From Kineococcus endophyticus (lineage in GTDB: Bacteria; Actinomycetota; Actinomycetes; Actinomycetales; Kineococcaceae): a stretch of DNA of 64,000 nt. The position numbers were made by a program, and so were the translations under genes. The notes beneath the pieces were generated by a model. That model was not told the DNA's origin. It searched no databases and saw only the letters and a program-made list of their open reading frames with translations. The stretch lies in contig NZ_JBFNQN010000007.1 of assembly GCF_040796495.1 (NCBI RefSeq), positions 124,001 to 188,000 of the forward strand, written 5' to 3'. How positions within the stretch are numbered: the stretch's first letter is position 1; each line of letters begins with the position of its first letter. Positions 1 through 64,000 of this stretch are shown here, in pieces.

Positions 1-258
1 CGCCTCGACGGCACCGGCCGAGGCGGGCAGGAGCCCGGCCAGGCGGGTGGGGGCACCAGCCCAGCGGGGAGGGTCCACCGCGAGCGCGGTCACCGGTGCA
101 CCGGGCCGGCGGGCGCGGACCCCGCGCGGGATCCGGGGAGCGGGCGCGGACAGGGCCCGGGCCCGGCCGGCGGGCGCGAACAGCCCGGCGACCGCGGCGG
201 CCCCCAGGACCGCCGCGGCGCGACGGGTCGGACGGGGACCACCGTGCGCAGCTGCCAC
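1..258 (-). CDS. Secreted protein, N-terminal part only (runs off left edge)
   Basis: Open frame from a GTG at 258 to the window edge, 86 codons. The N-terminus has Arg-Arg, then a hydrophobic Ala/Val/Leu/Gly stretch (about residues 13-26) ending near A-R-A, which looks like an export signal, possibly Tat. The rest visible is Ala/Pro/Arg-rich and not recognisable. An ATG slightly upstream (272) has a better GGAG spacing but opens a different frame that closes after 74 codons, so the start is uncertain. No function is assigned. Confidence 0.4.
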   Translation of the reverse strand, partial: MAAAHGGPRPTRRAAAVLGAAAVAGLFAPAGRARALSAPAPRIPRGVRARRPGAPVTALAVDPPRWAGAPTRLAGLLPASAGAVEA

Positions 259-448
259 GCCCAGTGCATCGGCGCTCCGGGGCGGGTTCGTGAGCTGCCG
301 GGGTGGGGGACCACGTCCGGTCAGCGGCCGGAGCGGCCGATGAGTTCCGGGCGCGGGCCGAGTCGAGGGGGTGGGCCGGGAGCCGGCTGAGGACGAGCTG
401 TGGGAAAGGGCGGGCGGTGTGTCGGAGGTCTTCTCTAGGGTCGGAGCC

Positions 449-1429
449 ATGACGGGTGGTCACGCGGTCCAGGCGCGGGGGTTGGTGAAGCGGTACGGCG
501 ACGTCACCGCGGTGGCGGGGGTCGACATCGACGTCCCGGAAGGGACGGTGCTGGCCCTGCTCGGGCCGAACGGCGCGGGCAAGACGACGACGGTGCGGAT
601 GCTCACGACGCTGCTCGTGCCCGACGAGGGCACGGCGACCGTGGCGGGCGTCGACGTCGTGGGGGACCCGCGGGAGGTGCGCCGGCGCATCGGTCTGTCG
701 GGCCAGTACGCGGCCGTCGACGAGAACCTCACCGGGTTCGAGAACCTCGACATGGTCGGGCGGCTGTACCACCTGGGTCGCAAGCGGTCCCGCGAACGGG
801 CGACTGAGCTGCTCGAGCAGTTCCGGCTGACCGACGCGGCGAACCGCGTCGCCAAGACGTACTCCGGCGGGATGCGCCGCCGCCTCGACCTCGCGGGCGC
901 GCTCGTCGCCTCGCCGCCCGTCCTGTTCCTCGACGAGCCGACGACGGGTCTGGACCCGCGGTCGCGCAACGACATGTGGGAACTGCTGACGACGATGGTC
1001 CAGGGCGGCACGACGCTGCTGCTGACGACGCAGTACCTCGAGGAGGCCGAGCGCCTCGCGGACGACATCGTCGTCATCGACCACGGCCGGGTCATCGCCC
1101 GCGGCACGGCCGACGAGCTCAAGACGCAGGTGGGCGGTCAGCGCATCGAGCTGGTCGTCGCCGCCGACCACGAGGTCCCGACGACGGTCACCGCCCTGCA
1201 GCCGCTGGCCGTGGGCGAGGTCCAGGTCGACCGGCGCGCCCGGCGCGTCACCGTCCCGGTCAGCGGCGGCACCCCCGCCCTGGTGGACGGGCTGCGCCGG
1301 CTCGAGGAGGCCGGGGTCGTCCCGCTGGACGCCGGGCTGCGCCGGCCCACGATGGACGACGTCTTCCTGACCCTGACGGGCAAGCCCGCGGAAGAACTGG
1401 TCACCGAGCAGGAAGGGGCGGACGCGTGA
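449..1429 (+). CDS. ABC transporter ATP-binding protein, DrrA-like
   Basis: 326 aa ATPase of the daunorubicin-resistance (DrrA) type of drug/lipid exporters. Walker A GPNGAGKTT is at residues 39-47, followed by a Q-loop near GLSGQYA, signature YSGGMRRRLDLA and Walker B LFLDEPTTGLDP. The C-terminal part (PTMDDVFLTLTG near residue 305) carries the extra domain usual in DrrA. I chose the ATG at 449 because the family begins about ten residues before the first beta strand; the frame is open upstream to 371. Its stop overlaps the GTG of the permease by 4 nt, so the two form one translational unit. The exported substrate cannot be told from sequence. Confidence 0.92.
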   Translation: MTGGHAVQARGLVKRYGDVTAVAGVDIDVPEGTVLALLGPNGAGKTTTVRMLTTLLVPDEGTATVAGVDVVGDPREVRRRIGLSGQYAAVDENLTGFENLDMVGRLYHLGRKRSRERATELLEQFRLTDAANRVAKTYSGGMRRRLDLAGALVASPPVLFLDEPTTGLDPRSRNDMWELLTTMVQGGTTLLLTTQYLEEAERLADDIVVIDHGRVIARGTADELKTQVGGQRIELVVAADHEVPTTVTALQPLAVGEVQVDRRARRVTVPVSGGTPALVDGLRRLEEAGVVPLDAGLRRPTMDDVFLTLTGKPAEELVTEQEGADA

Positions 1430-2226
1430 GTTCCCTCGGGATGGTCCTGGCCGACGGCTCCGTCGTCGCCAAGCGCAACCTCATCAAGATCAAGCGGATC
1501 CCCGACCTGCTGGTCGGGACGCTCATCTCGCCCATCATGTTCATCCTGCTGTTCGGGTACGTCTTCGGCGGCGCCATCGAGGTCCCCGGGGTGAACTACC
1601 GGGAGTTCCTCGTGCCGGGGATCTTCGCCCAGACGGTCATCTTCGGGGCGACCATCACGGGCGCCGGCCTGGCCGACGACATGCAGAAGGGCATCATCGA
1701 GCGGTTCCGGTCGCTGCCGATGGCGCAGTCGGCCGTGCTGGTGGGCCGCACGAGTTCCGACGTCGTCACGAACGTCATCGTCGTCGTCATCATGTCGCTG
1801 ACGGGTCTCGTCGTCGGCTGGCGCATCCGGACGTCCGTGCTGGACGCCGTCATCGCCTACGGGCTGCTGCTGCTGTTCGCCTACGCCATCTCGTGGTGCA
1901 TGGCGCTGCTGGGGCTGCTCATCCGGACGCCGGAGGCGTTCAACAACCTCACGTTCATCACGATCTTCCCGATCACGTTCCTGACGAACGGGTTCGTCCC
2001 GATCGAGAGCTACCCGTCGGTCCTGCGGACGATCGCGGAGTGGAACCCCGTCTCCACGCTCGTCCAGGCCGCCCGGGAACGCTTCGGCAACGTCGGTCCC
2101 GGGCCGGCGCCGGAGTCGTGGGCGCTGCAGAACGCCGAGCTCTACACGCTGGCGTGGATCGTCGTCATCCTGCTCGTCTTCGTCCCGCTGGCGACCCGCC
2201 AGTACCAGCGGGCCGCCGCACGCTGA
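1426..2226 (+). CDS. ABC-2 type transporter permease, DrrB-like
   Basis: 266 aa integral membrane protein with about six hydrophobic segments (for example residues around 35-55, 65-85, 120-140, 150-170, 180-200, 240-260). The ABC-2 family signature region FNNLTFITIFPITFLTNGFVP is present, a stretch typical of DrrB/NodJ-like permeases. GTG start overlaps the TGA of the ATPase gene (GTGA), and the pair probably forms a 2+2 exporter. Nothing nearby identifies the cargo; a self-resistance or lipid-export role is only inference. Confidence 0.9.
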   Translation: MSSLGMVLADGSVVAKRNLIKIKRIPDLLVGTLISPIMFILLFGYVFGGAIEVPGVNYREFLVPGIFAQTVIFGATITGAGLADDMQKGIIERFRSLPMAQSAVLVGRTSSDVVTNVIVVVIMSLTGLVVGWRIRTSVLDAVIAYGLLLLFAYAISWCMALLGLLIRTPEAFNNLTFITIFPITFLTNGFVPIESYPSVLRTIAEWNPVSTLVQAARERFGNVGPGPAPESWALQNAELYTLAWIVVILLVFVPLATRQYQRAAAR

Positions 2227-2234
2227 CGGCCGGC

Positions 2235-3059
2235 TCAGAGCAGCGGGACGACCCCCGCGAGGAGGTCCGCGCAGCGACCGGCCGCGTCCCGGCCGGCCTG
2301 CAGGACCTCCTCGTGGGACAGCGGCTCGTCCGAGACGCCCGCCGCGAGGTTCGTCACGAGGGAGAACCCGAGCACGCGCATCCCGACGTGGCGGGCCGCG
2401 ACGGCCTCCAAGGCCGTGGACATCCCGACGAGGGACGCCCCCAGGACCCCGGCCATGCGCACCTCGGCCGGCGTCTCGTACTGGGGGCCGTGGAACTGGG
2501 CGTAGACACCCTCGCGCAGCGACGGGTCCACCGTCCGCGCCAGGTCGCGCAGCTCGGCCGCGTAGAGGTCGGTGAGGTCGACGAACGTCGGCCCCTCCAG
2601 CGTCGTCGCGCCCGTGAGGTTGAGGTGGTCGGAGATGAGGACGGGCGAGCCGGGGGCGATCGAGCGGTCCAGCCCGCCGCAGCCGTTCGTCAGGACGATC
2701 GTCCGGCAGCCCGCGGCGGCCGCGACGCGGACGCCGTGCGCCACAGCCCGCACGCCGTGGCCCTCGTAGTAGTGGCTGCGCGGCAGCACCAGCGCGCGCA
2801 GCGGGTCCGCGCCCTCGCGGGGCACGCTGATCGAGCGGACCGTCCCGCCGTGGCCGACGACGGCGGGCGCGCGGAACCCCGGCAGCTCGGGGGCGGGCAC
2901 CTCGGCGACGACCTCGCCGAGCCGGTCGGCCGCGGCGGCCCACCCCGAACCCAGCACGAGGGCGACGTCGTGCCGCGGGACGCCCGTGCGCTCGGCCAGG
3001 GTGGCGGCGGACTCCTCGGCGAGGGTGAAGGGGTCCTGGGGGGCGAGGGTGTCGGTCAC
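2235..3059 (-). CDS. punA: Purine nucleoside phosphorylase
   Basis: 274 aa, cytosolic trimeric-type PNP (phosphorolysis of inosine and guanosine to base plus ribose-1-phosphate). Motifs seen in order: glycine-rich LVLGSGW, phosphate-binding SHYYEGHGV, LTNGCGGL, SDHLNLTG, the purine-pocket region FHGPQYETPAE, and GMSTALEAVAA followed by VTNLAAG. Length fits the family. GTG at 3059 is the only start that gives the usual N-terminus. It converges with the exporter genes, with only 8 nt between stops. Its proximity to a quinone-reductase gene also occurs in mycobacteria (recalled from known genomes). Confidence 0.93.
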   Translation of the reverse strand: MTDTLAPQDPFTLAEESAATLAERTGVPRHDVALVLGSGWAAAADRLGEVVAEVPAPELPGFRAPAVVGHGGTVRSISVPREGADPLRALVLPRSHYYEGHGVRAVAHGVRVAAAAGCRTIVLTNGCGGLDRSIAPGSPVLISDHLNLTGATTLEGPTFVDLTDLYAAELRDLARTVDPSLREGVYAQFHGPQYETPAEVRMAGVLGASLVGMSTALEAVAARHVGMRVLGFSLVTNLAAGVSDEPLSHEEVLQAGRDAAGRCADLLAGVVPLL

Positions 3060-3094
3060 GCGCGGCACCCTAGTGGGGCCGGGCGTCCCCGGCG

Positions 3095-3559
3095 TCAGGC
3101 GTCGTTGGAGCGGCAGGGGCGGGCGCGCAGGCCCAGCACGTAGTCGTGCGGGGCGCCTCCGGCCTCGGCGGCGTCGGCCAGGCGGCCGAGGTACTTCGCC
3201 GTCGGCAGGCCGCCCTCGTAGTCGTCCAGGACGTACGTCCACGCCACCACGTCGCCCTCGAGCGTCTTGACGCGCACGCGGATCTTGCGGAACAGGCCGA
3301 TGTCCATGCCCTCGGAGGCGTCCAGGCGCGTCTCGTCCGCCTCGGTGAGGTCGTACAGCGCGACGTAGACCTGGTCGCCGGGGGCCTCCACGACCGTGGC
3401 CAGCGGACCCTCCCAGCTGCGGTCCTCCCCGCCGAACGTCAGCCGCCAGTCCTGCAACCACCCCGTCGAGCGCAAGGGGGAGTGCGGCGCCTTCCGGGAC
3501 ATGACCTCGGGGTCGAGGTTGGTCGCGTACGCGGCGTAGGCGGGCGAGGGGGCAGGCAC
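3095..3559 (-). CDS. Gamma-glutamylcyclotransferase-like protein
   Basis: 154 aa GTG-start protein of the GGCT-like (AIG2/BtrG) fold. The N-terminal YAAYATNLDPEVMSRKAP matches the substrate-loop Y-G-S-N-L-type motif with Ala/Thr substitutions. A central VYVALYDLTEADETRLDASEG contains the region where the family's catalytic Glu lies. Likely a cytosolic cyclotransferase acting on gamma-glutamyl peptides, but the substrate is unknown. It is divergent from the flavoprotein gene at 3589 with only 29 nt between start codons, so the two promoters must overlap. Confidence 0.75.
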   Translation of the reverse strand: MPAPSPAYAAYATNLDPEVMSRKAPHSPLRSTGWLQDWRLTFGGEDRSWEGPLATVVEAPGDQVYVALYDLTEADETRLDASEGMDIGLFRKIRVRVKTLEGDVVAWTYVLDDYEGGLPTAKYLGRLADAAEAGGAPHDYVLGLRARPCRSNDA

Positions 3560-3588
3560 GGTTGAAGAGGGTAGGGGAGCATGGGGGT

Positions 3589-5031
3589 GTGAGTCCCACC
3601 AGTGCGTCCTCAGCAGCAGCCAAGGCCACCCGGGTCGCCGTGCTCGGCGGCGGCCCCGGCGGGTACGAGGCCGCGCTCGTCGCGGCCCAGCTCGGTTCCG
3701 ACGTCACCGTCGTCGAACGCGACGGTCTCGGCGGGTCCACCGTCCTCACCGACGTCGTCCCGTCCAAGACGCTCATCGCCACGGCCGAGCTCATGGCGAC
3801 GGTCGGCGGCGCCTCCGAGCTCGGGGTGCGCTTCCCCGGCGGCTCGGCCCCCGACACCGAACCGGCGGGCGCCGTGACGGTCGACCTCGCCCGCGTCCAC
3901 TCCCGCGTCAAGGCGCTCGCCTTCGCGCAGTCGATGGACGTCCGCGCGCGGCTGGAGAAGGAGGGCGTCCGCATCCTGTCCGGGGCCGGCGCGCTCGACG
4001 GCCCGCAGGCCCTCGTCGTGCGCGAGGGGGAGGACGAGGGCGCCCGCGTCGAGGCCGACGTCGTCCTCGTCTCGGTCGGGGCCAGCCCGCGGACCCTGCC
4101 GGACGCCCAGCCCGACGGCGAGCGGATCCTCACCTGGAAGCAGGTCTACGACCTCACCGAACTGCCCGAGCACCTCATCGTCGTCGGCTCCGGCGTCACG
4201 GGCGCCGAGTTCGCCAACGCCTACGACGCCCTCGGCGCGCACGTCACGCTCGTCTCCTCCCGCGACCGGGTCCTGCCCGGGGAGGACGCCGACGCCGCCG
4301 AGGTGCTCGAAGGCGTGTTCCGCCGCCGCGGCATGGACGTCATGTCCCGCTCGCGCGCGCAGAAGGTCGAACGGCACGGCGACCGCGTCGTCGTCACCCT
4401 CGCCGACGGCCGCACCGTCGAGGGCTCGCACTGCATCGTCGCCGTCGGGGCGGTCCCGAACACCGCCGGCATCGGCCTGGAGGAGGCCGGCGTCTGGACG
4501 TCGGAGTCGGGGCACATCGACGTCGACAAGGTCTCGCGCACGTCGGCGCGCGGGGTCTACGCGGCCGGGGACTGCACGGGCGTCTTCCCGCTGGCCTCCG
4601 TCGCGGCCATGCAGGGCCGGATCGCCATGTGGCACGCGCTCGGCGACACCGTCGCCCCGCTGAAGCTGCGTTCGGTCGCCTCCACCGTCTTCACGTCCCC
4701 GGAGATCGCGACCGTCGGCTGGACGCAGGCCCAGATCGACTCCGGTGAGGCGCAGGGCGAGATCATCAAGCTGCCGCTGTCCACGAACGCGCGGGCCAAG
4801 ATGCTCGGCATCCACGACGGGTTCGTGAAGCTGTTCTGCCGCACCGGGTCCGGCACGGTCATCGGCGGTGTCGTGGTGGCCCCGCGGGCCAGTGAGCTGA
4901 TCTTCCCCGTCACCCTCGCCGTCGAGAAGCGGCTCAACGTCGACGACGTGGCCCACGCCTTCACGATCTACCCCTCGCTGTCGGGGTCGATCGCCGAGGC
5001 CGCGCGGCAGCTGCACGTCATGGGTGAGTAG
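3589..5031 (+). CDS. lpdA: NAD(P)H-quinone dehydrogenase, LpdA family flavoprotein
   Basis: 480 aa two-dinucleotide-binding-domain flavoprotein. FAD fold VAVLGGGPGGYEAALVA is near residues 15-30, NAD(P) fold IVVGSGVTGAEFANAY near 200, FAD-binding YAAGDCTG near 325, and a dimerisation domain ends with FTIYPSLSGSI. The active-site segment reads DGLGGSTVLTDVVPSKTLI: both redox cysteines of true lipoamide dehydrogenases are absent. This matches the mycobacterial LpdA (Rv3303c) class that reduces quinones rather than lipoamide (family knowledge). The GTG at 3589 was chosen over the longer open frame because GGGGAG precedes it by about 8 nt. Confidence 0.88.
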   Translation: MSPTSASSAAAKATRVAVLGGGPGGYEAALVAAQLGSDVTVVERDGLGGSTVLTDVVPSKTLIATAELMATVGGASELGVRFPGGSAPDTEPAGAVTVDLARVHSRVKALAFAQSMDVRARLEKEGVRILSGAGALDGPQALVVREGEDEGARVEADVVLVSVGASPRTLPDAQPDGERILTWKQVYDLTELPEHLIVVGSGVTGAEFANAYDALGAHVTLVSSRDRVLPGEDADAAEVLEGVFRRRGMDVMSRSRAQKVERHGDRVVVTLADGRTVEGSHCIVAVGAVPNTAGIGLEEAGVWTSESGHIDVDKVSRTSARGVYAAGDCTGVFPLASVAAMQGRIAMWHALGDTVAPLKLRSVASTVFTSPEIATVGWTQAQIDSGEAQGEIIKLPLSTNARAKMLGIHDGFVKLFCRTGSGTVIGGVVVAPRASELIFPVTLAVEKRLNVDDVAHAFTIYPSLSGSIAEAARQLHVMGE

Positions 5032-5051
5032 ATGGGTGGGCGGGTGACCGC

Positions 5052-6011
5052 GTGCGGCGCCGGGGGTTCCTGACCGCCGGTGCCGCGGCCGCCCTCGGTC
5101 TGCTCGTCGCCGACGCCCCGGCGGGCCCAGGCGGGACCGGGCCGGGCCGCCGGTCCGGTGCGTACGTCGGCTGGCCGCAGACCCCGGCCACCCTCGACGC
5201 GTTCGCCGCCGCGCGCGGCCGCCGGCTCGACGTCGTCGGGGAGTACCTCGACGGGCGCGACTGGGACCACCTGCGCGACCCGGACTACCTCTTCGACGCC
5301 TACGCCGGTTCGGCCTACGCCCGCGAACTCGTGCTGAGCCTGCCCCTGGTCCCGCCCGGGGAGTCCCTCGCCGACGCCGCCGACGGCGCCCACGAACGGC
5401 ACTGGGCCCACCTCGGTGCCCGGCTCGCCGCTCACGGCATGGGGTCCGTCGTCGTCCGTCCCGGGTGGGAGGCGAACTCGCCCGTGAACTACCCGTGGTC
5501 GGCCGTGCCGGACCCGGCCGCCTACCGCGCCGCGTTCGCCCGCTGCGTGCGGGCCCTGCGGCGGGAGGCACCCGCGCTGCGCAGCGACTTCAGCGTCACC
5601 GTCGCCGTCGACGGGGGTGCGGTGGCGCTCGCCGACGCCTACCCCGGGGACGACGTCGTCGACGTCGTGGGCGTCGACGTGTACGACATGAGCCCCGAAC
5701 CGCGGTCCGCCGCCGACCGGTGGACCTGGTACCGGACGGCGCCCGGTGGGCTGGACGAGGTCGCCGCCTTCGCGCGCTCGCGCGGCAAGCCCCTCGCGGT
5801 CGACGAGTGGGCCGTCGCGTCACCGTCGTGGGGCGGGGGTGGGGACGACCCGGGGTTCGTCGTGGACCTCGTGGCCTGGATGGACTCCGTCGGCGTGGTC
5901 CACGAGATCTACAACGAGGTCCGGTACGACCACACCGACGGACGGCTGTTCGGCGGGGGCGCGAACCCGCGCGCGGCGGCGGCCTACTCCGCGCTCGTCG
6001 GCCGGTCCTGA
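5052..6011 (+). CDS. Tat-exported glycoside hydrolase, GH26-like
   Basis: 319 aa secreted protein. The N-terminus MRRRGFLTAGAAAALGLL is a twin-arginine signal. The mature part resembles the (beta/alpha)8 GH26 mannanase/glucanase family: RPGWEAN (about residue 138-144) would supply the acid/base Glu and VDEWAVA (about 250-256) the nucleophile Glu, with VVGVDVYD on a strand between them. It probably trims or releases the polysaccharide made by the adjacent exopolysaccharide operon, as glycanases often do; substrate is unknown. Its last 28 nt overlap the 3' end of the convergent acetyltransferase gene. Confidence 0.75.
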   Translation: MRRRGFLTAGAAAALGLLVADAPAGPGGTGPGRRSGAYVGWPQTPATLDAFAAARGRRLDVVGEYLDGRDWDHLRDPDYLFDAYAGSAYARELVLSLPLVPPGESLADAADGAHERHWAHLGARLAAHGMGSVVVRPGWEANSPVNYPWSAVPDPAAYRAAFARCVRALRREAPALRSDFSVTVAVDGGAVALADAYPGDDVVDVVGVDVYDMSPEPRSAADRWTWYRTAPGGLDEVAAFARSRGKPLAVDEWAVASPSWGGGGDDPGFVVDLVAWMDSVGVVHEIYNEVRYDHTDGRLFGGGANPRAAAAYSALVGRS

Positions 6012-7183
6012 GGCGCCGTGCCCCGACGGGAACGCCACGCCCGCACACGCTGGACGTGCGGTCGCAGGTCCTGCCGCCACGTGAGCGCCGCCCCGAGCGC
6101 CGTCCACCGCAGGCGGCCGTCGGGGAGCACCACGATCCGCCGCGAGACGTGGGTGGAGGTCGCGAGGCGGAACTTGTACGGCTCCAGGCCCCGCAGCAGG
6201 TCCAGCACGACGGCCCCGTGGGCGTACGCCCGCCGCCGCACGTCGTGCAGCAGCAGCGTCCCGACCCCGACCTCGGCGACCTCGCGCCGGTAGGAGCACA
6301 GGTAGGTCGCGACGACCCGGTCGGTGACGAGCTCGAAGGAGTACGCGACGAGCCGGCCGTCCAGGCGGACCCCCGTCAGCCAGCGGGAGGCCGGGTCGGC
6401 CGTGCGCAGGAACAGCGCGAGCAGGTCCCCGGTGGCGCCGGTCCAGGGCTGGTTGCGGTGGTCGGCGTTCGGGTGGGCCGCGTCGACGGCCCGCAGCTCG
6501 GCGAGGAGGCCGTCGGTGAGGCTGCAGTCGGTCGGGTCCGGCAGGAGCTCACCGCAGACCTCGACGGTCCCGAGCTCGCCGAGCCGCTTGAGCGTCTTGC
6601 GGTCCTTGGTGCGCCGGTTCTTGGACTCCCGGCCGTCCTCGGGTCCGAAGGTGCGGCGGATCGTCTCGGCCTGCGCGCGCACGCGCACCCGTCGGCCACG
6701 GGCCGCGGCCCAGGCCCGCACGTCCTGCGCCGTCGGGTCCAGGTCGCTGACCTGCTGCAGGTCCAGGACGGGACCGGCCGGCCCGGCGGCCGCCACGGCC
6801 GCGTCCAGCAGCGCGGCGACCACGGCGCGCCGGTCCGCGCCCGGGGCGACCGGGACGGTGCCGTAGTCGCTGGGGCCCGTCCCGGCGAAGCGGACGACGG
6901 GGCGACCGGCGACGCCGGGAAGGGGGGTCTCGTCCACGACGAAGGGCAGCACCCCCAGCAGCGGGGAGTCCGGCGCGTCCCCGCCGCGGACGGTGGCCAC
7001 GCGGACGGGGCCTCCCAGCACGGTCGTCGCGCTGACCCAGGCGGGCCCGGCGAACAGCGCACCCGTCGCGGCGGTCAGCTCCTCCCAGCCCGGCACGGGG
7101 TCCGCCGCCGTGACGACCCGGGTCACGAGGGAGGGGGTCGGGACCCCGGTGCGGCTCGGGGCGGGGGACGGGGGCAGGGTCAC
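5984..7183 (-). CDS. GNAT/CelD-like acetyltransferase of the exopolysaccharide operon
   Basis: 399 aa cytosolic protein of the BcsL/CelD-FemAB group of GNAT-fold acyltransferases. A central basic segment (ESKNRRTKDRKTLKRLGELG, about 190-209) precedes the C-terminal GNAT half with RLDGRLVAYSFEL and YLCSYRREVAEVGVGTLL, and ends with LDLLRGLEPYKFRLAT, a signature often seen in this family. Last gene of the minus-strand operon: its GTG at 7183 overlaps the stop of the MurJ-like gene by 4 nt. Likely adds acyl groups to the polysaccharide or its precursors (inference from context). Confidence 0.8.
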   Translation of the reverse strand: MTLPPSPAPSRTGVPTPSLVTRVVTAADPVPGWEELTAATGALFAGPAWVSATTVLGGPVRVATVRGGDAPDSPLLGVLPFVVDETPLPGVAGRPVVRFAGTGPSDYGTVPVAPGADRRAVVAALLDAAVAAAGPAGPVLDLQQVSDLDPTAQDVRAWAAARGRRVRVRAQAETIRRTFGPEDGRESKNRRTKDRKTLKRLGELGTVEVCGELLPDPTDCSLTDGLLAELRAVDAAHPNADHRNQPWTGATGDLLALFLRTADPASRWLTGVRLDGRLVAYSFELVTDRVVATYLCSYRREVAEVGVGTLLLHDVRRRAYAHGAVVLDLLRGLEPYKFRLATSTHVSRRIVVLPDGRLRWTALGAALTWRQDLRPHVQRVRAWRSRRGTAPQDRPTSAE

Positions 7184-9366
7184 GGGATCCTCCGGTGGGC
7201 GGCACGGCGTCGGCGCGGCCGGGGCCGGCGCGCCGCGGAGAGGGGCCAGGGGCGGTGCGGGGCCGAACCGGGCCAGCGGCCGGCCAGGGCGGCCACGGCG
7301 AGGACGAGCAGACCGCCCGCCCCCGCGCCGACGACGACCAGACCGGGGTCGACGCGCTCGCGGACGCGGACCGCGCCCCCGGCGGGCGTCTGGTCGCGCA
7401 CGCTCCAGGCCTGCCCGCGCGACGCGACCTCGAGGGTGGCGACGACCTCGCCCGCGACCCGCCGGACGGTGCCGGCGTCCCGGCCGTCGACCGTGACCTG
7501 CACGACCGGGGAGGAGGGGGCTCCCTCCAGGAGCACGTCGACGTCCTCCGGGCCGCCCTCGTAGCGCTGGGACAGGGTGGCGGTCAGCCGGGTGAGGGCC
7601 TGGGTCGTCGTCGTGGCGTCCCGGCCGTCGGCGCCGGCGGTCACGACGACGAGCGCCGTGGCCCGGTGCACGACCGGTCGGGCCAGCCCGACGCCGACGG
7701 CGAGCAGCGCCCCGACGAGGGCCCCGACGACGAGGGGCGCGAGCGCGGGGGTCCAGCGGGGACGCAACCGCGGGGCGTCGTCGGCGAGGGGCTCGACCGC
7801 GTCCGGGGCGCGGCGCGACCGCAGGCGCCCGGTGAGGGCGCGGACCTCGGCCAGCCCGACGACGTGCGCCGCGGCGAGGTGCACCCCGACGAAGACGGTG
7901 CCCGCGGCGAGGCTGACGACGGGGCCGTGCCCGAGGTGGGTGACCCCCCAGGCCGCCGCGCCGGCGAGCGCGGCCGCGGTCGCCGAGCGCACGACGGCCT
8001 CACCGAGGCGTCGCCACGGCAGCGGCACGAGGTCGCGGTGCAGCCGTCGCAGCAGCACGGCCCCGGCGAGCGTGATGCCCGCCGCGTTGCCGAGCGCGAG
8101 GCCGGGGGCGCCGAGGGGACCGACGGCCACGGCGTCGACGGCGACCGTCACCGCGAGGCAGGCGAGGGCGGCGACCGCGGCGACCCGGGCACCCCGGGGC
8201 CGGATGCACAGGAACAGCACGGAGGCGCCGACGGCCAGCTGCCCGAGCAGCCCGAGGGAGTACCAGCGCAGGACCGTGGAGGTGGACTGCACGAGCTCGG
8301 CGTCGAAGGCCCCGCGCTGGAACAGCAGCGCGGTGATCTGCGGCGCCAGCACCTCCAGCGCGACCGTCACCGGCAGGACGACGCAGACGCCCAGGCGCAG
8401 CGCGTCGGTGACCTCGCGGCGGACCGCCGGGAACCGGCCGGCGCCGACGTGCGCCGTCACCGACGCCAGCGACACCGAGGCCACGACCAGCGAGAGCGTC
8501 ACGGGGATCTGCGCGACCTTGGAGGCGTAGTTCAGCTCGCTGATCGCGCCGACGAGGTCGCTGCCGAACCAGCGCTCGGCGAAGACCTGCGACTGCCGCG
8601 CCAGGCTGTAGACGATGATCGGGGCGACGGCCAGCAGCGGCGCAAGCCCGGTGCCCGCCCGCCAGCGCAGGCCGTCGAGACGGGTGGAGCGGGCGACGGC
8701 CGGGGCGACGACGGCGACCATGAGCAGGCTGCCGACGGCCAGCCCGAGGGCGGCGGCCCGGACGCCGAGCCACGGCTCCAGGAGCAGGCAGGCGAGGATC
8801 CCGACGTTGTAGGCGACGTACGTCGCGGCGGGGCGCACGAACGACCGGCGGCCGCGCAGGGCCGAGGACAGGTACCCCGCGACGCCCAGCCCGAGCACCG
8901 TGACGCTGGCCAGCCGGAAGCAGGTGACGGCCAGACTGGGGTCGGCCAGGCCCGGGGCGATGAGCCCCACGAGCACCGGGGCGGCCAGCGCGCACACCGC
9001 CCCGGCCGTGGCGGTGACGGCCACGACGGGCAGCAGCGTGCGGCGGACGGCCGACGTCAGTGAGCCCTCCTGCGCCCAGGTGCGAGCGAACAGGGGGGTC
9101 AGCAGGAGGGCGAGCCCGGACTCGTTGAGCAGCGGTGTCACCGTCTCCGGGACGGTCCAGGCGACGAAGAACGCGTCCGAGCTCGACGAGGCGCCGAACA
9201 GCGCGGCGATGACGAGGTCGCGGACGAGACCGAGCAGCGAGGACAGGACCATGACCCCGGCGACGAGGCTTGCGTCGCGCGCCCGGCGGTCGCGCACGAC
9301 CGGCGCGTCGGTGGGGCCGGCGGGGAACGGGGAGGGTCCCGCGGGACGCTCGGCGAGCGAGGTCAC
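7180..9366 (-). CDS. MurJ/MviN-family flippase fused to a Wzz-like C-terminal domain
   Basis: 728 aa. Residues about 25-520 form a MOP-superfamily flippase of the MurJ type: N-terminal ASLVAGVMVLSSLLGLVRD and AALFGASSSSDAFFVAWTVP, then about 14 hydrophobic helices. The C-terminal 190 residues differ: a helix (ALAPLVVGALVGALLAVGVG, about 555-574), a roughly 120-residue extracytoplasmic part with several VTVDG/VEVAS-like strands, and a last helix (VVVGAGAGGLLVLAVAALAG). That layout is the one of polysaccharide co-polymerase (Wzz) proteins. GTG at 9366 overlaps the preceding gene by 4 nt. Role inferred: translocates the lipid-linked repeat unit and couples it to polymerisation. Confidence 0.82.
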   Translation of the reverse strand: MTSLAERPAGPSPFPAGPTDAPVVRDRRARDASLVAGVMVLSSLLGLVRDLVIAALFGASSSSDAFFVAWTVPETVTPLLNESGLALLLTPLFARTWAQEGSLTSAVRRTLLPVVAVTATAGAVCALAAPVLVGLIAPGLADPSLAVTCFRLASVTVLGLGVAGYLSSALRGRRSFVRPAATYVAYNVGILACLLLEPWLGVRAAALGLAVGSLLMVAVVAPAVARSTRLDGLRWRAGTGLAPLLAVAPIIVYSLARQSQVFAERWFGSDLVGAISELNYASKVAQIPVTLSLVVASVSLASVTAHVGAGRFPAVRREVTDALRLGVCVVLPVTVALEVLAPQITALLFQRGAFDAELVQSTSTVLRWYSLGLLGQLAVGASVLFLCIRPRGARVAAVAALACLAVTVAVDAVAVGPLGAPGLALGNAAGITLAGAVLLRRLHRDLVPLPWRRLGEAVVRSATAAALAGAAAWGVTHLGHGPVVSLAAGTVFVGVHLAAAHVVGLAEVRALTGRLRSRRAPDAVEPLADDAPRLRPRWTPALAPLVVGALVGALLAVGVGLARPVVHRATALVVVTAGADGRDATTTTQALTRLTATLSQRYEGGPEDVDVLLEGAPSSPVVQVTVDGRDAGTVRRVAGEVVATLEVASRGQAWSVRDQTPAGGAVRVRERVDPGLVVVGAGAGGLLVLAVAALAGRWPGSAPHRPWPLSAARRPRPRRRRAAHRRIP

Positions 9367-9989
9367 CGGCGCAGCAGCAGCACGGCGCCGGCCACGACGA
9401 CGCCGAGCACGCCACCGAGGGCAGCCGACAACGGCGGGGTGAGCCCGCTGGCCGAACGCACCTCCGCGGCCGGGGTGAGCAGGGAGATCGTGTAGCCGCT
9501 GGCGGCGGCCGTCGGCGTCAGGTACGAGGCCACGGCCGTCGACGCCGCGGCCGCGACCGCGACCGCGTCCTGCGCGCTGTCGCCGGACGCGCTGACCTGC
9601 ACGAGGGGGGCGTCCTGCGAGGCGGCCACCGTCACGTCGCGCGCGACGTCGTCGACGGTCCGGCCGCCGGTGGCGAAGGGGGCCAGCGCGGCGTCGAGCA
9701 CCTCCGGCTGCCCGGCGACCTCGGCGTAGGCCTTGGCGTACGTGGTCGCGCCCCCGGCGTCCCCGCGGGCGTCGCCGGACGCCGTGGGGGCCACGACGAG
9801 GTAGGCGCTGGCGTGGTGGGCATCCGTGCTCAGCAGCCCGTAGCCCGCGCCGAGCAGGACCCCGACGACGAGCCCGACGACGACCAGGACGGCGGCGGAG
9901 CGGCGCCGGACGCGCACGCCGGGCCGGCGGACGGCGCCCTGCGCGGGGACGGCCGAGCGCGCGGCGGAGGGGGAGTGGGTCGTGCTCAT
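9363..9989 (-). CDS. Wzz-like chain-length determinant protein
   Basis: 208 aa membrane protein. A short cytosolic N-terminus is followed by a helix (AAVLVVVGLVVGVLLGAGYG, about 33-52), an extracytoplasmic domain of about 120 residues including AYLVVAPTASGD and DAPLVQVSASGDSAQDAV, and a C-terminal helix (SAALGGVLGVVVAGAVLLLRR). This is the two-helix topology of Wzz/YveK polysaccharide co-polymerases; there is no tyrosine-kinase domain. It lies between the GT4 and the MurJ-like gene with 4-nt overlaps on both sides. Its domain resembles the C-terminal part of the neighbouring flippase, suggesting duplication and fusion. Confidence 0.75.
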   Translation of the reverse strand: MSTTHSPSAARSAVPAQGAVRRPGVRVRRRSAAVLVVVGLVVGVLLGAGYGLLSTDAHHASAYLVVAPTASGDARGDAGGATTYAKAYAEVAGQPEVLDAALAPFATGGRTVDDVARDVTVAASQDAPLVQVSASGDSAQDAVAVAAAASTAVASYLTPTAAASGYTISLLTPAAEVRSASGLTPPLSAALGGVLGVVVAGAVLLLRR

Positions 9990-11209
9990 GCGTTCTGCTC
10001 CTGCGGGGCGTCCGAGGGGGTGGGTTCACGGCGGGACGCGTGCGCGTCGTCGGGGCGGTGCACGTGGTCGAACAGGTCGTCGTAGAGGTCGTCGAGGACG
10101 CGGGCGGTGGCGCGGACGTCGAAGGCGGCGACGACGGGGGGAGCGGTGCGCCCCGTCCCGTGGCCGCCGGCCCGCGCGGCGCGGCGTTCGTCGAGCAGCT
10201 GGGTGACCCCGGCCGCCAGGGCGGACGTCGACCCGCCGACCCGCACCGTCCCCGGCAGCGGTGCGGGCAGCTCGTCGAGCACGGGGGCCGCGGCGTAGAC
10301 GACGGGCAGCCCGCCGGCGAGGGCCTCCAGGACCCCCAGCCCGAACGTCTCAGACTGCGACGCGCTGACCAGCAGGTCCAGGGCCGAGAGCCAGGACGCG
10401 ACGTCGCCGACCTCGCCCGTGAAGTGGACGAAGTCCTCGACCGTCAGCTCCGCGGCGCGGGCCTGCAGGCGGGCGCGTTCGGCGCCGTCGCCGATGACGA
10501 CGAAGCGCCGGTGCGGGCCGAGCTGGGGGGCCAGGCCCTCGAGGGCGACGTCGACGCGCTTCCAGGGGTGCAGCCGGCAGACGACCCCGACGACCTCGAC
10601 GTCCTCGGACACGCCCAGCCCGGCGCGCAACCGCGCCCGGGCGGCCGCGTCGAAGCGCAGCTCGTCGGTGTCGATCCCGTTGCGCACGACCAGGACCCGG
10701 TGACCGGGACGGTCGACGACGCCCCACGTGGCGAGGTTGTCCCGCACCTGGTCGGAGACCGCCACGGTCGCCTGGGCCCACCGCGAGCTGCGGCGCAGCA
10801 GGGCCCGCACGACGGGGGTGGCGCGACGCCCCTCCAGGAGGTCGGGGTGGAACAGGGAGTGCTCGGTGCTCACGACGACGGGGACGCGGGCCAGGTGGCC
10901 GGCGACGCGCCCCAGCACCCCCGCGCGGAACAGGTGGGTGTGGACGACGTCGGGCGCCTCCTCGCGCAGCACGCGCAGCAGGCGCAGCAGCGCCCGCGGA
11001 TCGGTCGTCGACGGCGAGGCCAGGTCGTGGACCCGGTAGCCCTGCGCGCGCAGCTGCTCGGCGACGACCCCGGCGTTGTAGACGGCGACGACGGCGCAGT
11101 CGTGGCGGCTGGCGCGGACCACGCGCAGCAGCTGCGTCTCGGCGCCGCCGGCGGCCAGGCCCGTGATGACGTGCAGGACCTTCAGGCGTCGGGTCGGGCG
11201 TCGGGTCAC
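9986..11209 (-). CDS. Glycosyltransferase family 4
   Basis: 407 aa GT-B enzyme. The N-terminal domain begins LKVLHVITGLAAGGAETQLL (about 9-28), the usual GT4 acceptor-side motif, with DVVHTHLFRAGVLGR. The C-terminal donor domain has VRNGIDTDEL, VCRLHPWKRVDVA, VIGDGAERARL and the E-x7-E region SQSETFGLGVLEALAGGLPVV. Adds a sugar to the lipid-linked exopolysaccharide repeat on the cytosolic face; donor unknown. GTG at 11209 overlaps the deacetylase stop by 4 nt. Confidence 0.9.
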   Translation of the reverse strand: MTRRPTRRLKVLHVITGLAAGGAETQLLRVVRASRHDCAVVAVYNAGVVAEQLRAQGYRVHDLASPSTTDPRALLRLLRVLREEAPDVVHTHLFRAGVLGRVAGHLARVPVVVSTEHSLFHPDLLEGRRATPVVRALLRRSSRWAQATVAVSDQVRDNLATWGVVDRPGHRVLVVRNGIDTDELRFDAAARARLRAGLGVSEDVEVVGVVCRLHPWKRVDVALEGLAPQLGPHRRFVVIGDGAERARLQARAAELTVEDFVHFTGEVGDVASWLSALDLLVSASQSETFGLGVLEALAGGLPVVYAAAPVLDELPAPLPGTVRVGGSTSALAAGVTQLLDERRAARAGGHGTGRTAPPVVAAFDVRATARVLDDLYDDLFDHVHRPDDAHASRREPTPSDAPQEQNA

Positions 11210-11985
11210 GGTCGGCTCCTCGGGCTGCGGTGCGGGACGTCGCGTCCGCCGGCGGGCCGGCGGGAGGGGGCGGGGCGGCGGGCGTGGACCCGGGCGTGCA
11301 GGTGGTGGCGCAGGTGCTTGGCGGCGAGGCGGACGGGTCCGTCGCCGGGGCCGGCGTAGCTGCGCGGCACCGTGAGGTCGGGGAAGTCGGGCGTGCTCGG
11401 TGCGCCGGTGTCGGCGCGCACGGCGTCGCGGTACCCGGCGTCGGCGACGGCCGCCACGACCGCGGGGTCCTCGTCGCCGAAGGGGTAGGCGAACCCGGGG
11501 ACCTCGTGCCCGAGGAGGTCCTCGAGGACGGCCCGGCTGTCGGTGACCTCCGCGCGCAGCCGCGCGGGCGGGCACCGCGGCAGGTGCGGGTGGGTCAGCG
11601 TGTGGCTGGCGACCTCGACGCCGAGGGCGTCGACCTCCCGGACGCCCGACGCGGTGAGCAGGGGCCAGCCGTTGCCGTCCCAGTCGTTGGTGCCGCCGAA
11701 CCGGCCCGCGACGACGTAGAGGGTCGCCCCGAAACCGCGCTCGGCGAGCAGTTCCGCCGCGTCGAGGAAGTCGGTGTAGCCGTCGTCGAAGGTCAGCCCG
11801 ACGAGCCCGCGGGCGCTGCCGGCGCGGTGGGCGGCCATCAGCTCACCCGTGCTGACCCCGCGCAGACCCCTGCGCTGCAACGCGTCGAGCTGCCGCGCCA
11901 GGGTGTCCGGCGGGACGCACAGACCCTCGGGGTCGGGGCTGCGGCGGGCGACCGAGTGGTACATGAGCGCGAACGGGGCGGTCAC
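11206..11985 (-). CDS. Polysaccharide deacetylase (carbohydrate esterase 4)
   Basis: 259 aa NodB-homology protein. LTFDDGYTDFLDAAELL holds the catalytic Asp and metal-binding Asp, SHTLTHPHLPR gives the two metal-binding His (H-x3-H type), and AYPFGDEDPAVVAAVADAGY is the later motif. The N-terminal LMYHSVARR is typical of the PgaB/IcaB-like branch. There is no obvious signal peptide, so it may act inside the cell or be exported otherwise. It sits within the exopolysaccharide operon (4-nt overlaps both sides) and probably removes N- or O-acetyl groups from the polymer. Confidence 0.88.
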   Translation of the reverse strand: MTAPFALMYHSVARRSPDPEGLCVPPDTLARQLDALQRRGLRGVSTGELMAAHRAGSARGLVGLTFDDGYTDFLDAAELLAERGFGATLYVVAGRFGGTNDWDGNGWPLLTASGVREVDALGVEVASHTLTHPHLPRCPPARLRAEVTDSRAVLEDLLGHEVPGFAYPFGDEDPAVVAAVADAGYRDAVRADTGAPSTPDFPDLTVPRSYAGPGDGPVRLAAKHLRHHLHARVHARRPAPSRRPAGGRDVPHRSPRSRP

Positions 11986-14585
11986 CGGCGCACCCCCCGC
12001 ACAACGCGGGTGGGCTGGGGGGCGGCGACGGGCGGGATCGCCCCGGCCGCCAGGTACGCGTCGACGACCTGCGGCAGCAGGGTCCGGTCGTCGCGTGTGG
12101 TGACGACGTGCGCGCGACCGACGGCGCCCTCCTGGTCGCGCACCTCGGGTGCCCGCAGGCGGCGGACGACGGCGGTGGCGAGGAGGGCGGCGTCGTCGGT
12201 GTCGACGACGGCCCCGGCCCCCGGCGGGAGGGCCTCGCGCAGCGCCGGGTGCTCGTGGACGACGAGGCTGCGGCGGGCGGCCATGGCCTCCAGCGGGACG
12301 AAGGCGAACCCCTCGTACCGGCTGGGGACGACGACCACGTCCGCCGCGGCGTACCAGCGGCGCGGGGCGTCCGTGGCGCCCGGCAGCACGACGCCGGTCA
12401 GCCCATGGCCCCCCTCGGCCACGCGGCGCCGCACCTCCTCGGCGTCCGGGCCGTCGCCGACGAGCGCGAGCTGCGCCTGCGGGACGGCGGCCCGCACGAG
12501 CGGCCAGGCCGCGAGGAGGCGGTCCTGGCCCTTCTGGTGCGCGAGCCGCCCGACGCAGACGACCGTCGGCGCCTCGGGCAGGCCCAGTTCGCGGCGGGCG
12601 GCGGCCGCGTCGTCGACGCCGTGGCGGCTGAGGTCCAGGCCGTTGCGGACGACCCGGCGCGCCGTCACGTCGAGCGGCAGGCCGGCCTCGTGGGCGCGGT
12701 CCAGCTCGGCGCGGCTGACGAGCAGCAGGCAGTCGGTGAGGTGCAGGGCCAGGGCCTCCCACACCCGCACGGCCAGGGCGACGGGGCCGGAGGCGGCCTC
12801 GAAGGCCCAGGCGTGGGGCTGGAAGACGGTCGGCCGCGACCCGTGGACGACGAGCCGGCCCACGAGGCCGGCCTTGGCCGAGTGCAGGTGCACGACGTCG
12901 GGGTCGACGGCGCGGACGACGGCCCGCAGCCGGCGGGCCTCCGGCAGGACCCCGCGCAGCGGCGACCGGACGGCGGACCAGGTCGCGCGGGGGACGCCGA
13001 GCGCGTCGAGGCGGTCGGCGAGCCAGCCCGCCGGTGCGCAGGCCACCACGACGTCGAGGCCGGCGGCCCGCTGCTGCTGCGCGACGCGCGCGACGAAGGC
13101 GGCCACGCCCGCGTCGACGGGCTGGCAGACGTGCAGGACCCGCAGCCCGGTGGCGTCGACCGGAGCCGCCGTGACCGCGCGGCGCGGTGCGGGCTCGCGC
13201 GCCGGCCGGGGGGTGGCGGTCAGCGCCAAGGCGAGCCCGAAGACGACCCCCTGCAGCGGCGCGGTCGGCCCGGCCAGGTCGCCCCAGAAGTTCGTCACGA
13301 CGAACTGCGTGCCGACCCCGAACAGGGCGAGCCCGGTCGTGGAGGTGAGGGAGCGCCGCCCGTCGACGCGCCGCAGCGGGCCGACGGCCGCGACGACGAC
13401 GAGGGACAGGTACGCCAGCAGGCCGACGAGCCCCTGCTCGGACAGCACGAGGAGGTACTGCTCGTGCGGGGACAGCAGCTGCACGCGTTCGTAGCTGTCG
13501 TCGGAGGCCGCGTCCGCGCCGGAGGAGGTGGAGATGCCGAGCTGGGAGTCGCGGTGCTCGGAGAAGTTCTTCACCCCGATGCCGGTGACGGGTTCCTCGG
13601 ACCACATGCGCAGCGCGGCGGACCACAGGCCGTAGCGGTCGGCCACCGACTGGTCGGGGGAGGAGGCGGAGCTGACGACGGTCTCGACGCGCGCGACGAC
13701 GACGGCGCCCTGGGAGGGCACCGCGACGAGGGCGACGGTCGCGACGGCGATCCCGGCCAGCGCCGTGCCGGCCAGGACGCGCCACCCGACGCGGGCCAGC
13801 ACGAGGACGGCCGCGACGAGCCCGGACAGCAGGGCGCCCCGGCTGAGGCTGAGCAGCAGCGGCAGCAGGAAGAACACCGCCAGGGCCCCGGCGACGAGCC
13901 GGTGCCGGCGCACCGGCAGGGCGAGCGCGCCGGCCAGGCAGACGAGGCCCGCGTCGGCGACGAGGTTCCCCATCGCCAGCTGGTTGCCGACGCCGAAGGT
14001 GCCGATGGCGCGGATGGCCTCGGCGCCGTACCCGGCGCCGGTACCCGTCAGGTACTGCACGACCCCCAGGACGCCCTCGGCGAGGGACACCACGACCAGG
14101 GTGGCGAGGACCCCGGCGACCGCCCGCACCGTGCGGCACACGACGAACGTCGCGACGGGCAGCAGCACGTCGACCTCGACCCAACGGACCCAGCCCGCGG
14201 CGGCGAGGCGCTGGTCGGTCGCGAAGACGGCCGACAGGCTGACCGCGACGAGGACCGCCAGGGCCGGCAGGAGCGCCCGCGAGCGCAGCAGGGCCGGCCC
14301 GTCGCCGCTCAGCAGCCGCCAGGCGGCGGCCGCGATGACGAGGACGGCCGCGACGTCCGCGGCCGTCACGTGGGCCAGGGAGACGGCGCCGCTCGTGGAG
14401 GTGTCGGGCACGCAGACCGCGACGACGAGCAGGTGCAGCGGCAGGAGCGGCAGCCACCCCAGGCGCTGGGAGCGCGGGGTGACGCGGCGGCCGCGGACGC
14501 GTCCCGCACGGCGGCGGTGCCTGCCGGCGCGGCGGTCGCGGGCGGGCGTCGGTGCCTGGAGCGTGGTGGGCAGCGCCTCAGCCAC
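11982..14585 (-). CDS. O-antigen ligase/polymerase-like membrane domain fused to a GT4 glycosyltransferase
   Basis: 867 aa single ORF. Residues about 35-455 form a Wzy/WaaL-type membrane protein: about 10-12 helices and a large extracytoplasmic loop containing the family signature (GLWSAALRMWSEEPVTGIGV, then LSPHEQYLLVLSEQGLVGLL). Residues about 475-850 form a complete GT4 enzyme (LRVLHVCQPVDAGVAAFVARV, VVRNGLDLSRHG, CVGRLAHQKGQDRL, VPSRYEGFAFVPLEAMA). Two steps normally made by separate proteins are therefore joined. The GTG at 14585 overlaps the upstream stop by 8 nt; an in-frame GTG at 14483, just before the first helix, is an alternative start. No frameshift is needed to read both halves. 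Confidence 0.88.
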   Translation of the reverse strand: MAEALPTTLQAPTPARDRRAGRHRRRAGRVRGRRVTPRSQRLGWLPLLPLHLLVVAVCVPDTSTSGAVSLAHVTAADVAAVLVIAAAAWRLLSGDGPALLRSRALLPALAVLVAVSLSAVFATDQRLAAAGWVRWVEVDVLLPVATFVVCRTVRAVAGVLATLVVVSLAEGVLGVVQYLTGTGAGYGAEAIRAIGTFGVGNQLAMGNLVADAGLVCLAGALALPVRRHRLVAGALAVFFLLPLLLSLSRGALLSGLVAAVLVLARVGWRVLAGTALAGIAVATVALVAVPSQGAVVVARVETVVSSASSPDQSVADRYGLWSAALRMWSEEPVTGIGVKNFSEHRDSQLGISTSSGADAASDDSYERVQLLSPHEQYLLVLSEQGLVGLLAYLSLVVVAAVGPLRRVDGRRSLTSTTGLALFGVGTQFVVTNFWGDLAGPTAPLQGVVFGLALALTATPRPAREPAPRRAVTAAPVDATGLRVLHVCQPVDAGVAAFVARVAQQQRAAGLDVVVACAPAGWLADRLDALGVPRATWSAVRSPLRGVLPEARRLRAVVRAVDPDVVHLHSAKAGLVGRLVVHGSRPTVFQPHAWAFEAASGPVALAVRVWEALALHLTDCLLLVSRAELDRAHEAGLPLDVTARRVVRNGLDLSRHGVDDAAAARRELGLPEAPTVVCVGRLAHQKGQDRLLAAWPLVRAAVPQAQLALVGDGPDAEEVRRRVAEGGHGLTGVVLPGATDAPRRWYAAADVVVVPSRYEGFAFVPLEAMAARRSLVVHEHPALREALPPGAGAVVDTDDAALLATAVVRRLRAPEVRDQEGAVGRAHVVTTRDDRTLLPQVVDAYLAAGAIPPVAAPQPTRVVRGVRR

Positions 14586-16191
14586 CGGACCCCCGGACGA
14601 TCTGGGACACCGTCGCCAGCATGATCTTCAGGTCGAACCACAGCGAGAAGTTCTCGATGTAGTAGTTGTCGTAGTCGGCACGCAGCTCGATGGACGTGTT
14701 GCCGCGCAACCCGTTCACCTGGGCCCACCCGGTCAGCCCGCAGGGCACGCGGTGGCGGTGCCAGTACCGCGGGTACTGCGCGGCGAACTGCTGGGCGAAC
14801 ACCGGGCGTTCGGGGCGCGGGCCGACGAGGCTCATCTGCCCGCGCAGCACGTTGACGAGCTGGGGGAGTTCGTCGAGGGAGGAGCGGCGCAGGAACTTCC
14901 CGACCGGCCCGACGCGCAGGTCACCGGCGATGTTCCACGTCGTGTCCGACTCGGTCGGGGCCACGGACAGGCTGCGGAACTTCATGACCGTCACCGGCTG
15001 CCCGTCGACCCCGACGCGGACCTGGCGGAAGATCGCGCCGTCGCGGGTCTCCCACCGCGCCAGCAGTGCGCAGGTGAGCATGACGGGGGACAGCAGCGTG
15101 AGGGCGAGCGCGGACAGCGTGACGTCGACGACGCGCTTGGCGCGGCGGCCGGCGCGGTCGTGGTGGGGGCGGCGGAACCGCTCCAGCGGCAGGGCGTGCA
15201 CGAGGTCGCCACCGGCGCGGGCGGTGTGCAGCTCCCACAGCCGCGGCAGCCAGTAGATCTCGGTGTCCTCCAGGCCCGGGTCGCGCAGCAGGTTGACGAG
15301 GTGCTCGTCCTCGCGCAGGCCGTAGGCGATGACGACGACGCTCACGTCGTGCCGGCGGACCAGGCGGGCGACGTCGTCGACGGGGCCCAGCCACGGCGTG
15401 GGCGGGGCGTCGAGGAAGGGGGCGCGGTCGTCGAGCGTGCCGACGGGCAGGAGCCCGTACTGCGGGTTCTCCAGGAGCGTGCGGGAGAACTTCGTGCCGA
15501 CCGTCCCGCCGCCGACGACGAGGGTGGCCAGGCCGTTCCCGCGGCGACGGCGGTGGCGGCGCACCGCGGCGTAGACCGCGGTCCGCAGGGCCAGCTGCGC
15601 GGCGACGACGACCAGCACGGTCACGACCGTGCGCAGGGCGCCGCTCTCGCCGACGTGCAGGTCGCCGCGGGCGAGGAACGCGACGCCGAGCGCGCTGGTG
15701 AGGACGAGGAGGAGGCGGGGGGCGTCGTCGAAGGCCGACAGGGTCAGGCGGACGGGGTGCCGCCAGCGCGGGGCGTGGCCGACGACGGCGAGGGCCGCGC
15801 CGAGCACGACGGCCGTGGGGGCGTCGAGGGCGAGGGCGATCCCGACGCCGAGGAGGGTCTCGGCGACCGACAGGGCTGGCGTCCAGGCGCACGTGGCGCG
15901 CCGGCGGCGCAGCCGGTGGGCGGCGGGGGCCGGGGGGCGCTCGGGGAGCGTCTCGTCGCGCCGGTGGCGGGGAGCCCGGCGGCCGGTGGCGAGCTCGTCG
16001 TCGGGGTCGGAGGCGACGGTGTCGCTGTCGCTGTCGACCAGGGTGTCGATCGGGGTGTCGGTCACGGCGCCGACGTCGATCGAGGGGTCGAGGGTCGTGC
16101 TCTCAGTCCTGGGAGCGGGCACCAGGGCGTGCTCGAGGAGGTTCCCCGAGGCCGCGTCGCTGGACCCGTCCCGCAGGCGGTGGTGCTCCAC
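14578..16191 (-). CDS. Exopolysaccharide polyprenyl glycosylphosphotransferase (priming enzyme)
   Basis: 537 aa polyisoprenyl-phosphate hexose-1-phosphate transferase of the WbaP/WcaJ type, which starts the repeat unit. An acidic N-terminal tail (about 1-100) is followed by four helices, a Rossmann-like CoA-binding domain (LATLVVGGGTVGTKFSRTLL) and the C-terminal sugar-transferase domain with a membrane helix, FRQVRVGVDGQPVTVMKFRS, SLDELPQLVNVLRGQMSLVG-PRPE and CGLTGWAQVNGLRG. The GTG at 16191 has an excellent AGGAGA upstream. First gene of the seven-gene operon, with its own promoter about 40 nt upstream. Confidence 0.93.
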   Translation of the reverse strand: MEHHRLRDGSSDAASGNLLEHALVPAPRTESTTLDPSIDVGAVTDTPIDTLVDSDSDTVASDPDDELATGRRAPRHRRDETLPERPPAPAAHRLRRRRATCAWTPALSVAETLLGVGIALALDAPTAVVLGAALAVVGHAPRWRHPVRLTLSAFDDAPRLLLVLTSALGVAFLARGDLHVGESGALRTVVTVLVVVAAQLALRTAVYAAVRRHRRRRGNGLATLVVGGGTVGTKFSRTLLENPQYGLLPVGTLDDRAPFLDAPPTPWLGPVDDVARLVRRHDVSVVVIAYGLREDEHLVNLLRDPGLEDTEIYWLPRLWELHTARAGGDLVHALPLERFRRPHHDRAGRRAKRVVDVTLSALALTLLSPVMLTCALLARWETRDGAIFRQVRVGVDGQPVTVMKFRSLSVAPTESDTTWNIAGDLRVGPVGKFLRRSSLDELPQLVNVLRGQMSLVGPRPERPVFAQQFAAQYPRYWHRHRVPCGLTGWAQVNGLRGNTSIELRADYDNYYIENFSLWFDLKIMLATVSQIVRGSGG

Positions 16192-16232
16192 TCGAGTCTC
16201 CTCGGAAGTGCTGGCCGCGGGGGTCGAGGCGA

Positions 16233-16261
16233 AACATAGCCGTCGGGCGGGGCCAGGTCAG
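16233..16261 (-). promoter_or_regulatory. Sigma-70-type promoter of the exopolysaccharide operon
   Basis: On the minus strand, CTGACC (16256-16261) and TATGTT (16233-16238) are separated by 17 nt, close to the housekeeping actinobacterial consensus. Transcription would start near 16226 and leave a leader of about 35 nt before the GTG at 16191, which has a strong Shine-Dalgarno sequence. Confidence 0.6.
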
Positions 16262-16280
16262 GAGCCGAGATCGTCACGGA

Positions 16281-16430
16281 TCACAACGGAGAGTGAGACT
16301 TTCGGGACACGGGTGGTGAGGTTCACCACGGAGGGTGAAGATCGCCACGCTTCGCGCGGGGACGCTCACCGAGGGCGAAGAAGTACCGCGTCCGTCAAAC
16401 GCTTCGTCCCGGGGTCAGCACCGGGGGTGA
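16281..16430. promoter_or_regulatory. Repeated operator-like sites upstream of the exopolysaccharide promoter
   Basis: Three sites share TCAC(or G)-N8-GTGA: 16281-16296, 16323-16338 and 16415-16430. The spacer is also similar (xACGGAGx in the first two). A weaker copy, TCAC-N5-GCGA, is at 16366-16378. The middle site overlaps a perfect 7-bp inverted repeat GTGGTGA-GGT-TCACCAC (16313-16329). Relative to the predicted start near 16226 the first two sites centre at about -62 and -104, positions usual for activators. The regulator is not identified. This is the main content of the 326-nt gap between the operon and the carboxylase gene. Confidence 0.55.
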
Positions 16431-16482
16431 CGATAACAATGAGGTCACGAAGTGCAGGACGTGTGAACCGGTGCTAGGTCAC

Positions 16483-16517
16483 GCGTCGTTGCGGGACCCG
16501 GCACCGGGGTACGACGC
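16483..16517 (-). terminator. Hairpin terminator after the biotin carboxylase gene
   Basis: GCGTCGT (16483-16489) pairs with ACGACGC (16511-16517), enclosing a second stem CCCGG-CA-CCGGG. It begins immediately after the stop codon at 16518. No T-tract follows, as is common in high-GC actinobacteria. Confidence 0.5.
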
Positions 16518-18425
16518 TCAGGCGTCGACGATCTCGCAGAGCACGGCGCCGGTCGTCGTGGTGTCGCCCGGCTTGGCGGTCAGGCCGGAGACGACGCCGG
16601 CGCGGTGCGCGAGCAGCGGCTGCTCCATCTTCATGGCCTCCAGCACGGCGACGAGGTCGCCCTCGGCCACCGTGTCGCCCTCGGCGACGTCGATCTTCAC
16701 GATCGTCCCCTGCATGGGGGTGACGAGCGCGTGGGGGTTCTTCGCCGACCCGCCGGCCGTCGCGCCCTTCTTCTGGCCGCGGTGCGTGGCCGAGCGGTAG
16801 GCGCGCGCGACGGCGGCCCCCGTCGCGACCCCGGCGCGGGAGATCTCGTGTCCCGCGCGGGACAGCTGCGCGTTGAGCTGCTCCACCGGGATCGACACCT
16901 CCAGGCGCTTGCCGGCGACCTCGACGACGATCGTCTCCCGGTGCGCCGCAGCGCCTTCGGCGGCCTCCAGAGCCCCGGAACCCGGCATCTTCGACGTGTC
17001 GAACTCGGGCGACTCGATCCAGCGCGTGTGGACGGTGAAACCCTCGGCGGTCGTCGCGGCGAACGCCGGGTCGGCCACCACGGTGCGGTGGAACGGGATG
17101 ACCGTCGGGACGCCCTCGACGACGAACTCGCCGAGCGCGCGGGCCGCGCGGGCCAGGGCCTGCTCGCGCGTCGCCCCCGTCACGATGAGCTTGGCCAGCA
17201 GGGAGTCGAAGTCCTGGGAGATCTCCACCCCGCCGCTGACCGCCGCGGCGCGCGGGTCGATGCCCGTGTCCACGCGGACCCCCGGGCCCGACGGCAGCGA
17301 GAACCGGGTGAGCTTGCCCGGGCGCGGCAGGAAGTTCGCGCTCGGGTCCTCGCCGTTGATGCGGAACTCGATGGAGTGCCCGCGGGTGGCGACCTCGGTG
17401 TACCCGAGGTGCTCGCCGCGGGCGATGCGGAACTGCTCGGTGACGAGGTCGATGCCGCTGACCTCCTCGGTCACCGTGTGCTCGACCTGCAGCCGGGTGT
17501 TCACCTCGAGGAACGCGAGCGTCCCGTCCGCGGCGACGAGGAACTCGACCGTCCCGGCGCCGACGTAGCCGGCCTCGGCGACGATCGCCAGCGACGCGCG
17601 GCGCAGTTCGGCGTCCTGCTCGGGGGTGAGGAACGGCGCGGGCGCCTCCTCGACCAGCTTCTGGTGGCGGCGCTGCAGCGAGCAGTCGCGCGTGGAGACC
17701 ACGACGGCCCCGCCGTGCGCGTCGGCCAGCACCTGCGTCTCGACGTGCCGGGGACGGTCGAGGTAGCGCTCGACGAAGCACTCGCCCCGGCCGAACGCGG
17801 CCTCGGCCTCGCGGACCGCGGAGGCGAACAGTTCCGGCACGTCCTCGCGGGTGCGGGCGACCTTCAACCCGCGGCCGCCGCCGCCGAACGCCGCCTTGAT
17901 GGCGATGGGCAGGCCGTGCTCGTCGACGAAGGCGAGCACCTCCTCCGGGCCCTCGACCGGGTCCGGGGTCCCGGCCACGAGCGGGGCGCCCGCGCGGGCC
18001 GCGAGGTGGCGGGCGGACACCTTGTCGCCCAGCGCCTCGATGGCCGCCGGGGGCGGGCCGATCCACGTCAGGCCCGCGTCGACGACGGCCTGCGCGAACG
18101 CGGCGTTCTCCGACAGGAACCCGTAGCCGGGGTGGACGGCGTCCGCGCCGGAGCGCTGGGCGACGTCGATGATCTTGGCGATGTCGAGGTAGGAGTCCTT
18201 GGCCGACTTCCCCCCGAGCGCGAACGCCTCGTCGGCGCTGCGCACGTGCAGCGCGTCCCGGTCGCCGTCGGAGTACACGGCCACCGAGGCCAGACCCGCG
18301 TCCCGTGCGGCGCGCACGACGCGCACCGCGATCTCCCCGCGGTTCGCCACGAGGACCTTCGTCACCGGACCGGTGATCCCCGACGTCCGGCTCGAGGTCG
18401 AGGTCGTCGGCTCGGGGGAGGTCAT
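16518..18425 (-). CDS. accA3: Acyl-CoA carboxylase alpha subunit (biotin carboxylase + BCCP)
   Basis: 635 aa. N-terminal biotin carboxylase: [20 protein letters not shown] (about 20-39), ATP-grasp Gly-rich loop [12 protein letters not shown], and catalytic region [16 protein letters not shown]. The C-terminal biotinyl domain has the lysine motif EAMKMEQPL about 35 residues from the end. Makes carboxybiotin for acetyl-/propionyl-CoA carboxylase, so it feeds fatty-acid synthesis. ATG at 18425 chosen; the upstream extension is Arg/Pro-rich and unlikely to be translated. No carboxyltransferase (AccD) gene is in the window, although the ligase that biotinylates this protein (birA) is 3.7 kb away. 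Confidence 0.93.
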
Positions 18426-18481
18426 GCGGCGTCTCCGGGAGGTCGAGGGTGGGGTGGGACGAGGGCTGAGACTACCCGCGC

Positions 18482-19123
18482 CTACGCCTCGCGCGTCGCC
18501 CACAGGTCCGGCCACGCGACGCCCGCCTCGCGGACCAGGTCGCGCAGCAGCGGCAGCGAGACGCCGACGACGGCGTGGTGGTCGCCCTCGATCCCGCGGA
18601 CGAACGCCCCGCCCAGCCCGTCGACCGTGAACGCCCCCGCCACCTGCAGCGGTTCACCCGTCGCGACGTAGGCGTCGATCTCCTCGTCGGTGACGTCCGC
18701 GAAGTGCACCGTCACGCTCGCGACGCCCCCGATCGTCGCGCCCGAACCGTCCTCGCGGTCGTCGATGAGCCAGTGCCCGGTGTGCAGGACCCCGCTCCTC
18801 CCCCGCATCGCCTTCCAGCGGCGGACCGCGTCGGCGGCGTCGGCGGGTTTGCCCAGGACCTCGACGCCCTCCCCGAGGTCGACGGCCAGCACCGAGTCGC
18901 AGCCCAGGACCAGGTGGTCCTCGGGCCGGTCCTCGTTCGCCGCGACGTCCTCGGCCTTCGCCTTGGCCAGCACGAGGCACACGTCCTCGGCGTCGGTGAC
19001 GCCGTACCGCTCGACGACGGCGGGCTCGTCGACGCCGGAGACGAGGACGGCCGGGTCCAGGCCCGCGGCGCGGAGCGTGGCCAGGCGGGCGGGGGAGGCG
19101 GAGGCCAGGAGCAGCGACGTCAC
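18482..19123 (-). CDS. maf: Maf family nucleotide pyrophosphatase
   Basis: 213 aa. N-terminal [18 protein letters not shown] is the Maf signature S-x-S-P-R-R-x-x-L variant (SASPAR). [10 protein letters not shown] carries the catalytic Asp, [21 protein letters not shown] is the K-P/E region, and the protein ends with [17 protein letters not shown]. Hydrolyses non-canonical or methylated nucleoside triphosphates (family knowledge). GTG at 19123 gives the canonical start. Neighbourhood with AccA3 and BirA recalls the mycobacterial arrangement, but the usual accD/accE genes are missing. Confidence 0.92.
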
Positions 19124-19166
19124 GGCGGCATGGTTCCACGTCCCCGCCGCACCCCCGTCAGAGGTG

Positions 19167-19260
19167 ACTGCGCGTGGCCGCCGAGGGGGGGCTCGGTGAC
19201 GCAGCCGGCTCACCGGATGAGCCGGCTGCGTCAACGAGCCCCCACCCGGCCACGCGCAGT
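19167..19260. repeat. Long two-step hairpin (palindromic repeat)
   Basis: Inner arms 19187-19212 and 19218-19243 match over 26 nt with one mismatch around a 5-nt loop. Outer arms 19167-19180 and 19247-19260 match over 14 nt exactly. The structure fills the space between the DUF885 gene (ends 19280) and maf (starts 19123), both on the minus strand, so it can act as a terminator for the former. Part of it (about 19205-19245) resembles 58087-58126, indicating a repeat family. Confidence 0.8.
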
Positions 19261-19279
19261 GGCGGGGGGAGGAGAGGGG

Positions 19280-20932
19280 TCAGGGGAGCAGGGCGGAGCG
19301 GAGCACGTCCAGGCCGACGGACCCGACGTCGAGGGCGCGACGGTGGAACGCCTTCAGGTCGAAGGAGGCGCCCTGCGCCGCGGCGACGTCGTCGCGCAGC
19401 GCCGTCCACAACCGCTCGCCGACCTTGTAGCTCGGCGCCTGCCCGGCCCAGCCGAGGTAGCGGTCGAGCTCGAAGCGCAGCACGTCGGGGTGGTTGCCGG
19501 ACACCGACTGCAGGTACGCCCACGCCTTCTCGTACGTCCACGCGCCGCCACCCACCTCCGCGGGGGCGGGCAGACCGCAGTGGACCCCGATGTCGAGGAC
19601 GACGCGGCCGGCGCGCAGCAGCTGCGCGTCGAGCATCCCGAGGACCTCGCCCGGCCCGCGCAGGAAACCCAGGTCCTGCATGAGGCGCTCGGCGTACAGG
19701 GCCCAGCCCTCGCCGTGCCCGGAGATCCAGCAGCCCTGGCGCCGCCAGCGGTTGAGCACCTCGCTGCGCACGGCCGTCTGGCCGATCTGCAGGTGGTGAC
19801 CGGGGACGCCCTCGTGGTGGACGGTCGTCGCCTCGCGCCAGGTGGAGAACCTCGTCTGGCCGGCCGGGACGGCCCACCACATGCGGCCCGGACGGGAGAA
19901 GTCCTCGCTCGGGCCCGTGTAGTAGATGCCGCCGCCCGTGGTCGGCGCGATCCGGCACTCCAGCCGGCGGATCTGCTCGGGGATGTCGAAGTGCCTGCCC
20001 TGCACCGCCTCGACGGTCTCGTCGGAGCGGTCCTGCATCCACGCCCGGAAGTTCGCGGCGCCCTCGACGACGGCGGACGGGGCGGCGTCGAGGAGCTCGG
20101 CGGCCGCGGCCACGTCCGGCGACCCGCACACCTGGCGCGCCACGTCCGCCATCTCGGCCCGCAGTCGGGCGACCTCGTCCAGGCCCCACGCGTAGGTCTC
20201 GTCGAGGTCGACGCGCGCACCGACGAACCACTGCGACCACAGCGCGTACCGGTCCCGCCCGACGGCGTCGGCCTCCGGGGCCTGCGGCAGCAGCTCCTCG
20301 TCGAGGAACCGCGCGAGGTCGCCGTAGGCGCGGGCCGCGGCGGCACCGGCGCGTTCGACCTCGTCACCGTGACCGGCGGCGAACGACGCGAAGAACCCGT
20401 CCGGTGCCGCGTACGACGAGGCCTCCGCGACGCAGGCACGGACCTGCCGCACCGCGGCCACCCGCCCGGTCGCCGCCCCGGCCCGCAGGCTCTCGACGTA
20501 CCCGGCCACGGCGGCGGGGACGGCCGCGAGCCGCTCACCCACGACCTGCCAGTCGGCGTCCGACTCCGTGGGCAGCAGGTCGAAGACCATGCGCAGGTCC
20601 TGGACGGGGGAGGCGATGACGTTGAGGTCGCCGAGGAGCTCCCCGGCCTCCTCCAGGGCGACCTCGAGGCCCAGCCGGTCGCGCATCGCGGCGAGGGTCA
20701 CCGCGTCGACCTCGTCGACGGGGCCGGAGCGTTCGGCCTCGTCCAGCGCCGCGAGCGTCGCCCGGTCCGCCGCCGCGACCGCGGCCAGCCCCGCCGGCGA
20801 CCGGTCGCCGAGCCCGGCGGCCGCGTCGGGCACGCCCAGGCTCAGCGCGAGCGTCGGCTGCAGGCGCAGCACCGTCTCGAGGTGTCGTTCGGCCACCGCG
20901 TCGATGGCCGTCGCCGGCCGCTGCTCGTCCAC
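19280..20932 (-). CDS. DUF885 family metallopeptidase-like protein
   Basis: 550 aa, largely helical. The family's zinc motif appears as TVHHEGVPGHHLQIG (H-E-G-x-P-G-H-H), followed by GHGEGWALYAERLMQDLG and, near the C-terminus, QAPSYKVGERLW. These are the hallmarks of DUF885 proteins, predicted carboxypeptidase-like zinc enzymes. No signal peptide, so it is probably cytosolic. Start GTG at 20932. It is separated from the downstream maf gene by a long hairpin. Substrate unknown. Confidence 0.85.
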   Translation of the reverse strand: MDEQRPATAIDAVAERHLETVLRLQPTLALSLGVPDAAAGLGDRSPAGLAAVAAADRATLAALDEAERSGPVDEVDAVTLAAMRDRLGLEVALEEAGELLGDLNVIASPVQDLRMVFDLLPTESDADWQVVGERLAAVPAAVAGYVESLRAGAATGRVAAVRQVRACVAEASSYAAPDGFFASFAAGHGDEVERAGAAAARAYGDLARFLDEELLPQAPEADAVGRDRYALWSQWFVGARVDLDETYAWGLDEVARLRAEMADVARQVCGSPDVAAAAELLDAAPSAVVEGAANFRAWMQDRSDETVEAVQGRHFDIPEQIRRLECRIAPTTGGGIYYTGPSEDFSRPGRMWWAVPAGQTRFSTWREATTVHHEGVPGHHLQIGQTAVRSEVLNRWRRQGCWISGHGEGWALYAERLMQDLGFLRGPGEVLGMLDAQLLRAGRVVLDIGVHCGLPAPAEVGGGAWTYEKAWAYLQSVSGNHPDVLRFELDRYLGWAGQAPSYKVGERLWTALRDDVAAAQGASFDLKAFHRRALDVGSVGLDVLRSALLP

Positions 20933-20968
20933 GCGGCGAGCCTAGTGATCACCTCCGACGGGCACCCC

Positions 20969-21991
20969 TCAGAGGGTGGGGGCCTTCTGCGCCGCAGCGT
21001 CGAGCATCGGCACGAGGCGGTCCAGCAGCCACGGCACGCTGAGCACCGTCGCCGAGGTGGCGGTGACGAGGAGCTTGTCGTCGAGGTAGGCGACGGCGTC
21101 CGCGGCCACGGCCGGCATCGTCGCGTAGACGGGGTCGGCGCGGAGCTGGTCGCGGGTGATCTCGCCGTAGCCGACGAGCACCTGGCTGTCGATGTCGCGC
21201 ACCCGCTCCTTGGCGATCTCGACGTAGAACTCCTCGGGGTTGGCCTTGGCCAGAGACTCGATGCCGGGGGCGTCCACCATGCCGAGGGAGCGCATGAGGT
21301 CCACGCGGGCGTCACCGGGCAGGTAGGCCGACATCCCCGTCGAGGTCGCGTAGACGTAGGTGAACGTCTTGCCCTCGAGCGACGGGGTCGCGGCCGCGCG
21401 GTTCGCGAGGTCGTCCTCGGTGTCCGCGACGAGCTCCTCGGCCTCGGCGGACTTGCCGACGGCCTGGCCGATCATCGTGGCCGACTCCTGCCACGTCGTC
21501 AGCCACGGCCCCTTCGGGTACCCGACGGTCGGCGCGATGGCCTCGAGCTTGCTGTAGTCCTGCGCGGTGATCCCGGAGTTGACGGCGAGGACGAGGTCGG
21601 GGGCGAGCGCGGCGATCTGCTCGAACGGGATCTCCTGGCTCGACGGCGCCGGCAGGAACGTCGTGGTGGCCTTGTCGAAGTGCCCCGCCCACCAGGGCAG
21701 CGTCCCGTCCTCCAGTCCGCCCCACGTCACCTCGGGGATGCCGACGGGCTGCAGCCCCAGCGCCCACAGCACGTCCTGCGACCCCCAGCCCAGGCAGACG
21801 ATGCGCTGCGGCGCAGCCTCCACCGTGGTCTTCCCCAGCGCGTGCTCGACGGTGACCGGGAAGGCGCTCGCCCCGGCGGAGCCGGAGCTGCTGGGCGCGG
21901 CCGCCGGCTCCTGCGTGGAGGAGGACCCGCAGGCGCTCGCGATCGCGACGACGGGGACGGTGGCCAGCAGGGCGCGGCGGGACGTGCGCAC
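20969..21991 (-). CDS. Iron-siderophore ABC transporter substrate-binding lipoprotein
   Basis: 340 aa. The signal region with Arg-Arg and lipobox VAIASAC (Cys at about residue 21) predicts a lipid-anchored protein. The mature part is FecB/FepB-like: RIVCLGWGSQDVLWALGLQPVG, EQIAALAPDLVLAVNSGIT, and a C-terminal VLSVPWLLDRLVPML. Captures ferric siderophore outside the membrane; the permease and ATPase are not in the window. GTG at 21991 has GAGGAG upstream, and a DtxR/IdeR-like box lies 25 nt before it, predicting iron repression. Confidence 0.88.
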   Translation of the reverse strand: MRTSRRALLATVPVVAIASACGSSSTQEPAAAPSSSGSAGASAFPVTVEHALGKTTVEAAPQRIVCLGWGSQDVLWALGLQPVGIPEVTWGGLEDGTLPWWAGHFDKATTTFLPAPSSQEIPFEQIAALAPDLVLAVNSGITAQDYSKLEAIAPTVGYPKGPWLTTWQESATMIGQAVGKSAEAEELVADTEDDLANRAAATPSLEGKTFTYVYATSTGMSAYLPGDARVDLMRSLGMVDAPGIESLAKANPEEFYVEIAKERVRDIDSQVLVGYGEITRDQLRADPVYATMPAVAADAVAYLDDKLLVTATSATVLSVPWLLDRLVPMLDAAAQKAPTL

Positions 21992-22015
21992 AGGTGCTCC
22001 TCGAGGGGGAGTGGG

Positions 22016-22034
22016 TCAGGGGAGCCTCACCTCA
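22016..22034. promoter_or_regulatory. DtxR/IdeR-type iron box
   Basis: The 19-nt sequence TCAGGGGAGCCTCACCTCA matches the palindromic DtxR/IdeR consensus TTAGGTTAGCCTAACCTAA at 14 of 19 positions by direct alignment, including the AGCCT centre. It lies 25 nt upstream of the siderophore-binding lipoprotein gene, where a repressor would block transcription, and 47 nt before birA on the other strand. Confidence 0.6.
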
Positions 22035-22080
22035 CCACAGGTCGGGCCCGTTGGGAAATCCCGTGGGGGAGGATGCCGGT

Positions 22081-22881
22081 GTGGACCCCGCCTGGAGCGA
22101 CCTCGACCGCCCGCCGCTGCGTGCCGCCGCCCTGCGCACCGCACTCGTCGGAGCCGGCGCCTGGACGCGGCTGGACGCCGTCGCGAGCACCGGCTCGACC
22201 AACGCGGACCTGCTGGCCGACGAGGCGGCGCCCGACGGCGCGGGCCTCGTCGCCGACCACCAGGACGCCGGCCGCGGGCGGCTCGGCCGGACCTGGTCGG
22301 CACCTCCGCGCTCCTCACTGGCGGTGTCCGTCCTCCTGCGTCCCGCGGTGCCGACGCAGCGGTGGGCGCTGCTGCCGCTCGTCACCGGCCTCGCGGTGGT
22401 CGACGCCCTGACGGCCGTCGGCGTGCAGGCGGGCCTGAAGTGGCCCAACGACGTCCTCGTCGCCGGACCGGACCGGCCGGGCAAGGTGTGCGGGATCCTC
22501 GCCGAGGCCCGTGGTGACCGCGTCGTGCTGGGTGCGGGGATCAACGTCTCGCTGCGCACCGAGGAGCTGCCCGTCGAGACCGCGACGTCGCTGGCGCTCG
22601 CCGGCGCCCGAACGACCGACCGCGACACCGTGCTGCGCCGGTACCTGCGCGCGCTGCGGCAGCGCGTCGACGCGTGGGCCGCCGGGGAGTCCCCGCTGGC
22701 GGACTACCGCGCCGTCAGCGCGACGCTCGGGCAGGCGGTGCGGGTCGAGCTGCCCGGCGGGACGACGCTCGAGGGGGACGCGGTCGACGTCGACGACGAC
22801 GGCCGGTTGGTCGTGCAGGACTCAGGCGGCGCCCGGACGAGCCTCGCTGCGGGGGACGTCGTCCACCTGCGCCGGGCCTGA
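22081..22881 (+). CDS. birA: Biotin--[acetyl-CoA-carboxylase] ligase
   Basis: 266 aa, without the DNA-binding domain of the E. coli protein. STGSTNADLLADEA is the first motif, DHQDAGRGRLGRTWSAPP is the biotinoyl-AMP loop (G-R-G-R-x-x-R-x-W), LKWPNDVLV carries the catalytic Lys, and GAGINVS follows. A C-terminal SH3-like part is present. Attaches biotin to the BCCP domain of the carboxylase at 16518-18425. GTG at 22081 has GGGGGAGG about 8 nt upstream. Its 3' 60 nt overlap the convergent gtrA-like gene. Confidence 0.93.
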   Translation: MDPAWSDLDRPPLRAAALRTALVGAGAWTRLDAVASTGSTNADLLADEAAPDGAGLVADHQDAGRGRLGRTWSAPPRSSLAVSVLLRPAVPTQRWALLPLVTGLAVVDALTAVGVQAGLKWPNDVLVAGPDRPGKVCGILAEARGDRVVLGAGINVSLRTEELPVETATSLALAGARTTDRDTVLRRYLRALRQRVDAWAAGESPLADYRAVSATLGQAVRVELPGGTTLEGDAVDVDDDGRLVVQDSGGARTSLAAGDVVHLRRA

Positions 22882-23409
22882 CGGCTCGGCCGGGGCGTCC
22901 CAGCCCTCCTCGCGCAGCTCCTCGACGAAGACGAACCGGCGGTAGGCCCACCAGCGGAACAGCGTGCCGAGCGCCACGCCCACGACCTTCGCCGAGATGT
23001 TCGAGGCCACCGGCCCGCGCAGCTCGAGCACGTAGTACGTGAAGCCCAGGCAGGCCAGCGAGATGAGCAGGCCGACGCCGTTCATGACGAAGAACAGCAG
23101 CAGCTCGCGCGGGGCCGACGCGCGTCGGCGGTGGCGGAACGTCCAGTACCGGTTGCCCAGCCAGGCCACGACGATGCTCGCCACGACCGAGATGACGTTG
23201 GCCGTCAACGGCTTGTGGTTCAGGACGCCGACACCGTCCGGGCCCGCGTAGCGCAGCAGGTTGAAGATGCCGAAGTCCGTGACGAACGCCACGGCTCCGA
23301 CGATGCCGAACTTGGCGGCCTCGCGGGCCAGGACCTCGTAGGTGTCGCGCAACCTGCGCACGAGACCCCGCTCGCCCTGCTGGTCCCCGCTCAACGCCTT
23401 GCTCAACAC
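22822..23409 (-). CDS. GtrA family membrane protein
   Basis: 195 aa with four helices in the GtrA pattern: KFGIVGAVAFVTDFGIFNLL (about 33-52), ANVISVVASIVVAWLGNRYW with the conserved N-R-x-W-T-F, LLLFFVMNGVGLLISLACLG, and KVVGVALGTLFRWWAYRRFVF. GtrA proteins help move or present polyprenyl-linked sugars. A gtrA gene between birA and purK is also found in mycobacteria (recalled synteny). GTG start at 23409. The C-terminal tail overlaps birA tail-to-tail. Confidence 0.88.
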   Translation of the reverse strand: MLSKALSGDQQGERGLVRRLRDTYEVLAREAAKFGIVGAVAFVTDFGIFNLLRYAGPDGVGVLNHKPLTANVISVVASIVVAWLGNRYWTFRHRRRASAPRELLLFFVMNGVGLLISLACLGFTYYVLELRGPVASNISAKVVGVALGTLFRWWAYRRFVFVEELREEGWDAPAEPSGPAQVDDVPRSEARPGAA

Positions 23410-23483
23410 GCATCCCCTCAGTCGGTGGCCGTACGTCCTGCGGCCACGCAGTCTGACGGGTCAGGCTGGGAACCGGCTCCAGA

Positions 23484-23606
23484 TCACCGTTCCGCCGGGG
23501 CGCGTGTCTCGCGACGGGTGCTCCGGGGGTCCAGGTGGTCCTCCATCTTCATCGCTCCGACGATGCCGACGACGACGAACGCCACACAGGCGATCACGGT
23601 GAACAA
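23484..23606 (-). CDS. Small single-helix membrane protein
   Basis: A 40-residue frame starts at TTG 23606 with GGAGGGGG 7 nt upstream. Residues 2-18 (FTVIACVAFVVVGIVGA) form one membrane helix, followed by a charged tail rich in Arg, Glu and Asp. The frame remains open upstream for about 40 more codons, but that part lacks a comparable ribosome site. No family recognised. It lies between gtrA and purK; a role cannot be proposed. Confidence 0.45.
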   Translation of the reverse strand: MFTVIACVAFVVVGIVGAMKMEDHLDPRSTRRETRAPAER

Positions 23607-23754
23607 CGAACTTCCCCCTCCGTGGGTACGCGCCGCAGTCCCACGACGCGCCGGGACCAGGGTGACGCACGCCACGCAGGCGGGCATCTCGGGGTCCATC
23701 GGCCGAACGGGTGACTTCCTGACCTGCACTGCGAGCCCACTACCCTCGGACCCC

Positions 23755-25008
23755 GTGACCGCCTCGTCCCCCGTCTCGTCGTCTGCGGCCGGTCGGCCGG
23801 ACCCGGCCCCCTACGCCCGCCCCGGTGGCTTCCCCGTCGTCGGCGTCGTCGGCGGCGGGCAGCTCGCCCGCATGATGCAGCCGGCCGCCACGGCCCTCGG
23901 CCTGCGGCTGCGCGTCCTGGCCGAGGGACCCGACGTCGCGGCGGCGCAGGTCATCACGCCCGCCCCGGTCGGTCCCGCGGACGACCTCGAGGCGCTCGTC
24001 GCCTTCGCGTCGGAGTGCGACGCCGTCACCTTCGACCACGAGCACGTCCCGGGGCCCGGCCTGCGCGCGATGGCCGAGGTGACCAGCGTGCAGCCGGGTG
24101 CGGACGCCCTGGTCCACGCCCAGGACAAGGTCGTCATGCGCGAGCGCCTGAGCGCCCTCGGCGTCCCGTGCCCCGCGTGGGCGCGGGTGGGTGACCGGGC
24201 CGCCGTCGAGGCCTTCGCGGCCGACGCCGGCTGGCCCGTCGTCCTGAAGACGCCGCGCGGCGGCTACGACGGCAAGGGCGTGCTCGTCCTGGACGGCCCC
24301 GACGACGGGGCCGGGTGGGCCACCGCCGACGCGTGGTTCGCCGACTGGGCCGACCGCGGCGGCCTGCTGGCCGAGGAGCACGTGCCCTTCACCCGCGAGC
24401 TCGCCGCCCTCGTCGCCCGCAGCCCCTCGGGGCAGGCGGCGGCGTGGCCCGTCGTGGAGACGGTGCAGCGCGACGGCGTCTGCCACGAGGTGACGGCCCC
24501 CGCGCCGGACCTGGACCCCGACCTGGCCGCCGAGCTCACCGACGTCGCCCTGCGCATCGCCGGCGGCCTCGGCGTCACGGGCGTGCTGGCCGTGGAGGTC
24601 TTCGAGGTCGAGCGGGAGGGTCGGCGCACGTTCGTCGTCAACGAGCTCGCCATGCGCCCCCACAACTCCGGGCACTGGAGCATCGACGGCGCCGTGACGA
24701 GCCAGTTCGAGAACCACCTGCGGGCCGTCCTGGACCTGCCGCTGGGCTCGACGGCGGCCCGGTCGCCGTGGACGGTCATGGTGAACGTGCTGGGGCCCAA
24801 GGAGATCGAGGCCCGGCACGAGGACCTGTACCGGTCCTACCTGCACGTCATGGCGCACGACCCGGGCGTCAAGGTGCACCTGTACGGCAAGGAGCAGCGG
24901 CCCGGCCGCAAGCTCGGTCACGTCACCGTCTACGGCGAGGACCTGGACAGCGTCCGCGAGCGTGCCCGGCACGCCGCGGCCTTCATCGCGGGAGAGATCG
25001 ATGAGTGA
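23755..25008 (+). CDS. purK: 5-(carboxyamino)imidazole ribonucleotide synthase
   Basis: 417 aa ATP-grasp enzyme of purine synthesis (AIR + ATP + bicarbonate to N5-CAIR). Motifs: [18 protein letters not shown] near residue 25, FDHEHVP, ATP-binding [14 protein letters not shown], and [20 protein letters not shown] with the metal-binding residues. GTG at 23755 has no Shine-Dalgarno but a TACCCT hexamer ends 8 nt before it, with CCTGAC 17 nt further up, so the mRNA may be leaderless. Overlaps purE by 8 nt. Confidence 0.94.
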
Positions 25009-25522
25009 CGTTCGCGTGGGCCTGGTCATGGGGTCCGACTCCGACTGGCCCGTCATGGAGGAGGCCGCGAAGGCGCTGGAGGAGTTCGGCGTCGGGTACG
25101 AGGCCGACGTCGTCTCGGCGCACCGGATGCCGCAGGACATGGTCGCGTGGGGCTCGGCGGCCGCAGGTCGCGGGCTGCAGGTCGTCATCGCCGGCGCCGG
25201 GGGTGCCGCGCACCTGCCGGGGATGCTCGCGAGCGTGACCCCGCTGCCCGTCATCGGCGTCCCGGTGCCGCTGCGGTACCTCGACGGCATGGACTCGCTG
25301 CTGTCGATCGTCCAGATGCCCGCCGGCGTGCCCGTCGCGACGGTCTCGATCGGGGGCGCCCGCAACGCGGGGCTGCTCGCCGTCCGCATCCTCGCCGCCG
25401 CCGACGCCGACCTGCGCGCGCGGATGGTCGAGTTCCAGGACGGGCTGCGGCAGACGGCCTACGACAAGGGCGAGAAACTCCGCGCCCGCACCCGGCACGG
25501 GGGCGTCGGCTTCGGGAGCTGA
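25001..25522 (+). CDS. purE: N5-carboxyaminoimidazole ribonucleotide mutase
   Basis: 173 aa. Class I PurE motifs: [14 protein letters not shown] (residues 5-18), [11 protein letters not shown] with the catalytic His, [16 protein letters not shown], and the C-terminal [11 protein letters not shown]. Converts N5-CAIR to CAIR, the next step after PurK. The ATG at 25001 sits within the last codons of purK (8-nt overlap), so the two are translationally coupled. Confidence 0.95.
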
Positions 25523-25764
25523 CGCACCGCACCGGGCGCGGGCACGGGTGGGGCGGCGGGTCCCCTGACCCACCCTCACCGGACGGACCGACACACGGTG
25601 GTGCTGCGTGCTGGGTGCACCGTGGGTGGTGCGCGGTGCGGGGCTGCTCGGTGCGCGGAGACTCGAACTCCAGGCTGCCCTCCACCTCCAGCGAGTGGCC
25701 GTGTTCCCCGCCGGCCACTGCGGGTCGTGTCCGCTCCCGTCCGGTTACCGACTGCCGCCGCCCC
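25523..25764. other. Intergenic region after purE
   Basis: 242 nt between convergent genes. GGGTGG...CCACCC pairing around 25546-25576 could be a purE terminator. A short segment near 25656-25672 looks like a tRNA T-arm on the minus strand, but no acceptor stem or anticodon arm fits. No credible gene was found. Confidence 0.4.
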
Positions 25765-26250
25765 TCACCCCTCCGTCCAGTCCTGCTCCGTCCAGTCCAG
25801 CAGGTCGTGGGTCCAGTTCGCCTGCTGGATGCGGCCGTCGAGGGTGCGCAGCGTCCGCGCCACCTCGTCGGCCTGCCGGCGCAGGTCGGCGACGGGCAGG
25901 GCCGAGAGGTGCCGCAGCTCGCTGCGCAGGTGCCGCGTCCCCTGCCCGGCGGCGGCGTCGGCCGCCGACGTCAGCACGGCGTGCTGCAGGCGGAGCACGT
26001 CGCGGGTGGCGAGCGCGTCGGTCATCGTGCCGTCCGGGCCGAGGTCGACCCGGGAGTTCGTGCGGTTGACCTGCGCGATGAGCGTGCGCAGGCGCGTCAG
26101 GACCTCGCCCACCTCCACGAGCAGGGCGGCGGCGTCCTCGGCGGGCTCCTCGCCCTCCTGGTAGCGCGCGTTCGCCGCGATGCGGCTGCGCAGCTGCTCG
26201 ACCCGGCGCTGGGCGTCGGCGCGCTCGCTGAGCGCTTCGGCGATCTTCAC
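25765..26250 (-). CDS. DIP1984 family protein
   Basis: 161 aa, mostly helical. The N-terminal MKIAEALSERADAQRRVEQL and RSRIAANARYQEGEEPAED, then LIAQVNRTNSRV and a C-terminal LDGRIQQANWTHDL, match my memory of the DIP1984 family (named after a Corynebacterium diphtheriae protein, sometimes annotated septicolysin). Predicted soluble coiled-coil protein; biochemical role unknown. ATG at 26250. Divergent from the peptidase gene at 26343. Confidence 0.8.
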   Translation of the reverse strand: MKIAEALSERADAQRRVEQLRSRIAANARYQEGEEPAEDAAALLVEVGEVLTRLRTLIAQVNRTNSRVDLGPDGTMTDALATRDVLRLQHAVLTSAADAAAGQGTRHLRSELRHLSALPVADLRRQADEVARTLRTLDGRIQQANWTHDLLDWTEQDWTEG

Positions 26251-26342
26251 GTCGACGACCGTAGGCGGCGGACCGCACCCCGTCCACGGGGTTCCGCGAG
26301 CCTGTGGACAGCGGTCGGCACGGCCCCGGTAGCGTCGCCGCC

Positions 26343-27623
26343 GTGAGCTCCCGCACCGACGGCCCTCTGGTCACCGAGTCCCACCGCGTCGACGGGCACG
26401 ACGTCCACGAGCACGTGCTCACCGTGCCCCTCGACCACTCCGGGAACCTCCCGGGGACGCTGGAGGTGTTCGCGCGCGAGTACGTGCGCGACGGTCAGCA
26501 GGACGCCCCGCGGCTGGTGTTCTTCCAGGGCGGGCCGGGGAACCCCTCGCCCCGGCCGGAGGTCGTCGGCGGCTGGCTGGACCGGGCGCTGGAGGAGTTC
26601 CGCGTCGTCCTGCTCGACCAGCGCGGGACGGGCCGCTCGACACCGCTGGACCGGCAGTCGCTCACCGGGACCCCGGCGGAGCAGGCCGCGCTGCTGCGGC
26701 ACGTGCGCGCCGACTCCGTCGTCACCGACGCCGAACTCCTGCGGCAGGCCCTCGGTGGGGACACCTGGTCGGCGCTGGGCCAGAGCTACGGCGGGTTCTG
26801 CCTCACGACGTACCTCTCGCAGGCGCCGCAGGGGTTGCGGGAGGTGTTCGTCACCGCCGGGCTGCCGGGGATCGACAGGACGGCCGACGACGTCTACCGC
26901 GCCACCTACGCGCAGACCGCCCTCCGGAACGCCGAGTTCTTCCGGCGCTACCCCCGCGACCTCACCGTCGCCCAGCGCGTCGCCGACCACCTCGAGGCCG
27001 TCGAGGAGTTCCTGCCGACGGGGGAGCGCTTGTCGGGCAGGCGGTTCCGGACCCTGGGCATCGCGCTCGGCACGGTGTCGGGTTTCGACGCGCTGCACTT
27101 CGCCCTGGAGGACCCGTTCACGCGTGACGGACGACTGCGCGAGCGGTTCCTGCTGGAGGTGGGGCGGCGGCTGTCGTTCGCGGGGCAGCCGTTGTACGCC
27201 CTCGTCCACGAGAGCATCTACGCGCAGGGAGCGGCGACGGACTGGGCCGCCGAGCGGGTCCGCGGGGAGTTCGCGGAGTTCGCCCTGGACGCGCCGGAGT
27301 TCCGGTTCACCGGCGAGCACGTCTACCCCTGGCAGTTCGAGGAGGACCCGGCGCTCGTGCCGCTGCGCGAGGCCGCGCACCTGCTGGCCGCGGACGCCAC
27401 CCTGCCCCCGCTGTACGACGCCGAGGTGCTCGCGGCGAACACCGTCCCCGTCGCCGCGGCCGTCTACGTCGACGACATGTTCGTGCCGTACGAGTTCTCC
27501 GCGGCCACCGCCCGGGCGGTCCGCGGGGCCCGGACGTTCGTGACGAACGAGTACCAGCACGACGGACTGCGGATGGACGGGCGGCGACTGCTCGACGTGC
27601 TGCTGGACCTCGCTCGGAAGTGA
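26343..27623 (+). CDS. Alpha/beta hydrolase, proline iminopeptidase-like (S33)
   Basis: 426 aa cytosolic enzyme. FFQGGPGNPSP is the oxyanion-hole region (H-G-G-P-G type with Q), VVLLDQRGTGRSTPL follows, GQSYGGFCL is the nucleophile elbow with catalytic Ser, VDDMFVP may supply the Asp, and YQHDGLRM the His. Length and order fit prolyl aminopeptidases of peptidase family S33, which release N-terminal Pro from peptides. GTG at 26343 has no Shine-Dalgarno but a TAGCGT hexamer ends 7 nt before it, so a leaderless mRNA is possible. Confidence 0.88.
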   Translation: MSSRTDGPLVTESHRVDGHDVHEHVLTVPLDHSGNLPGTLEVFAREYVRDGQQDAPRLVFFQGGPGNPSPRPEVVGGWLDRALEEFRVVLLDQRGTGRSTPLDRQSLTGTPAEQAALLRHVRADSVVTDAELLRQALGGDTWSALGQSYGGFCLTTYLSQAPQGLREVFVTAGLPGIDRTADDVYRATYAQTALRNAEFFRRYPRDLTVAQRVADHLEAVEEFLPTGERLSGRRFRTLGIALGTVSGFDALHFALEDPFTRDGRLRERFLLEVGRRLSFAGQPLYALVHESIYAQGAATDWAAERVRGEFAEFALDAPEFRFTGEHVYPWQFEEDPALVPLREAAHLLAADATLPPLYDAEVLAANTVPVAAAVYVDDMFVPYEFSAATARAVRGARTFVTNEYQHDGLRMDGRRLLDVLLDLARK

Positions 27624-27671
27624 TGCGCGCGGGCACCTAGCGCGCAAACTGCCCAAGGTCAAGGGTTGTCT

Positions 27672-27693
27672 GTGTGCAGTCTGTGCAGCACAC
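27672..27693. promoter_or_regulatory. Inverted repeat upstream of the subtilase gene
   Basis: GTGTGC (27672-27677) and GCACAC (27688-27693) form a 6-bp inverted repeat. Overlapping it, TGTGCAG occurs twice as a direct repeat (27673-27679, 27682-27688). It sits 37 nt before the GTG of the S8 protease gene. A TTGTCT hexamer (27666-27671) precedes it. Could be an operator; evidence is pattern only. Confidence 0.35.
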
Positions 27694-27729
27694 TCTGCCC
27701 GGTTGATCCGTTTGAGGCAGGGAGGCCCC

Positions 27730-29502
27730 GTGCGCAAGATCGTCCTGTCGGCCGCGATGAGCACCGCGCTGCTCGCGACGACGCTGGCGGTGACGCAGTC
27801 CGCGTCCGCCGACCCCAGTTCCAGCTCCACCACCGGGACCACCACGAGCACGCAGAAGGGTGCGGCCACCGTCCAGCAGGGCACGACCCGCTACGTCGTC
27901 CTCTACGACGCCGGCGTCAGCGACGCCCTGGCCCGCACCGCGATCGCCCAGGCCGGCGGCACCGTGCTGTCCAGCAACGCGCAGGTCGGGTACGCGCTCG
28001 TGGAGAGCTCGGCCGCCGACTTCGCCACCAAGGCCGACGGCGCCGCCGGCCTGGTGGGGGCCGCGGCCGACCGCAGCATCGGCAAGGCGCCGGCCGACGC
28101 CGTCTCCGGCGCGGACGCCGTCGAGAAGCTCACGGACGCCGAACGCGCCACCCTCGCCGGTCGCGCGTCCCTGAAGTCCCTGGCCGCCAAGGCCAAGGGC
28201 GCCGAACCCCTGGCGTCGCTGCAGTGGGACATGCGGGCCATCGGCGCGACCCCGGACGGTTCCTACAAGGTCCAGCCCGGCAGCAAGAAGGTCACCGTCG
28301 GCATCATCGACACCGGCGTCGACGGCACCCACCCCGACATCGCCCCGAACTTCGACCGGGCCGGCAGCCGGAACTTCGTCACGGACATGCCCGACATCGA
28401 CGGACCGTGCGAGGTGACGAGCTGCGTCGACCCCGTCGACGTGGACGACGACGGCCACGGGACCCACGTCGCCAGCACCATCGGCTCGCCGGTCAACGGC
28501 CTCGGGATCGCCGGTGTCGCACCGAACGTGAACCTCGTCAACCTGCGCGCCGGTCAGGACTCCGGGTACTTCTTCCTGCAGCCCACCCTCGACGCGCTGA
28601 CGTTCGCCGGGGACTCCGGCGTCGACGTCGTCAACATGAGCTTCTACGTCGACCCGTGGCTCTACAACTGCCAGGCCAACCCGGCCGACTCCCCGGCCGA
28701 GCAGGCCCAGCAGCGTGTCATCGTCGCGGCCGTGCAGCGCGCGATCGACTACGCCCGCAGCAAGGGTGTGCTCCCGATCTCGGCCAGCGGCAACGAGGCC
28801 ACCGACCTCGGGGCCCCCGGCGTCGACTCCTCCAGCCCCGACTACCCGGTCGACGCCGACGGGAACCCCACCCAGGCCCGCGACCGCACCATCGACAACT
28901 CCACCTGCCTCAACGTGCCCGCCGAGAGCAACGGCGTGGTGACGGTGAACTCGACCGGTCCGTCCGGCCGCAAGGCGTACTACTCGAACTTCGGCACCGA
29001 GCAGTCCGACGTCTCCGCCCCCGGCGGCGACGCGTACGACACCGCCAACGGCCGCACGTCGCCCGCCGGGATGATCCTCGCCGCCTACCCGGCGAACGTC
29101 GCCAAGGCCGAGGGCACGATCGACGCCAAGGGCGAGCCGAACACCCCGTTCGTCCTGCGCCAGAAGACGAAGGACGGCAAGGACGCGTACTACCAGTACC
29201 TGCAGGGCACCTCGATGGCCGCCCCGCACGCCGCCGGTGTCGCCGCCCTCGTCGTCAGCGAGTACGGCAAGCCCGACAAGGCCCACCCCGGCACGCTGAC
29301 CCTCGACCCGGCGGTCACCCAGGCGATCCTGCTGGGGACGGCGACGGACACCCCGTGCCCGGTGCCGGCGGAGTTCACCTACCGCCGCGTCACCGCGAAC
29401 GGCCCCGTCACCTCGACGGCGACCTGCGCGGGCACGACCGACGACAACGGGTTCTACGGCGAAGGGATCGTCAACGCGCTGACCGCGGTCACCGAGTTCT
29501 GA
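27730..29502 (+). CDS. Secreted subtilisin-like serine protease (S8)
   Basis: 590 aa preproenzyme. A Sec signal peptide (KIVLSAAMSTALLATTLAV, cleavage near SASA-DP) is followed by an inhibitor-like propeptide (RYVVLYDAGVSDALARTAI, about 55-73). In the catalytic domain Asp is in IIDTGVDGTHPDI (about 197), His in DDDGHGTHVAST (about 247), the oxyanion Asn in SASGNEA, and Ser in GTSMAAPHAAG (about 497). Extracellular peptidase. GTG at 27730 follows AGGGAGG. A strong hairpin terminator follows the stop. Confidence 0.93.
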   Translation: MRKIVLSAAMSTALLATTLAVTQSASADPSSSSTTGTTTSTQKGAATVQQGTTRYVVLYDAGVSDALARTAIAQAGGTVLSSNAQVGYALVESSAADFATKADGAAGLVGAAADRSIGKAPADAVSGADAVEKLTDAERATLAGRASLKSLAAKAKGAEPLASLQWDMRAIGATPDGSYKVQPGSKKVTVGIIDTGVDGTHPDIAPNFDRAGSRNFVTDMPDIDGPCEVTSCVDPVDVDDDGHGTHVASTIGSPVNGLGIAGVAPNVNLVNLRAGQDSGYFFLQPTLDALTFAGDSGVDVVNMSFYVDPWLYNCQANPADSPAEQAQQRVIVAAVQRAIDYARSKGVLPISASGNEATDLGAPGVDSSSPDYPVDADGNPTQARDRTIDNSTCLNVPAESNGVVTVNSTGPSGRKAYYSNFGTEQSDVSAPGGDAYDTANGRTSPAGMILAAYPANVAKAEGTIDAKGEPNTPFVLRQKTKDGKDAYYQYLQGTSMAAPHAAGVAALVVSEYGKPDKAHPGTLTLDPAVTQAILLGTATDTPCPVPAEFTYRRVTANGPVTSTATCAGTTDDNGFYGEGIVNALTAVTEF

Positions 29503-29517
29503 TCCCGCTCCTGGCAG

Positions 29518-29555
29518 GAGAACGCCCCGTCGGCTGCGGCCGGCGGGGCGTTCTC
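29518..29555. terminator. Bidirectional hairpin terminator
   Basis: GAGAACGCCCCG (29518-29529) pairs exactly with CGGGGCGTTCTC (29544-29555) around a 14-nt loop that can itself pair. It lies between the convergent S8 protease and LCP genes and can serve both. Confidence 0.85.
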
Positions 29556-29568
29556 GTCGCTGCGGGGG

Positions 29569-30813
29569 TCAGGCGACCAGGGAGCGCAGCGCCTCGGTGT
29601 CGTCGTTCTTCAGGTCCGTGAACATGGCCAGCGCCTTCTCGGTGTCCCACTTCACCGCGATCCCGTGACCCGTGCGGTAGTTCGGGTCCGAGACGGGCAC
29701 GGTCATCGAGATCCCGCCGGTGCCGGTCGCGGCGCGCATGCCGCGCAGGAACCCGACGAGGTCGGTGAGCGAGGAGTCGTCGTCCACGGTCACCGCGCTC
29801 CCGCCCGCGGAGGCGAGGGGGAACGCGCGGAACGGGTTCAGCAGGGTCGACGGGCTGGCGGCCTTGGACGTGATGGCGCCGAGGAGTTCACGTTGGCGCT
29901 GCACCCGCCCGAAGTCGCCCTGGACGTCGGTGTACCGGTAGCGCGCGTACCCGAGGGCGGTCTTGCCGTCCATCTGCTGGCACCCCGCCGCGATGTTCAA
30001 CCCCGCCCGCACGTCGTCCACGGCCTTCGCCGGGCACATCGTGACCCCGCCGACGGCGTTGACGATCTGCGCGAAGCCGCCGAAACCGGTCTCGACGTAG
30101 TGGTCGATGCGCAACCCCGAGACCTGCTCGACCGTCTCCATGAGCAGCGGGGCGCCGCCGATCGCGAACGCGGCGTTGATCTTGTTCTTCCCGTGGCCCG
30201 GGATGGGGACCCACGAGTCGCGCGGGACGCTGATGAGCGCCGCGGGTCCGCCGCCGTCGGGGACGTGCAGCAGCATGATCGTGTCGGTGCGCTGGCCGGA
30301 GATGTCCGCGCCGCCCGCGGAGTACTCCGCGATCTCCTCCGGGCTCAGGCCGTCGCGCGAGTCGGACCCGACGACGAGGTACGTCGTCCCGGGGGTCGCG
30401 GCCGGACGCTCGCCGGTGGACGCCGCCGCGATCTGGTCGACGGAGGACCACCCGCGCCACGCCAGGGCGACGGGGTAGGTGACGGCCAGGACCACGAGGA
30501 CCGCGACGACGGCCAGGACGCGGCGTCGGCGGACGTGGGGGCGGCGGGCACGCGCGGGGCGGGGCGCCGGGGTCCGCGGCCGCTCGGCCGGGGGAGCGCC
30601 ACCCTCGTCGAGGTCCCGGTGCTGGTCCCGGGGCTGGTCCCGGTACTGGTCACGGTGCGGGTCGGGCCGCTGGAGCTCGGCGAGCCGCTGCTCACGGCCC
30701 GGGGTCTGCGCCGCGGGACGGGCGGAGCCGCGACGGGGCTTGCCGTAGGTGGTGGAGTGCCAGCGCTGCGCCTCGTCGGCGGAGGTGTCTCGCTCGGGGG
30801 GCTCGGCGGGCAT
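29569..30813 (-). CDS. LytR-CpsA-Psr (LCP) family glycopolymer ligase
   Basis: 414 aa. A cytosolic Arg/Pro/Asp-rich N-terminus with an R-D-Q/H repeat (HRDQYRDQPRDQHRDLD, about 53-69), one helix (RVLAVVAVLVVLAVTYPVAL, about 98-117), then the LCP domain: TYLVVGSDSRDGL, DTIMLLHVP, ALISVPRDSWVPIPG-HGKNKINAAFA, GGVTMCPAKAVDD and ALGYARYRYTDVQGDFGRVQRQRELL. The Arg and Asp residues that bind the polyprenyl pyrophosphate are present. Attaches glycopolymers to peptidoglycan; in mycobacteria an LCP protein (Lcp1) attaches arabinogalactan. ATG at 30813. Confidence 0.92.
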   Translation of the reverse strand: MPAEPPERDTSADEAQRWHSTTYGKPRRGSARPAAQTPGREQRLAELQRPDPHRDQYRDQPRDQHRDLDEGGAPPAERPRTPAPRPARARRPHVRRRRVLAVVAVLVVLAVTYPVALAWRGWSSVDQIAAASTGERPAATPGTTYLVVGSDSRDGLSPEEIAEYSAGGADISGQRTDTIMLLHVPDGGGPAALISVPRDSWVPIPGHGKNKINAAFAIGGAPLLMETVEQVSGLRIDHYVETGFGGFAQIVNAVGGVTMCPAKAVDDVRAGLNIAAGCQQMDGKTALGYARYRYTDVQGDFGRVQRQRELLGAITSKAASPSTLLNPFRAFPLASAGGSAVTVDDDSSLTDLVGFLRGMRAATGTGGISMTVPVSDPNYRTGHGIAVKWDTEKALAMFTDLKNDDTEALRSLVA

Positions 30814-30862
30814 GCGCACCACCGTACGGCCGCTCCCGCACCGCACCCGGCCCTGCACACGC

Positions 30863-30920
30863 GGAAAACACACTTTCCGCCCCGGCCGAGCGCCTCGGCG
30901 GGGCGGAAAGTGTGTTTTCC
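30863..30920. repeat. Palindromic element, intergenic copy A
   Basis: Left arm 30863-30884 and right arm 30899-30920 are exact 22-nt inverted repeats; the 14-nt centre can extend the stem (GCCGAG/CTCGGC) apart from one unpaired base. Lies between the ugd stop (30956) and the LCP start (30813), so it may terminate ugd. Read in one frame it encodes AENTLSAP...GAESVFSTR on the plus strand and nearly the same peptide on the minus strand. Related to the copies at 43642-43698 and 44398-44455. Confidence 0.9.
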
Positions 30921-30955
30921 ACGCGGGGTCGCGCGGGTCAGGGCGCGGGGTGGCG

Positions 30956-32284
30956 TCAGGCGCGCGGGCGGCCCAGCGCGCGGTAGGTCCAGCCCGCGGC
31001 GCGCCAGCGGGCGGGGTCGAGGGCGTTGCGGCCGTCGAGGATGCGCTTCTCCTTGACCAGGGAGGAGATCGTGGCCGGTTCCAGGTCGCGGTACTCCTTC
31101 CACTCGGTCAGCAGGAGGACGACGTCGGCGCCGCGGACGGCCTCGGTGACGGTCTCGGCGTAGGAGATGTCCGGGACGGCCTTGCGGGCGTTGTCCAGCG
31201 CGGCGGGGTCGGTGAGGACCACGTCGCCGCCCTGCAGGCGGATCTGCGCGGCGACGTTGAGGGCGGGGGAGTCGCGGATGTCGTCCGACAGCGGCTTGAA
31301 GGCCGCGCCGAGGACGGCGACGCGCTTGCCGATGAGGGAGCCGTCGCAGACCTCGCGGGCCAGGTCGACCATGCGGATCCGGCGGCGCATGTTGATGGAG
31401 TCGACCTCGCGCAGGAAGGTCAGGGTCTGGTCGGCGCCGAGCTCGCCGGCGCGGGCCATGAACGCGCGGATGTCCTTGGGCAGGCAGCCGCCGCCGAAGC
31501 CGAGGCCGGCGTTGAGGAACTTGCGGCCGATGCGGTCGTCGTGGCCGATGGCGTCGGCGAGCTGGGTGACGTCGGCGTTGACCTTCTCGCAGAGCTCGGC
31601 CATCGCGTTGATGAAGGAGATCTTGGTGGCCAGGAACGAGTTCGCGGCGACCTTGACCAGCTCGGCGGTCTGGTAGTCCGTGACGATGAGCGGGGTGCCG
31701 CGCCCCAGCGGGGTGGCGTAGACCTCGTCGAGCAGCGCCTTGGCGGCCTTGCCCTCGGGGGTGGTCTGCCCGCCGGCGACGCCGTAGACGAGGCGGTCGG
31801 GGGTCAGGGTGTCCTCGACGGCGTGCCCCTCGCGCAGGAACTCCGGGTTCCACGCCAGCGCCGCACCCGGCTCGGACGCGGCGACCTTGGCGGCCAACCG
31901 GGCGGCGGTGCCGACCGGGACGGTGGACTTGCCGACGACGAGCTCGCCCGGGCTGACGTGCGGCAGCAGGGAGTCCACGGCCGCGTCGACGTACTTCATG
32001 TCGGCGGCGAACTCGCCACGCTTCTGGGGGGTGCCGACGCAGACGAAGTGGACGGCCGAGCCCGCGGCGGCCGACATGTCGGTCGTGAACGTCAGGCGGC
32101 CGGTGGCCATGGTGCGCTCGAGCAGTTCGGGCAGGCCCGGTTCGAAGAACGGGGCCCGAGCGGCCTGCAGGGCCGCGACCTTCTCAGGGTCGACGTCGAT
32201 CCCGATGACCTCGTGCCCCAGCTCGGCCATGCACGCAGCATGGACGGCGCCGAGGTAGCCACATCCGATGACAGTCATCCGCAT
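30956..32284 (-). CDS. ugd: UDP-glucose 6-dehydrogenase
   Basis: 442 aa. N-terminal NAD fold MTVIGCGYLGAVHAACMAEL, GEFAADMKYV and STVPVGTAARL, the catalytic Cys in GFGGGCLPKDIRAF (about residue 260), and the C-terminal UDP-binding domain VLGAAFKPLSDDIRDSPAL. Oxidises UDP-glucose to UDP-glucuronate for surface glycans. Start ATG 32284 (a second ATG is two codons in). No Shine-Dalgarno, but TACTCT ends 7 nt before the ATG, so the mRNA may be leaderless. The upstream open frame is not needed. Confidence 0.93.
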   Translation of the reverse strand: MRMTVIGCGYLGAVHAACMAELGHEVIGIDVDPEKVAALQAARAPFFEPGLPELLERTMATGRLTFTTDMSAAAGSAVHFVCVGTPQKRGEFAADMKYVDAAVDSLLPHVSPGELVVGKSTVPVGTAARLAAKVAASEPGAALAWNPEFLREGHAVEDTLTPDRLVYGVAGGQTTPEGKAAKALLDEVYATPLGRGTPLIVTDYQTAELVKVAANSFLATKISFINAMAELCEKVNADVTQLADAIGHDDRIGRKFLNAGLGFGGGCLPKDIRAFMARAGELGADQTLTFLREVDSINMRRRIRMVDLAREVCDGSLIGKRVAVLGAAFKPLSDDIRDSPALNVAAQIRLQGGDVVLTDPAALDNARKAVPDISYAETVTEAVRGADVVLLLTEWKEYRDLEPATISSLVKEKRILDGRNALDPARWRAAGWTYRALGRPRA

Positions 32285-32490
32285 GACGCGCAGAGTAGCG
32301 ACACGTACGCGGTGTGAACACATCCGCGGCCGGACGGGGGACTGAGACCCGCGTCTCGTGGAGCTCCCGTGAGCACGATCCGGCCATCGTGTGACCGAGC
32401 ACGCAGGAAGTCGTGACACTCTGTGCCTCAAGATTCGGCCGTTCGGGGTCGAGACCTGCAGCTGACGGCACGTCCCACCGGAAGGTCACC

Positions 32491-33552
32491 ATGCGCTTGC
32501 GTCCTCGCACCCTCGGCCTCGCGGCCGCCCTCGCGGTCAGCACGGCCCTCGTCGCCGGGGGCGCGCCTGCGACCGCCAGCCCCGGTGTCACCCTCAAGGC
32601 CGCCGAGGCCTACCGCGTCTACGGCGCCGACCGCGTCGGCACCGCCATCGCCGCGTCCACGTCCTTCTCCAGCCAGGGCGCGGACTCGGTCGTCCTGACC
32701 CGGTCGGACACCTTCGCCGACGCCCTCGCCGGCGCCCCGCTGGCCTCCGACAAGAGCGGTCCGCTGCTCATGACGTCGCGCACGGCGCTGCAGCCCGAGG
32801 TCGCGGCGGCCATCAAGAACGTCCTCAAGCCGGGCGGGACGGTGTACCTCCTCGGTGACGGCAACGCGCTGTCGGCCGGCGTCGAGAGCTCCGTCAAGGC
32901 CCTGGGCTTCCCCACCCAGCGGGTCTCGGGGTCGGACCGCTTCGGCACCGCCGTCGAGATCGCCAAGCTCCTGCCCCAGGCGCAGACCGTCTCGGTCGTC
33001 ACCGGCTGGAACTTCCCCGACGGCCTCGCGGCGGGCGCGCTCATGGGCGTGCAGGAGGAGACGACGAAGCACAGCATCGGTGTCGTCCTGCTGAGCGACG
33101 GCGGGAACCTCGGCTCGACGACCCAGAACTACCTGGGCTCGCGCACCTTCGCGACCAAGCTCGCCATCGGCGGCACGGCCGTGACCGCCGTCGGGCGCGG
33201 CACGAGCGGCTGGGCCCAGCTGGCCGGCAACGACCGCTACGAGACCGCCGGCCTCGTCGCCCAGCAGTTCACCTCGAACGCGTTCTTCAAGGACGCGACG
33301 ACGATCGTCGGTGTCGCCACGGGCGAGAACTGGCCCGACGCGCTGTCGGGGTCGGCGCTCATGGCCTACGCCGGCGGCCCGATGCTGCTGACCGCGAAGG
33401 GTTCGCTGCCGGACAGCACGAAGAACGCGATCAACGTCCTCAAGGCCGACGCGTCCACGAACGGCAAGTCCATCCAGAACGTCCTGGTCTTCGGTGACCA
33501 GAACTCGGTGTCGGACAACGCCTACAACGCGGTGGTCGCGGCCGCGGGCTGA
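32491..33552 (+). CDS. Secreted cell wall-binding repeat 2 (CWB2) protein
   Basis: 353 aa. A signal peptide (LGLAAALAVSTALVAGGAPATA, cleavage near residue 28) is followed by three CWB2 repeats of about 100 residues: YRVYGADRVGTAIAASTSF...FADALAGAPLA, QRVSGSDRFGTAVEIAKLL...FPDGLAAGALMG, and AQLAGNDRYETAGLVAQQF...WPDALSGSALMA. In clostridia this module binds anionic wall polymers (family knowledge). No catalytic domain is attached. ATG at 32491 with GGAAGG upstream. Confidence 0.88.
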   Translation: MRLRPRTLGLAAALAVSTALVAGGAPATASPGVTLKAAEAYRVYGADRVGTAIAASTSFSSQGADSVVLTRSDTFADALAGAPLASDKSGPLLMTSRTALQPEVAAAIKNVLKPGGTVYLLGDGNALSAGVESSVKALGFPTQRVSGSDRFGTAVEIAKLLPQAQTVSVVTGWNFPDGLAAGALMGVQEETTKHSIGVVLLSDGGNLGSTTQNYLGSRTFATKLAIGGTAVTAVGRGTSGWAQLAGNDRYETAGLVAQQFTSNAFFKDATTIVGVATGENWPDALSGSALMAYAGGPMLLTAKGSLPDSTKNAINVLKADASTNGKSIQNVLVFGDQNSVSDNAYNAVVAAAG

Positions 33553-33561
33553 CCCGCAACC

Positions 33562-33936
33562 TCAGTCCTGGACGGGCCCGTCACCCTCGTGGTGGCGGGC
33601 CTGTTCCGGTGTGGGGGCCTCGTCGAGCGCGAGCCGGCGGGCGAGTTCGGTGACCGTCTCCTCCAGGTGCCGCGCGCGCCGGTAGGAGGACACGACGAAC
33701 CCCAGGAACGCGATGACCAGCCCGTACAGGAGCAGGTCCGCGCCGCGGCCGACGCCGACGACGTTCGCCGCGGCCGTCACCGCCGTCGGGACGAGGATGC
33801 TGGCGACGGCGAGCGCCACGAGCGCCCCCAGCAGCAACCGCCGCACGGCCTGGTGCCGCGCGCCCGCGGTGCTGCGGACGAGGACGATCCCGACGACGAG
33901 CACGACGGCGATGAGCAGGACCTGGATGGCGAGCAC
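33562..33936 (-). CDS. DUF2304 membrane protein
   Basis: 124 aa. Three helices (AIQVLLIAVVLVVGIVLV, about 3-20; LLGALVALAVASILVPTAVT; LLLYGLVIAFLGFVVSSYRR) then a charged helical tail, the layout of DUF2304 proteins that pair with dolichol-phosphate-mannose-synthase-like GT2 enzymes. GTG at 33936 lies 2 nt after the stop of the GT2 gene, so the two are one unit. Probably a membrane partner of that enzyme. Confidence 0.8.
   Translation of the reverse strand: MLAIQVLLIAVVLVVGIVLVRSTAGARHQAVRRLLLGALVALAVASILVPTAVTAAANVVGVGRGADLLLYGLVIAFLGFVVSSYRRARHLEETVTELARRLALDEAPTPEQARHHEGDGPVQD
33575..33601. terminator. Hairpin inside the 3' end of the DUF2304 gene
   Basis: GGCCCGTCACC (33575-33585) pairs with GGTGGCGGGCC (33591-33601) with one wobble pair and a 5-nt loop. 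It lies 23 nt after the CWB2 stop and can terminate that gene although it is within the last codons of the convergent gene. Confidence 0.6.
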
Positions 33937-33938
33937 GA

Positions 33939-34661
33939 CTACCCCAGCAGCGTTTCGACGAGGATGTTGATGCTGTTCAGCACCGACTGGCCCTTGGACC
34001 GGGAGTAGTCCGTGTAGAGGACGTGCACCGGTTGCTCGGCCCAGCGCAGGTCCGAGCGGCCCACCTGGTGGACGATCTCGCTGGCGTGCGCCATCCGGTT
34101 GTGCCGGATCCGCAACGTCTGCGCGCCGCGGCGGGAGAACACCCGCAACCCGTTGTGCGCGTCGGTCAGGCGCAGGCCCGTCGTCCGGTTCGTGTAGACG
34201 ACGGCGGCGCGCAGCACCACCTTCTTCAGCCGGTCCAGCTCGGTGCGCCGGTCCAGGAACCGGCTGCCGAACACGACGTCGAGGTCCTCGTCCTCCAGGC
34301 GCCGGACCATGGCGGCGGCGTCCTCGACGCGGTGCTGGCCGTCGGCGTCGAACGTCACGACCGAGCGCGTGCGCGGGTCCCGCAGGGCGTAGGCGATCCC
34401 CGTCTGCAGCGCCGCGCCCTGGCCGAGGTTCACGGCGTGCCGGACGACGACCGCGCCGGCCCGCTCGGCCTCGTCCGCCGAGGCGTCCGTGCTGCCGTCG
34501 TCGACGCACACGACGTGGGCGAACTGCTCGCGCAGGCCCTGCACCACACCGGCGATGACGGTCGCCTCGCAGAAGAGGGGGACGACGACCCACGTGTCGT
34601 CGAACCCGGCGGCGGCGGGGCGCGGCGGGCTCGGGGTGGGGGAGGCGGCTGAGGTGGTCAC
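33939..34661 (-). CDS. Glycosyltransferase family 2 (DPM1/polyprenyl-phosphate type)
   Basis: 240 aa GT-A enzyme: WVVVPLFCEATVIAGVVQGL, VVCVDDGSTDASADEA, NLGQGAALQTGIAYAL, metal-binding VTFDADGQHRVEDA (D-A-D), VFGSRFLDRR and GLRLTDAHNGLRVFSR. Likely transfers a sugar from a nucleotide donor to a polyprenyl phosphate, with the DUF2304 protein as partner. GTG at 34661 chosen; a CATGAT hexamer ends 9 nt before it and no clear Shine-Dalgarno is seen. Divergent from the ABC flippase gene, 59 nt apart. Confidence 0.88.
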   Translation of the reverse strand: MTTSAASPTPSPPRPAAAGFDDTWVVVPLFCEATVIAGVVQGLREQFAHVVCVDDGSTDASADEAERAGAVVVRHAVNLGQGAALQTGIAYALRDPRTRSVVTFDADGQHRVEDAAAMVRRLEDEDLDVVFGSRFLDRRTELDRLKKVVLRAAVVYTNRTTGLRLTDAHNGLRVFSRRGAQTLRIRHNRMAHASEIVHQVGRSDLRWAEQPVHVLYTDYSRSKGQSVLNSINILVETLLG

Positions 34662-34720
34662 GGCCCGTCCATCATGGCGCGTCCCCCACCCCACCTCGCG
34701 CATCGGCGAGGATGACGCGC

Positions 34721-36538
34721 GTGAAGTCCCTGCTGTCGACCGTCCGCGCGCTGCTCTCGCTCCTGCCGGCGGGCAGTTCGCGGTTCGTGGCGGTCTACTG
34801 CACGGCCCAGGCGCTGCTGTCCGTCTTCGACGTCGCCGCCCTCGGTCTGCTCGCGGTGCTGCTGCCCGCGGCGGTCAGCGGGAGCGGTCAGCTCGCCCTC
34901 GCCCTGCCCGTGCTCGGTGACCGGGTCAGCACCGTGCAGCTCATCGTCCTCATCTGCGTCGCCAGCCTGCTGCTGGTGGCCAAGTCGCTGGCCCAGCTGA
35001 CCCTGGTGCGCTGGGGCGTCGTGCGGTTCGCCGTGCACGAGGTCGACGTCGCCGACCGTCTCGTGCGCGCGTACCTGTCGGCGTCGTGGGCCTACCGGCT
35101 GCGGGCGTCGTCGGCGCGCGCGGTCCGCACGGTCGACGAGTCGCTCAACCAGGCGTTCAACGGCTTCCTCATGCCGTTCTCCAGCCTCGTCGCCGAGGTC
35201 GCCTCGCTCGTCGCCGTCGGGGCCGTCGTCCTCGTCGCGGCGTGGCAGACGGCGATCGTCGCGGCGGTCTACTTCGGGCTCATCGCCGTCCTGCTGTACT
35301 CCGTGATCGCCAAGCGCGCCGCCGCCGCGGGCCGGACGGCGACGTCGGCCTCCGTCGACACCATCCGGCTCGTCCAGGAGTCCTTCGCGACGACGAAGGA
35401 GATCACGCTGCGCGGCCGCGGCGAGCAGCTCGCCGGCGTCGCGCGCGAGGTGCGCGCCGGCAGCGCCCGGGCCCGCGGGATGGCCTTCTTCTACTCCGTC
35501 GGCCCGCGGTTCGTGCTCGAGGCGGCGCTGCTCGGCGGGTTCCTCGTCGTCGGCGGGATCGCGGTCCTGACCCAGGGCGTCACCGAGGCCGTGTCGGCCA
35601 TCGGGCTGTTCGCCGTGGCGGGGTTCCGCGTCGTGCCGTGCCTGACCCGGTTGCAGTCGGTCTTCGCGACGATGCACGCCCACGAGCCCAACGCCCACGA
35701 GGTGCTCGACGCGCTGCGCGAGACGGGGGCCACGGACCGCGAGCCGGCGCGCTTCGCCCCCGTCGACCCCGTCGGCCTGCCGCCGGGGGCCGTGGAGATC
35801 GTCCTGGAGGACGTCACCTTCACCTACCCGGGCAGCGCGCGTCCCGCTCTCGACGGCGTCTCGGCGCGCATCCCCGCCGGGGCGCGCGTCGCGGTCGTCG
35901 GGCGGTCCGGGTCGGGCAAGTCCACGCTCGTCGACGTCGTCCTGGGCCTGCTGACCCCGTCGTCGGGGCGCGTCCTCGTCGGCGGGGTGCCGCTGGCCGA
36001 CGTCGCGGCCGGCTGGCGCGGGCGCATCGGGTACGTGCCGCAGGAGGTCGCGCTGCTCGACGCCGACGTCGCCGCGAACGTGGCGCTGTCCTGGCGGCGG
36101 GAGGAGGTCGACGAGGCACGCGTGCAGCGGGTCCTCGCCGACGCCCAGCTCACCGAGGTCGTCGCCGGTCTGCCACAGGGCCTGTCGACGCCCGTGGGCG
36201 AGCGGGGGCTGCGCCTGTCGGGCGGGCAGCGGCAGCGCCTCGGCATCGCCCGCGCCCTCTACACCGACCCGAAGGTGCTCGTCCTGGACGAGGCGACGTC
36301 GGCGCTGGACGCCGCCACCGAGGCCGCCGTCACCGCGACGGTGGCCGGCCTGCACGACGACGTCACCGTCCTCGTCGTCGCCCACCGGCTCGCCACCGTC
36401 CGCGACTGCGACGCCGTCGTGCTGCTGGAGGAGGGGCGGGTCGTCGACGTCGGCACGTTCGACGAGGTCGTCGCGCGGGTGCCGGACTTCGCCGTCCAGG
36501 CGGAGCTGTCCGGGCTGACGGGGGCGCCCGGCGCCTGA
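34721..36538 (+). CDS. ABC transporter, fused permease-ATPase (PglK-like flippase)
   Basis: 605 aa half-transporter (602 in-frame alternatives aside, ATG at 34712 is an alternative start; GTG 34721 has better spacing to GAGGA). About six helices lie in residues 20-320. The ATPase has Walker A VVGRSGSGKSTLVDVVLG (about 390), GYVPQEVALLDADVA, signature LRLSGGQRQRLGIARAL, Walker B VLVLDEATSALD and VAHRLATV. Resembles lipid-linked oligosaccharide flippases; works as a homodimer. Next to the GT2/DUF2304 pair, which supports a role in surface glycan export. Confidence 0.88.
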   Translation: MKSLLSTVRALLSLLPAGSSRFVAVYCTAQALLSVFDVAALGLLAVLLPAAVSGSGQLALALPVLGDRVSTVQLIVLICVASLLLVAKSLAQLTLVRWGVVRFAVHEVDVADRLVRAYLSASWAYRLRASSARAVRTVDESLNQAFNGFLMPFSSLVAEVASLVAVGAVVLVAAWQTAIVAAVYFGLIAVLLYSVIAKRAAAAGRTATSASVDTIRLVQESFATTKEITLRGRGEQLAGVAREVRAGSARARGMAFFYSVGPRFVLEAALLGGFLVVGGIAVLTQGVTEAVSAIGLFAVAGFRVVPCLTRLQSVFATMHAHEPNAHEVLDALRETGATDREPARFAPVDPVGLPPGAVEIVLEDVTFTYPGSARPALDGVSARIPAGARVAVVGRSGSGKSTLVDVVLGLLTPSSGRVLVGGVPLADVAAGWRGRIGYVPQEVALLDADVAANVALSWRREEVDEARVQRVLADAQLTEVVAGLPQGLSTPVGERGLRLSGGQRQRLGIARALYTDPKVLVLDEATSALDAATEAAVTATVAGLHDDVTVLVVAHRLATVRDCDAVVLLEEGRVVDVGTFDEVVARVPDFAVQAELSGLTGAPGA

Positions 36539-36555
36539 CCCGTTCCTGGGCACGA

Positions 36556-36588
36556 CTGCGGGACCCGCCCCCCCCGCGGGTCCCGCAG
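36556..36588. terminator. Bidirectional hairpin terminator
   Basis: CTGCGGGACCCGC (36556-36568) and GCGGGTCCCGCAG (36576-36588) are exact 13-nt arms around a loop of seven C. It separates the convergent ABC flippase and I36-CHAP genes. Confidence 0.85.
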
Positions 36589-36596
36589 CCGGCGGG

Positions 36597-37436
36597 TCAC
36601 TTCAGGTGGATGAACGTGCTGAACTGCGAGTTCGCCGAGCCCACCGTGGTCGTGCGGTGCGAGTACGCGTCGCGCTGCAGGTAGTTGTACTCGTCCACCT
36701 CGATCGAGCCGTTGGCGTTGACCTTCGTCACGAACGCCACGTGGCCGTAGGTGCCCCCGTTGCGGACGGCGACGTCCCCGGCGCGCGGGGTCCCGGACAC
36801 CGGGATGCCGGCGGCGCGGGCGGCCTGGTCCCAGTGCTCGGCGTTGCCCCAGTGCTGGCCCTTGTAGGAGTTGCTGAAGTCGATGCCGAGGCGGGAGCGC
36901 ACGGCCCAGGCGACGAAGCTCGTGCACTGGCCCTTGTAGAAGTTCCACGGGTCGACGCCGCTGCCCTGGCCCTTGTAGGGGTAGTCGTCGCGGGCCGGGT
37001 AGCCACCGGTGGAAGTGCCGCCGCCGATGCGGTGGGAGGCGTTCTCGTTCTTCAGGGTGGCGTTGAGCTTGGCCTTGGCGCCGGCGGCGATCTTCTGCCC
37101 CGCACCGCCGTACCCGCTGTTGAAGAACACCGTGACGGGCTTGCCGGTGCGGTTCCACGCCGACGCCGCGTTGTTCTTGACGCACTTGCCCTTGCCGGTG
37201 CCGGTGCCGCGGAACTCGTAGCAGCTGGGCTGGGTGGCGCCGTAGTCGGAGATCGAGCCGGTGAAGTCGGAGACCGACCCCTGCTGGCCGCTGTTGAAGT
37301 ACAGGCAGAACTCCCCGGCGTTGCAGGCGCCGTCGCGGACGGCGGCCTGGGCGGGGGCGGAGACGGCGAGCGTGCCGGCGGCCAGGAGGCCGGTGGCGAC
37401 GGTGGCGCCGAGGGCGGAGCGGAAGGGAGTGCGCAT
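36597..37436 (-). CDS. Secreted I36-like inhibitor domain plus CHAP amidase/peptidase
   Basis: 279 aa. Signal peptide (ALGATVATGLLAAGTLAVSAPAQA minus ends, cleavage near residue 31). Residues about 35-130 resemble the peptidase inhibitor I36 family (EFCLYFNSGQQGS, FRGTGTGKGKCVKNNAASAW). Residues about 150-275 form a CHAP domain: catalytic Cys in GQCTSFVAWAVRSRLG, His in GTYGHVAFVTKVN, and third residue region VDEYNY. Likely cleaves peptidoglycan outside the cell, with the N-terminal module for binding or inhibition. ATG at 37436 has GAGAGGAA upstream. Confidence 0.85.
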   Translation of the reverse strand: MRTPFRSALGATVATGLLAAGTLAVSAPAQAAVRDGACNAGEFCLYFNSGQQGSVSDFTGSISDYGATQPSCYEFRGTGTGKGKCVKNNAASAWNRTGKPVTVFFNSGYGGAGQKIAAGAKAKLNATLKNENASHRIGGGTSTGGYPARDDYPYKGQGSGVDPWNFYKGQCTSFVAWAVRSRLGIDFSNSYKGQHWGNAEHWDQAARAAGIPVSGTPRAGDVAVRNGGTYGHVAFVTKVNANGSIEVDEYNYLQRDAYSHRTTTVGSANSQFSTFIHLK

Positions 37437-37484
37437 GGTGGGTTCCTCTCGGTTCGGGTGATCGGGTGGTGCGGGGCGGGTGGG

Positions 37485-38336
37485 TCAGCCGCGCTGGACC
37501 TGTTCCCAGGTCCGCTTGCGGACGGCGGGGCCGTCGTCGGGGGCGCCGTTCGCGAGCCCGTTGCGGCCCTCGTGGTAGTCGCCGACCTGGTCGGCCGCCG
37601 GCCGCGACAGGTCGGGGTCGCTGACGGCCACCGCGTGCACGTGCAGCGGCCACCGGCCCTGCGCCGGGGTGCGCAGCCAGGCCGCGAAACCCACCTCCCG
37701 CAGCGCGGTGACGAGGGCGCGGCGCTGGGCCGGGGTGAGCCCTTCGGCGTCGAGGTCGAGGGCGCCGCCACCGTCGTGGGTGCCGGCCGAGGTCGGGTCG
37801 GCGCCGGGGGAGTAGGACCCCTGTTCGACGACGACCGGGACCGCGGCCCGTCGCCGGGCGGCCTGCAGCATGGCCAGCGTGCGGGCGTTGCAGGCGAAGC
37901 CCTGGACGGTGGTCCGCCCGCCCGTCGCCACGGGCCGCACCACGGTGAAGCGGCCCTGGCCCAGCCGTTCCAGCGACGCCCGGCCCGGCAGCCCCGTGGC
38001 GCCGAGGCCGCTGTAGCCGAGCGAGCGCTGCCACGCCGCGTAGGCCGCCACGGTGCGGGTGCCGAAGTGGCCGTCGACGTACCCGGCGGCGAGCAGGCCG
38101 CGGTCGGCGAGCGCCCGTTCGACGAGCCGGACGGCGGGGCCCGCCCCCGCGGTGGTGCCCTCGCCGGCCTTCGCCGGGTCCCACTGAGCCGCCAGCAGGA
38201 CCGCCTCCATGGACACCGTGGGCAGCGTCGCGGCCGCGGCCCGGGGTGCGGCGGCCAGGGCGAGCGGGGCGGCGGCCAGGGCGCCGACGACGGTCCGCCG
38301 CCGTGCGCCGGGACCGTCCCGCAGGGTGTGCGACAT
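37485..38336 (-). CDS. Tat-exported peptidoglycan-binding and M15-like peptidase protein
   Basis: 283 aa. Arg-Arg-Arg followed by TVVGALAAAPLALAAAPRAAA indicates a Tat signal. Residues about 55-105 look like a PG_binding_1 fold (LADRGLLAAGYVDGHFGTRT, AAWQRSLGYSG). The C-terminal part has THDGGGALDLDAEG and WPLHVHAVAV, giving the H-x-D ... H-x-H metal ligands of M15/VanY-type D,D- or L,D-carboxypeptidases. ATG at 38336 with GAGGAGGAG. Just downstream lies the I36-CHAP gene on the same strand (48 nt), probably a shared transcript. Confidence 0.8.
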   Translation of the reverse strand: MSHTLRDGPGARRRTVVGALAAAPLALAAAPRAAAATLPTVSMEAVLLAAQWDPAKAGEGTTAGAGPAVRLVERALADRGLLAAGYVDGHFGTRTVAAYAAWQRSLGYSGLGATGLPGRASLERLGQGRFTVVRPVATGGRTTVQGFACNARTLAMLQAARRRAAVPVVVEQGSYSPGADPTSAGTHDGGGALDLDAEGLTPAQRRALVTALREVGFAAWLRTPAQGRWPLHVHAVAVSDPDLSRPAADQVGDYHEGRNGLANGAPDDGPAVRKRTWEQVQRG

Positions 38337-38467
38337 CGCTCCTCCTCCTCGGGGGGCCGGGTGCTCCCGGCCGGTGCACCGACCCTCGTCGCGAGGGGCC
38401 GGGGGCGTCACGGGCAGCCCCTGCCCCCCGCCGTCCTTGTGCCGACCGGACCGCCGGGCCACAATGC

Positions 38468-39493
38468 GTGACCGTGCGTGACAGGGGGTCCGGTGCTGCG
38501 CCCGCTCCCGTGACGGGGGACGCCACGGGGGACTCCACGGGGGACTCCACGGGGGACTGCGCGGGGGACTTCGTCATCCGCTACGCCGACGAGACGTGCC
38601 CCCTCGCCGAGGGCGAGCGGCGCCGCTTCGGCCGCAGCGACGCCGAGCACGACATCACCGTCTGGGAGCAGGTCCGCGGCAACACCCTGTCCGTCGTGGC
38701 CGGAGAGCTCTGGTGCACCGAGGGCCAGGTCTGGGTGCGCAACCTCTCCAGCGCGCACGAGCTCGTCGTCGACGGACCGGGGGTCGTCTCCACCGTGCTG
38801 CCGCCGCGCGAACCGGACCGGCCGGGGCACGCCTGCTCGGTGCCGTGGCCGCAGGGATCGGTGCACGCGCCCAGCACCGGGTCCTGGCGCCTCGACGTCG
38901 GCCCCGCGACCCCGGACCCGGCGCTCGCGCCCCCTCCCGGGCCCCCTCCCGGGCCCCCTCCCGGGCCCGCTGACGCCCGGCGCGTCCCGCGCGACCTCGA
39001 CCCCGTCGCCCGCGCGGTCTGCGCCCCCGTCCTCGCCGGCCGGCGCGACGGGGCCGGTGAGGAGGAGGTCTCCGTGGCGCTCGGTCTGCCGCGGACCACC
39101 GTCCGGCGGCACTTCGCCCGGCTCGCCGACGCCCTCGGCTGCGAGGACCCGTCCGCGGTGGACGGCCCGCAGCTGGCCCGGGTGCTGCTGGCCTCGCCCG
39201 TCCTGGGGACGGTCCGGGTGCCGGACGTGCCGGAGCAGCACCGCGACGTCGCCGAGGCCGTCTGCGCGCCGCTGCTGCGGGGCGCCCCCGGGCCCGCCAC
39301 CTACGCCGAGGTCGCCGCCGTCCTGGGCGTCAGCGCCCGCACCGCCCGACGGCGCGTCGAGGCGCTCGTGGAGGAGTACGCCGGCACCGTGCGCGCCCTG
39401 CCCGGTGGCCTGCGGCCGGAGGACACCCTCACGGCGGCGGTCGCCCGGTTGCTGGTCCACCGCGGGAAGCTGCAGGGGAGCGCCGGTGGCTGA
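38468..39493 (+). CDS. FHA-like domain protein with two helix-turn-helix repeats
   Basis: 341 aa soluble protein. An N-terminal TGDSTGD repeat is followed by an FHA-like region (RRFGRSDAEHDITVW to WVRNLSSAHELVV, about 44-105), a Pro-Gly linker, and two related winged-helix units: VCAPVLAGR...EEVSVALGLPRTTVRRHFARL (about 180-225) and VCAPLLRGA...AEVAAVLGVSARTARRRVEAL (about 258-300). Probably a phosphopeptide-binding regulator working with the kinase encoded next (8-nt overlap). The usual FHA S-x-x-H is not clear. GTG 38468 chosen; GTG 38474 is equally possible. Confidence 0.7.
   Translation: MTVRDRGSGAAPAPVTGDATGDSTGDSTGDCAGDFVIRYADETCPLAEGERRRFGRSDAEHDITVWEQVRGNTLSVVAGELWCTEGQVWVRNLSSAHELVVDGPGVVSTVLPPREPDRPGHACSVPWPQGSVHAPSTGSWRLDVGPATPDPALAPPPGPPPGPPPGPADARRVPRDLDPVARAVCAPVLAGRRDGAGEEEVSVALGLPRTTVRRHFARLADALGCEDPSAVDGPQLARVLLASPVLGTVRVPDVPEQHRDVAEAVCAPLLRGAPGPATYAEVAAVLGVSARTARRRVEALVEEYAGTVRALPGGLRPEDTLTAAVARLLVHRGKLQGSAGG
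38519..38569 (+). repeat. 12-nt tandem repeats at the 5' end of the FHA-like gene
   Basis: About four copies of a GGGGGACTCCAC-like unit encode the T-G-D-S repeat. A second 12-nt tandem (CCCCTCCCGGGC, three copies, about 38931-38969) encodes P-P-P-G in the linker. Copy-number change would stay in frame. Confidence 0.75.
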
Positions 39494-40904
39494 CCTGCCC
39501 TTCCCCGACGGGTTCGAGCCCGTCGGGGCCCCCCTCGGCGTCGGGTCGACGGCCGTGGTGTGGCTGGCGCGGCGCACGGTCGACGGCCGGCTCAGCGCGC
39601 TGAAGGTGTGGCGGCGGCCGCTGGCCGGGCCCCGGGACCGCGAGCGCTTCGTGCGCGAGGTCCGCCGGCACGCCGACCTGGCCGCCACCAGCGGCCACCT
39701 CGTCTCCTACACCTGGGCCGAGCCGGACGCCGACCCGCCGTGGATCGCGGTGGAGCCCCACGGCCGGGCGCTCGCCGACGTCCTCGCCGCCGAGGGCCGT
39801 CCGCCCCTGGCGGAGGGTCTCGCGTGGGGGCACGACCTGCTGCTGGGGCTGGCCGCCGTGCACCGCAGCGGCGCCGTCCACCGGGACGTCGGCGTCGCCA
39901 ACGTCCTCGTCCACGAGGGCCGGGCCAAGCTCTGCGACCTCGGTCTGTCCACGACCCAGGGAGCGGCCACGGAGGACCGTGCGGCGGGCACGCCCCGCTT
40001 CGTGGCCCCCGAGCTGCTGGCAGGGGCCGACCCCGACGCGCGCAGCGACGTGTACTCCGCGGCCGTCGTCCTGCGCGACGTCCTGGGCGAGGACCTGCCG
40101 GCCGGGCTGGAACAGACGGTGACGGCGGCGGCGTCCGTCCGGCCCGGGGACCGGCCGGTGGACGCCGGCGCCTTCGCACAGCGGCTCGCACGCGACGCCC
40201 GGGCCCTGGGCGTGGAGCTGCCCGCCGAACTGCCCCCCGGACCGCGCGCGGCGCTCGGACCCGGCGGGCTGGAGCGTGCGGTTCCCCGTGCCCGCTCCCG
40301 TCCTCGTCCTCGGCCACGCGCTCGGCTCGTCGGGGGCCTGGTCGGGGGTGTCGCCGCGCTCGCCGCCGGTGTCGTGGCGCTGTCGGCCGGCGGGTTCCTG
40401 GACGGTGACGCGCAGGACGCCGGGGGCGGTGCACCACCGCGCACCACGGCCGGCGGGACCGCGACCGGCGCCCCGGACGCCGCGACCGCCCGCGCCGACG
40501 TCGCCGCCGACGGGAGCCCGGTGGTGCTGCCCCCGGCGACGTCCGGCCGGTGCGACCAGGCGGTGACGGACGCCGACCCGGTGGCCCGCCCGGTGCTGAC
40601 GCGCGCCGACGGCGTGGTCGTCGGGGAGGTGCGGCTCTTCCAGGCCCCGGACGGCGGGGAGGTGTGCGCCAAGCTCGTCAAGCCCGAGGGGTCACCCCTG
40701 CGCGGGCAGGAGACCCACCTCGCGCTGACGTTGTGCGGGCAGGGCGGCACCTGCGACCACGACTGGCACGCCTACCGGATCGACGCCGGCCCGGTGGTCG
40801 TCCCCGCCGTCGACGGGTGCGTGTCCTGGCGAGCCTCCGTGCTGGACGCCTCGGGGCGGGAGTGGTGGGTGCGGGACGCGACCGGGACGTGGTCCTGCGC
40901 CTGA
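39486..40904 (+). CDS. Membrane serine/threonine protein kinase with divergent catalytic loop
   Basis: 472 aa. Kinase domain about 10-255: Gly loop LGVGSTAVVWLA, VAIK-type Lys in ALKVWRR, catalytic loop HRDVGVANVLV, DLGLS in place of D-F-G-x-S, and A-P-E as APELL. The usual Lys after HRD-x is Gly, so activity may be reduced. A basic Pro/Arg stretch precedes one helix (LVGGLVGGVAALAAGVVALSA, about 280). The outer part has six Cys (C-x2-C-like spacing near LCGQGGTCDHDW) and may be a disulfide-bonded sensor. GTG at 39486 overlaps the FHA-like gene by 8 nt, linking kinase and reader. Confidence 0.85.
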   Translation: MADLPFPDGFEPVGAPLGVGSTAVVWLARRTVDGRLSALKVWRRPLAGPRDRERFVREVRRHADLAATSGHLVSYTWAEPDADPPWIAVEPHGRALADVLAAEGRPPLAEGLAWGHDLLLGLAAVHRSGAVHRDVGVANVLVHEGRAKLCDLGLSTTQGAATEDRAAGTPRFVAPELLAGADPDARSDVYSAAVVLRDVLGEDLPAGLEQTVTAAASVRPGDRPVDAGAFAQRLARDARALGVELPAELPPGPRAALGPGGLERAVPRARSRPRPRPRARLVGGLVGGVAALAAGVVALSAGGFLDGDAQDAGGGAPPRTTAGGTATGAPDAATARADVAADGSPVVLPPATSGRCDQAVTDADPVARPVLTRADGVVVGEVRLFQAPDGGEVCAKLVKPEGSPLRGQETHLALTLCGQGGTCDHDWHAYRIDAGPVVVPAVDGCVSWRASVLDASGREWWVRDATGTWSCA

Positions 40905-40956
40905 GGTGTGCAGGAACGCTGCACCCGTCGGCACGGTGGTGGGTCATGATCGGAGG

Positions 40957-41334
40957 GTGAGCACTGCCCGGGCCCTGGCCGCCGGCCACCTGGGGGTCCA
41001 GGCCGTCGCGGTGCCGGTGTGGTGGGCCGGCCTGAGGCTCTCGCCGACGTTCCGACGGCCCTTCGAGCTCGGTGACCCGGCCGTGCTGGACTCCTTCGCC
41101 CCCGGCGACGTCGTCCTCGCGCTGACCTCGGCGGCCGCCGCCGTGCTCGTCCGCGCCGGGCACCCCGCGGCGGCCCCGGCGGCCGGTGTCGTCACCGCCG
41201 TCGTGGGCTGGAGCACCGTCCGCACGGTCCGGTGCGCGGCGGCGAGCCGCAGCGGCGGGCTCGGCGTCCTCGCGATGACGGCCGCGACGGCGGGCAGCGC
41301 CGTGGCCTGGGTGCTCGCACGGTCCACGCGGTGA
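40957..41334 (+). CDS. Small membrane protein of unknown function
   Basis: 125 aa with about three hydrophobic segments (AAGHLGVQAVAVPVWWAGL, DVVLALTSAAAAVLVRAG, GVLAMTAATAGSAVAWVLA). No family recognised. The GTG at 40957 directly follows CGGAGG (no spacing), and a CATGAT hexamer ends 6 nt before it, so a leaderless start is more likely. Its TGA overlaps the next gene (GTGA), so it is probably co-expressed with the methyltransferase-like protein. Confidence 0.7.
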   Translation: MSTARALAAGHLGVQAVAVPVWWAGLRLSPTFRRPFELGDPAVLDSFAPGDVVLALTSAAAAVLVRAGHPAAAPAAGVVTAVVGWSTVRTVRCAAASRSGGLGVLAMTAATAGSAVAWVLARSTR

Positions 41335-41861
41335 GGCTCTACCGCGTCGCCCGGCCCGCGAGCCCCGCGCGGCACCTGGCCAAGACCCTCGGCTGGATGG
41401 TCGTGGTCTGGACCCTCGCCCTCCTCGCGCTGCCCGCGGTGCTGCGGACGGCCGAGCGCTGGCTGGGGGTCCCGACGTGGCCGCTGCCGGGGGGCCGGGT
41501 CGCGGGGCTCGCCCTCCTCGTCGCGGCGAGCGCGCTCGGGATCCGCTGCGCGGTCGCGATGGCGAGCGGGGAGGGGACGCCGGTGCCGTTCGACGCAGCC
41601 GCCCGGCTGGTCGTGACCGGCCCCTACCGCTGGGTGCGCAACCCCATGGCCGTCAGCGGGTGCACCCAGGCCCTCGGGGTGGCGCTGCTGGTCGGGTCGC
41701 CGTCGTACTACCTCGTGCCGGCCGCGGGGGCGCTGCTGCGGCAGTTCGTCATCAGGCCCTCGGAGGAGCGGTTCCTGCTGCAGCGCTTCGGGGACCCCTA
41801 CGCGCGGTACCGGGACGCGGTCCCGTTGTGGGTGCCGGCGCGGCTACCGTGGGGCCGGTGA
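41331..41861 (+). CDS. Isoprenylcysteine/phospholipid methyltransferase-like membrane protein
   Basis: 176 aa with about four helices. The C-terminal half has the signature of the ICMT/PEMT superfamily: VVTGPYRWVRNPMAVSG, then an E-E-R-F-L-L-Q-R-F-G-D-P-Y-A-R-Y segment. These residues bind S-adenosylmethionine in the family. Methyl acceptor unknown. GTG 41331 overlaps the previous stop, and its own stop overlaps the next gene, giving a three-gene unit. Confidence 0.82.
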   Translation: MRLYRVARPASPARHLAKTLGWMVVVWTLALLALPAVLRTAERWLGVPTWPLPGGRVAGLALLVAASALGIRCAVAMASGEGTPVPFDAAARLVVTGPYRWVRNPMAVSGCTQALGVALLVGSPSYYLVPAAGALLRQFVIRPSEERFLLQRFGDPYARYRDAVPLWVPARLPWGR

Positions 41862-42157
41862 TCCAGCACACCGTCGTCTTCACCCTGGTCCACGAACCCG
41901 GTTCCCCGGCCGAGGCGGAGTTCCTCACCACCGCCCGGCGCGACCTCGGTGCGCTCGAGGGTGTCGGCGGGTTCACCGTCCACCGGCAGGTCAGCGTGAA
42001 GAGCCCCGGGTCCTGGCAGTTCTCGATGGTCTTCGCCGACCAGGAGGCCTACGACGCCTACGACGCGCACCCGGTGCACCGCGCCTTCGTGGCCGACCGC
42101 TGGGCCCGCGAGGTCGCCGAGTTCCACGAGTACGACTTCGTCCGCTGGGACGGCTGA
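41858..42157 (+). CDS. Dabb (stress-responsive A/B barrel) family protein
   Basis: 99 aa ferredoxin-like dimeric barrel protein. Begins VIQHTVVFTLVHEPGSP and ends AHPVHRAFVADRWAREVAEF-HEYDF, both typical of Dabb proteins (H-P-x-H near the C-terminus). Function of the family varies; no specific activity inferred. GTG overlaps the upstream TGA. Confidence 0.85.
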   Translation: MIQHTVVFTLVHEPGSPAEAEFLTTARRDLGALEGVGGFTVHRQVSVKSPGSWQFSMVFADQEAYDAYDAHPVHRAFVADRWAREVAEFHEYDFVRWDG

Positions 42158-42218
42158 GGGTCCTCGTCCGGGAGTGGCGGGCCCCGGTTCCGAGAACCGC
42201 TGGGTAGGGTTCCGGATC

Positions 42219-43352
42219 GTGTCGCCGCTGGTCCGCATCGCGACGCGGACCTACCCGCCGGACGTGGGGGCCGCGCCGTTCCGCCTGCGCGCCCTGGCCC
42301 GGGCGCTCGTCGCCCGCGGCTGCGAGGTGGAGGTCCTCACGGCGTCCGCGACCCGCGCCGAGACCGCCGACGCCGGGGTGCGGACGCGCCGCCTGCCCGT
42401 GCTGCGGGACGCCGACGGCGTCGTGCGCGGGTACCTGCCCTACCTCTCCTTCGACGTCCCGCTCGCCGCGCGCCTGCTCACCGGCCGCCGTCCCGACGTC
42501 GTCGTGCACGAACCTCCGCCGACGACGGGCGTCGTCACGCGGCTCACGTCCCGGCTGCGGGGAGTGCCGTACGTCTCCTACCTGCCCGACGTGTGGTCCC
42601 AGGGCGCCGTCGCCGCGGGCGCCCCGGCTCCCGTGCTGCGCGCCGTCGCGGTCGCCGAACAGGCCTCGCTGCGCGGGGCGGCCCGCGTCCTGGCCGTCAC
42701 GCAGGGCATGGCCGACGAGGTCGTGCGCGGCGGGGTCGACGCCTCGCGGGTGCGGGTCGTCGGCAACGGGGTGGACGTCGACGTGTTCCGACCCGCGGGA
42801 GGACTCGTTGCGGCGCAGGGGGTCCGCGTCGTCTACAGCGGCACGATGTCGGAGTGGCAGCGGGCGGAGGTCTTCGTCCACGGCTTCGCCCGGTTCGCCG
42901 CCGACCACCCCGGCGCGACGCTGACGATGGTCGGCGGGGGCGTCGACGTGCCGCGGCTGCGCGAGCTGGCCCGCACCGTCCCCGGGGTCGAGCTGCCCGG
43001 CACCGTCCCGCCCGAGCGCGCGGCCGAGCTGCTCGCCGGGGCCGACGTCGCGCTGGCCTCCCTCGTCCCGGGCAGCGGGTACGACCTCATGTCCCCGACG
43101 AAGATCTTCGCGGCCACCGCGTGCGGGACGCCCGTCCTCTTCGCGGGCGTGGGCAGCGGGGCCACGCTCGTGCGCGAGCACGACCTCGGCTGGGCCGTCG
43201 ACCACGACCCCGACGCCGTCGCCGCCGCGCTGGGCGAGGTCCGGACGCCGTCGGCGGCGCAGCGCGACCGGCTGCGGCGGTGGGCCCTCGCGCACGGTTC
43301 GCTGGCCGCGGCGGCCGACCGCGCGGCCGACGCCGTCGTCGACCTGCTGTGA
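42219..43352 (+). CDS. Glycosyltransferase family 4 (WbuB-like)
   Basis: 377 aa GT-B enzyme. N-terminus VRIATRTYPPDVGAAPFRLR, VVVHEPPPTTGVV, PYVSYLPDVWSQGAV; donor domain VVGNGVDVDVF, VVYSGTMSEWQRAEVFVHGF, LASLVPGSGYDLMSPTKIFA-ATACGTPVLF. The P-P-x-x-G-A-x-x-x-R start resembles WbuB/WcaI-type transferases. GTG at 42219 lacks a Shine-Dalgarno but follows a TAGGGT hexamer by 8 nt, so it may be leaderless. Its stop overlaps the next gene by 4 nt. It begins a long plus-strand glycan run. Confidence 0.88.
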   Translation: MSPLVRIATRTYPPDVGAAPFRLRALARALVARGCEVEVLTASATRAETADAGVRTRRLPVLRDADGVVRGYLPYLSFDVPLAARLLTGRRPDVVVHEPPPTTGVVTRLTSRLRGVPYVSYLPDVWSQGAVAAGAPAPVLRAVAVAEQASLRGAARVLAVTQGMADEVVRGGVDASRVRVVGNGVDVDVFRPAGGLVAAQGVRVVYSGTMSEWQRAEVFVHGFARFAADHPGATLTMVGGGVDVPRLRELARTVPGVELPGTVPPERAAELLAGADVALASLVPGSGYDLMSPTKIFAATACGTPVLFAGVGSGATLVREHDLGWAVDHDPDAVAAALGEVRTPSAAQRDRLRRWALAHGSLAAAADRAADAVVDLL

Positions 43353-45478
43353 ACCCTCCTGTCGTCGTCGTCACCGGTGGCTCGAGCGCCGGGGACGTGC
43401 TGACCCTCGTCGTCGCCGCCCTGTGGGTGCTCGTCCCGGGCGCCGCCGTGCTCGTCGCCGGCGGGGTGCGGCGGCTGCCGCTCCTGCTCGGCGCGGCGCC
43501 GGCCGTCTCGATCGGGGTGTCCACCGTCGCCGCCAGCGCCACCGGTGCGACGGGGACGCGGTTCGCGTGGTGGGGCGTGCTCACCGCCGCGCTGCTCCTC
43601 GCCGGCCTCTCCCGCCTCCTGCGCGGCCCCGTCCTTCCGGCGGAAAACACTCTTTCCGCCCTCGCAGGGCGGGGTGGGAGGGCGGAAGGTGTGCTTCCGG
43701 CCCGGGGGCCGCTGCTGGCCGCGGGCGTCCTCGTCCTGGCCGCCGCCGCGACGACGTGCGAGCTGTTCCGGCGGGGGATGGGCGCGCTCGCGACCCCGTC
43801 GCAGGAGCACGACACGATCACCCACACCCTCGTCACCGCGCGCATCCTGCGGACCGGCGACGCGGCCCCCTGGCGCGCGCAGGCCCTCGACGTCGTCACC
43901 GGCACACCCGCGCAGTACTACCCCGACGGCCTGCACCAGTGGGCGGCGCTCGTCGCGCAGACCGCCCGCGTCGACGCCGTCAGCGGGCTCAACGCCACGA
44001 GCGTCGTCGTGCTCGCCGTCGTCCAGACGCTCGGCCTGCTGGCGCTCGCCGACCGGGTGCTTCCGCCGCGGTGGCTGCCGGCCGGAGGCGTCGCGGCCGT
44101 GGCGTCGGCGCTCGCGTACCAGCCGCTGCTCGCGATGCACCACGACTCCGGCGCCCTGCCCAACGCGGCCGCCATCGCCCTGGCCCCCGGGGCGATCGCC
44201 CTGGTCCTGCCCCCGCGTGAGCTGCTGCCGTGGCGGGGGGTGGTCGGGCGGGTGCCGGCCGTCGCCCTCGCGTGCGCGGGGGCCGTGACCGTCCACCCCA
44301 GCGCCGCCCTCACCGTCGGCAGCGGGGTCCTCGGCGTCTGGGTCGTGTGGCTCGTGACGGACGCCTTCTCCGGCCTGCGCAGGACCCCCCGGGGGGCGGA
44401 GGACACACTTTCCGCCCCTGGGAGGGCCCTCCCGGGGGCGGATAGTGTGTTTTCCACGCGGGCGACCGGGCGCTGGCTGGTGGGGCTCGTGGTGGCCGGC
44501 GGGCTGGCGGGCGGGCTCGTCGGGACGTCGCTGCTGCAGGCCGCGTCGGCGGGCGGCGGGTCGAGCTCGCGCTTCGCACGCGACCTCGACCCGGAGTCCC
44601 TGCCCGACGCGCTGCACCGCGTCCTGACGCTCCCCTTGCAGGGCGGGATGGACCCGGCCGGGACCCAGGAGCAGTGGGTGCTGGCCGTCGCCGTCCTCGC
44701 GGGCCTCGCCCTCGCGGGACGCAGGGCCCTGCCCGTCGCGTTCGTCTGGCTGGTCTGGTCGGCGCTCTCGGTCGCCTACCTCGTCGACCTGCACGCCCCG
44801 GGCCTGGACCTCGTGTGGGACTCGGCCTGGAACTCCTACTACCGGGTCGTCGCGCACGGCAGTCCGTGGGCGTGGTTGCTCGCGGGGATCGCGGTCGTGC
44901 GGGTCGCCGGCTGGCTGACGCGTGGCCGACGGGCCGAGCCGGTCGTCGCGGCCGTCCTCGGACTCGCGCTGCTCGCGGGAGCCGCCGTGGAGTCGGGCCC
45001 CAGCGAGGTCCGGGCCCTGCGCGAGCGGTACGCCGACCCCGCCTACGAGCGCATCGACGCCGACGACCAGGCCGCCGCCCGCTACCTCGCCTCGGTCGTC
45101 CGTCCCGGTCAGCGGGTCATGAACTCCGGCAACGACGGCTCCACCTACGCCTACGTCCTGCAGGGCGTCCCGGTCCTCGCGACGACGGCCGTGCCGCTGG
45201 CCTCGCAGCCGGACCTGCGGGTGCTGGCCCGCGACCTGCGCGCCCTGACCCCGCAGGTGCGCGAGGTCCTGCGACGCGACGACGTCGCGTGGGTCGTCGT
45301 CGACTCCCTCGCGCCGGGTCTGCCCCTGCGCCCGGCGGACGCGGAGTTCTTCGGCGTCCCCGGGTACGCGGTGCCGCCGGGCCTCGTCGACCTCGACACC
45401 GCGCCGGGCTTCCGCCGGGTGTTCACGAGCGGGTCGGTGGGGGTCTGGGAGATCGAGAGTGCGGCGCAGGGCTCGTGA
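43349..45478 (+). CDS. Large polytopic membrane protein (DUF6541/GT-C-like) carrying two in-frame palindromic elements
   Basis: 709 aa. About 12-14 helices in the first 560 residues; the last 150 form a soluble outer domain (RYLASVVRPGQRVMNSGNDG, then VLRRDDVAWVVVDSL). QEHDTITHTLVTARIL (about 150-165) and YYPDGLHQW suggest a GT-C-like active loop as in DUF6541 proteins. Residues 98-117 and 350-369 are encoded by palindromic elements, each in a hydrophilic loop between helices, and both read AE(N/D)TLSA at the start. The frame is intact. GTG at 43349 overlaps the GT4 stop. Probably moves or transfers a lipid-linked sugar; substrate unknown. Confidence 0.8.
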   Translation: MNPPVVVVTGGSSAGDVLTLVVAALWVLVPGAAVLVAGGVRRLPLLLGAAPAVSIGVSTVAASATGATGTRFAWWGVLTAALLLAGLSRLLRGPVLPAENTLSALAGRGGRAEGVLPARGPLLAAGVLVLAAAATTCELFRRGMGALATPSQEHDTITHTLVTARILRTGDAAPWRAQALDVVTGTPAQYYPDGLHQWAALVAQTARVDAVSGLNATSVVVLAVVQTLGLLALADRVLPPRWLPAGGVAAVASALAYQPLLAMHHDSGALPNAAAIALAPGAIALVLPPRELLPWRGVVGRVPAVALACAGAVTVHPSAALTVGSGVLGVWVVWLVTDAFSGLRRTPRGAEDTLSAPGRALPGADSVFSTRATGRWLVGLVVAGGLAGGLVGTSLLQAASAGGGSSSRFARDLDPESLPDALHRVLTLPLQGGMDPAGTQEQWVLAVAVLAGLALAGRRALPVAFVWLVWSALSVAYLVDLHAPGLDLVWDSAWNSYYRVVAHGSPWAWLLAGIAVVRVAGWLTRGRRAEPVVAAVLGLALLAGAAVESGPSEVRALRERYADPAYERIDADDQAAARYLASVVRPGQRVMNSGNDGSTYAYVLQGVPVLATTAVPLASQPDLRVLARDLRALTPQVREVLRRDDVAWVVVDSLAPGLPLRPADAEFFGVPGYAVPPGLVDLDTAPGFRRVFTSGSVGVWEIESAAQGS
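43642..43698. repeat. Palindromic element, in-frame copy B
   Basis: Arms 43642-43663 and 43678-43698 are inverted repeats with few mismatches (GGAAAACAC...CGCCCTC against GAGGGCGGAA...CTTCC). Encodes AENTLSALAGRGGRAEGVLP in the frame of the 709-aa membrane protein, in a loop between two helices. It is the most diverged of the three copies, so probably the oldest. Confidence 0.85.
44398..44455. repeat. Palindromic element, in-frame copy C
   Basis: Arms 44398-44418 and 44435-44455 are inverted repeats with three mismatches; the centre holds GGGAGGGCCCTCCC, another palindrome. Encodes AEDTLSAPGRALPGADSVFS in the host gene frame, the same frame as copy B. The right flank ACGCGGG is shared with copy A at 30921-30927. 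Confidence 0.88.
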
Positions 45479-47369
45479 CCTGGCACCCTGTGGCGGTGCC
45501 CCGCGCCGTCCCCGACCCCGACCAGGCCGCCGACACGACCCCCGTCCCCGAGAAGGTCGTGGCCGTCGTCGTCGCCTACGACCGCCGGGACCTGCTCCTG
45601 GCCGGGCTCGACGCGCTGGCCGCCCAGACGCGCCGCCCCGACGTCGTCGTGGTCGTCGACAACGCCAGCGGTGACGGCTCGCCCGTCGCCGTCCGGGAGT
45701 GGGCTGCGGCCCACGACCTGACGCTGGACATGCCGGTCGACCTGGTCGAGCTGCCCCGCAACACCGGGGGCGCGGGCGGGTTCGCCGCGGGCCTGGCCCG
45801 CGCGGTCCACCGGCACGCCGCCGACGCCGTCTGGCTCATGGACGACGACACCGTGCCCCGCCCCAGCGCCCTGGCCGAGTCGCTCATCGCGTTGCGCCGC
45901 ACCGGGTCCGCCCTCGTCGCCAGCCGCGTCGTGTGGACCGACGGCCGCGACCACCCGATGAACACCCCCCGTGAACGTCCCGGGGTCGACGCCACGGAGG
46001 CGCGTGCCGCGTACGCCGCCGGCTGCGTGCCGGTGCGCTCGGCGAGCTTCGTGGCGCTGCTGCTCGACGCGCGGGCCGTGCGCGAGGACGGCCTGCCGCA
46101 GGCCGCGTTCTTCCTGTGGAACGACGACTTCGAGTACACGACGCGCCTGCTGCGCCACCGCCGCGGGGTCGCCTGCGCGGCCAGCGTCGTCGAGCACCGG
46201 ACGAAGGTCTTCGGCGGCGCCGACGCCGACCCGGGGGAGCGGTTCGTCCTGGAGGTCCGCAACAAGCTCTGGACGTTCACCCGGTCCCGCCCGCTCGGCG
46301 CGAAGGACACCGTCCTCTACGGCGGGGCGACGGCGCGCCGCTGGGTGCGCACGCTGGCCCGTTCGCAGCGGCGCGACGTCCTGCTGCGCGGGCTGGTCGA
46401 CGGGCTGCGGCAGGGCGCCCGCCGCCCCGCGACCACCGCGACCGTCCTGGCCGGGCTCGGGGAGGTGTCCGACGACGTCCGCGCCGTCGAGGCGGCGGCC
46501 GGCCGCGCGCCCCTCACCCCGGCCGACCCCACCAGCGAGCTGCCGCCGTTCTCCGTCCTGCTGCCCGTCTGGGCCCGCGACGACGTCGCGCAGCTGCGCC
46601 GGGCGCTCGACAGCGTCACCGTCGACCAGGAGCTGCGCCCCGACGAGGTCCTCCTCGTGCGCGACGGGCCCGTCCCGCCCGACCTGCAGCGCGCCCTCGA
46701 CGAGCTGTCGGCCCGCCCGGAGGTCCGCGTCCTGGAGCTGCCCGCGAACGTCGGACTGGCGCGCGCCCTGGAGGAGGGGCTGCAGCGCACCACCTTCGAC
46801 GTGGTGGCCCGGATGGACGCCGACGACGTCAGCCTGCCCGGCCGGTTCGCCGCCCAGCTGCCGCTCATCGCGGCCGGGGCCGACCTCGTCGGCGCGGGGC
46901 TGCTGGAGATCGGTGCCGACGAGGACGACGTCGTGGCCCGCCGCACCCCGCCGACGGGCGCCGCCGAGATCGCCCGGTACGCCCGCTTCCACGACCCGTT
47001 CAACCACCCGACGGTCGTCTACCGGCGGTCGGCCGTGGCCGCCGCGGGCGGGTACCGGGACCTGGACCTCATGGAGGACTACTGGCTCTTCGCGCGCATG
47101 ATCGCCGCGGGGGCCCGGGTCGAGAACCTGCCCGACCCGCTCGTGAAGTACCGCGTGGGTGCCTCCCCGGACGCCGGGTCCTACGCCCGCCGCGGGGGGC
47201 TGCGGCTCTTCCGCTCCGAGCTCACCCTCCAGCGGCACCTGCGCGCCGAGGGGTTCACCACCCCCGCGCAGGCCGTCCGCAACGTCGTCGTCCGCGGTGG
47301 CTACCGCTTCGTGCCCACGCGCGTGCGCACCGCCGCCTACCGCACCCTGATCGCGAGAGGGGGGAGCCG

Positions 47370-47373
<4 letters not shown>
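45475..47373 (+). CDS. Tandem two-domain glycosyltransferase family 2
   Basis: 632 aa with two GT-A domains. The first (about 20-320) is galactofuranosyltransferase-like: VVVAYDRRDLLLAGLDALAA, NTGGAGGFAAGLARAV, metal-binding LMDDDTVPRP, FFLWNDDFEYTTRL with the catalytic acidic residues. The second (about 355-630) is another GT2: FSVLLPVWARDDVAQL, NVGLARALEEGL, ARMDADDVSLPGRF, and DLMEDYWLFARMI. Likely adds two sugars in a surface glycan. GTG 45475 overlaps the upstream stop (GTGA); later GTGs (45490, 45496) are alternatives. Confidence 0.88.
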
Positions 47374-51873
<4,500 letters not shown>

Positions 51874-51875
51874 CC

Positions 51876-52760
51876 GTGGCCGTCGACACGACTGCACCGC
51901 TGGTAGCCCCGGGCCACGGCTCGGGGCTGCTGGACGTCGTCCCGTACCGGTACCTGCTCAAGCTCCTCGTCCGCAAGGAGATGCGGGTCCGGTACCGCGG
52001 GTCCGTCATGGGCCTGCTCTGGTCGTACGTGAAGCCCGGCGTCCAGTTCGCCGTCTTCTACTTCGCGATGGGGGAGTTCCTCCGGCTCAACGAGTCGGTG
52101 CCCAACTTCGCGGTGTACCTGTTCTCCGGCATCGTCGTGATCAACTTCTACACCGAGGCGTTCGGCAACGCGACGCGCTCGGTGGTGGGCAACGCGCCCC
52201 TCATCAAGAAGATCTTCCTGCCGCGCGAGCTGTTCTCGGTCTCCTCGGCGTGGGTGGCCTCCATCCACTTCCTGCCCCAGCTGATCGTGCTGCTCATCGC
52301 GTGCGTCGCGACGGGGTGGCGGCCGGGGCCGGTGCAGATCCTCGCCGGCCTGCTCGGGTTCGTCGTCGTCGCGGTCCTCGCGGTAGGTCTCGGTCTGCTC
52401 TTCGGGGCGGTCAACGTGCTGTACCGCGACTTCGAGAACATCGTCGACCTGCTGCTCATGGTCGTGACGTGGACCTCGCCCGTCCTCTACGACTGGCAGA
52501 AGGTCGCCGCCGCCGTCGGCGGGCCCGACTCCTGGTTCATGACCCTCTACCAGCTGAACCCCGTGACCGCGGCCGTCGAGCTGTTCCACTGGGCGTTCTG
52601 GTACCCCACGGGCGGGGTGCGCGAGGCGGCCGTCCCGCCGCCGCTGCCGCCGCACCTGCTGTGGTCCGGGCTCTGGGGGCTCCTCATCGCCCTCGTGTTC
52701 CTCGCGGTGGGGCAGGTCGTGTTCCGCCGCATCGAAGGCCGTTTCGCGCAGGAGCTGTGA
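51876..52760 (+). CDS. wzm: ABC-2 polysaccharide export permease (Wzm-like)
   Basis: 294 aa with about six helices. KLLVRKEMRVRYRGSVMGLL-WSYVKP (about 30-55) is the signature of O-antigen/teichoic-acid exporters; LIKKIFLPRELFSVSSAWVA and LGLLFGAVNVLYRDFENIV are further conserved parts. Matches the permease thought to export lipid-linked galactan in mycobacteria (Rv3783). Begins 2 nt after the galactofuranosyltransferase stop and is directly followed by its ATPase. Confidence 0.92.
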   Translation: MAVDTTAPLVAPGHGSGLLDVVPYRYLLKLLVRKEMRVRYRGSVMGLLWSYVKPGVQFAVFYFAMGEFLRLNESVPNFAVYLFSGIVVINFYTEAFGNATRSVVGNAPLIKKIFLPRELFSVSSAWVASIHFLPQLIVLLIACVATGWRPGPVQILAGLLGFVVVAVLAVGLGLLFGAVNVLYRDFENIVDLLLMVVTWTSPVLYDWQKVAAAVGGPDSWFMTLYQLNPVTAAVELFHWAFWYPTGGVREAAVPPPLPPHLLWSGLWGLLIALVFLAVGQVVFRRIEGRFAQEL

Positions 52761-53554
52761 TGAGCGTGACTGACTCGAACCCTGCGTCGAACTCCGGACC
52801 CGGCTCCTCCGACTCCCGCACGTCGGGCGTCCCCACGGCCATCGAGGTGCGGGGCCTCGTCAAGGACTTCACCCTGCGCCACAACCGCTCCCTCAAGGAG
52901 CTGGCGATGGCGAAGATCCGTAAGCGCCCCATCTCGGACTCCTTCCGCGCGCTGCACGGCATCGACCTGACCGTCCACCAGGGCGAGTCGCTCGCGCTGC
53001 TCGGGTTCAACGGCTCCGGCAAGTCGACGCTGCTCAAGCTGATCTCCGGCGTCATGCGCCCGGACGAGGGCACCATCGGCGTCCGCGGCCGCATCGCCGG
53101 GCTCATCGAGGTCGGCGCCGGATTCCACCCCGACCTCACGGGCCGGGAGAACGTCTTCCTCAACGGCGCCATCCTCGGGATGGACGAGGCGACGATCACC
53201 GCCCGCTTCGACGACATCGTCGCGTTCAGCGAGATCGAGCGCTTCATCGACACCGAGGTGAAGTTCTACTCCTCCGGGATGTTCCTGCGGCTGGCCTTCG
53301 CCGTCGCGGTGCACACCGACCCCGAGGTGTTCCTCATCGACGAGATCCTGTCGGTGGGCGACGAGCCGTTCCAGAAGAAGTGCCTGGCCCGCATCGAGGA
53401 GCTGCGCGCCGAGGGCCGCACCCTCGTCATCGTCAGCCACGACCTCGACATGGTCGCGGGCCTCTGCACCCGAGGGATCCTGCTCGAGCAGGGCCGCGTC
53501 GTGGCCGACGACACCGCCGAGCGCGTCGTGGCCCGGATGCGGGGGCAGGGGTGA
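52760..53554 (+). CDS. wzt: ABC polysaccharide export ATP-binding protein (Wzt-like)
   Basis: 264 aa. VRGLVKDFTLRHNRSLKELA is the usual start of the Wzt/TagH/RfbE type, Walker A LLGFNGSGKSTLLKLISG (about 87-104), GAGFHPDLTGRENVFLNG, signature YSSGMFLRLAFAVAV, Walker B VFLIDEILSVGD. There is no C-terminal carbohydrate-binding domain, so export is not tied to a capped chain end, as in the mycobacterial homologue Rv3781. ATG overlaps the permease stop (TGATG); GGAG lies 5 nt before it. Confidence 0.93.
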   Translation: MSVTDSNPASNSGPGSSDSRTSGVPTAIEVRGLVKDFTLRHNRSLKELAMAKIRKRPISDSFRALHGIDLTVHQGESLALLGFNGSGKSTLLKLISGVMRPDEGTIGVRGRIAGLIEVGAGFHPDLTGRENVFLNGAILGMDEATITARFDDIVAFSEIERFIDTEVKFYSSGMFLRLAFAVAVHTDPEVFLIDEILSVGDEPFQKKCLARIEELRAEGRTLVIVSHDLDMVAGLCTRGILLEQGRVVADDTAERVVARMRGQG

Positions 53555-55104
53555 GCAGCGGTGTGACGGACGCGGTCCGGACGGCACCGCCGGGTCGGCC
53601 CGTCTCCCGCGTCGGTGCGCTCGTCCCCGCCTTGGGGGTCGGCGTGCTCGCGGCGGCGACGTTCGTCCTGCTGCGCACCGCACTCGTCGACGACGCGTAC
53701 ATCACCCTCGCCTACGCGCGGAACCTCGCGCTGCACGGCACGTGGGGCCTGCTGTCGGACGTGCAGTCCAACACCGCGACGTCCCCGCTGTGGGTGCTGC
53801 TGCTCGGGGCGGTGACGTTCGTCGTGCGCCGGCCCGTCGTGGCGCTCGGGCTCCTGCACGTGCTCGTCGCGGTCGGGCTGACGCTGTCGCTGACCTCGGC
53901 CGCGCGCCGGACCCGGCTGCCCGCGTGGGTGGGTCCCGTCGCGGCCGTCGCGGTCGGGGTGAACCCGCTGCTGCTCAGCTCGGTCGGGCTGGAGTCGGCG
54001 TTCCTGGTCCTGCTGCTGTCGCTGCTGCTGCTGACCGCGGTGCAGGGCCGGGCGCTGCCGTTCGGGCTCGTCGCCGGGGCGGTGTTCCTCACGCGCATGG
54101 ACGCCGGCGTCGTCATCGCCGTCGTCACGCTGCTGACGCCCGCGGTCCTGCGCCGCGTGTGGGTCGCGGTGCCCGCGGCCCTCGTCGTCGTGCTGCCGTG
54201 GATGGCGTGGAGCTGGTTCGTCCTCGGCTCGGCCGTCCCGGACACCGTGGTCATCAAGACGCTGCAGAAGTCGTGGGAGCAGTACGACGTCACCAACGGC
54301 GCGCAGATGTACGTCGAGGTCTACGGGCTCACGGCCGTGCTGGCGTTCCTGCCCGTCGTCCTCGGCGGGCTCGGCTGGTGCGTCCTCGCCGCGTTCGCCT
54401 GGACGGGCCGCCGCGTCGAGGGGGACGGGCCCCGGTTGTGGCCGTGGCTCGTCACCGGGATCGCCGGCGTCGCCCACTACGCCGCGCTGTCGGTCCTCGG
54501 AGTCCCCCCGTACCACTGGTACTACGCGGTGCTCGTCGCCCTGTCGACGTTCACAGCCGTCGCCGCCCTCGGCGTGCTGTTCCGGACCGTCGAGGTCCGG
54601 CCCGTCGGTCTCGGAGCCGGGCTCGCGGCCGTCGTCGTGCTCGTGGCCAGCGTCGGCGTCGACCTGCGCGCGGGCACCCCGTGGCGCATCGCGCCGATCC
54701 AGACGAACTGGGCCGAACCCTCGCAGTACACGCAGGTCGCCCTCGGCGTGCAGCAGGTGCTGCGCGAGCGCGGCGGTCCGCAGCACGTCACGTCGCCGGG
54801 CGAGGTCGGTCACCTCGCCTACGTCTGCGACTGCGTCGTGGACTACTTCGGGGACCCGGCCCGCGTGCAGCCGATGATCGACCAGGTCGAGGCCGAGGCG
54901 TCCCCGCTCGGCAAGCGGCTCCTGGAGTGGAACTTCAGCCACCGGGACACGGCCGCCGAACCCGTGCCCGTCGCGGGGGACCTGTTCCGGTTCGACCGCG
55001 GCACCGAACCCCCCGCGGCGCGCGGCCTGCCCACGTGGCCGGTCACGACGACGTGGGACATGCCCCTGTCCGACATCGTCCTGCTCCCGGCGGGTGGTCT
55101 GTGA
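53551..55104 (+). CDS. GT-C membrane glycosyltransferase, AftB-like
   Basis: 517 aa with about ten helices followed by a soluble outer domain (from about residue 370). The first outer loop has LVDDAYITLAYARNLALHGT (about 45-64), with an Asp-Asp pair as in GT-C arabinofuranosyltransferases of the AftB (Rv3805c) type, followed by NTATSPLWVLLL. The outer domain has GEVGHLAYVCDCVVDYFGDP, similar to AftB C-termini by memory. Likely adds arabinofuranose from a decaprenyl donor. It sits next to PAP2 and UbiA genes as aftB does in mycobacteria. GTGA overlap on each side. Confidence 0.78.
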   Translation: MSSGVTDAVRTAPPGRPVSRVGALVPALGVGVLAAATFVLLRTALVDDAYITLAYARNLALHGTWGLLSDVQSNTATSPLWVLLLGAVTFVVRRPVVALGLLHVLVAVGLTLSLTSAARRTRLPAWVGPVAAVAVGVNPLLLSSVGLESAFLVLLLSLLLLTAVQGRALPFGLVAGAVFLTRMDAGVVIAVVTLLTPAVLRRVWVAVPAALVVVLPWMAWSWFVLGSAVPDTVVIKTLQKSWEQYDVTNGAQMYVEVYGLTAVLAFLPVVLGGLGWCVLAAFAWTGRRVEGDGPRLWPWLVTGIAGVAHYAALSVLGVPPYHWYYAVLVALSTFTAVAALGVLFRTVEVRPVGLGAGLAAVVVLVASVGVDLRAGTPWRIAPIQTNWAEPSQYTQVALGVQQVLRERGGPQHVTSPGEVGHLAYVCDCVVDYFGDPARVQPMIDQVEAEASPLGKRLLEWNFSHRDTAAEPVPVAGDLFRFDRGTEPPAARGLPTWPVTTTWDMPLSDIVLLPAGGL

Positions 55105-55634
55105 ACACGTGGTCCGACAACGGTCGGCAGAAGGTGGCGGAGCTGGACCTCGCGGTCCTGCGCGCCGTCCAGGAGAAGGTCGCCTTCCCGGGCGTCGTGC
55201 CCGTCGCGACGGGCCTGTCCCACGCGGGCGAGCACGCCGCGGCGTGGATCGGGATCGGCGCGGTGGGGTTCCTCGTGGACCGCCGCCGGCGCCGGGAGTG
55301 GGCCGTCGCCACGACCGCGGTCGTCGCCGCGCACGGCGCCTCCGTCGTGCTCAAGCGCGTCGCGCGCCGGCACCGCCCGCTGGACCACCTCGTCCAGGTG
55401 CGCGTGGGGACGCCGAGCCGCTGGAGCATGCCGAGCTCGCACGCGACGTCGACGACGGCCGCTGCGGTCGCGTTCGCCCCGCTGCTGCCCGTCCCGACGT
55501 GGCCGCTGGTCCCGGCGATGATGGCCTCCCGCCTCGTCCTCGGCGTGCACTACCCGAGCGACGTCACCGCGGGTGCCCTGGTGGGGGCCGCGACGGTGCG
55601 CGTCGTCCGGTCGCTCGCGGAGCGGTCCGGGTGA
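55101..55634 (+). CDS. PAP2 family membrane phosphatase (decaprenylphosphoryl-5-phosphoribose phosphatase-like)
   Basis: 177 aa. The three phosphatase motifs are KRVARRHRP (K-x6-R-P), SMPSSHATST (P-S-G/S-H) and SRLVLGVHYPSD (S-R-x5-H-x3-D). Small size, and placement between an AftB-like gene and the UbiA gene, correspond to Rv3807c, proposed to remove the 5-phosphate from decaprenylphosphoryl-5-phosphoribose. Three or four helices. Overlaps both neighbours by 4 nt. Confidence 0.85.
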   Translation: MNTWSDNGRQKVAELDLAVLRAVQEKVAFPGVVPVATGLSHAGEHAAAWIGIGAVGFLVDRRRRREWAVATTAVVAAHGASVVLKRVARRHRPLDHLVQVRVGTPSRWSMPSSHATSTTAAAVAFAPLLPVPTWPLVPAMMASRLVLGVHYPSDVTAGALVGAATVRVVRSLAERSG

Positions 55635-56521
55635 GCGTGACCGAGACCTCCGCGTCCGTGCTGCCCGCCTGGTTGCGGGCCATGCGCCCGCGGCAGTGGG
55701 TCAAGAACGTCCTCGTCCTCGCGCCGGTGTTCCCGGCCGGTTCGCAGGTCGGGCTCGACACGCTCACCGGCGTCGGCGTGGCCTTCGTGCTGTTCTGCCT
55801 CGTCTCCAGCGCCGTCTACCTCATCAACGACGCCAAGGACGTCGAGGCCGACCGGGCCCACCCGCGCAAGCGGTTCCGGCCGATCGCCGCCGGCGAGCTG
55901 AACGCCCGCACGGCCGTCGTCCTGGCCGTCGCGCTGGCGGTCGTCGCCCTCGTCGGCGGAGCGGTGTGGCAGCCCATGCTGGGCGTCGTCCTCGCCGTCT
56001 ACTTCGCGATTCAGCTCGCGTACTGCTTCGGCGTCAAGCACGAACCCGTGCTGGAACTGGCCTGCGTCGCCTCGGGGTTCCTGCTGCGGATGCTCGCCGG
56101 CGGCACCGCCGGGGACATCCCGCTGTCGGGGTGGTTCCTGCTGACGACGGCGTTCGGGTCGCTGTTCATGGCGGCCGGCAAGCGGTACGGCGAGGCCCGC
56201 CGCGGCGAACTCACGGGGGAACCCGTGCGCCGCGTCGTGCAGAAGTACACGACGACGTACCTGCGGTTCGTCTGGACGCTCGCGGCGACCGTCGTCGTCA
56301 CGACGTACGCGCTGTGGGCCGTCGAGGTCCTCGTGCCGCAGTCGGGGACCCAGCTCGCGACGTTGTCCGTCGTGCCGTTCATCCTCGCCGTGATGCGGTA
56401 CGCCGTGGACGTCGACAAGGGGAACGCCGAGGAACCCGAGGAGATCGCCCTGCACGACAAGGTCCTCCTCGTGCTGGCCCTGGCCTGGTGCGGCTCGCTG
56501 CTGCTGGCGGTGTGGCTGTGA
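55631..56521 (+). CDS. ubiA: Decaprenyl-phosphate phosphoribosyltransferase (UbiA family)
   Basis: 296 aa prenyltransferase-fold protein with about nine helices. MRPRQWVKNVLVLAPVFPAG, then the Asp-rich motif NDAKDVEADRAHPRKRFRPI (N-D-x2-D-x3-D-R-x-H-P-x-K-x2-R-P-I) and a second motif YGEARRGEL. These match Rv3806c, which transfers 5-phosphoribose from PRPP to decaprenyl phosphate, the first step to the arabinose donor DPA. The epimerase genes dprE1/dprE2 are not in the window. GTGA overlaps on both sides. Confidence 0.92.
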   Translation: MSVTETSASVLPAWLRAMRPRQWVKNVLVLAPVFPAGSQVGLDTLTGVGVAFVLFCLVSSAVYLINDAKDVEADRAHPRKRFRPIAAGELNARTAVVLAVALAVVALVGGAVWQPMLGVVLAVYFAIQLAYCFGVKHEPVLELACVASGFLLRMLAGGTAGDIPLSGWFLLTTAFGSLFMAAGKRYGEARRGELTGEPVRRVVQKYTTTYLRFVWTLAATVVVTTYALWAVEVLVPQSGTQLATLSVVPFILAVMRYAVDVDKGNAEEPEEIALHDKVLLVLALAWCGSLLLAVWL

Positions 56522-56952
56522 TCCGGGCCGTGACGCAGCACCACCGCTTCGGCGAGGTCGTGCGGTTCCTCGTCTCCGGGGGGATCGCGTACCTCGCCGA
56601 CCTCCTCGTCTTCAACGTGCTGCTGTTCTCCGGCGTCGGGTCGGCGCTGTCGAAGGTCGTCTCGAGCGTCATCGCGATCTTCATCGCGTTCCTCGGGTCG
56701 CGGTACTACACCTGGCGCGACCGGCGCAGCGCGCACCCGGGCCGGGAGTACGCGCTGTTCTTCCTGTTCTCCGCGATCGCGGCGGGGTTGCAGCTGCTGT
56801 GCCTGGTCATCACCCACTACGGGTTCGGCTGGACGTCGCCGCTGGCGGACAACGTCTCCGGCAACGTCGTCGGCATGGCGATCGCCATGGTGTTCCGGTT
56901 CCTGACGTTCCGGACGTTCGTCTTCCCGGACCGGTCCGCCTCGCGTGCCTGA
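56518..56952 (+). CDS. GtrA family membrane protein
   Basis: 144 aa with four helices: VVRFLVSGGIAYLADLLVFN, IAIFIAFLGSRYYTWRDRRS, LFFLFSAIAAGLQLLCLVI, and VGMAIAMVFRFLTFRTFVF. In mycobacteria a GtrA protein of the arabinogalactan cluster (Rv3789) acts with the arabinose-donor or transferase machinery. Second gtrA paralogue in this window (other at 22822-23409). GTG overlaps the ubiA stop; its stop overlaps the next gene by 8 nt. Confidence 0.9.
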   Translation: MIRAVTQHHRFGEVVRFLVSGGIAYLADLLVFNVLLFSGVGSALSKVVSSVIAIFIAFLGSRYYTWRDRRSAHPGREYALFFLFSAIAAGLQLLCLVITHYGFGWTSPLADNVSGNVVGMAIAMVFRFLTFRTFVFPDRSASRA

Positions 56953-58069
56953 CCGCCGGACCTGGCTGCCCGCCGCGGCGGGCGTCGTGCTCGCGGTGGC
57001 CCTGGTCCTGTCGGGGCTGGGGCAGGAGGCGTGGCAGCGCGGCTACGACCTGGCGGTCTACCGGGACGGCGCGCGCGACCTGCTCGCCGGTCGGGACCTG
57101 TACCTGCGCGAGACGTACCGCGGGCACTGGTTCGTCTACCCGCCGTTCGCGGCCGTGCTGTTCCTGCCGCTGCTCGCGCTGCCCGCGACCGCCGACCTCG
57201 TCGTGTGGGACGCCGTACTGCTCGCCGTCACCGTGTGGGCGTGCGTCAAGGTGTTCCGCTCGGTCTCGGCGGGCTGGTCCGTCGGCCTCGGCACGGCGTT
57301 CGTCCTGCTGAGCGACCCGTTCCGCGAGTCCCTCGTCCTGGGGCAGGTGAGCCCCCTCGTCGTCGTCGGGCTCGTCGTCGGCTGCCTCTACGGCGGGCGC
57401 GGGGGAGCGGTGCTCGCCGGGTTGTCGGGGGCCGTGAAGGTGACGCCCGCGCTCGTCGTCGCGGCGTTCGTCAACCGGCGCGCGCGCTGGTGGTTCGCCT
57501 CCGCGGTCGCCGTCGTGGGCCTGGTCGCCACCGTCGTGGGGGTGCTCGTCGCGCCGGAGTCGGCGGCGTCCTACTTCGGCTCGCTCGTCTGGGACTCCTC
57601 GCGCGTGGCGGCGCCCGGGACCACGACGAACAACTCCCTCGCGGGGGCGTTCGCCCACGCCGGGGTGTCGTCCTCGCTGAGCTCGACCCTCGGCCTCGTC
57701 CTGGCCGTCCCGCTGCTGGTGCTCGTCGTCGTCGTGGCGCTGCGCGCGGACTGGCTGGAACGCACCGACCGGCTGCGCTTCGGCCTGCTCGTCTCCCTCG
57801 TGACGTGCCTGGTCTCGCCCGTGACGTGGTCGCACCACGCCCTCGCCGCCCCGATCGCGGCCGTCGCACTCCTCGCGTGGGGGCGGTTCCGGTGGCTGGT
57901 GGTCCTCGCGGGGATCCCGTGGCTGCTGCCCGTCCTGCACTGGGGCACGCTCGCCGCCGAGACGCGGCCGGTCTCGCTCCTCGTCCTCGTCGCCCTCCTC
58001 GCCCTCACGCCGCGCGGCGGCCCCGCTCGTGGGCGCGCCGCGGGGGATGGGCTCGTCGCCCGGCGCTAG
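56945..58069 (+). CDS. GT87-type membrane glycosyltransferase
   Basis: 374 aa with about ten helices. DLAVYRDGARDLLAGRDLY (about 35-53) contains the acidic outer-loop motif of GT87/DUF2029 enzymes (PimE, AftC), then HWFVYPPFAAVLFLPL, SDPFRESLVLGQVSPLVV and VTWSHHALAAP. Probably a polyprenyl-phosphate-sugar transferase acting outside the membrane, possibly an AftC-like branching arabinosyltransferase given the cluster, but this is inference. Last gene of the run, followed by a repeat-containing spacer. Confidence 0.86.
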   Translation: MPDRRTWLPAAAGVVLAVALVLSGLGQEAWQRGYDLAVYRDGARDLLAGRDLYLRETYRGHWFVYPPFAAVLFLPLLALPATADLVVWDAVLLAVTVWACVKVFRSVSAGWSVGLGTAFVLLSDPFRESLVLGQVSPLVVVGLVVGCLYGGRGGAVLAGLSGAVKVTPALVVAAFVNRRARWWFASAVAVVGLVATVVGVLVAPESAASYFGSLVWDSSRVAAPGTTTNNSLAGAFAHAGVSSSLSSTLGLVLAVPLLVLVVVVALRADWLERTDRLRFGLLVSLVTCLVSPVTWSHHALAAPIAAVALLAWGRFRWLVVLAGIPWLLPVLHWGTLAAETRPVSLLVLVALLALTPRGGPARGRAAGDGLVARR

Positions 58070-58086
58070 CGCGCCGGCTCCAGCAT

Positions 58087-58126
58087 CCGGCTCACAGGTC
58101 GAGCGCGCGGCGTCAACGAGCCACCC
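58087..58126. repeat. Second member of the 19.2-kb palindromic repeat family
   Basis: The segment CCGGCTCAC...GGCGTCAACGAGCC aligns with 19205-19245 (CCGGCTCAC...GCTGCGTCAACGAGCC). CCGGCTC is duplicated just upstream (58073-58079), and GGCTCGT (58050-58056, inside the GT87 gene end) pairs with ACGAGCC (58116-58122). It fills the 67-nt space between convergent genes and may act as a terminator for both. Confidence 0.55.
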
Positions 58127-58136
58127 CCCGGGGGCG

Positions 58137-60152
58137 TCAGACGCGGGCGACCTTGCCGGTGGTGGAGCTGAAGCTCAGCGTCCCGCCCTGGAACGTCTGG
58201 GTGAGCGTGGTGCCGTTCCACACCTCGTCGCCGGTGGGCATCCCGAGGGAGCCGTTCTCCCAGCCCTGCGCGGCCCACGCGTCGTAGACGGCGCCGCGGA
58301 CGGCGTGCACGCCGGACGTCGGGCCCCAGTAGATCGACCCGCCCTGGAAGCGGGTGAAGAACCCGCGGCCGTTCGGGAGGGCGGCGTCGCTCGTCACGGG
58401 GAACCCGAGACCGCCGTTCTCCCAGCCGAGGGAACCCCACTCCTGCAGGATGGCGCCGCGGACGGCGTGCGCGCCCGCGAACGGCGTCCAGTAGATCGAC
58501 CCGCCCTGGAACTGCGTGTACCAGCCGATCCCGTTCGGGGTGGGGGCGTCGGAGGTGGACGGGAAGCCCATCCCGTTCTCCCAGCCCAGCCGGGCCCACT
58601 CGGAGCGGATCGCGCCGCGGACGGCGTGCGCGCCGGTCGCGGGCGAGAAGTACACCGACCCGCCCTGGAAGTGGTTGTAGAACCCGACGCCGTTCGGGGT
58701 GCGGCTGTCACCGGTGGTGGGGAATCCGAGGCCGTTCTCCCAGCCCAGGCGCGCCCACTCCGAGCGGATGGCGCCGCGGACGTCCCACGCGCCGGCGGCC
58801 GAGGCGTAGATCGAACCGCCCGCGAAGTGCTGGTAGGACCCCTGGCCGTTGGGCGTCGCGAGCTCGGCGCTCGTGGCCCCGCCCAGCGGACCGGAGGCCC
58901 CGCCGAGGGCGCCGTAGCGCTGCTGGACGGCGCTGACGATGGAGAACCAGTCCGAGCGCAGCCCGGCGAGCTGGCGGATGCGGGTGCCGGTCAGCGTCGC
59001 GGTCCCGTTCGTGCACAGCAGCTTGGCCGACGTCACGCGGCCGCCGTAGTCGCCGCGGCCGTCGCGGCCGGTGATGACGAGCCCGGTCGCCGACCCGGCG
59101 TTGCCGCAGGCGCTGTCGAAGGCGGTCGCCGGGACGGTGGCCGACCAGTCGGCGACGCTGGACCCGGCGGCCGCGCCCGGGCCCGAGAACGGGTCGGCGC
59201 GGGCGGTCAGGTACGGCTTGGACCCTGTGACCGTCCAGCCGCCGTTGGAGGAGGAGAACTGCGTGAAGGCGACCTGCCCGCCGTAGGAGCGGATCTCCCC
59301 GGCCGTGGCGGCGATGGCGGAGTCCGTGGAGGCGGGGGTCGTCCAGGTGGTCGCGCCGTTCCGGTCGCGCAGCTCCGAGCCCCGGTAGACCTGGCACGCG
59401 GTGGTGTCGCAGATGTCGGTCTGGGCCTGCGGGTTCAGGACGGACATGGCGTAGCTGCGGGCGGCGACGGCCTGCGCCTTGAGGGCCTCGGGGTGGAACG
59501 AGGACGGGGACTCCGCGGGCACGACGCCGCGCAGGTACGTCTCGAGCGGGACGTCGTTGACGACGGTGAGGGTCGAGCCCGTGACGATGCGGATCGTCCC
59601 GTCGTACCGGACGAAGGTGCCGTCGCCCTTCTGCAGCAGGACGCCGTCGGGGCCGCTGATCGTGACCGTTCCGCCCCAGGTCTCCTTCCAGCCACCGTTC
59701 GCGGCGTTGCCGGAACCGACCGTCGCGGACAGGCCGTTCCCCGAGGGCGCGACGACGAGCCGCTGCCCGGCACCGATCTTCTGACCGCTGGAGGACAGCG
59801 TGAGCTGGGCGGAGGTCGGCGCGGTGACGGCGACGGCCGCGTTGGCGAAGGACGTGAGGCCGACGCGCAGCGTGCGGTTCGCCTGGTTCCCGACGGACGT
59901 GCCGGGGTAGTAGAAGTCGAGGATCGTCCGGTAGGACTGCCCGGACAGGGCCCGCGACTGCGCGCCCCACTGCGACATCCCGATGCCGTGGCCGTACCCG
60001 TGCCCGACGACGGCGAACGCGCCCCCGACGGCGGGGCGGACCTCGTCGGCCTGCGCGGGCAGCGTCGTGAGGGTCGCGAGGGTTCCCGTGGCGGTGAGCG
60101 CGACGGCCGTCGCGGCCAGGGCCCGGGTCAGGCGACGGGTTCGGGTGCGCAC
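58137..60152 (-). CDS. Secreted SpoIID-domain protein with five LGFP repeats
   Basis: 671 aa. Signal peptide (ALAATAVALTATGTLATLTT, cleavage near PAQA). Residues about 45-400 hold a SpoIID/LytB-type domain: GHGYGHGIGMSQWGAQ, YRTILDFYYPGT, VVNDVPLETYLRGVVPAESP with the family's Glu, and EALKAQAVAARSYAMS. Residues about 409-671 are five LGFP units of about 53 residues (each with W-x-x-x-G-W-E-N-G-x-G-F-P and F-Q-G-G-S-I-Y). SpoIID is a peptidoglycan lytic transglycosylase in sporulating bacteria; LGFP is a wall-anchoring module. GTG 60152 has GGAGGAA. Confidence 0.9.
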   Translation of the reverse strand: MRTRTRRLTRALAATAVALTATGTLATLTTLPAQADEVRPAVGGAFAVVGHGYGHGIGMSQWGAQSRALSGQSYRTILDFYYPGTSVGNQANRTLRVGLTSFANAAVAVTAPTSAQLTLSSSGQKIGAGQRLVVAPSGNGLSATVGSGNAANGGWKETWGGTVTISGPDGVLLQKGDGTFVRYDGTIRIVTGSTLTVVNDVPLETYLRGVVPAESPSSFHPEALKAQAVAARSYAMSVLNPQAQTDICDTTACQVYRGSELRDRNGATTWTTPASTDSAIAATAGEIRSYGGQVAFTQFSSSNGGWTVTGSKPYLTARADPFSGPGAAAGSSVADWSATVPATAFDSACGNAGSATGLVITGRDGRGDYGGRVTSAKLLCTNGTATLTGTRIRQLAGLRSDWFSIVSAVQQRYGALGGASGPLGGATSAELATPNGQGSYQHFAGGSIYASAAGAWDVRGAIRSEWARLGWENGLGFPTTGDSRTPNGVGFYNHFQGGSVYFSPATGAHAVRGAIRSEWARLGWENGMGFPSTSDAPTPNGIGWYTQFQGGSIYWTPFAGAHAVRGAILQEWGSLGWENGGLGFPVTSDAALPNGRGFFTRFQGGSIYWGPTSGVHAVRGAVYDAWAAQGWENGSLGMPTGDEVWNGTTLTQTFQGGTLSFSSTTGKVARV

Positions 60153-60168
60153 GGGTTCCTCCAGGGTT

Positions 60169-61398
60169 TCAGTTGCCGGTGTAGCTGGTCGAGGTGGTGC
60201 GCCGGGCGGCGTCCCAGGTGATGGAGCCGCCCTGGAAGTCGACCCGCAGGCCGCCGGGGACGGGGTACTCGTCGCGCGTGGGGAACCCGAGACGGCCGTT
60301 CTCCCAGCCCTGCCGGGCCCACGCGTCGCGCAGCGCGCCGCGGACGGCGTGCGCCCCGGTGGCGGGGGACCAGTAGACGGACCCGCCCTCGAAGTGGGTG
60401 TAGTACCCCGGCTTCGTCGGCGTCCGGGCGTCACCGGAGACGGGGAACCCCAGGCCGTTCTCCCAGCCGAGCTGGGCCCAGCGGTCGCGGATCGCGCCGC
60501 GCACCTCGAAGGACCCCGTCGCGGGGGAGGAGTAGATCGAACCGGACTGGAAGTGGTTGTACGCGCCGGTGCGACGGGGGGTGCGGAGTTCGTCGGTCAG
60601 CGGGACCCCGAGGGTTCCGACCCCGCCGATCCGGTCGAACCGGGCACGGATCCCGCCGTGCACCTCGCGGACCGGCGTGGTGGGGGAGGAGTAGACGGTG
60701 CCGTAGTGGTAGTCCTTGCGGGCGACGCCCCCGGCCGCCGTGGTGCGGCGGCCACCGACGTCGCCGCCGAGCACGGACCGTTCGGCACCGAGGGCGATCC
60801 AGTGCCCGCGCAGCGGGTCCGTCGTCCCCGTCCACCACGACGTCTCGCGCGCCGCGCCGGAGAACGTCAGGGAGAGGTGGATGTGGTTCGTGTGCGGGTC
60901 GGGCCCGGTGTACGGCTGCCACCCCGCGGCGGCGTTGTAGGTCTTCCAGACCTGCTTGTTCCAGATGACGTACATGACGCCGAGGCGCCGCGCGTTGGCG
61001 GCGACGTTCCCGGCGGAGTCGGTGGCCAGCAACCAGGTGAGGAACTCCCCGGCGAGCGCGGCCTGCGTGGGGTTCGTCGCCTCCAGCATCCAGTCGACGG
61101 CCCGGCCGTCGGAGTGCTCGGAGACCGGGACGCCGCTGGCCGGGCACTCGCGGGCCGTGCCGATCGTCTGCTTGCCGTAGGCGTCGCGGATCAGCTGGGC
61201 GAGCGCCAGGGTTCCGGGTTGCGGCGGCTGGCAGCTGATCGGAGCCTGGTAGCGCGGGAAGGCGTCGACGTCCGCGGGGAGCCCGCCGGGAACCCGGGGG
61301 GCCGCCTGCGCCGGGAGGCCGGTGGCCAGGACCGCCCCGGCGACGAGCAGGGACAACCCCGCGCGCAGGGCGGTCCGGGCCGGACGTCGACGCTCCAC
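60169..61398 (-). CDS. Secreted M15-like peptidase with LGFP repeats
   Basis: 409 aa. Signal peptide (LRAGLSLLVAGAVLATGLPAQA minus ends). Residues about 35-195 form a D-Ala-D-Ala carboxypeptidase-like domain: PVSEHSDGRAVDWML gives the H-x6-D zinc ligands, VMYVIWNKQVW is conserved, and PHTNHIHLSLTF gives the last His pair. Residues about 252-409 are three LGFP units; a degenerate fourth may precede them. Probably cleaves peptide stems or cross-links while held on the wall. GTG 61398, 16 nt upstream of the SpoIID gene's start region, same strand. Confidence 0.87.
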   Translation of the reverse strand: MERRRPARTALRAGLSLLVAGAVLATGLPAQAAPRVPGGLPADVDAFPRYQAPISCQPPQPGTLALAQLIRDAYGKQTIGTARECPASGVPVSEHSDGRAVDWMLEATNPTQAALAGEFLTWLLATDSAGNVAANARRLGVMYVIWNKQVWKTYNAAAGWQPYTGPDPHTNHIHLSLTFSGAARETSWWTGTTDPLRGHWIALGAERSVLGGDVGGRRTTAAGGVARKDYHYGTVYSSPTTPVREVHGGIRARFDRIGGVGTLGVPLTDELRTPRRTGAYNHFQSGSIYSSPATGSFEVRGAIRDRWAQLGWENGLGFPVSGDARTPTKPGYYTHFEGGSVYWSPATGAHAVRGALRDAWARQGWENGRLGFPTRDEYPVPGGLRVDFQGGSITWDAARRTTSTSYTGN

Positions 61399-61399
61399 G

Positions 61400-63409
61400 T
61401 CACTTCTTCTTCACGGTGATCTTGCCCGAGGACCGCGTCCATGTGAGGGTTCCGCCCTCGAACTCCATGCGGGTCCCGCCGTCGACCGAGACCTCGTCCT
61501 TGGTCGGGAACCCCAGGAAGGAGTTCTCCCAGCCCAGGGAGGCCCAGGTGTCGCGGAAGGCGCCGGTGATCGCGTGCGCACCGGTCGAGGGCGACCAGTA
61601 CACCGACCCCTTCTGGAAGTGGTTGTAGTACCCCTTGCCGTTCGGGGTGGGGGTGTCGTCGACGGTCGGGAAACCCAGACCGTACTCCCAGCCGAGCGCG
61701 GCCCAGCGGTCGCGGATCGCGCCGGTCGTCCAGTGCGCCCCGGTGGCGGCGGAGTAGTAGATCGAGCCGCCCTGGAAGTGGGTGAAGAACCCGCCCTTGG
61801 CCGCGCCGTCGCCCGTGACGGGGAAACCGGCGGGGCCCCCCTCCCAGCCCATGGACGCCCACTTCTGCCGGATGGCGCCGCGGACCTCGTGGGCGCCGGT
61901 GGCCGGCGACCAGTAGATCGAGCCGCCCTGGAAGTGGTTGTAGAACCCGCCCTTGGCCGGGGAGTCGTCCGTCGTGGGGAACCCCAGGCCGTTCTCCCAG
62001 CCGAGCCGTCCCCACAGCGCCAGGATCGCGCCGCGGACGGTGTGGGCGCCGGTGGCCTTCGACCAGTAGATCGCACCGCCGGAGTAGAACCGGTAGGACC
62101 CGGCGCCGTTCGGGGTGTCGTTCTCGTCGGTCGTGGGACCGCCGAGGTTCCCGGCACCACCGATGGCGGCGTACTTCGCGGCGATGGCGGTGGTCGTCGC
62201 CCCGCCGAGGAGCTGGCCCACGCGGTCGCGGATCGCGTCCATCTTCGTGAACCCGACGTTGCCGGGGCAGGCCGTGTAGCCGACGTCGCGGTGGGCGTTG
62301 ATCGTGCGCAGCTTGACGGTCGTGCCGGGGGAGTACTTCGCGGTGCCGCCGCCGGCCGACGTCAGGTACGCGGCGCCGTCGGCGGGCAGGCCGTACATCG
62401 ACAGCTTCCACGCGATGACCTGCGCCACGGACTCCAGGCACGCGGCGCTGGGGGCGATCGAGGTGAAGTCGCCCATCATCGAGACACCGAAGGTGTCGGT
62501 GTTGAACCCGCCGGCGTGGGCGCCGACGACCGGCAGCGTGATGCCGCCCGCGCGGCCTTCCCAGATGCCGCCGAAGCGGTCGACGACGAAGTTGTAGCCG
62601 AGGTCGGACCAGCCGAGGGAGACCGTGTGGTAGCGGTACATGCTGCGGATCACGGACGGCACGTCGGCCTGGTTGTAGGTCCCGCCGTCGGCGGTGTGGT
62701 GCACGACGACGGCCTTGATGGTGTCGCTGTAGCCGACCCCGCCGCGGCGCAGGGACTCGTCGGCACCCCACTGGGCGCGGGTCCTGATGGCCGGCTGCGG
62801 CAGCACCTTGGGGGAGGCCTTGGTGGCCTGCAGCTGGGCGTCGCGGTCGCTCGAGGCGGGGCTGGACAGCGTCGTGCGGGCCAGGGCGGAGGCCTCGCCG
62901 GCGTCGACGACCTGCAGGTGCGCGTCGGCCACGTCGGCCTGCGGGAGGCGGACCTGGACCGTCGCGCCGGTGCCGAGCGCGCCGACCCACATCGGGTCCG
63001 AGGCGGTGACCGAGCGGCGTCCCTCGGCGGTGTCGGGGTCGGGCTCGGAGTCGTTGAGGGGCAGGTCGCTCCACCCGGTCCAGCCGCCGCCGGCGAGGCG
63101 GACGCGGACGGAGATCGTGTCGGTGGAGGCGCCCGAGGGGAAGGTGACGCCGACCATGTGCCCGCCGTCGACGGGAACGCTCACGACGGCCAGGCCGGGG
63201 CCGGCCTCCGCCTGCGCGGACGACAGCAGGGAGGCCGAGCGCTGGGCGCCGAGCGAGAACGCCCGGGTCGAGCCGGTGACCTGCAGGGCCGCGGGGCTGA
63301 GGGCGCTGGCCGAGTCGCTCCCGGCCGCCAGGCAGGCGCCGACGACGCCGGTGCCGACGGCACCCGTCAGCAGGGTGCGGCGGGACAGGGGGGTCTGGAC
63401 GGACCGCAT
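61400..63409 (-). CDS. Tat-exported N-acetylmuramoyl-L-alanine amidase with five LGFP repeats
   Basis: 669 aa. Tat signal SRRTLLTGAVGTGVVGACLA. Residues about 60-190 are a beta-rich region (GMVGV-like strands), then an Amidase_2/PGRP domain (about 225-400): zinc ligands His in VVVHHTADGG, His in INAHRDVGYTACPGNVGF and Cys in the same segment; GYNFVVDRFGGIWEGRAGG and GVSMMGDF are conserved. Residues about 411-669 are five LGFP units. Hydrolyses the bond between MurNAc and L-Ala. ATG 63409 has GAGAGGA; a good promoter lies 155 nt upstream. Stop abuts the M15 gene start (1 nt). Confidence 0.92.
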   Translation of the reverse strand: MRSVQTPLSRRTLLTGAVGTGVVGACLAAGSDSASALSPAALQVTGSTRAFSLGAQRSASLLSSAQAEAGPGLAVVSVPVDGGHMVGVTFPSGASTDTISVRVRLAGGGWTGWSDLPLNDSEPDPDTAEGRRSVTASDPMWVGALGTGATVQVRLPQADVADAHLQVVDAGEASALARTTLSSPASSDRDAQLQATKASPKVLPQPAIRTRAQWGADESLRRGGVGYSDTIKAVVVHHTADGGTYNQADVPSVIRSMYRYHTVSLGWSDLGYNFVVDRFGGIWEGRAGGITLPVVGAHAGGFNTDTFGVSMMGDFTSIAPSAACLESVAQVIAWKLSMYGLPADGAAYLTSAGGGTAKYSPGTTVKLRTINAHRDVGYTACPGNVGFTKMDAIRDRVGQLLGGATTTAIAAKYAAIGGAGNLGGPTTDENDTPNGAGSYRFYSGGAIYWSKATGAHTVRGAILALWGRLGWENGLGFPTTDDSPAKGGFYNHFQGGSIYWSPATGAHEVRGAIRQKWASMGWEGGPAGFPVTGDGAAKGGFFTHFQGGSIYYSAATGAHWTTGAIRDRWAALGWEYGLGFPTVDDTPTPNGKGYYNHFQKGSVYWSPSTGAHAITGAFRDTWASLGWENSFLGFPTKDEVSVDGGTRMEFEGGTLTWTRSSGKITVKKK

Positions 63410-63563
63410 CGGGTTCGTTCCTCTCTGGCGGGGGCGGTGCTCACTGCCGGTGCTCACTACGTGCGGGGACACACCCACACGGGCGAACGCTCGGCCTCGG
63501 CATCGGCGCATCGACTCCCGACCTTGAGCGTGTCGCTCCCGGGCTGTGCCCGGTCCGTCACGC

Positions 63564-63593
63564 AAAGTAGGGGACGATGCCTGTGGTGTACAA
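63564..63593 (-). promoter_or_regulatory. Promoter of the LGFP gene trio
   Basis: On the minus strand TTGTAC (63588-63593) and TACTTT (63564-63569) are 18 nt apart. Transcription would start near 63557 and give a leader of about 148 nt before the amidase ATG. The long leader shows no recognisable riboswitch. Confidence 0.55.
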
Positions 63594-63714
63594 GGTGCTG
63601 GAGTGCACAACCTCGTAACACCTCTGTGGTCACTCGTTTACTCTACGTCACAATCGGCGCACGAGTCCCAGAGCTGAAGACACTTCCGGCACAGGTTCCT
63701 CCCTGGAACGACAC

Positions 63715-63748
63715 AGCCCTCCGAGCCCCGCAGGGGGCTCGGAGGGCT
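63715..63748. terminator. Hairpin terminator after the DUF1501 gene
   Basis: AGCCCTCCGAGCCCC (63715-63729) and GGGGCTCGGAGGGCT (63734-63748) are exact 15-nt arms with a GCAG loop. It lies 114 nt downstream of the minus-strand DUF1501 stop. The rest of the 452-nt gap (63410-63861) holds the LGFP promoter and no gene. Confidence 0.85.
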
Positions 63749-63832
63749 GGTCCGGGGAACGGTCGGGGTGGGTCCAGCAAGCGTCCAGGGTGGTTCCAGA
63801 CGCCGTCCGGGGGACGCCTGCGCGGGTGCGAT

Positions 63833-63847
63833 GTCACTGTCAGTGAC
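63833..63847. repeat. 15-nt palindrome after the DUF1501 stop codon
   Basis: GTCACTG-T-CAGTGAC is a perfect inverted repeat with a 1-nt centre, 14 nt past the stop. Too short a loop for an RNA hairpin, so a protein-binding site is more likely; function unknown. Confidence 0.35.
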
Positions 63848-63861
63848 GACGCAGCGGAGGG

Positions 63862-64000
63862 TCAGCGCGCGCGCACGACCCCCAGCGGGGAACCCCCGAA
63901 CCCGGGGAAGATCGTCCCCAGGGAACCGGCCCCGCAGCGCTTCTGCAGCACCTCGCCGATGACGCTGCGGTAGTCCGTCGTGCCGGCCAGGTCGCCGTCG
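63862..64000 (-). CDS. DUF1501 family protein, C-terminal fragment (runs off right edge)
   Basis: Only the last 45 codons are visible, with the stop at 63862-63864. The peptide DGDLAGTTDYRSVIGEVLQK (first visible residues) followed by GSLGTIFPGFGGSPLGVVRA is the characteristic end of DUF1501 proteins (T-T-D-Y/F-R-x-V and F-P-G), which belong to an alkaline-phosphatase-like superfamily and are usually Tat-exported. The gene continues outside the window; a DUF1800 partner is usual but cannot be checked here. Confidence 0.75.
   Translation of the reverse strand, partial: DGDLAGTTDYRSVIGEVLQKRCGAGSLGTIFPGFGGSPLGVVRAR

Follow-up and report, generated by a model that had tools for sequence, protein, structure and literature searches.

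A trio of LGFP-tailed putative wall hydrolases beside an arabinogalactan-like cluster in Kineococcus endophyticus

The amidase described here presumably resembles Ami3/Rv3811/Csp, and the PGRP-type amidase loci beside glf/glfT2 are taken, from gene numbering, to be those of Ami3 and Csp. In Bacillus, the amidase SpoIIP and SpoIID work on the same strands. Ami3 is identified as Rv3811 and termed a cell wall amidase (PMC12735335); Csp is called an LGFP protein and LGFP domains are stated to interact with the peptidoglycan layer (PMC12113857). The LGFP region of MytA is reported to have been pulled down with peptidoglycan-arabinogalactan, which leaves the two polymers unseparated (PMC11299179). 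LGFP is carried by mycobacterial and corynebacterial envelope enzymes and by phage lysins, and the literature read has not yet split its ligand into peptidoglycan versus arabinogalactan.

The window, i.e. the whole 64,000-nt stretch of DNA analysed, carries three adjacent minus-strand genes, each with an LGFP tail, as the first-pass annotation had recognised:

61400..63409, minus strand: PGRP-type N-acetylmuramoyl-L-alanine amidase, 669 aa, RR-containing signal region; PF01510 and five LGFP units
61400..62158, minus strand: LGFP array of the amidase, 5 units
60169..61398, minus strand: 409-aa protein with an M15-like domain (unclassified, putative zinc peptidase); its GTG start lies 1 nt past the amidase stop
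60169..60798, minus strand: LGFP array of the M15-like protein, 4 units
58137..60152, minus strand: SpoIID/LytB-type protein (putative lytic transglycosylase), 671 aa; PF08486, TIGR02669
58137..58919, minus strand: LGFP array of the SpoIID protein, 5 units

The earlier count of 5, 3 and 5 units was wrong for the middle protein, the arrays having 5, 4 and 5. The genes are separated by 16 nt and 1 nt, and the SpoIID gene starts with GTG, with GGAGG upstream. A single minus-strand unit with one upstream promoter had been proposed; a consensus scan gave no promoter, and only the tight gene spacing speaks for one transcript.

PF08310 (LGFP) matched all three proteins far above chance (Pfam, E 5e-84, 1e-59 and 4e-94; 277, 198.9 and 309.2 bits vs. 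a cut-off of 22). The amidase domain (PF01510, Amidase_2) spans residues 229-384 (E 2e-17; 64.3 bits vs. a cut-off of 26), H237/H238, H373 and C381 are invariant in a 10-sequence alignment, and a PDB search returned PGRP structures and MytA. We take the zinc-ligand roles of these H, H and C residues from T7 lysozyme. The SpoIID protein scored above the family cut-offs for PF08486 (E 1e-27) and TIGR02669 (E 1e-53).

The identity of the middle protein, which had been called an M15-type enzyme, is less direct. Peptidase M15 has a signature of SxHxxGxAxD and HxH zinc motifs, and the window's domain carries S[ED]H-x2-GRA-[LV]DW and HxxH[IV]H. The motifs SEHxxGRAxDW and HxxHxH are kept in 11 close homologues, and S61, H63, G66, A68, D70, H140 and H142 do not vary among 11 sequences that share 58-90% identity with the window's. 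The family-model test failed, no Pfam or NCBIfam model other than LGFP matching the protein. In a PDB profile search the last third of the domain weakly matched a 'LysM domain-containing protein' of 129 residues (E 2e-4), and weak PHROG matches were to one family of unknown function (1e-5) and one tape-measure family (1e-3). Predicted structures had a mean pLDDT of 31 (single sequence) and 40 (two-sequence alignment), both too poor for use of the fold. With the zinc motifs present and no family match, an M15-like assignment is at most plausible. A related domain occurs in at least 143 of 246 genomes of the class (E <= 0.001, partial matches counted).

The window's genome has 35 LGFP matches across eight proteins, and a second amidase and M15-like pair lies ~5 kb past the trio (C7:192438-195085). 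LGFP was also found on unrelated catalytic domains (CAP, reprolysin-like and GSDH). Identification of a Cys-rich LGFP protein (locus L032) as methylamine dehydrogenase light chain was dropped, since neither a family nor a PDB match backs it.

From the observed domains, tails, synteny and tail co-variation we infer catalysis, order of action and ligand, and we lean towards reading the trio as a secreted operon that opens peptidoglycan by denuding and then cleaving it, with a wall tether specific to the lineage. The amidase would strip stem peptides off the glycan strands, the SpoIID enzyme would then cut the denuded strands, and the M15-like enzyme would trim peptides, an order taken by analogy with SpoIIP and SpoIID of Bacillus. 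Multivalent LGFP tails would hold all three enzymes in the wall. LGFP may be a tether that can be exchanged for others (CWB2, FG-GAP-like and unnamed tails in other families), and what it fits is probably the complex of peptidoglycan and polymer found in the lineage, not arabinan or galactan by itself. The earlier suggestion of a wall-opening kit sharing one tether is in line with the predicted domains and tails, and a wall-binding role of LGFP is backed by LGFP phage lysins and MytA. As a counterpoint, matching tails of neighbouring genes could stem from gene conversion. It appears quite improbable that the tail serves only as a spacer or surface-display stalk, lacks a specific ligand and was copied between neighbours in that way: the trio tails are ~55% identical to one another and LGFP does sit on the unrelated CAP, reprolysin-like and GSDH domains, but the MytA LGFP is reported to come down with wall polymer (PMC11299179) and the tail is elsewhere replaced by CWB2, a named cell-wall-binding module.

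The trio is convergent with, and lies outside, a plus-strand polymer cluster, the GT87 gene ending at 58069 and the trio at 58137:

48680..49867, plus strand: glf, UDP-galactopyranose mutase (TIGR00031 above cut-off, PF03275)
49873..51873, plus strand: glfT2-type galactofuranosyltransferase (PF19320, PF17994)
51876..53554 (51876-52760, 52847-53554), plus strand: Wzm/Wzt-like ABC exporter pair (PF01061, PF00005)
53563..55104, plus strand: candidate glycosyltransferase by position alone, no family match
55101-55634, plus strand: PAP2 phosphatase (PF01569)
55631-56521, plus strand: UbiA-type decaprenyl-phosphate phosphoribosyltransferase (NF008978, 419.6 bits vs. a cut-off of 207)
56518-56952, plus strand: GtrA (PF04138)
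56945..58069, plus strand: GT87 glycosyltransferase (PF09594), convergent with the trio, whose 3' end is 67 nt away

Components of a mycobacterial-type arabinogalactan cluster (glf, GlfT2 and DPPR synthase) were present. The exporter pair matched galactan export models below those models' cut-offs, and the 53563..55104 protein gave nothing at 0.001 in profile searches and a single match at 0.014. No match to the Emb arabinosyltransferase (PF04602) was found in the window's genome; Emb is present in 19 of the 246 genomes, all of one family.

Within the genus, trio genes adjoin the polymer cluster in 8 of 11 genomes, the window counted; in three members of the genus's family (G246, G247 and G256) the LGFP gene near the amidase fails the SpoIID model. 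Across the class, the amidase lies <=12 kb from the galactan polymerase in 29 of the 38 genomes having both, with 0.26 expected under random placement, cluster-side amidases having supplied most of the amidase profile and the 12-kb limit having been chosen with the window's own distance of 10.4 kb known. In 12 of these 29 genomes there was no LGFP match, and the three of the 12 amidases scanned in Pfam carried FG-GAP. What is conserved next to the galactan polymerase is the amidase, not LGFP, and the earlier argument from placement beside the polymer genes to the LGFP ligand is not supported: adjacency goes with the amidase. Among 80 named amidase loci, the best 80 of 563 relatives, Glf or GlfT2 was in the fetched flank of 39, all from mycolate genera; a local model found LGFP in 37 of those 39 amidases. 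Neither the amidase-galactan neighbourhood nor the trio was found in print among openly licensed papers.

Co-occurrence of LGFP genes with the polymer cluster, which the first-pass annotation had put forward as a check, was scored in the 246 genomes, incomplete ones kept, with glf, glfT2 and the ubiA-type synthase as markers; ubiA was counted above its curated cut-off (78 genomes), 139 genomes matching at E <= 0.001, many weakly or partially. The outcome went against the expected link, 38 of the 81 LGFP genomes having none of the three. glf was present in 65 genomes, and both glf and ubiA in 27. LGFP is present in 23 of these 27, including the 19 of the Emb family, and none of the 19 Emb-bearing genomes is without it. 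A general rule that LGFP follows the galactan cluster (odds ratio 3.3, p 4e-4 at first) was rejected, resting as it does on that one family of 19 genomes. Outside it the odds ratios were 1.05 for GlfT2, 1.06 for glf and 0.88 for ubiA, and 2.8 for glf and ubiA jointly (p 0.22, 8 genomes); the genomes are related and the p-values are not true probabilities. In family f24, 18 of 19 LGFP genomes lacked all three markers. Equating f24 with Pseudonocardiaceae, whose walls contain arabinose and galactose, was set aside: glf is found in four named Pseudonocardiaceae and in no f24 genome. A name for family f33 was likewise set aside: neither GlfT2 nor Glf lies in the flank fetched for four named Nocardioides loci.

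The claim that LGFP reads arabinan or galactan is only partly supported: the conserved adjacency speaks for it, but the link of LGFP with galactan markers comes solely from the one family that bears Emb. We regard it as unlikely that LGFP recognises arabinan or galactan and so aims the trio at polymer-decorated peptidoglycan. In favour are the adjacency in 8 of 11 genomes, LGFP in every Emb-bearing genome and in 23 of 27 with glf and ubiA, the reported MytA pull-downs (PMC11299179), and arabinogalactan in the Kineococcus wall, described for the type species in a title among the references of PMC7601052. The 38 marker-free LGFP genomes and the 12 cluster-adjacent amidases of genomes without an LGFP match count against it, as do LGFP amidases in two Brevibacterium genomes and one Modestobacter genome in which glf was not found. 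Methanosarcina acetivorans has LGFP, which likewise tells against this reading.

The LGFP array matched 327 phage records, every one from a phage of a mycolate genus (Gordonia, Rhodococcus, Nocardia, Tsukamurella and Mycobacterium), a figure that has no host-by-host denominator and from which divergent LGFP of other phages could escape in tblastn; with a second LGFP query 76 of 76 records were likewise mycolate-host. As a control, the amidase domain matched 230 phage records, 32 of them Streptomyces phages, and other actinophages are therefore in the collection; a PG_binding_1 tail matched just 15. The confinement to mycolate hosts suggests a ligand more specific than 'the wall'; it favours arabinan or galactan, and argues against the view that LGFP binds peptidoglycan as such, or something that meso-DAP walls share, with the arabinogalactan link being phylogenetic. 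This latter view is a serious contender, if somewhat short of an even chance: LGFP is spread over genomes without galactan genes, the same enzymes bear other tails, and PMC12113857 states that LGFP interacts with peptidoglycan, but LGFP also occurs in Methanosarcina. Methanosarcina is not known to have murein, nor Kineococcus to have mycolate. With arabinogalactan reported in its wall and many LGFP matches, Kineococcus is a clean system for separating these ligands.

Tails were compared in genomes hand-picked among the matches listed, one to several per family, with 41 genomes labelled. Excluded were tails <80 aa, seven fused ORFs, the congeners of the window's genome (G000), the named loci and most genomes of f10 and f33. 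Of 15 genomes, 12 had matching amidase and SpoIID tails, vs. 4 of 182 cross-family pairs; the 12 belong to f35 (five), f31 (three), f27 (two), f1 and f3 (one each), and the failures were G021, G048 and G107. The match was weaker for amidase and M15-like (7 of 28 genomes) and for SpoIID and M15-like (5 of 13). Amidase and SpoIID were fused in the seven ORFs. The same three enzymes occurred in one run in six genomes of families f35 and f27, all without an LGFP match. The f27 trio scanned in Pfam (G042) has three CWB2 units on each enzyme; a second f27 genome has CWB2 tails on amidase and SpoIID by a local model, its M15-like gene being cut by the contig end, and a third (G060) has no CWB2 by that model. 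Mismatches were an LGFP amidase with a SpoIID lacking a recognised module and an M15-like protein with PG_binding_1 (G048), and an LGFP amidase with a PG_binding_1-like tail on the M15-like protein (G211).

These data show a recurrent pairing of amidase and SpoIID, at times as a fusion, with tails that mostly agree per genome and a tail type that varies by lineage (LGFP, CWB2, FG-GAP-like). Such a matched-tail pair is a general, testable rule for the aiming of wall hydrolases. We propose only tentatively, and with some doubt, that Actinobacteria have a modular wall-opening kit of amidase, SpoIID and M15-like enzymes, and that its tails are all exchanged when a lineage changes its wall polymer, LGFP being the tail for peptidoglycan with furanose-type polymer and CWB2 or FG-GAP-like tails serving others; if true, the kit's tail type would report the lineage's wall polymer.

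The trio resembles the Ami3/Csp loci in having a PGRP amidase beside glf/glfT2, and its amidase domain is 41-46% identical to three f10 (Emb-family) members. In contrast, the Mycobacterium loci have the amidase with no SpoIID or M15-like match in the fetched flank, and one or two LGFP units on the amidase when compared with five in the window's three-gene run, whose genome lacks an Emb gene. Rhodococcus comes closer, with an LGFP amidase and an LGFP SpoIID beside glf/glfT2 at five loci (L122, L137, L161, L166 and L170) and the same pair at L140 with no glf in the fetched flank; however, the two genes are on opposite strands, have one or two LGFP units and come with no M15-like match. MytA/PS1 of Corynebacterium glutamicum (PDB 6SX4, 6SWZ) shares the LGFP stalk (E 3e-34 to 3e-37) but is a mycoloyltransferase, not a peptidoglycan hydrolase. 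The Bacillus SpoIIP-SpoIID pair differs in its amidase family, its engulfment membrane complex and in not being known to carry LGFP, whereas the CWB2-tailed proteins (PF04122) of G042 are the same three enzymes with another module and presumably another polymer.

Three adjacent minus-strand genes of the window, the trio, encode putative wall hydrolases that each end in an LGFP (PF08310) tail:

61400-63409, minus strand: PGRP-type Amidase_2 domain and five LGFP units (Pfam)
60169-61398, minus strand: M15-like domain (motifs) and four LGFP units (Pfam)
58137-60152, minus strand: SpoIID domain and five LGFP units (Pfam)

In the Pfam search the LGFP matches of all three proteins were far above chance. 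The amidase conserves H, H and C as in PGRP enzymes, and the SpoIID protein carries its family domain. The first-pass annotation had counted three LGFP units in the middle protein, but both Pfam and a local model find four. Its "M15-type" label goes by motifs, the Pfam and NCBIfam searches having given no match to an M15 model. The single upstream promoter that it proposed accords with the tight spacing (1 nt between the amidase and M15-like genes, 16 nt between the M15-like and SpoIID genes), but a consensus promoter scan found none.

The neighboring plus-strand arabinogalactan-like cluster (48680-58069) reads towards the trio in the order glf, glfT2, wzm, wzt, a family-less protein, PAP2, a UbiA-type decaprenyl-phosphate phosphoribosyltransferase, gtrA and GT87. 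Cluster and trio are convergent, with 67 nt between them, and thus belong to separate transcription units. No Emb (PF04602) match was found anywhere in the genome, though wall arabinogalactan is reported for the genus. The arabinosyltransferases may be of another kind than Emb, the family-less 53563-55104 protein being a candidate. At 45490-47373, directly before an acyltransferase and glf, one protein carries two GT2 domains, of which the first weakly resembles GlfT1.

In 8 of the 11 genomes of the genus, counting the window's own, trio genes adjoin cluster genes, with a contig end cutting the amidase in one of the eight (G255) and the far end of the cluster in another (G252). G246 has the amidase and M15-like genes, but its fetched 20 kb contain no cluster gene; the contigs of G247 and G253 are too short to judge adjacency. 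Near the amidase of G246, G247 and G256 there is a further LGFP gene that the local SpoIID model does not match. In Kineococcus xinjiangensis (G256), filed under another genus of the family in the collection, the 20 kb that were fetched also contain no cluster gene; its glf is on the same contig, ∼30 kb away.

The first-pass annotation suggested that LGFP recognizes arabinan or galactan. Among the 246 genomes of the class, LGFP occurs in 81, GlfT2 in 51, glf in 65, Emb in 19 and the UbiA-type synthase, above its cut-off, in 78. The number of genomes combining LGFP with GlfT2 is 28 (odds ratio 3.3, p 4e-4), and 19 of them belong to f10, the one Emb-bearing family. Without f10 the odds ratio is 1.05 for GlfT2 (counts 9, 53, 23 and 142), 1.06 for glf and 0.88 for ubiA. 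For glf and ubiA jointly it is 2.8 (p 0.22, on 8 genomes), a figure that favors neither side. Neither glf nor GlfT2 nor the UbiA-type synthase is present in 38 of the 81 LGFP genomes, which at the level of co-occurrence is the outcome that the first-pass annotation had said would refute its proposal. Among 11 named genomes searched, glf was found in eight and not in Brevibacterium gallinarum, Brevibacterium sp. CCUG 69071 or Modestobacter sp. VKM Ac-2984, these three having an LGFP amidase.

Linkage to the cluster is seen for the amidase. It is present as such in 149 of the 246 genomes, and 38 of the 51 GlfT2 genomes carry it (E <= 1e-20, 47 copies; profile built mainly from cluster-side amidases). 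In 29 of these 38, amidase and GlfT2 are at most 12 kb apart, a limit picked with the window's own 10.4 kb distance known; random placement would give 0.26. By family, proximity was observed in f10 (15/17, the two misses having the genes on different contigs), f33 (12/13), f4 (1/1) and f1 (1/1), and was absent in f31 (0/4), f8 (0/1) and f23 (0/1). The 12 cluster-side f33 amidases are from genomes without an LGFP match; Pfam shows FG-GAP repeats in the three that were scanned, and a local model derived from these finds them in all 12. Among the best 80 of 563 relatives, 39 named amidase loci have Glf or GlfT2 in the fetched flank, all from Mycobacterium, Mycolicibacterium, Mycobacteriaceae MAGs named Mycobacterium, Rhodococcus, Nocardia, Aldersonia, Dietzia or Corynebacterium; in five of the Rhodococcus loci the flank includes an LGFP SpoIID gene as well. 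We take the cluster-side amidase of mycolate genera to be Ami3/Csp.

The trio is more widespread than its LGFP tail. Relatives of the M15-like domain are present in 143 of the 246 genomes; none of the 19 matches listed outside this genome carries LGFP, and G009 has LGFP on its M15-like protein. Among the matches listed, 59 genomes have both amidase and M15-like genes, within 8 kb in eight. Six of the eight, which belong to f35 and f27 and have no LGFP match, combine these two genes and SpoIID in a single run. In G042 (L225) the three genes of such a run carry three CWB2 units each. By the local model, G020 (f27) has CWB2 tails on amidase and SpoIID, and G060, the third f27 genome, has none.

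Where the genes are separate and their tails 80 residues or longer, amidase and SpoIID tails match (E <= 1e-5) in 12 of 15 genomes, the matches coming from five of eight families, vs. 4 of 182 pairs across families. The corresponding values are 7/28 vs. 30/688 for amidase and M15-like tails, and 5/13 vs. 0/130 for SpoIID and M15-like tails. Amidase and SpoIID are fused in seven further ORFs (L242, L244-L247, L275 and L277; f34 and f39), and L107, L110 and L141 have both domains within one frame. Two genomes with an LGFP amidase are counter-examples: G048 has PG_binding_1 on the M15-like protein and a SpoIID without recognized module, and G211 a PG_binding_1-like tail on the M15-like protein. 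By eye, the M15-like protein of L208 (G030) has an SLH-like tail, and the amidase and SpoIID of that genome have FG-GAP-like tails. Because of G060, G211 and the construction of the amidase profile, we weight the two main readings slightly lower.

A genome search gave 35 LGFP matches in eight proteins: the trio, a second amidase/M15-like pair and three more. The pair (C7:192438-195085; L031:4438-7085), ∼5 kb past the trio, is diverged, has three units each and overlapping stop and start codons. The others are a reprolysin-like metallopeptidase (L033:3210-5276, four units), a CAP-domain protein (L034:3694-5166, five units) and a protein that combines an RR signal region and a Cys-rich stretch with six units (L032:3649-5400). 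The Cys-rich stretch had no family match above cut-off; judged by eye, the protein resembles a methylamine dehydrogenase light chain and one neighbor looks thioredoxin-like.

The window's LGFP array matched 327 phage records, all named for phages of five genera (raw record counts: Gordonia 292, Rhodococcus 23, Nocardia 5, Tsukamurella 4, Mycobacterium 3). An LGFP tail from another family matched 76, from the same genera. Of the 40 matches listed, 39 bear a lysin or endolysin annotation and one record is unannotated; passages in PMC3314691 and PMC9671378 already report LGFP in endolysins. These hosts favor a ligand in the mycolate/arabinogalactan wall; alternatively, the phages may just have picked up LGFP lysins from mycolate hosts. 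A passage in PMC11299179 has the MytA LGFP stalk interacting with peptidoglycan-arabinogalactan, and one in PMC12113857 states interaction with the peptidoglycan layer. In the present data the tail is exchangeable and not tied to galactan genes.

The trio itself is real and conserved. LGFP as a wall anchor and the cluster-side amidase in mycolate genera were already known; new is a wall-opening gene set in which at least the amidase and SpoIID tails change together from lineage to lineage. In Bacillus, stem peptides are removed by SpoIIP before SpoIID cleaves the denuded glycan. Because PGRP amidase and SpoIID are repeatedly paired and fused, the same working order is suggested here: the amidase would take off stem peptides first and SpoIID would then cut bare glycan, as in Bacillus, with the tails keeping the enzymes held in the wall.
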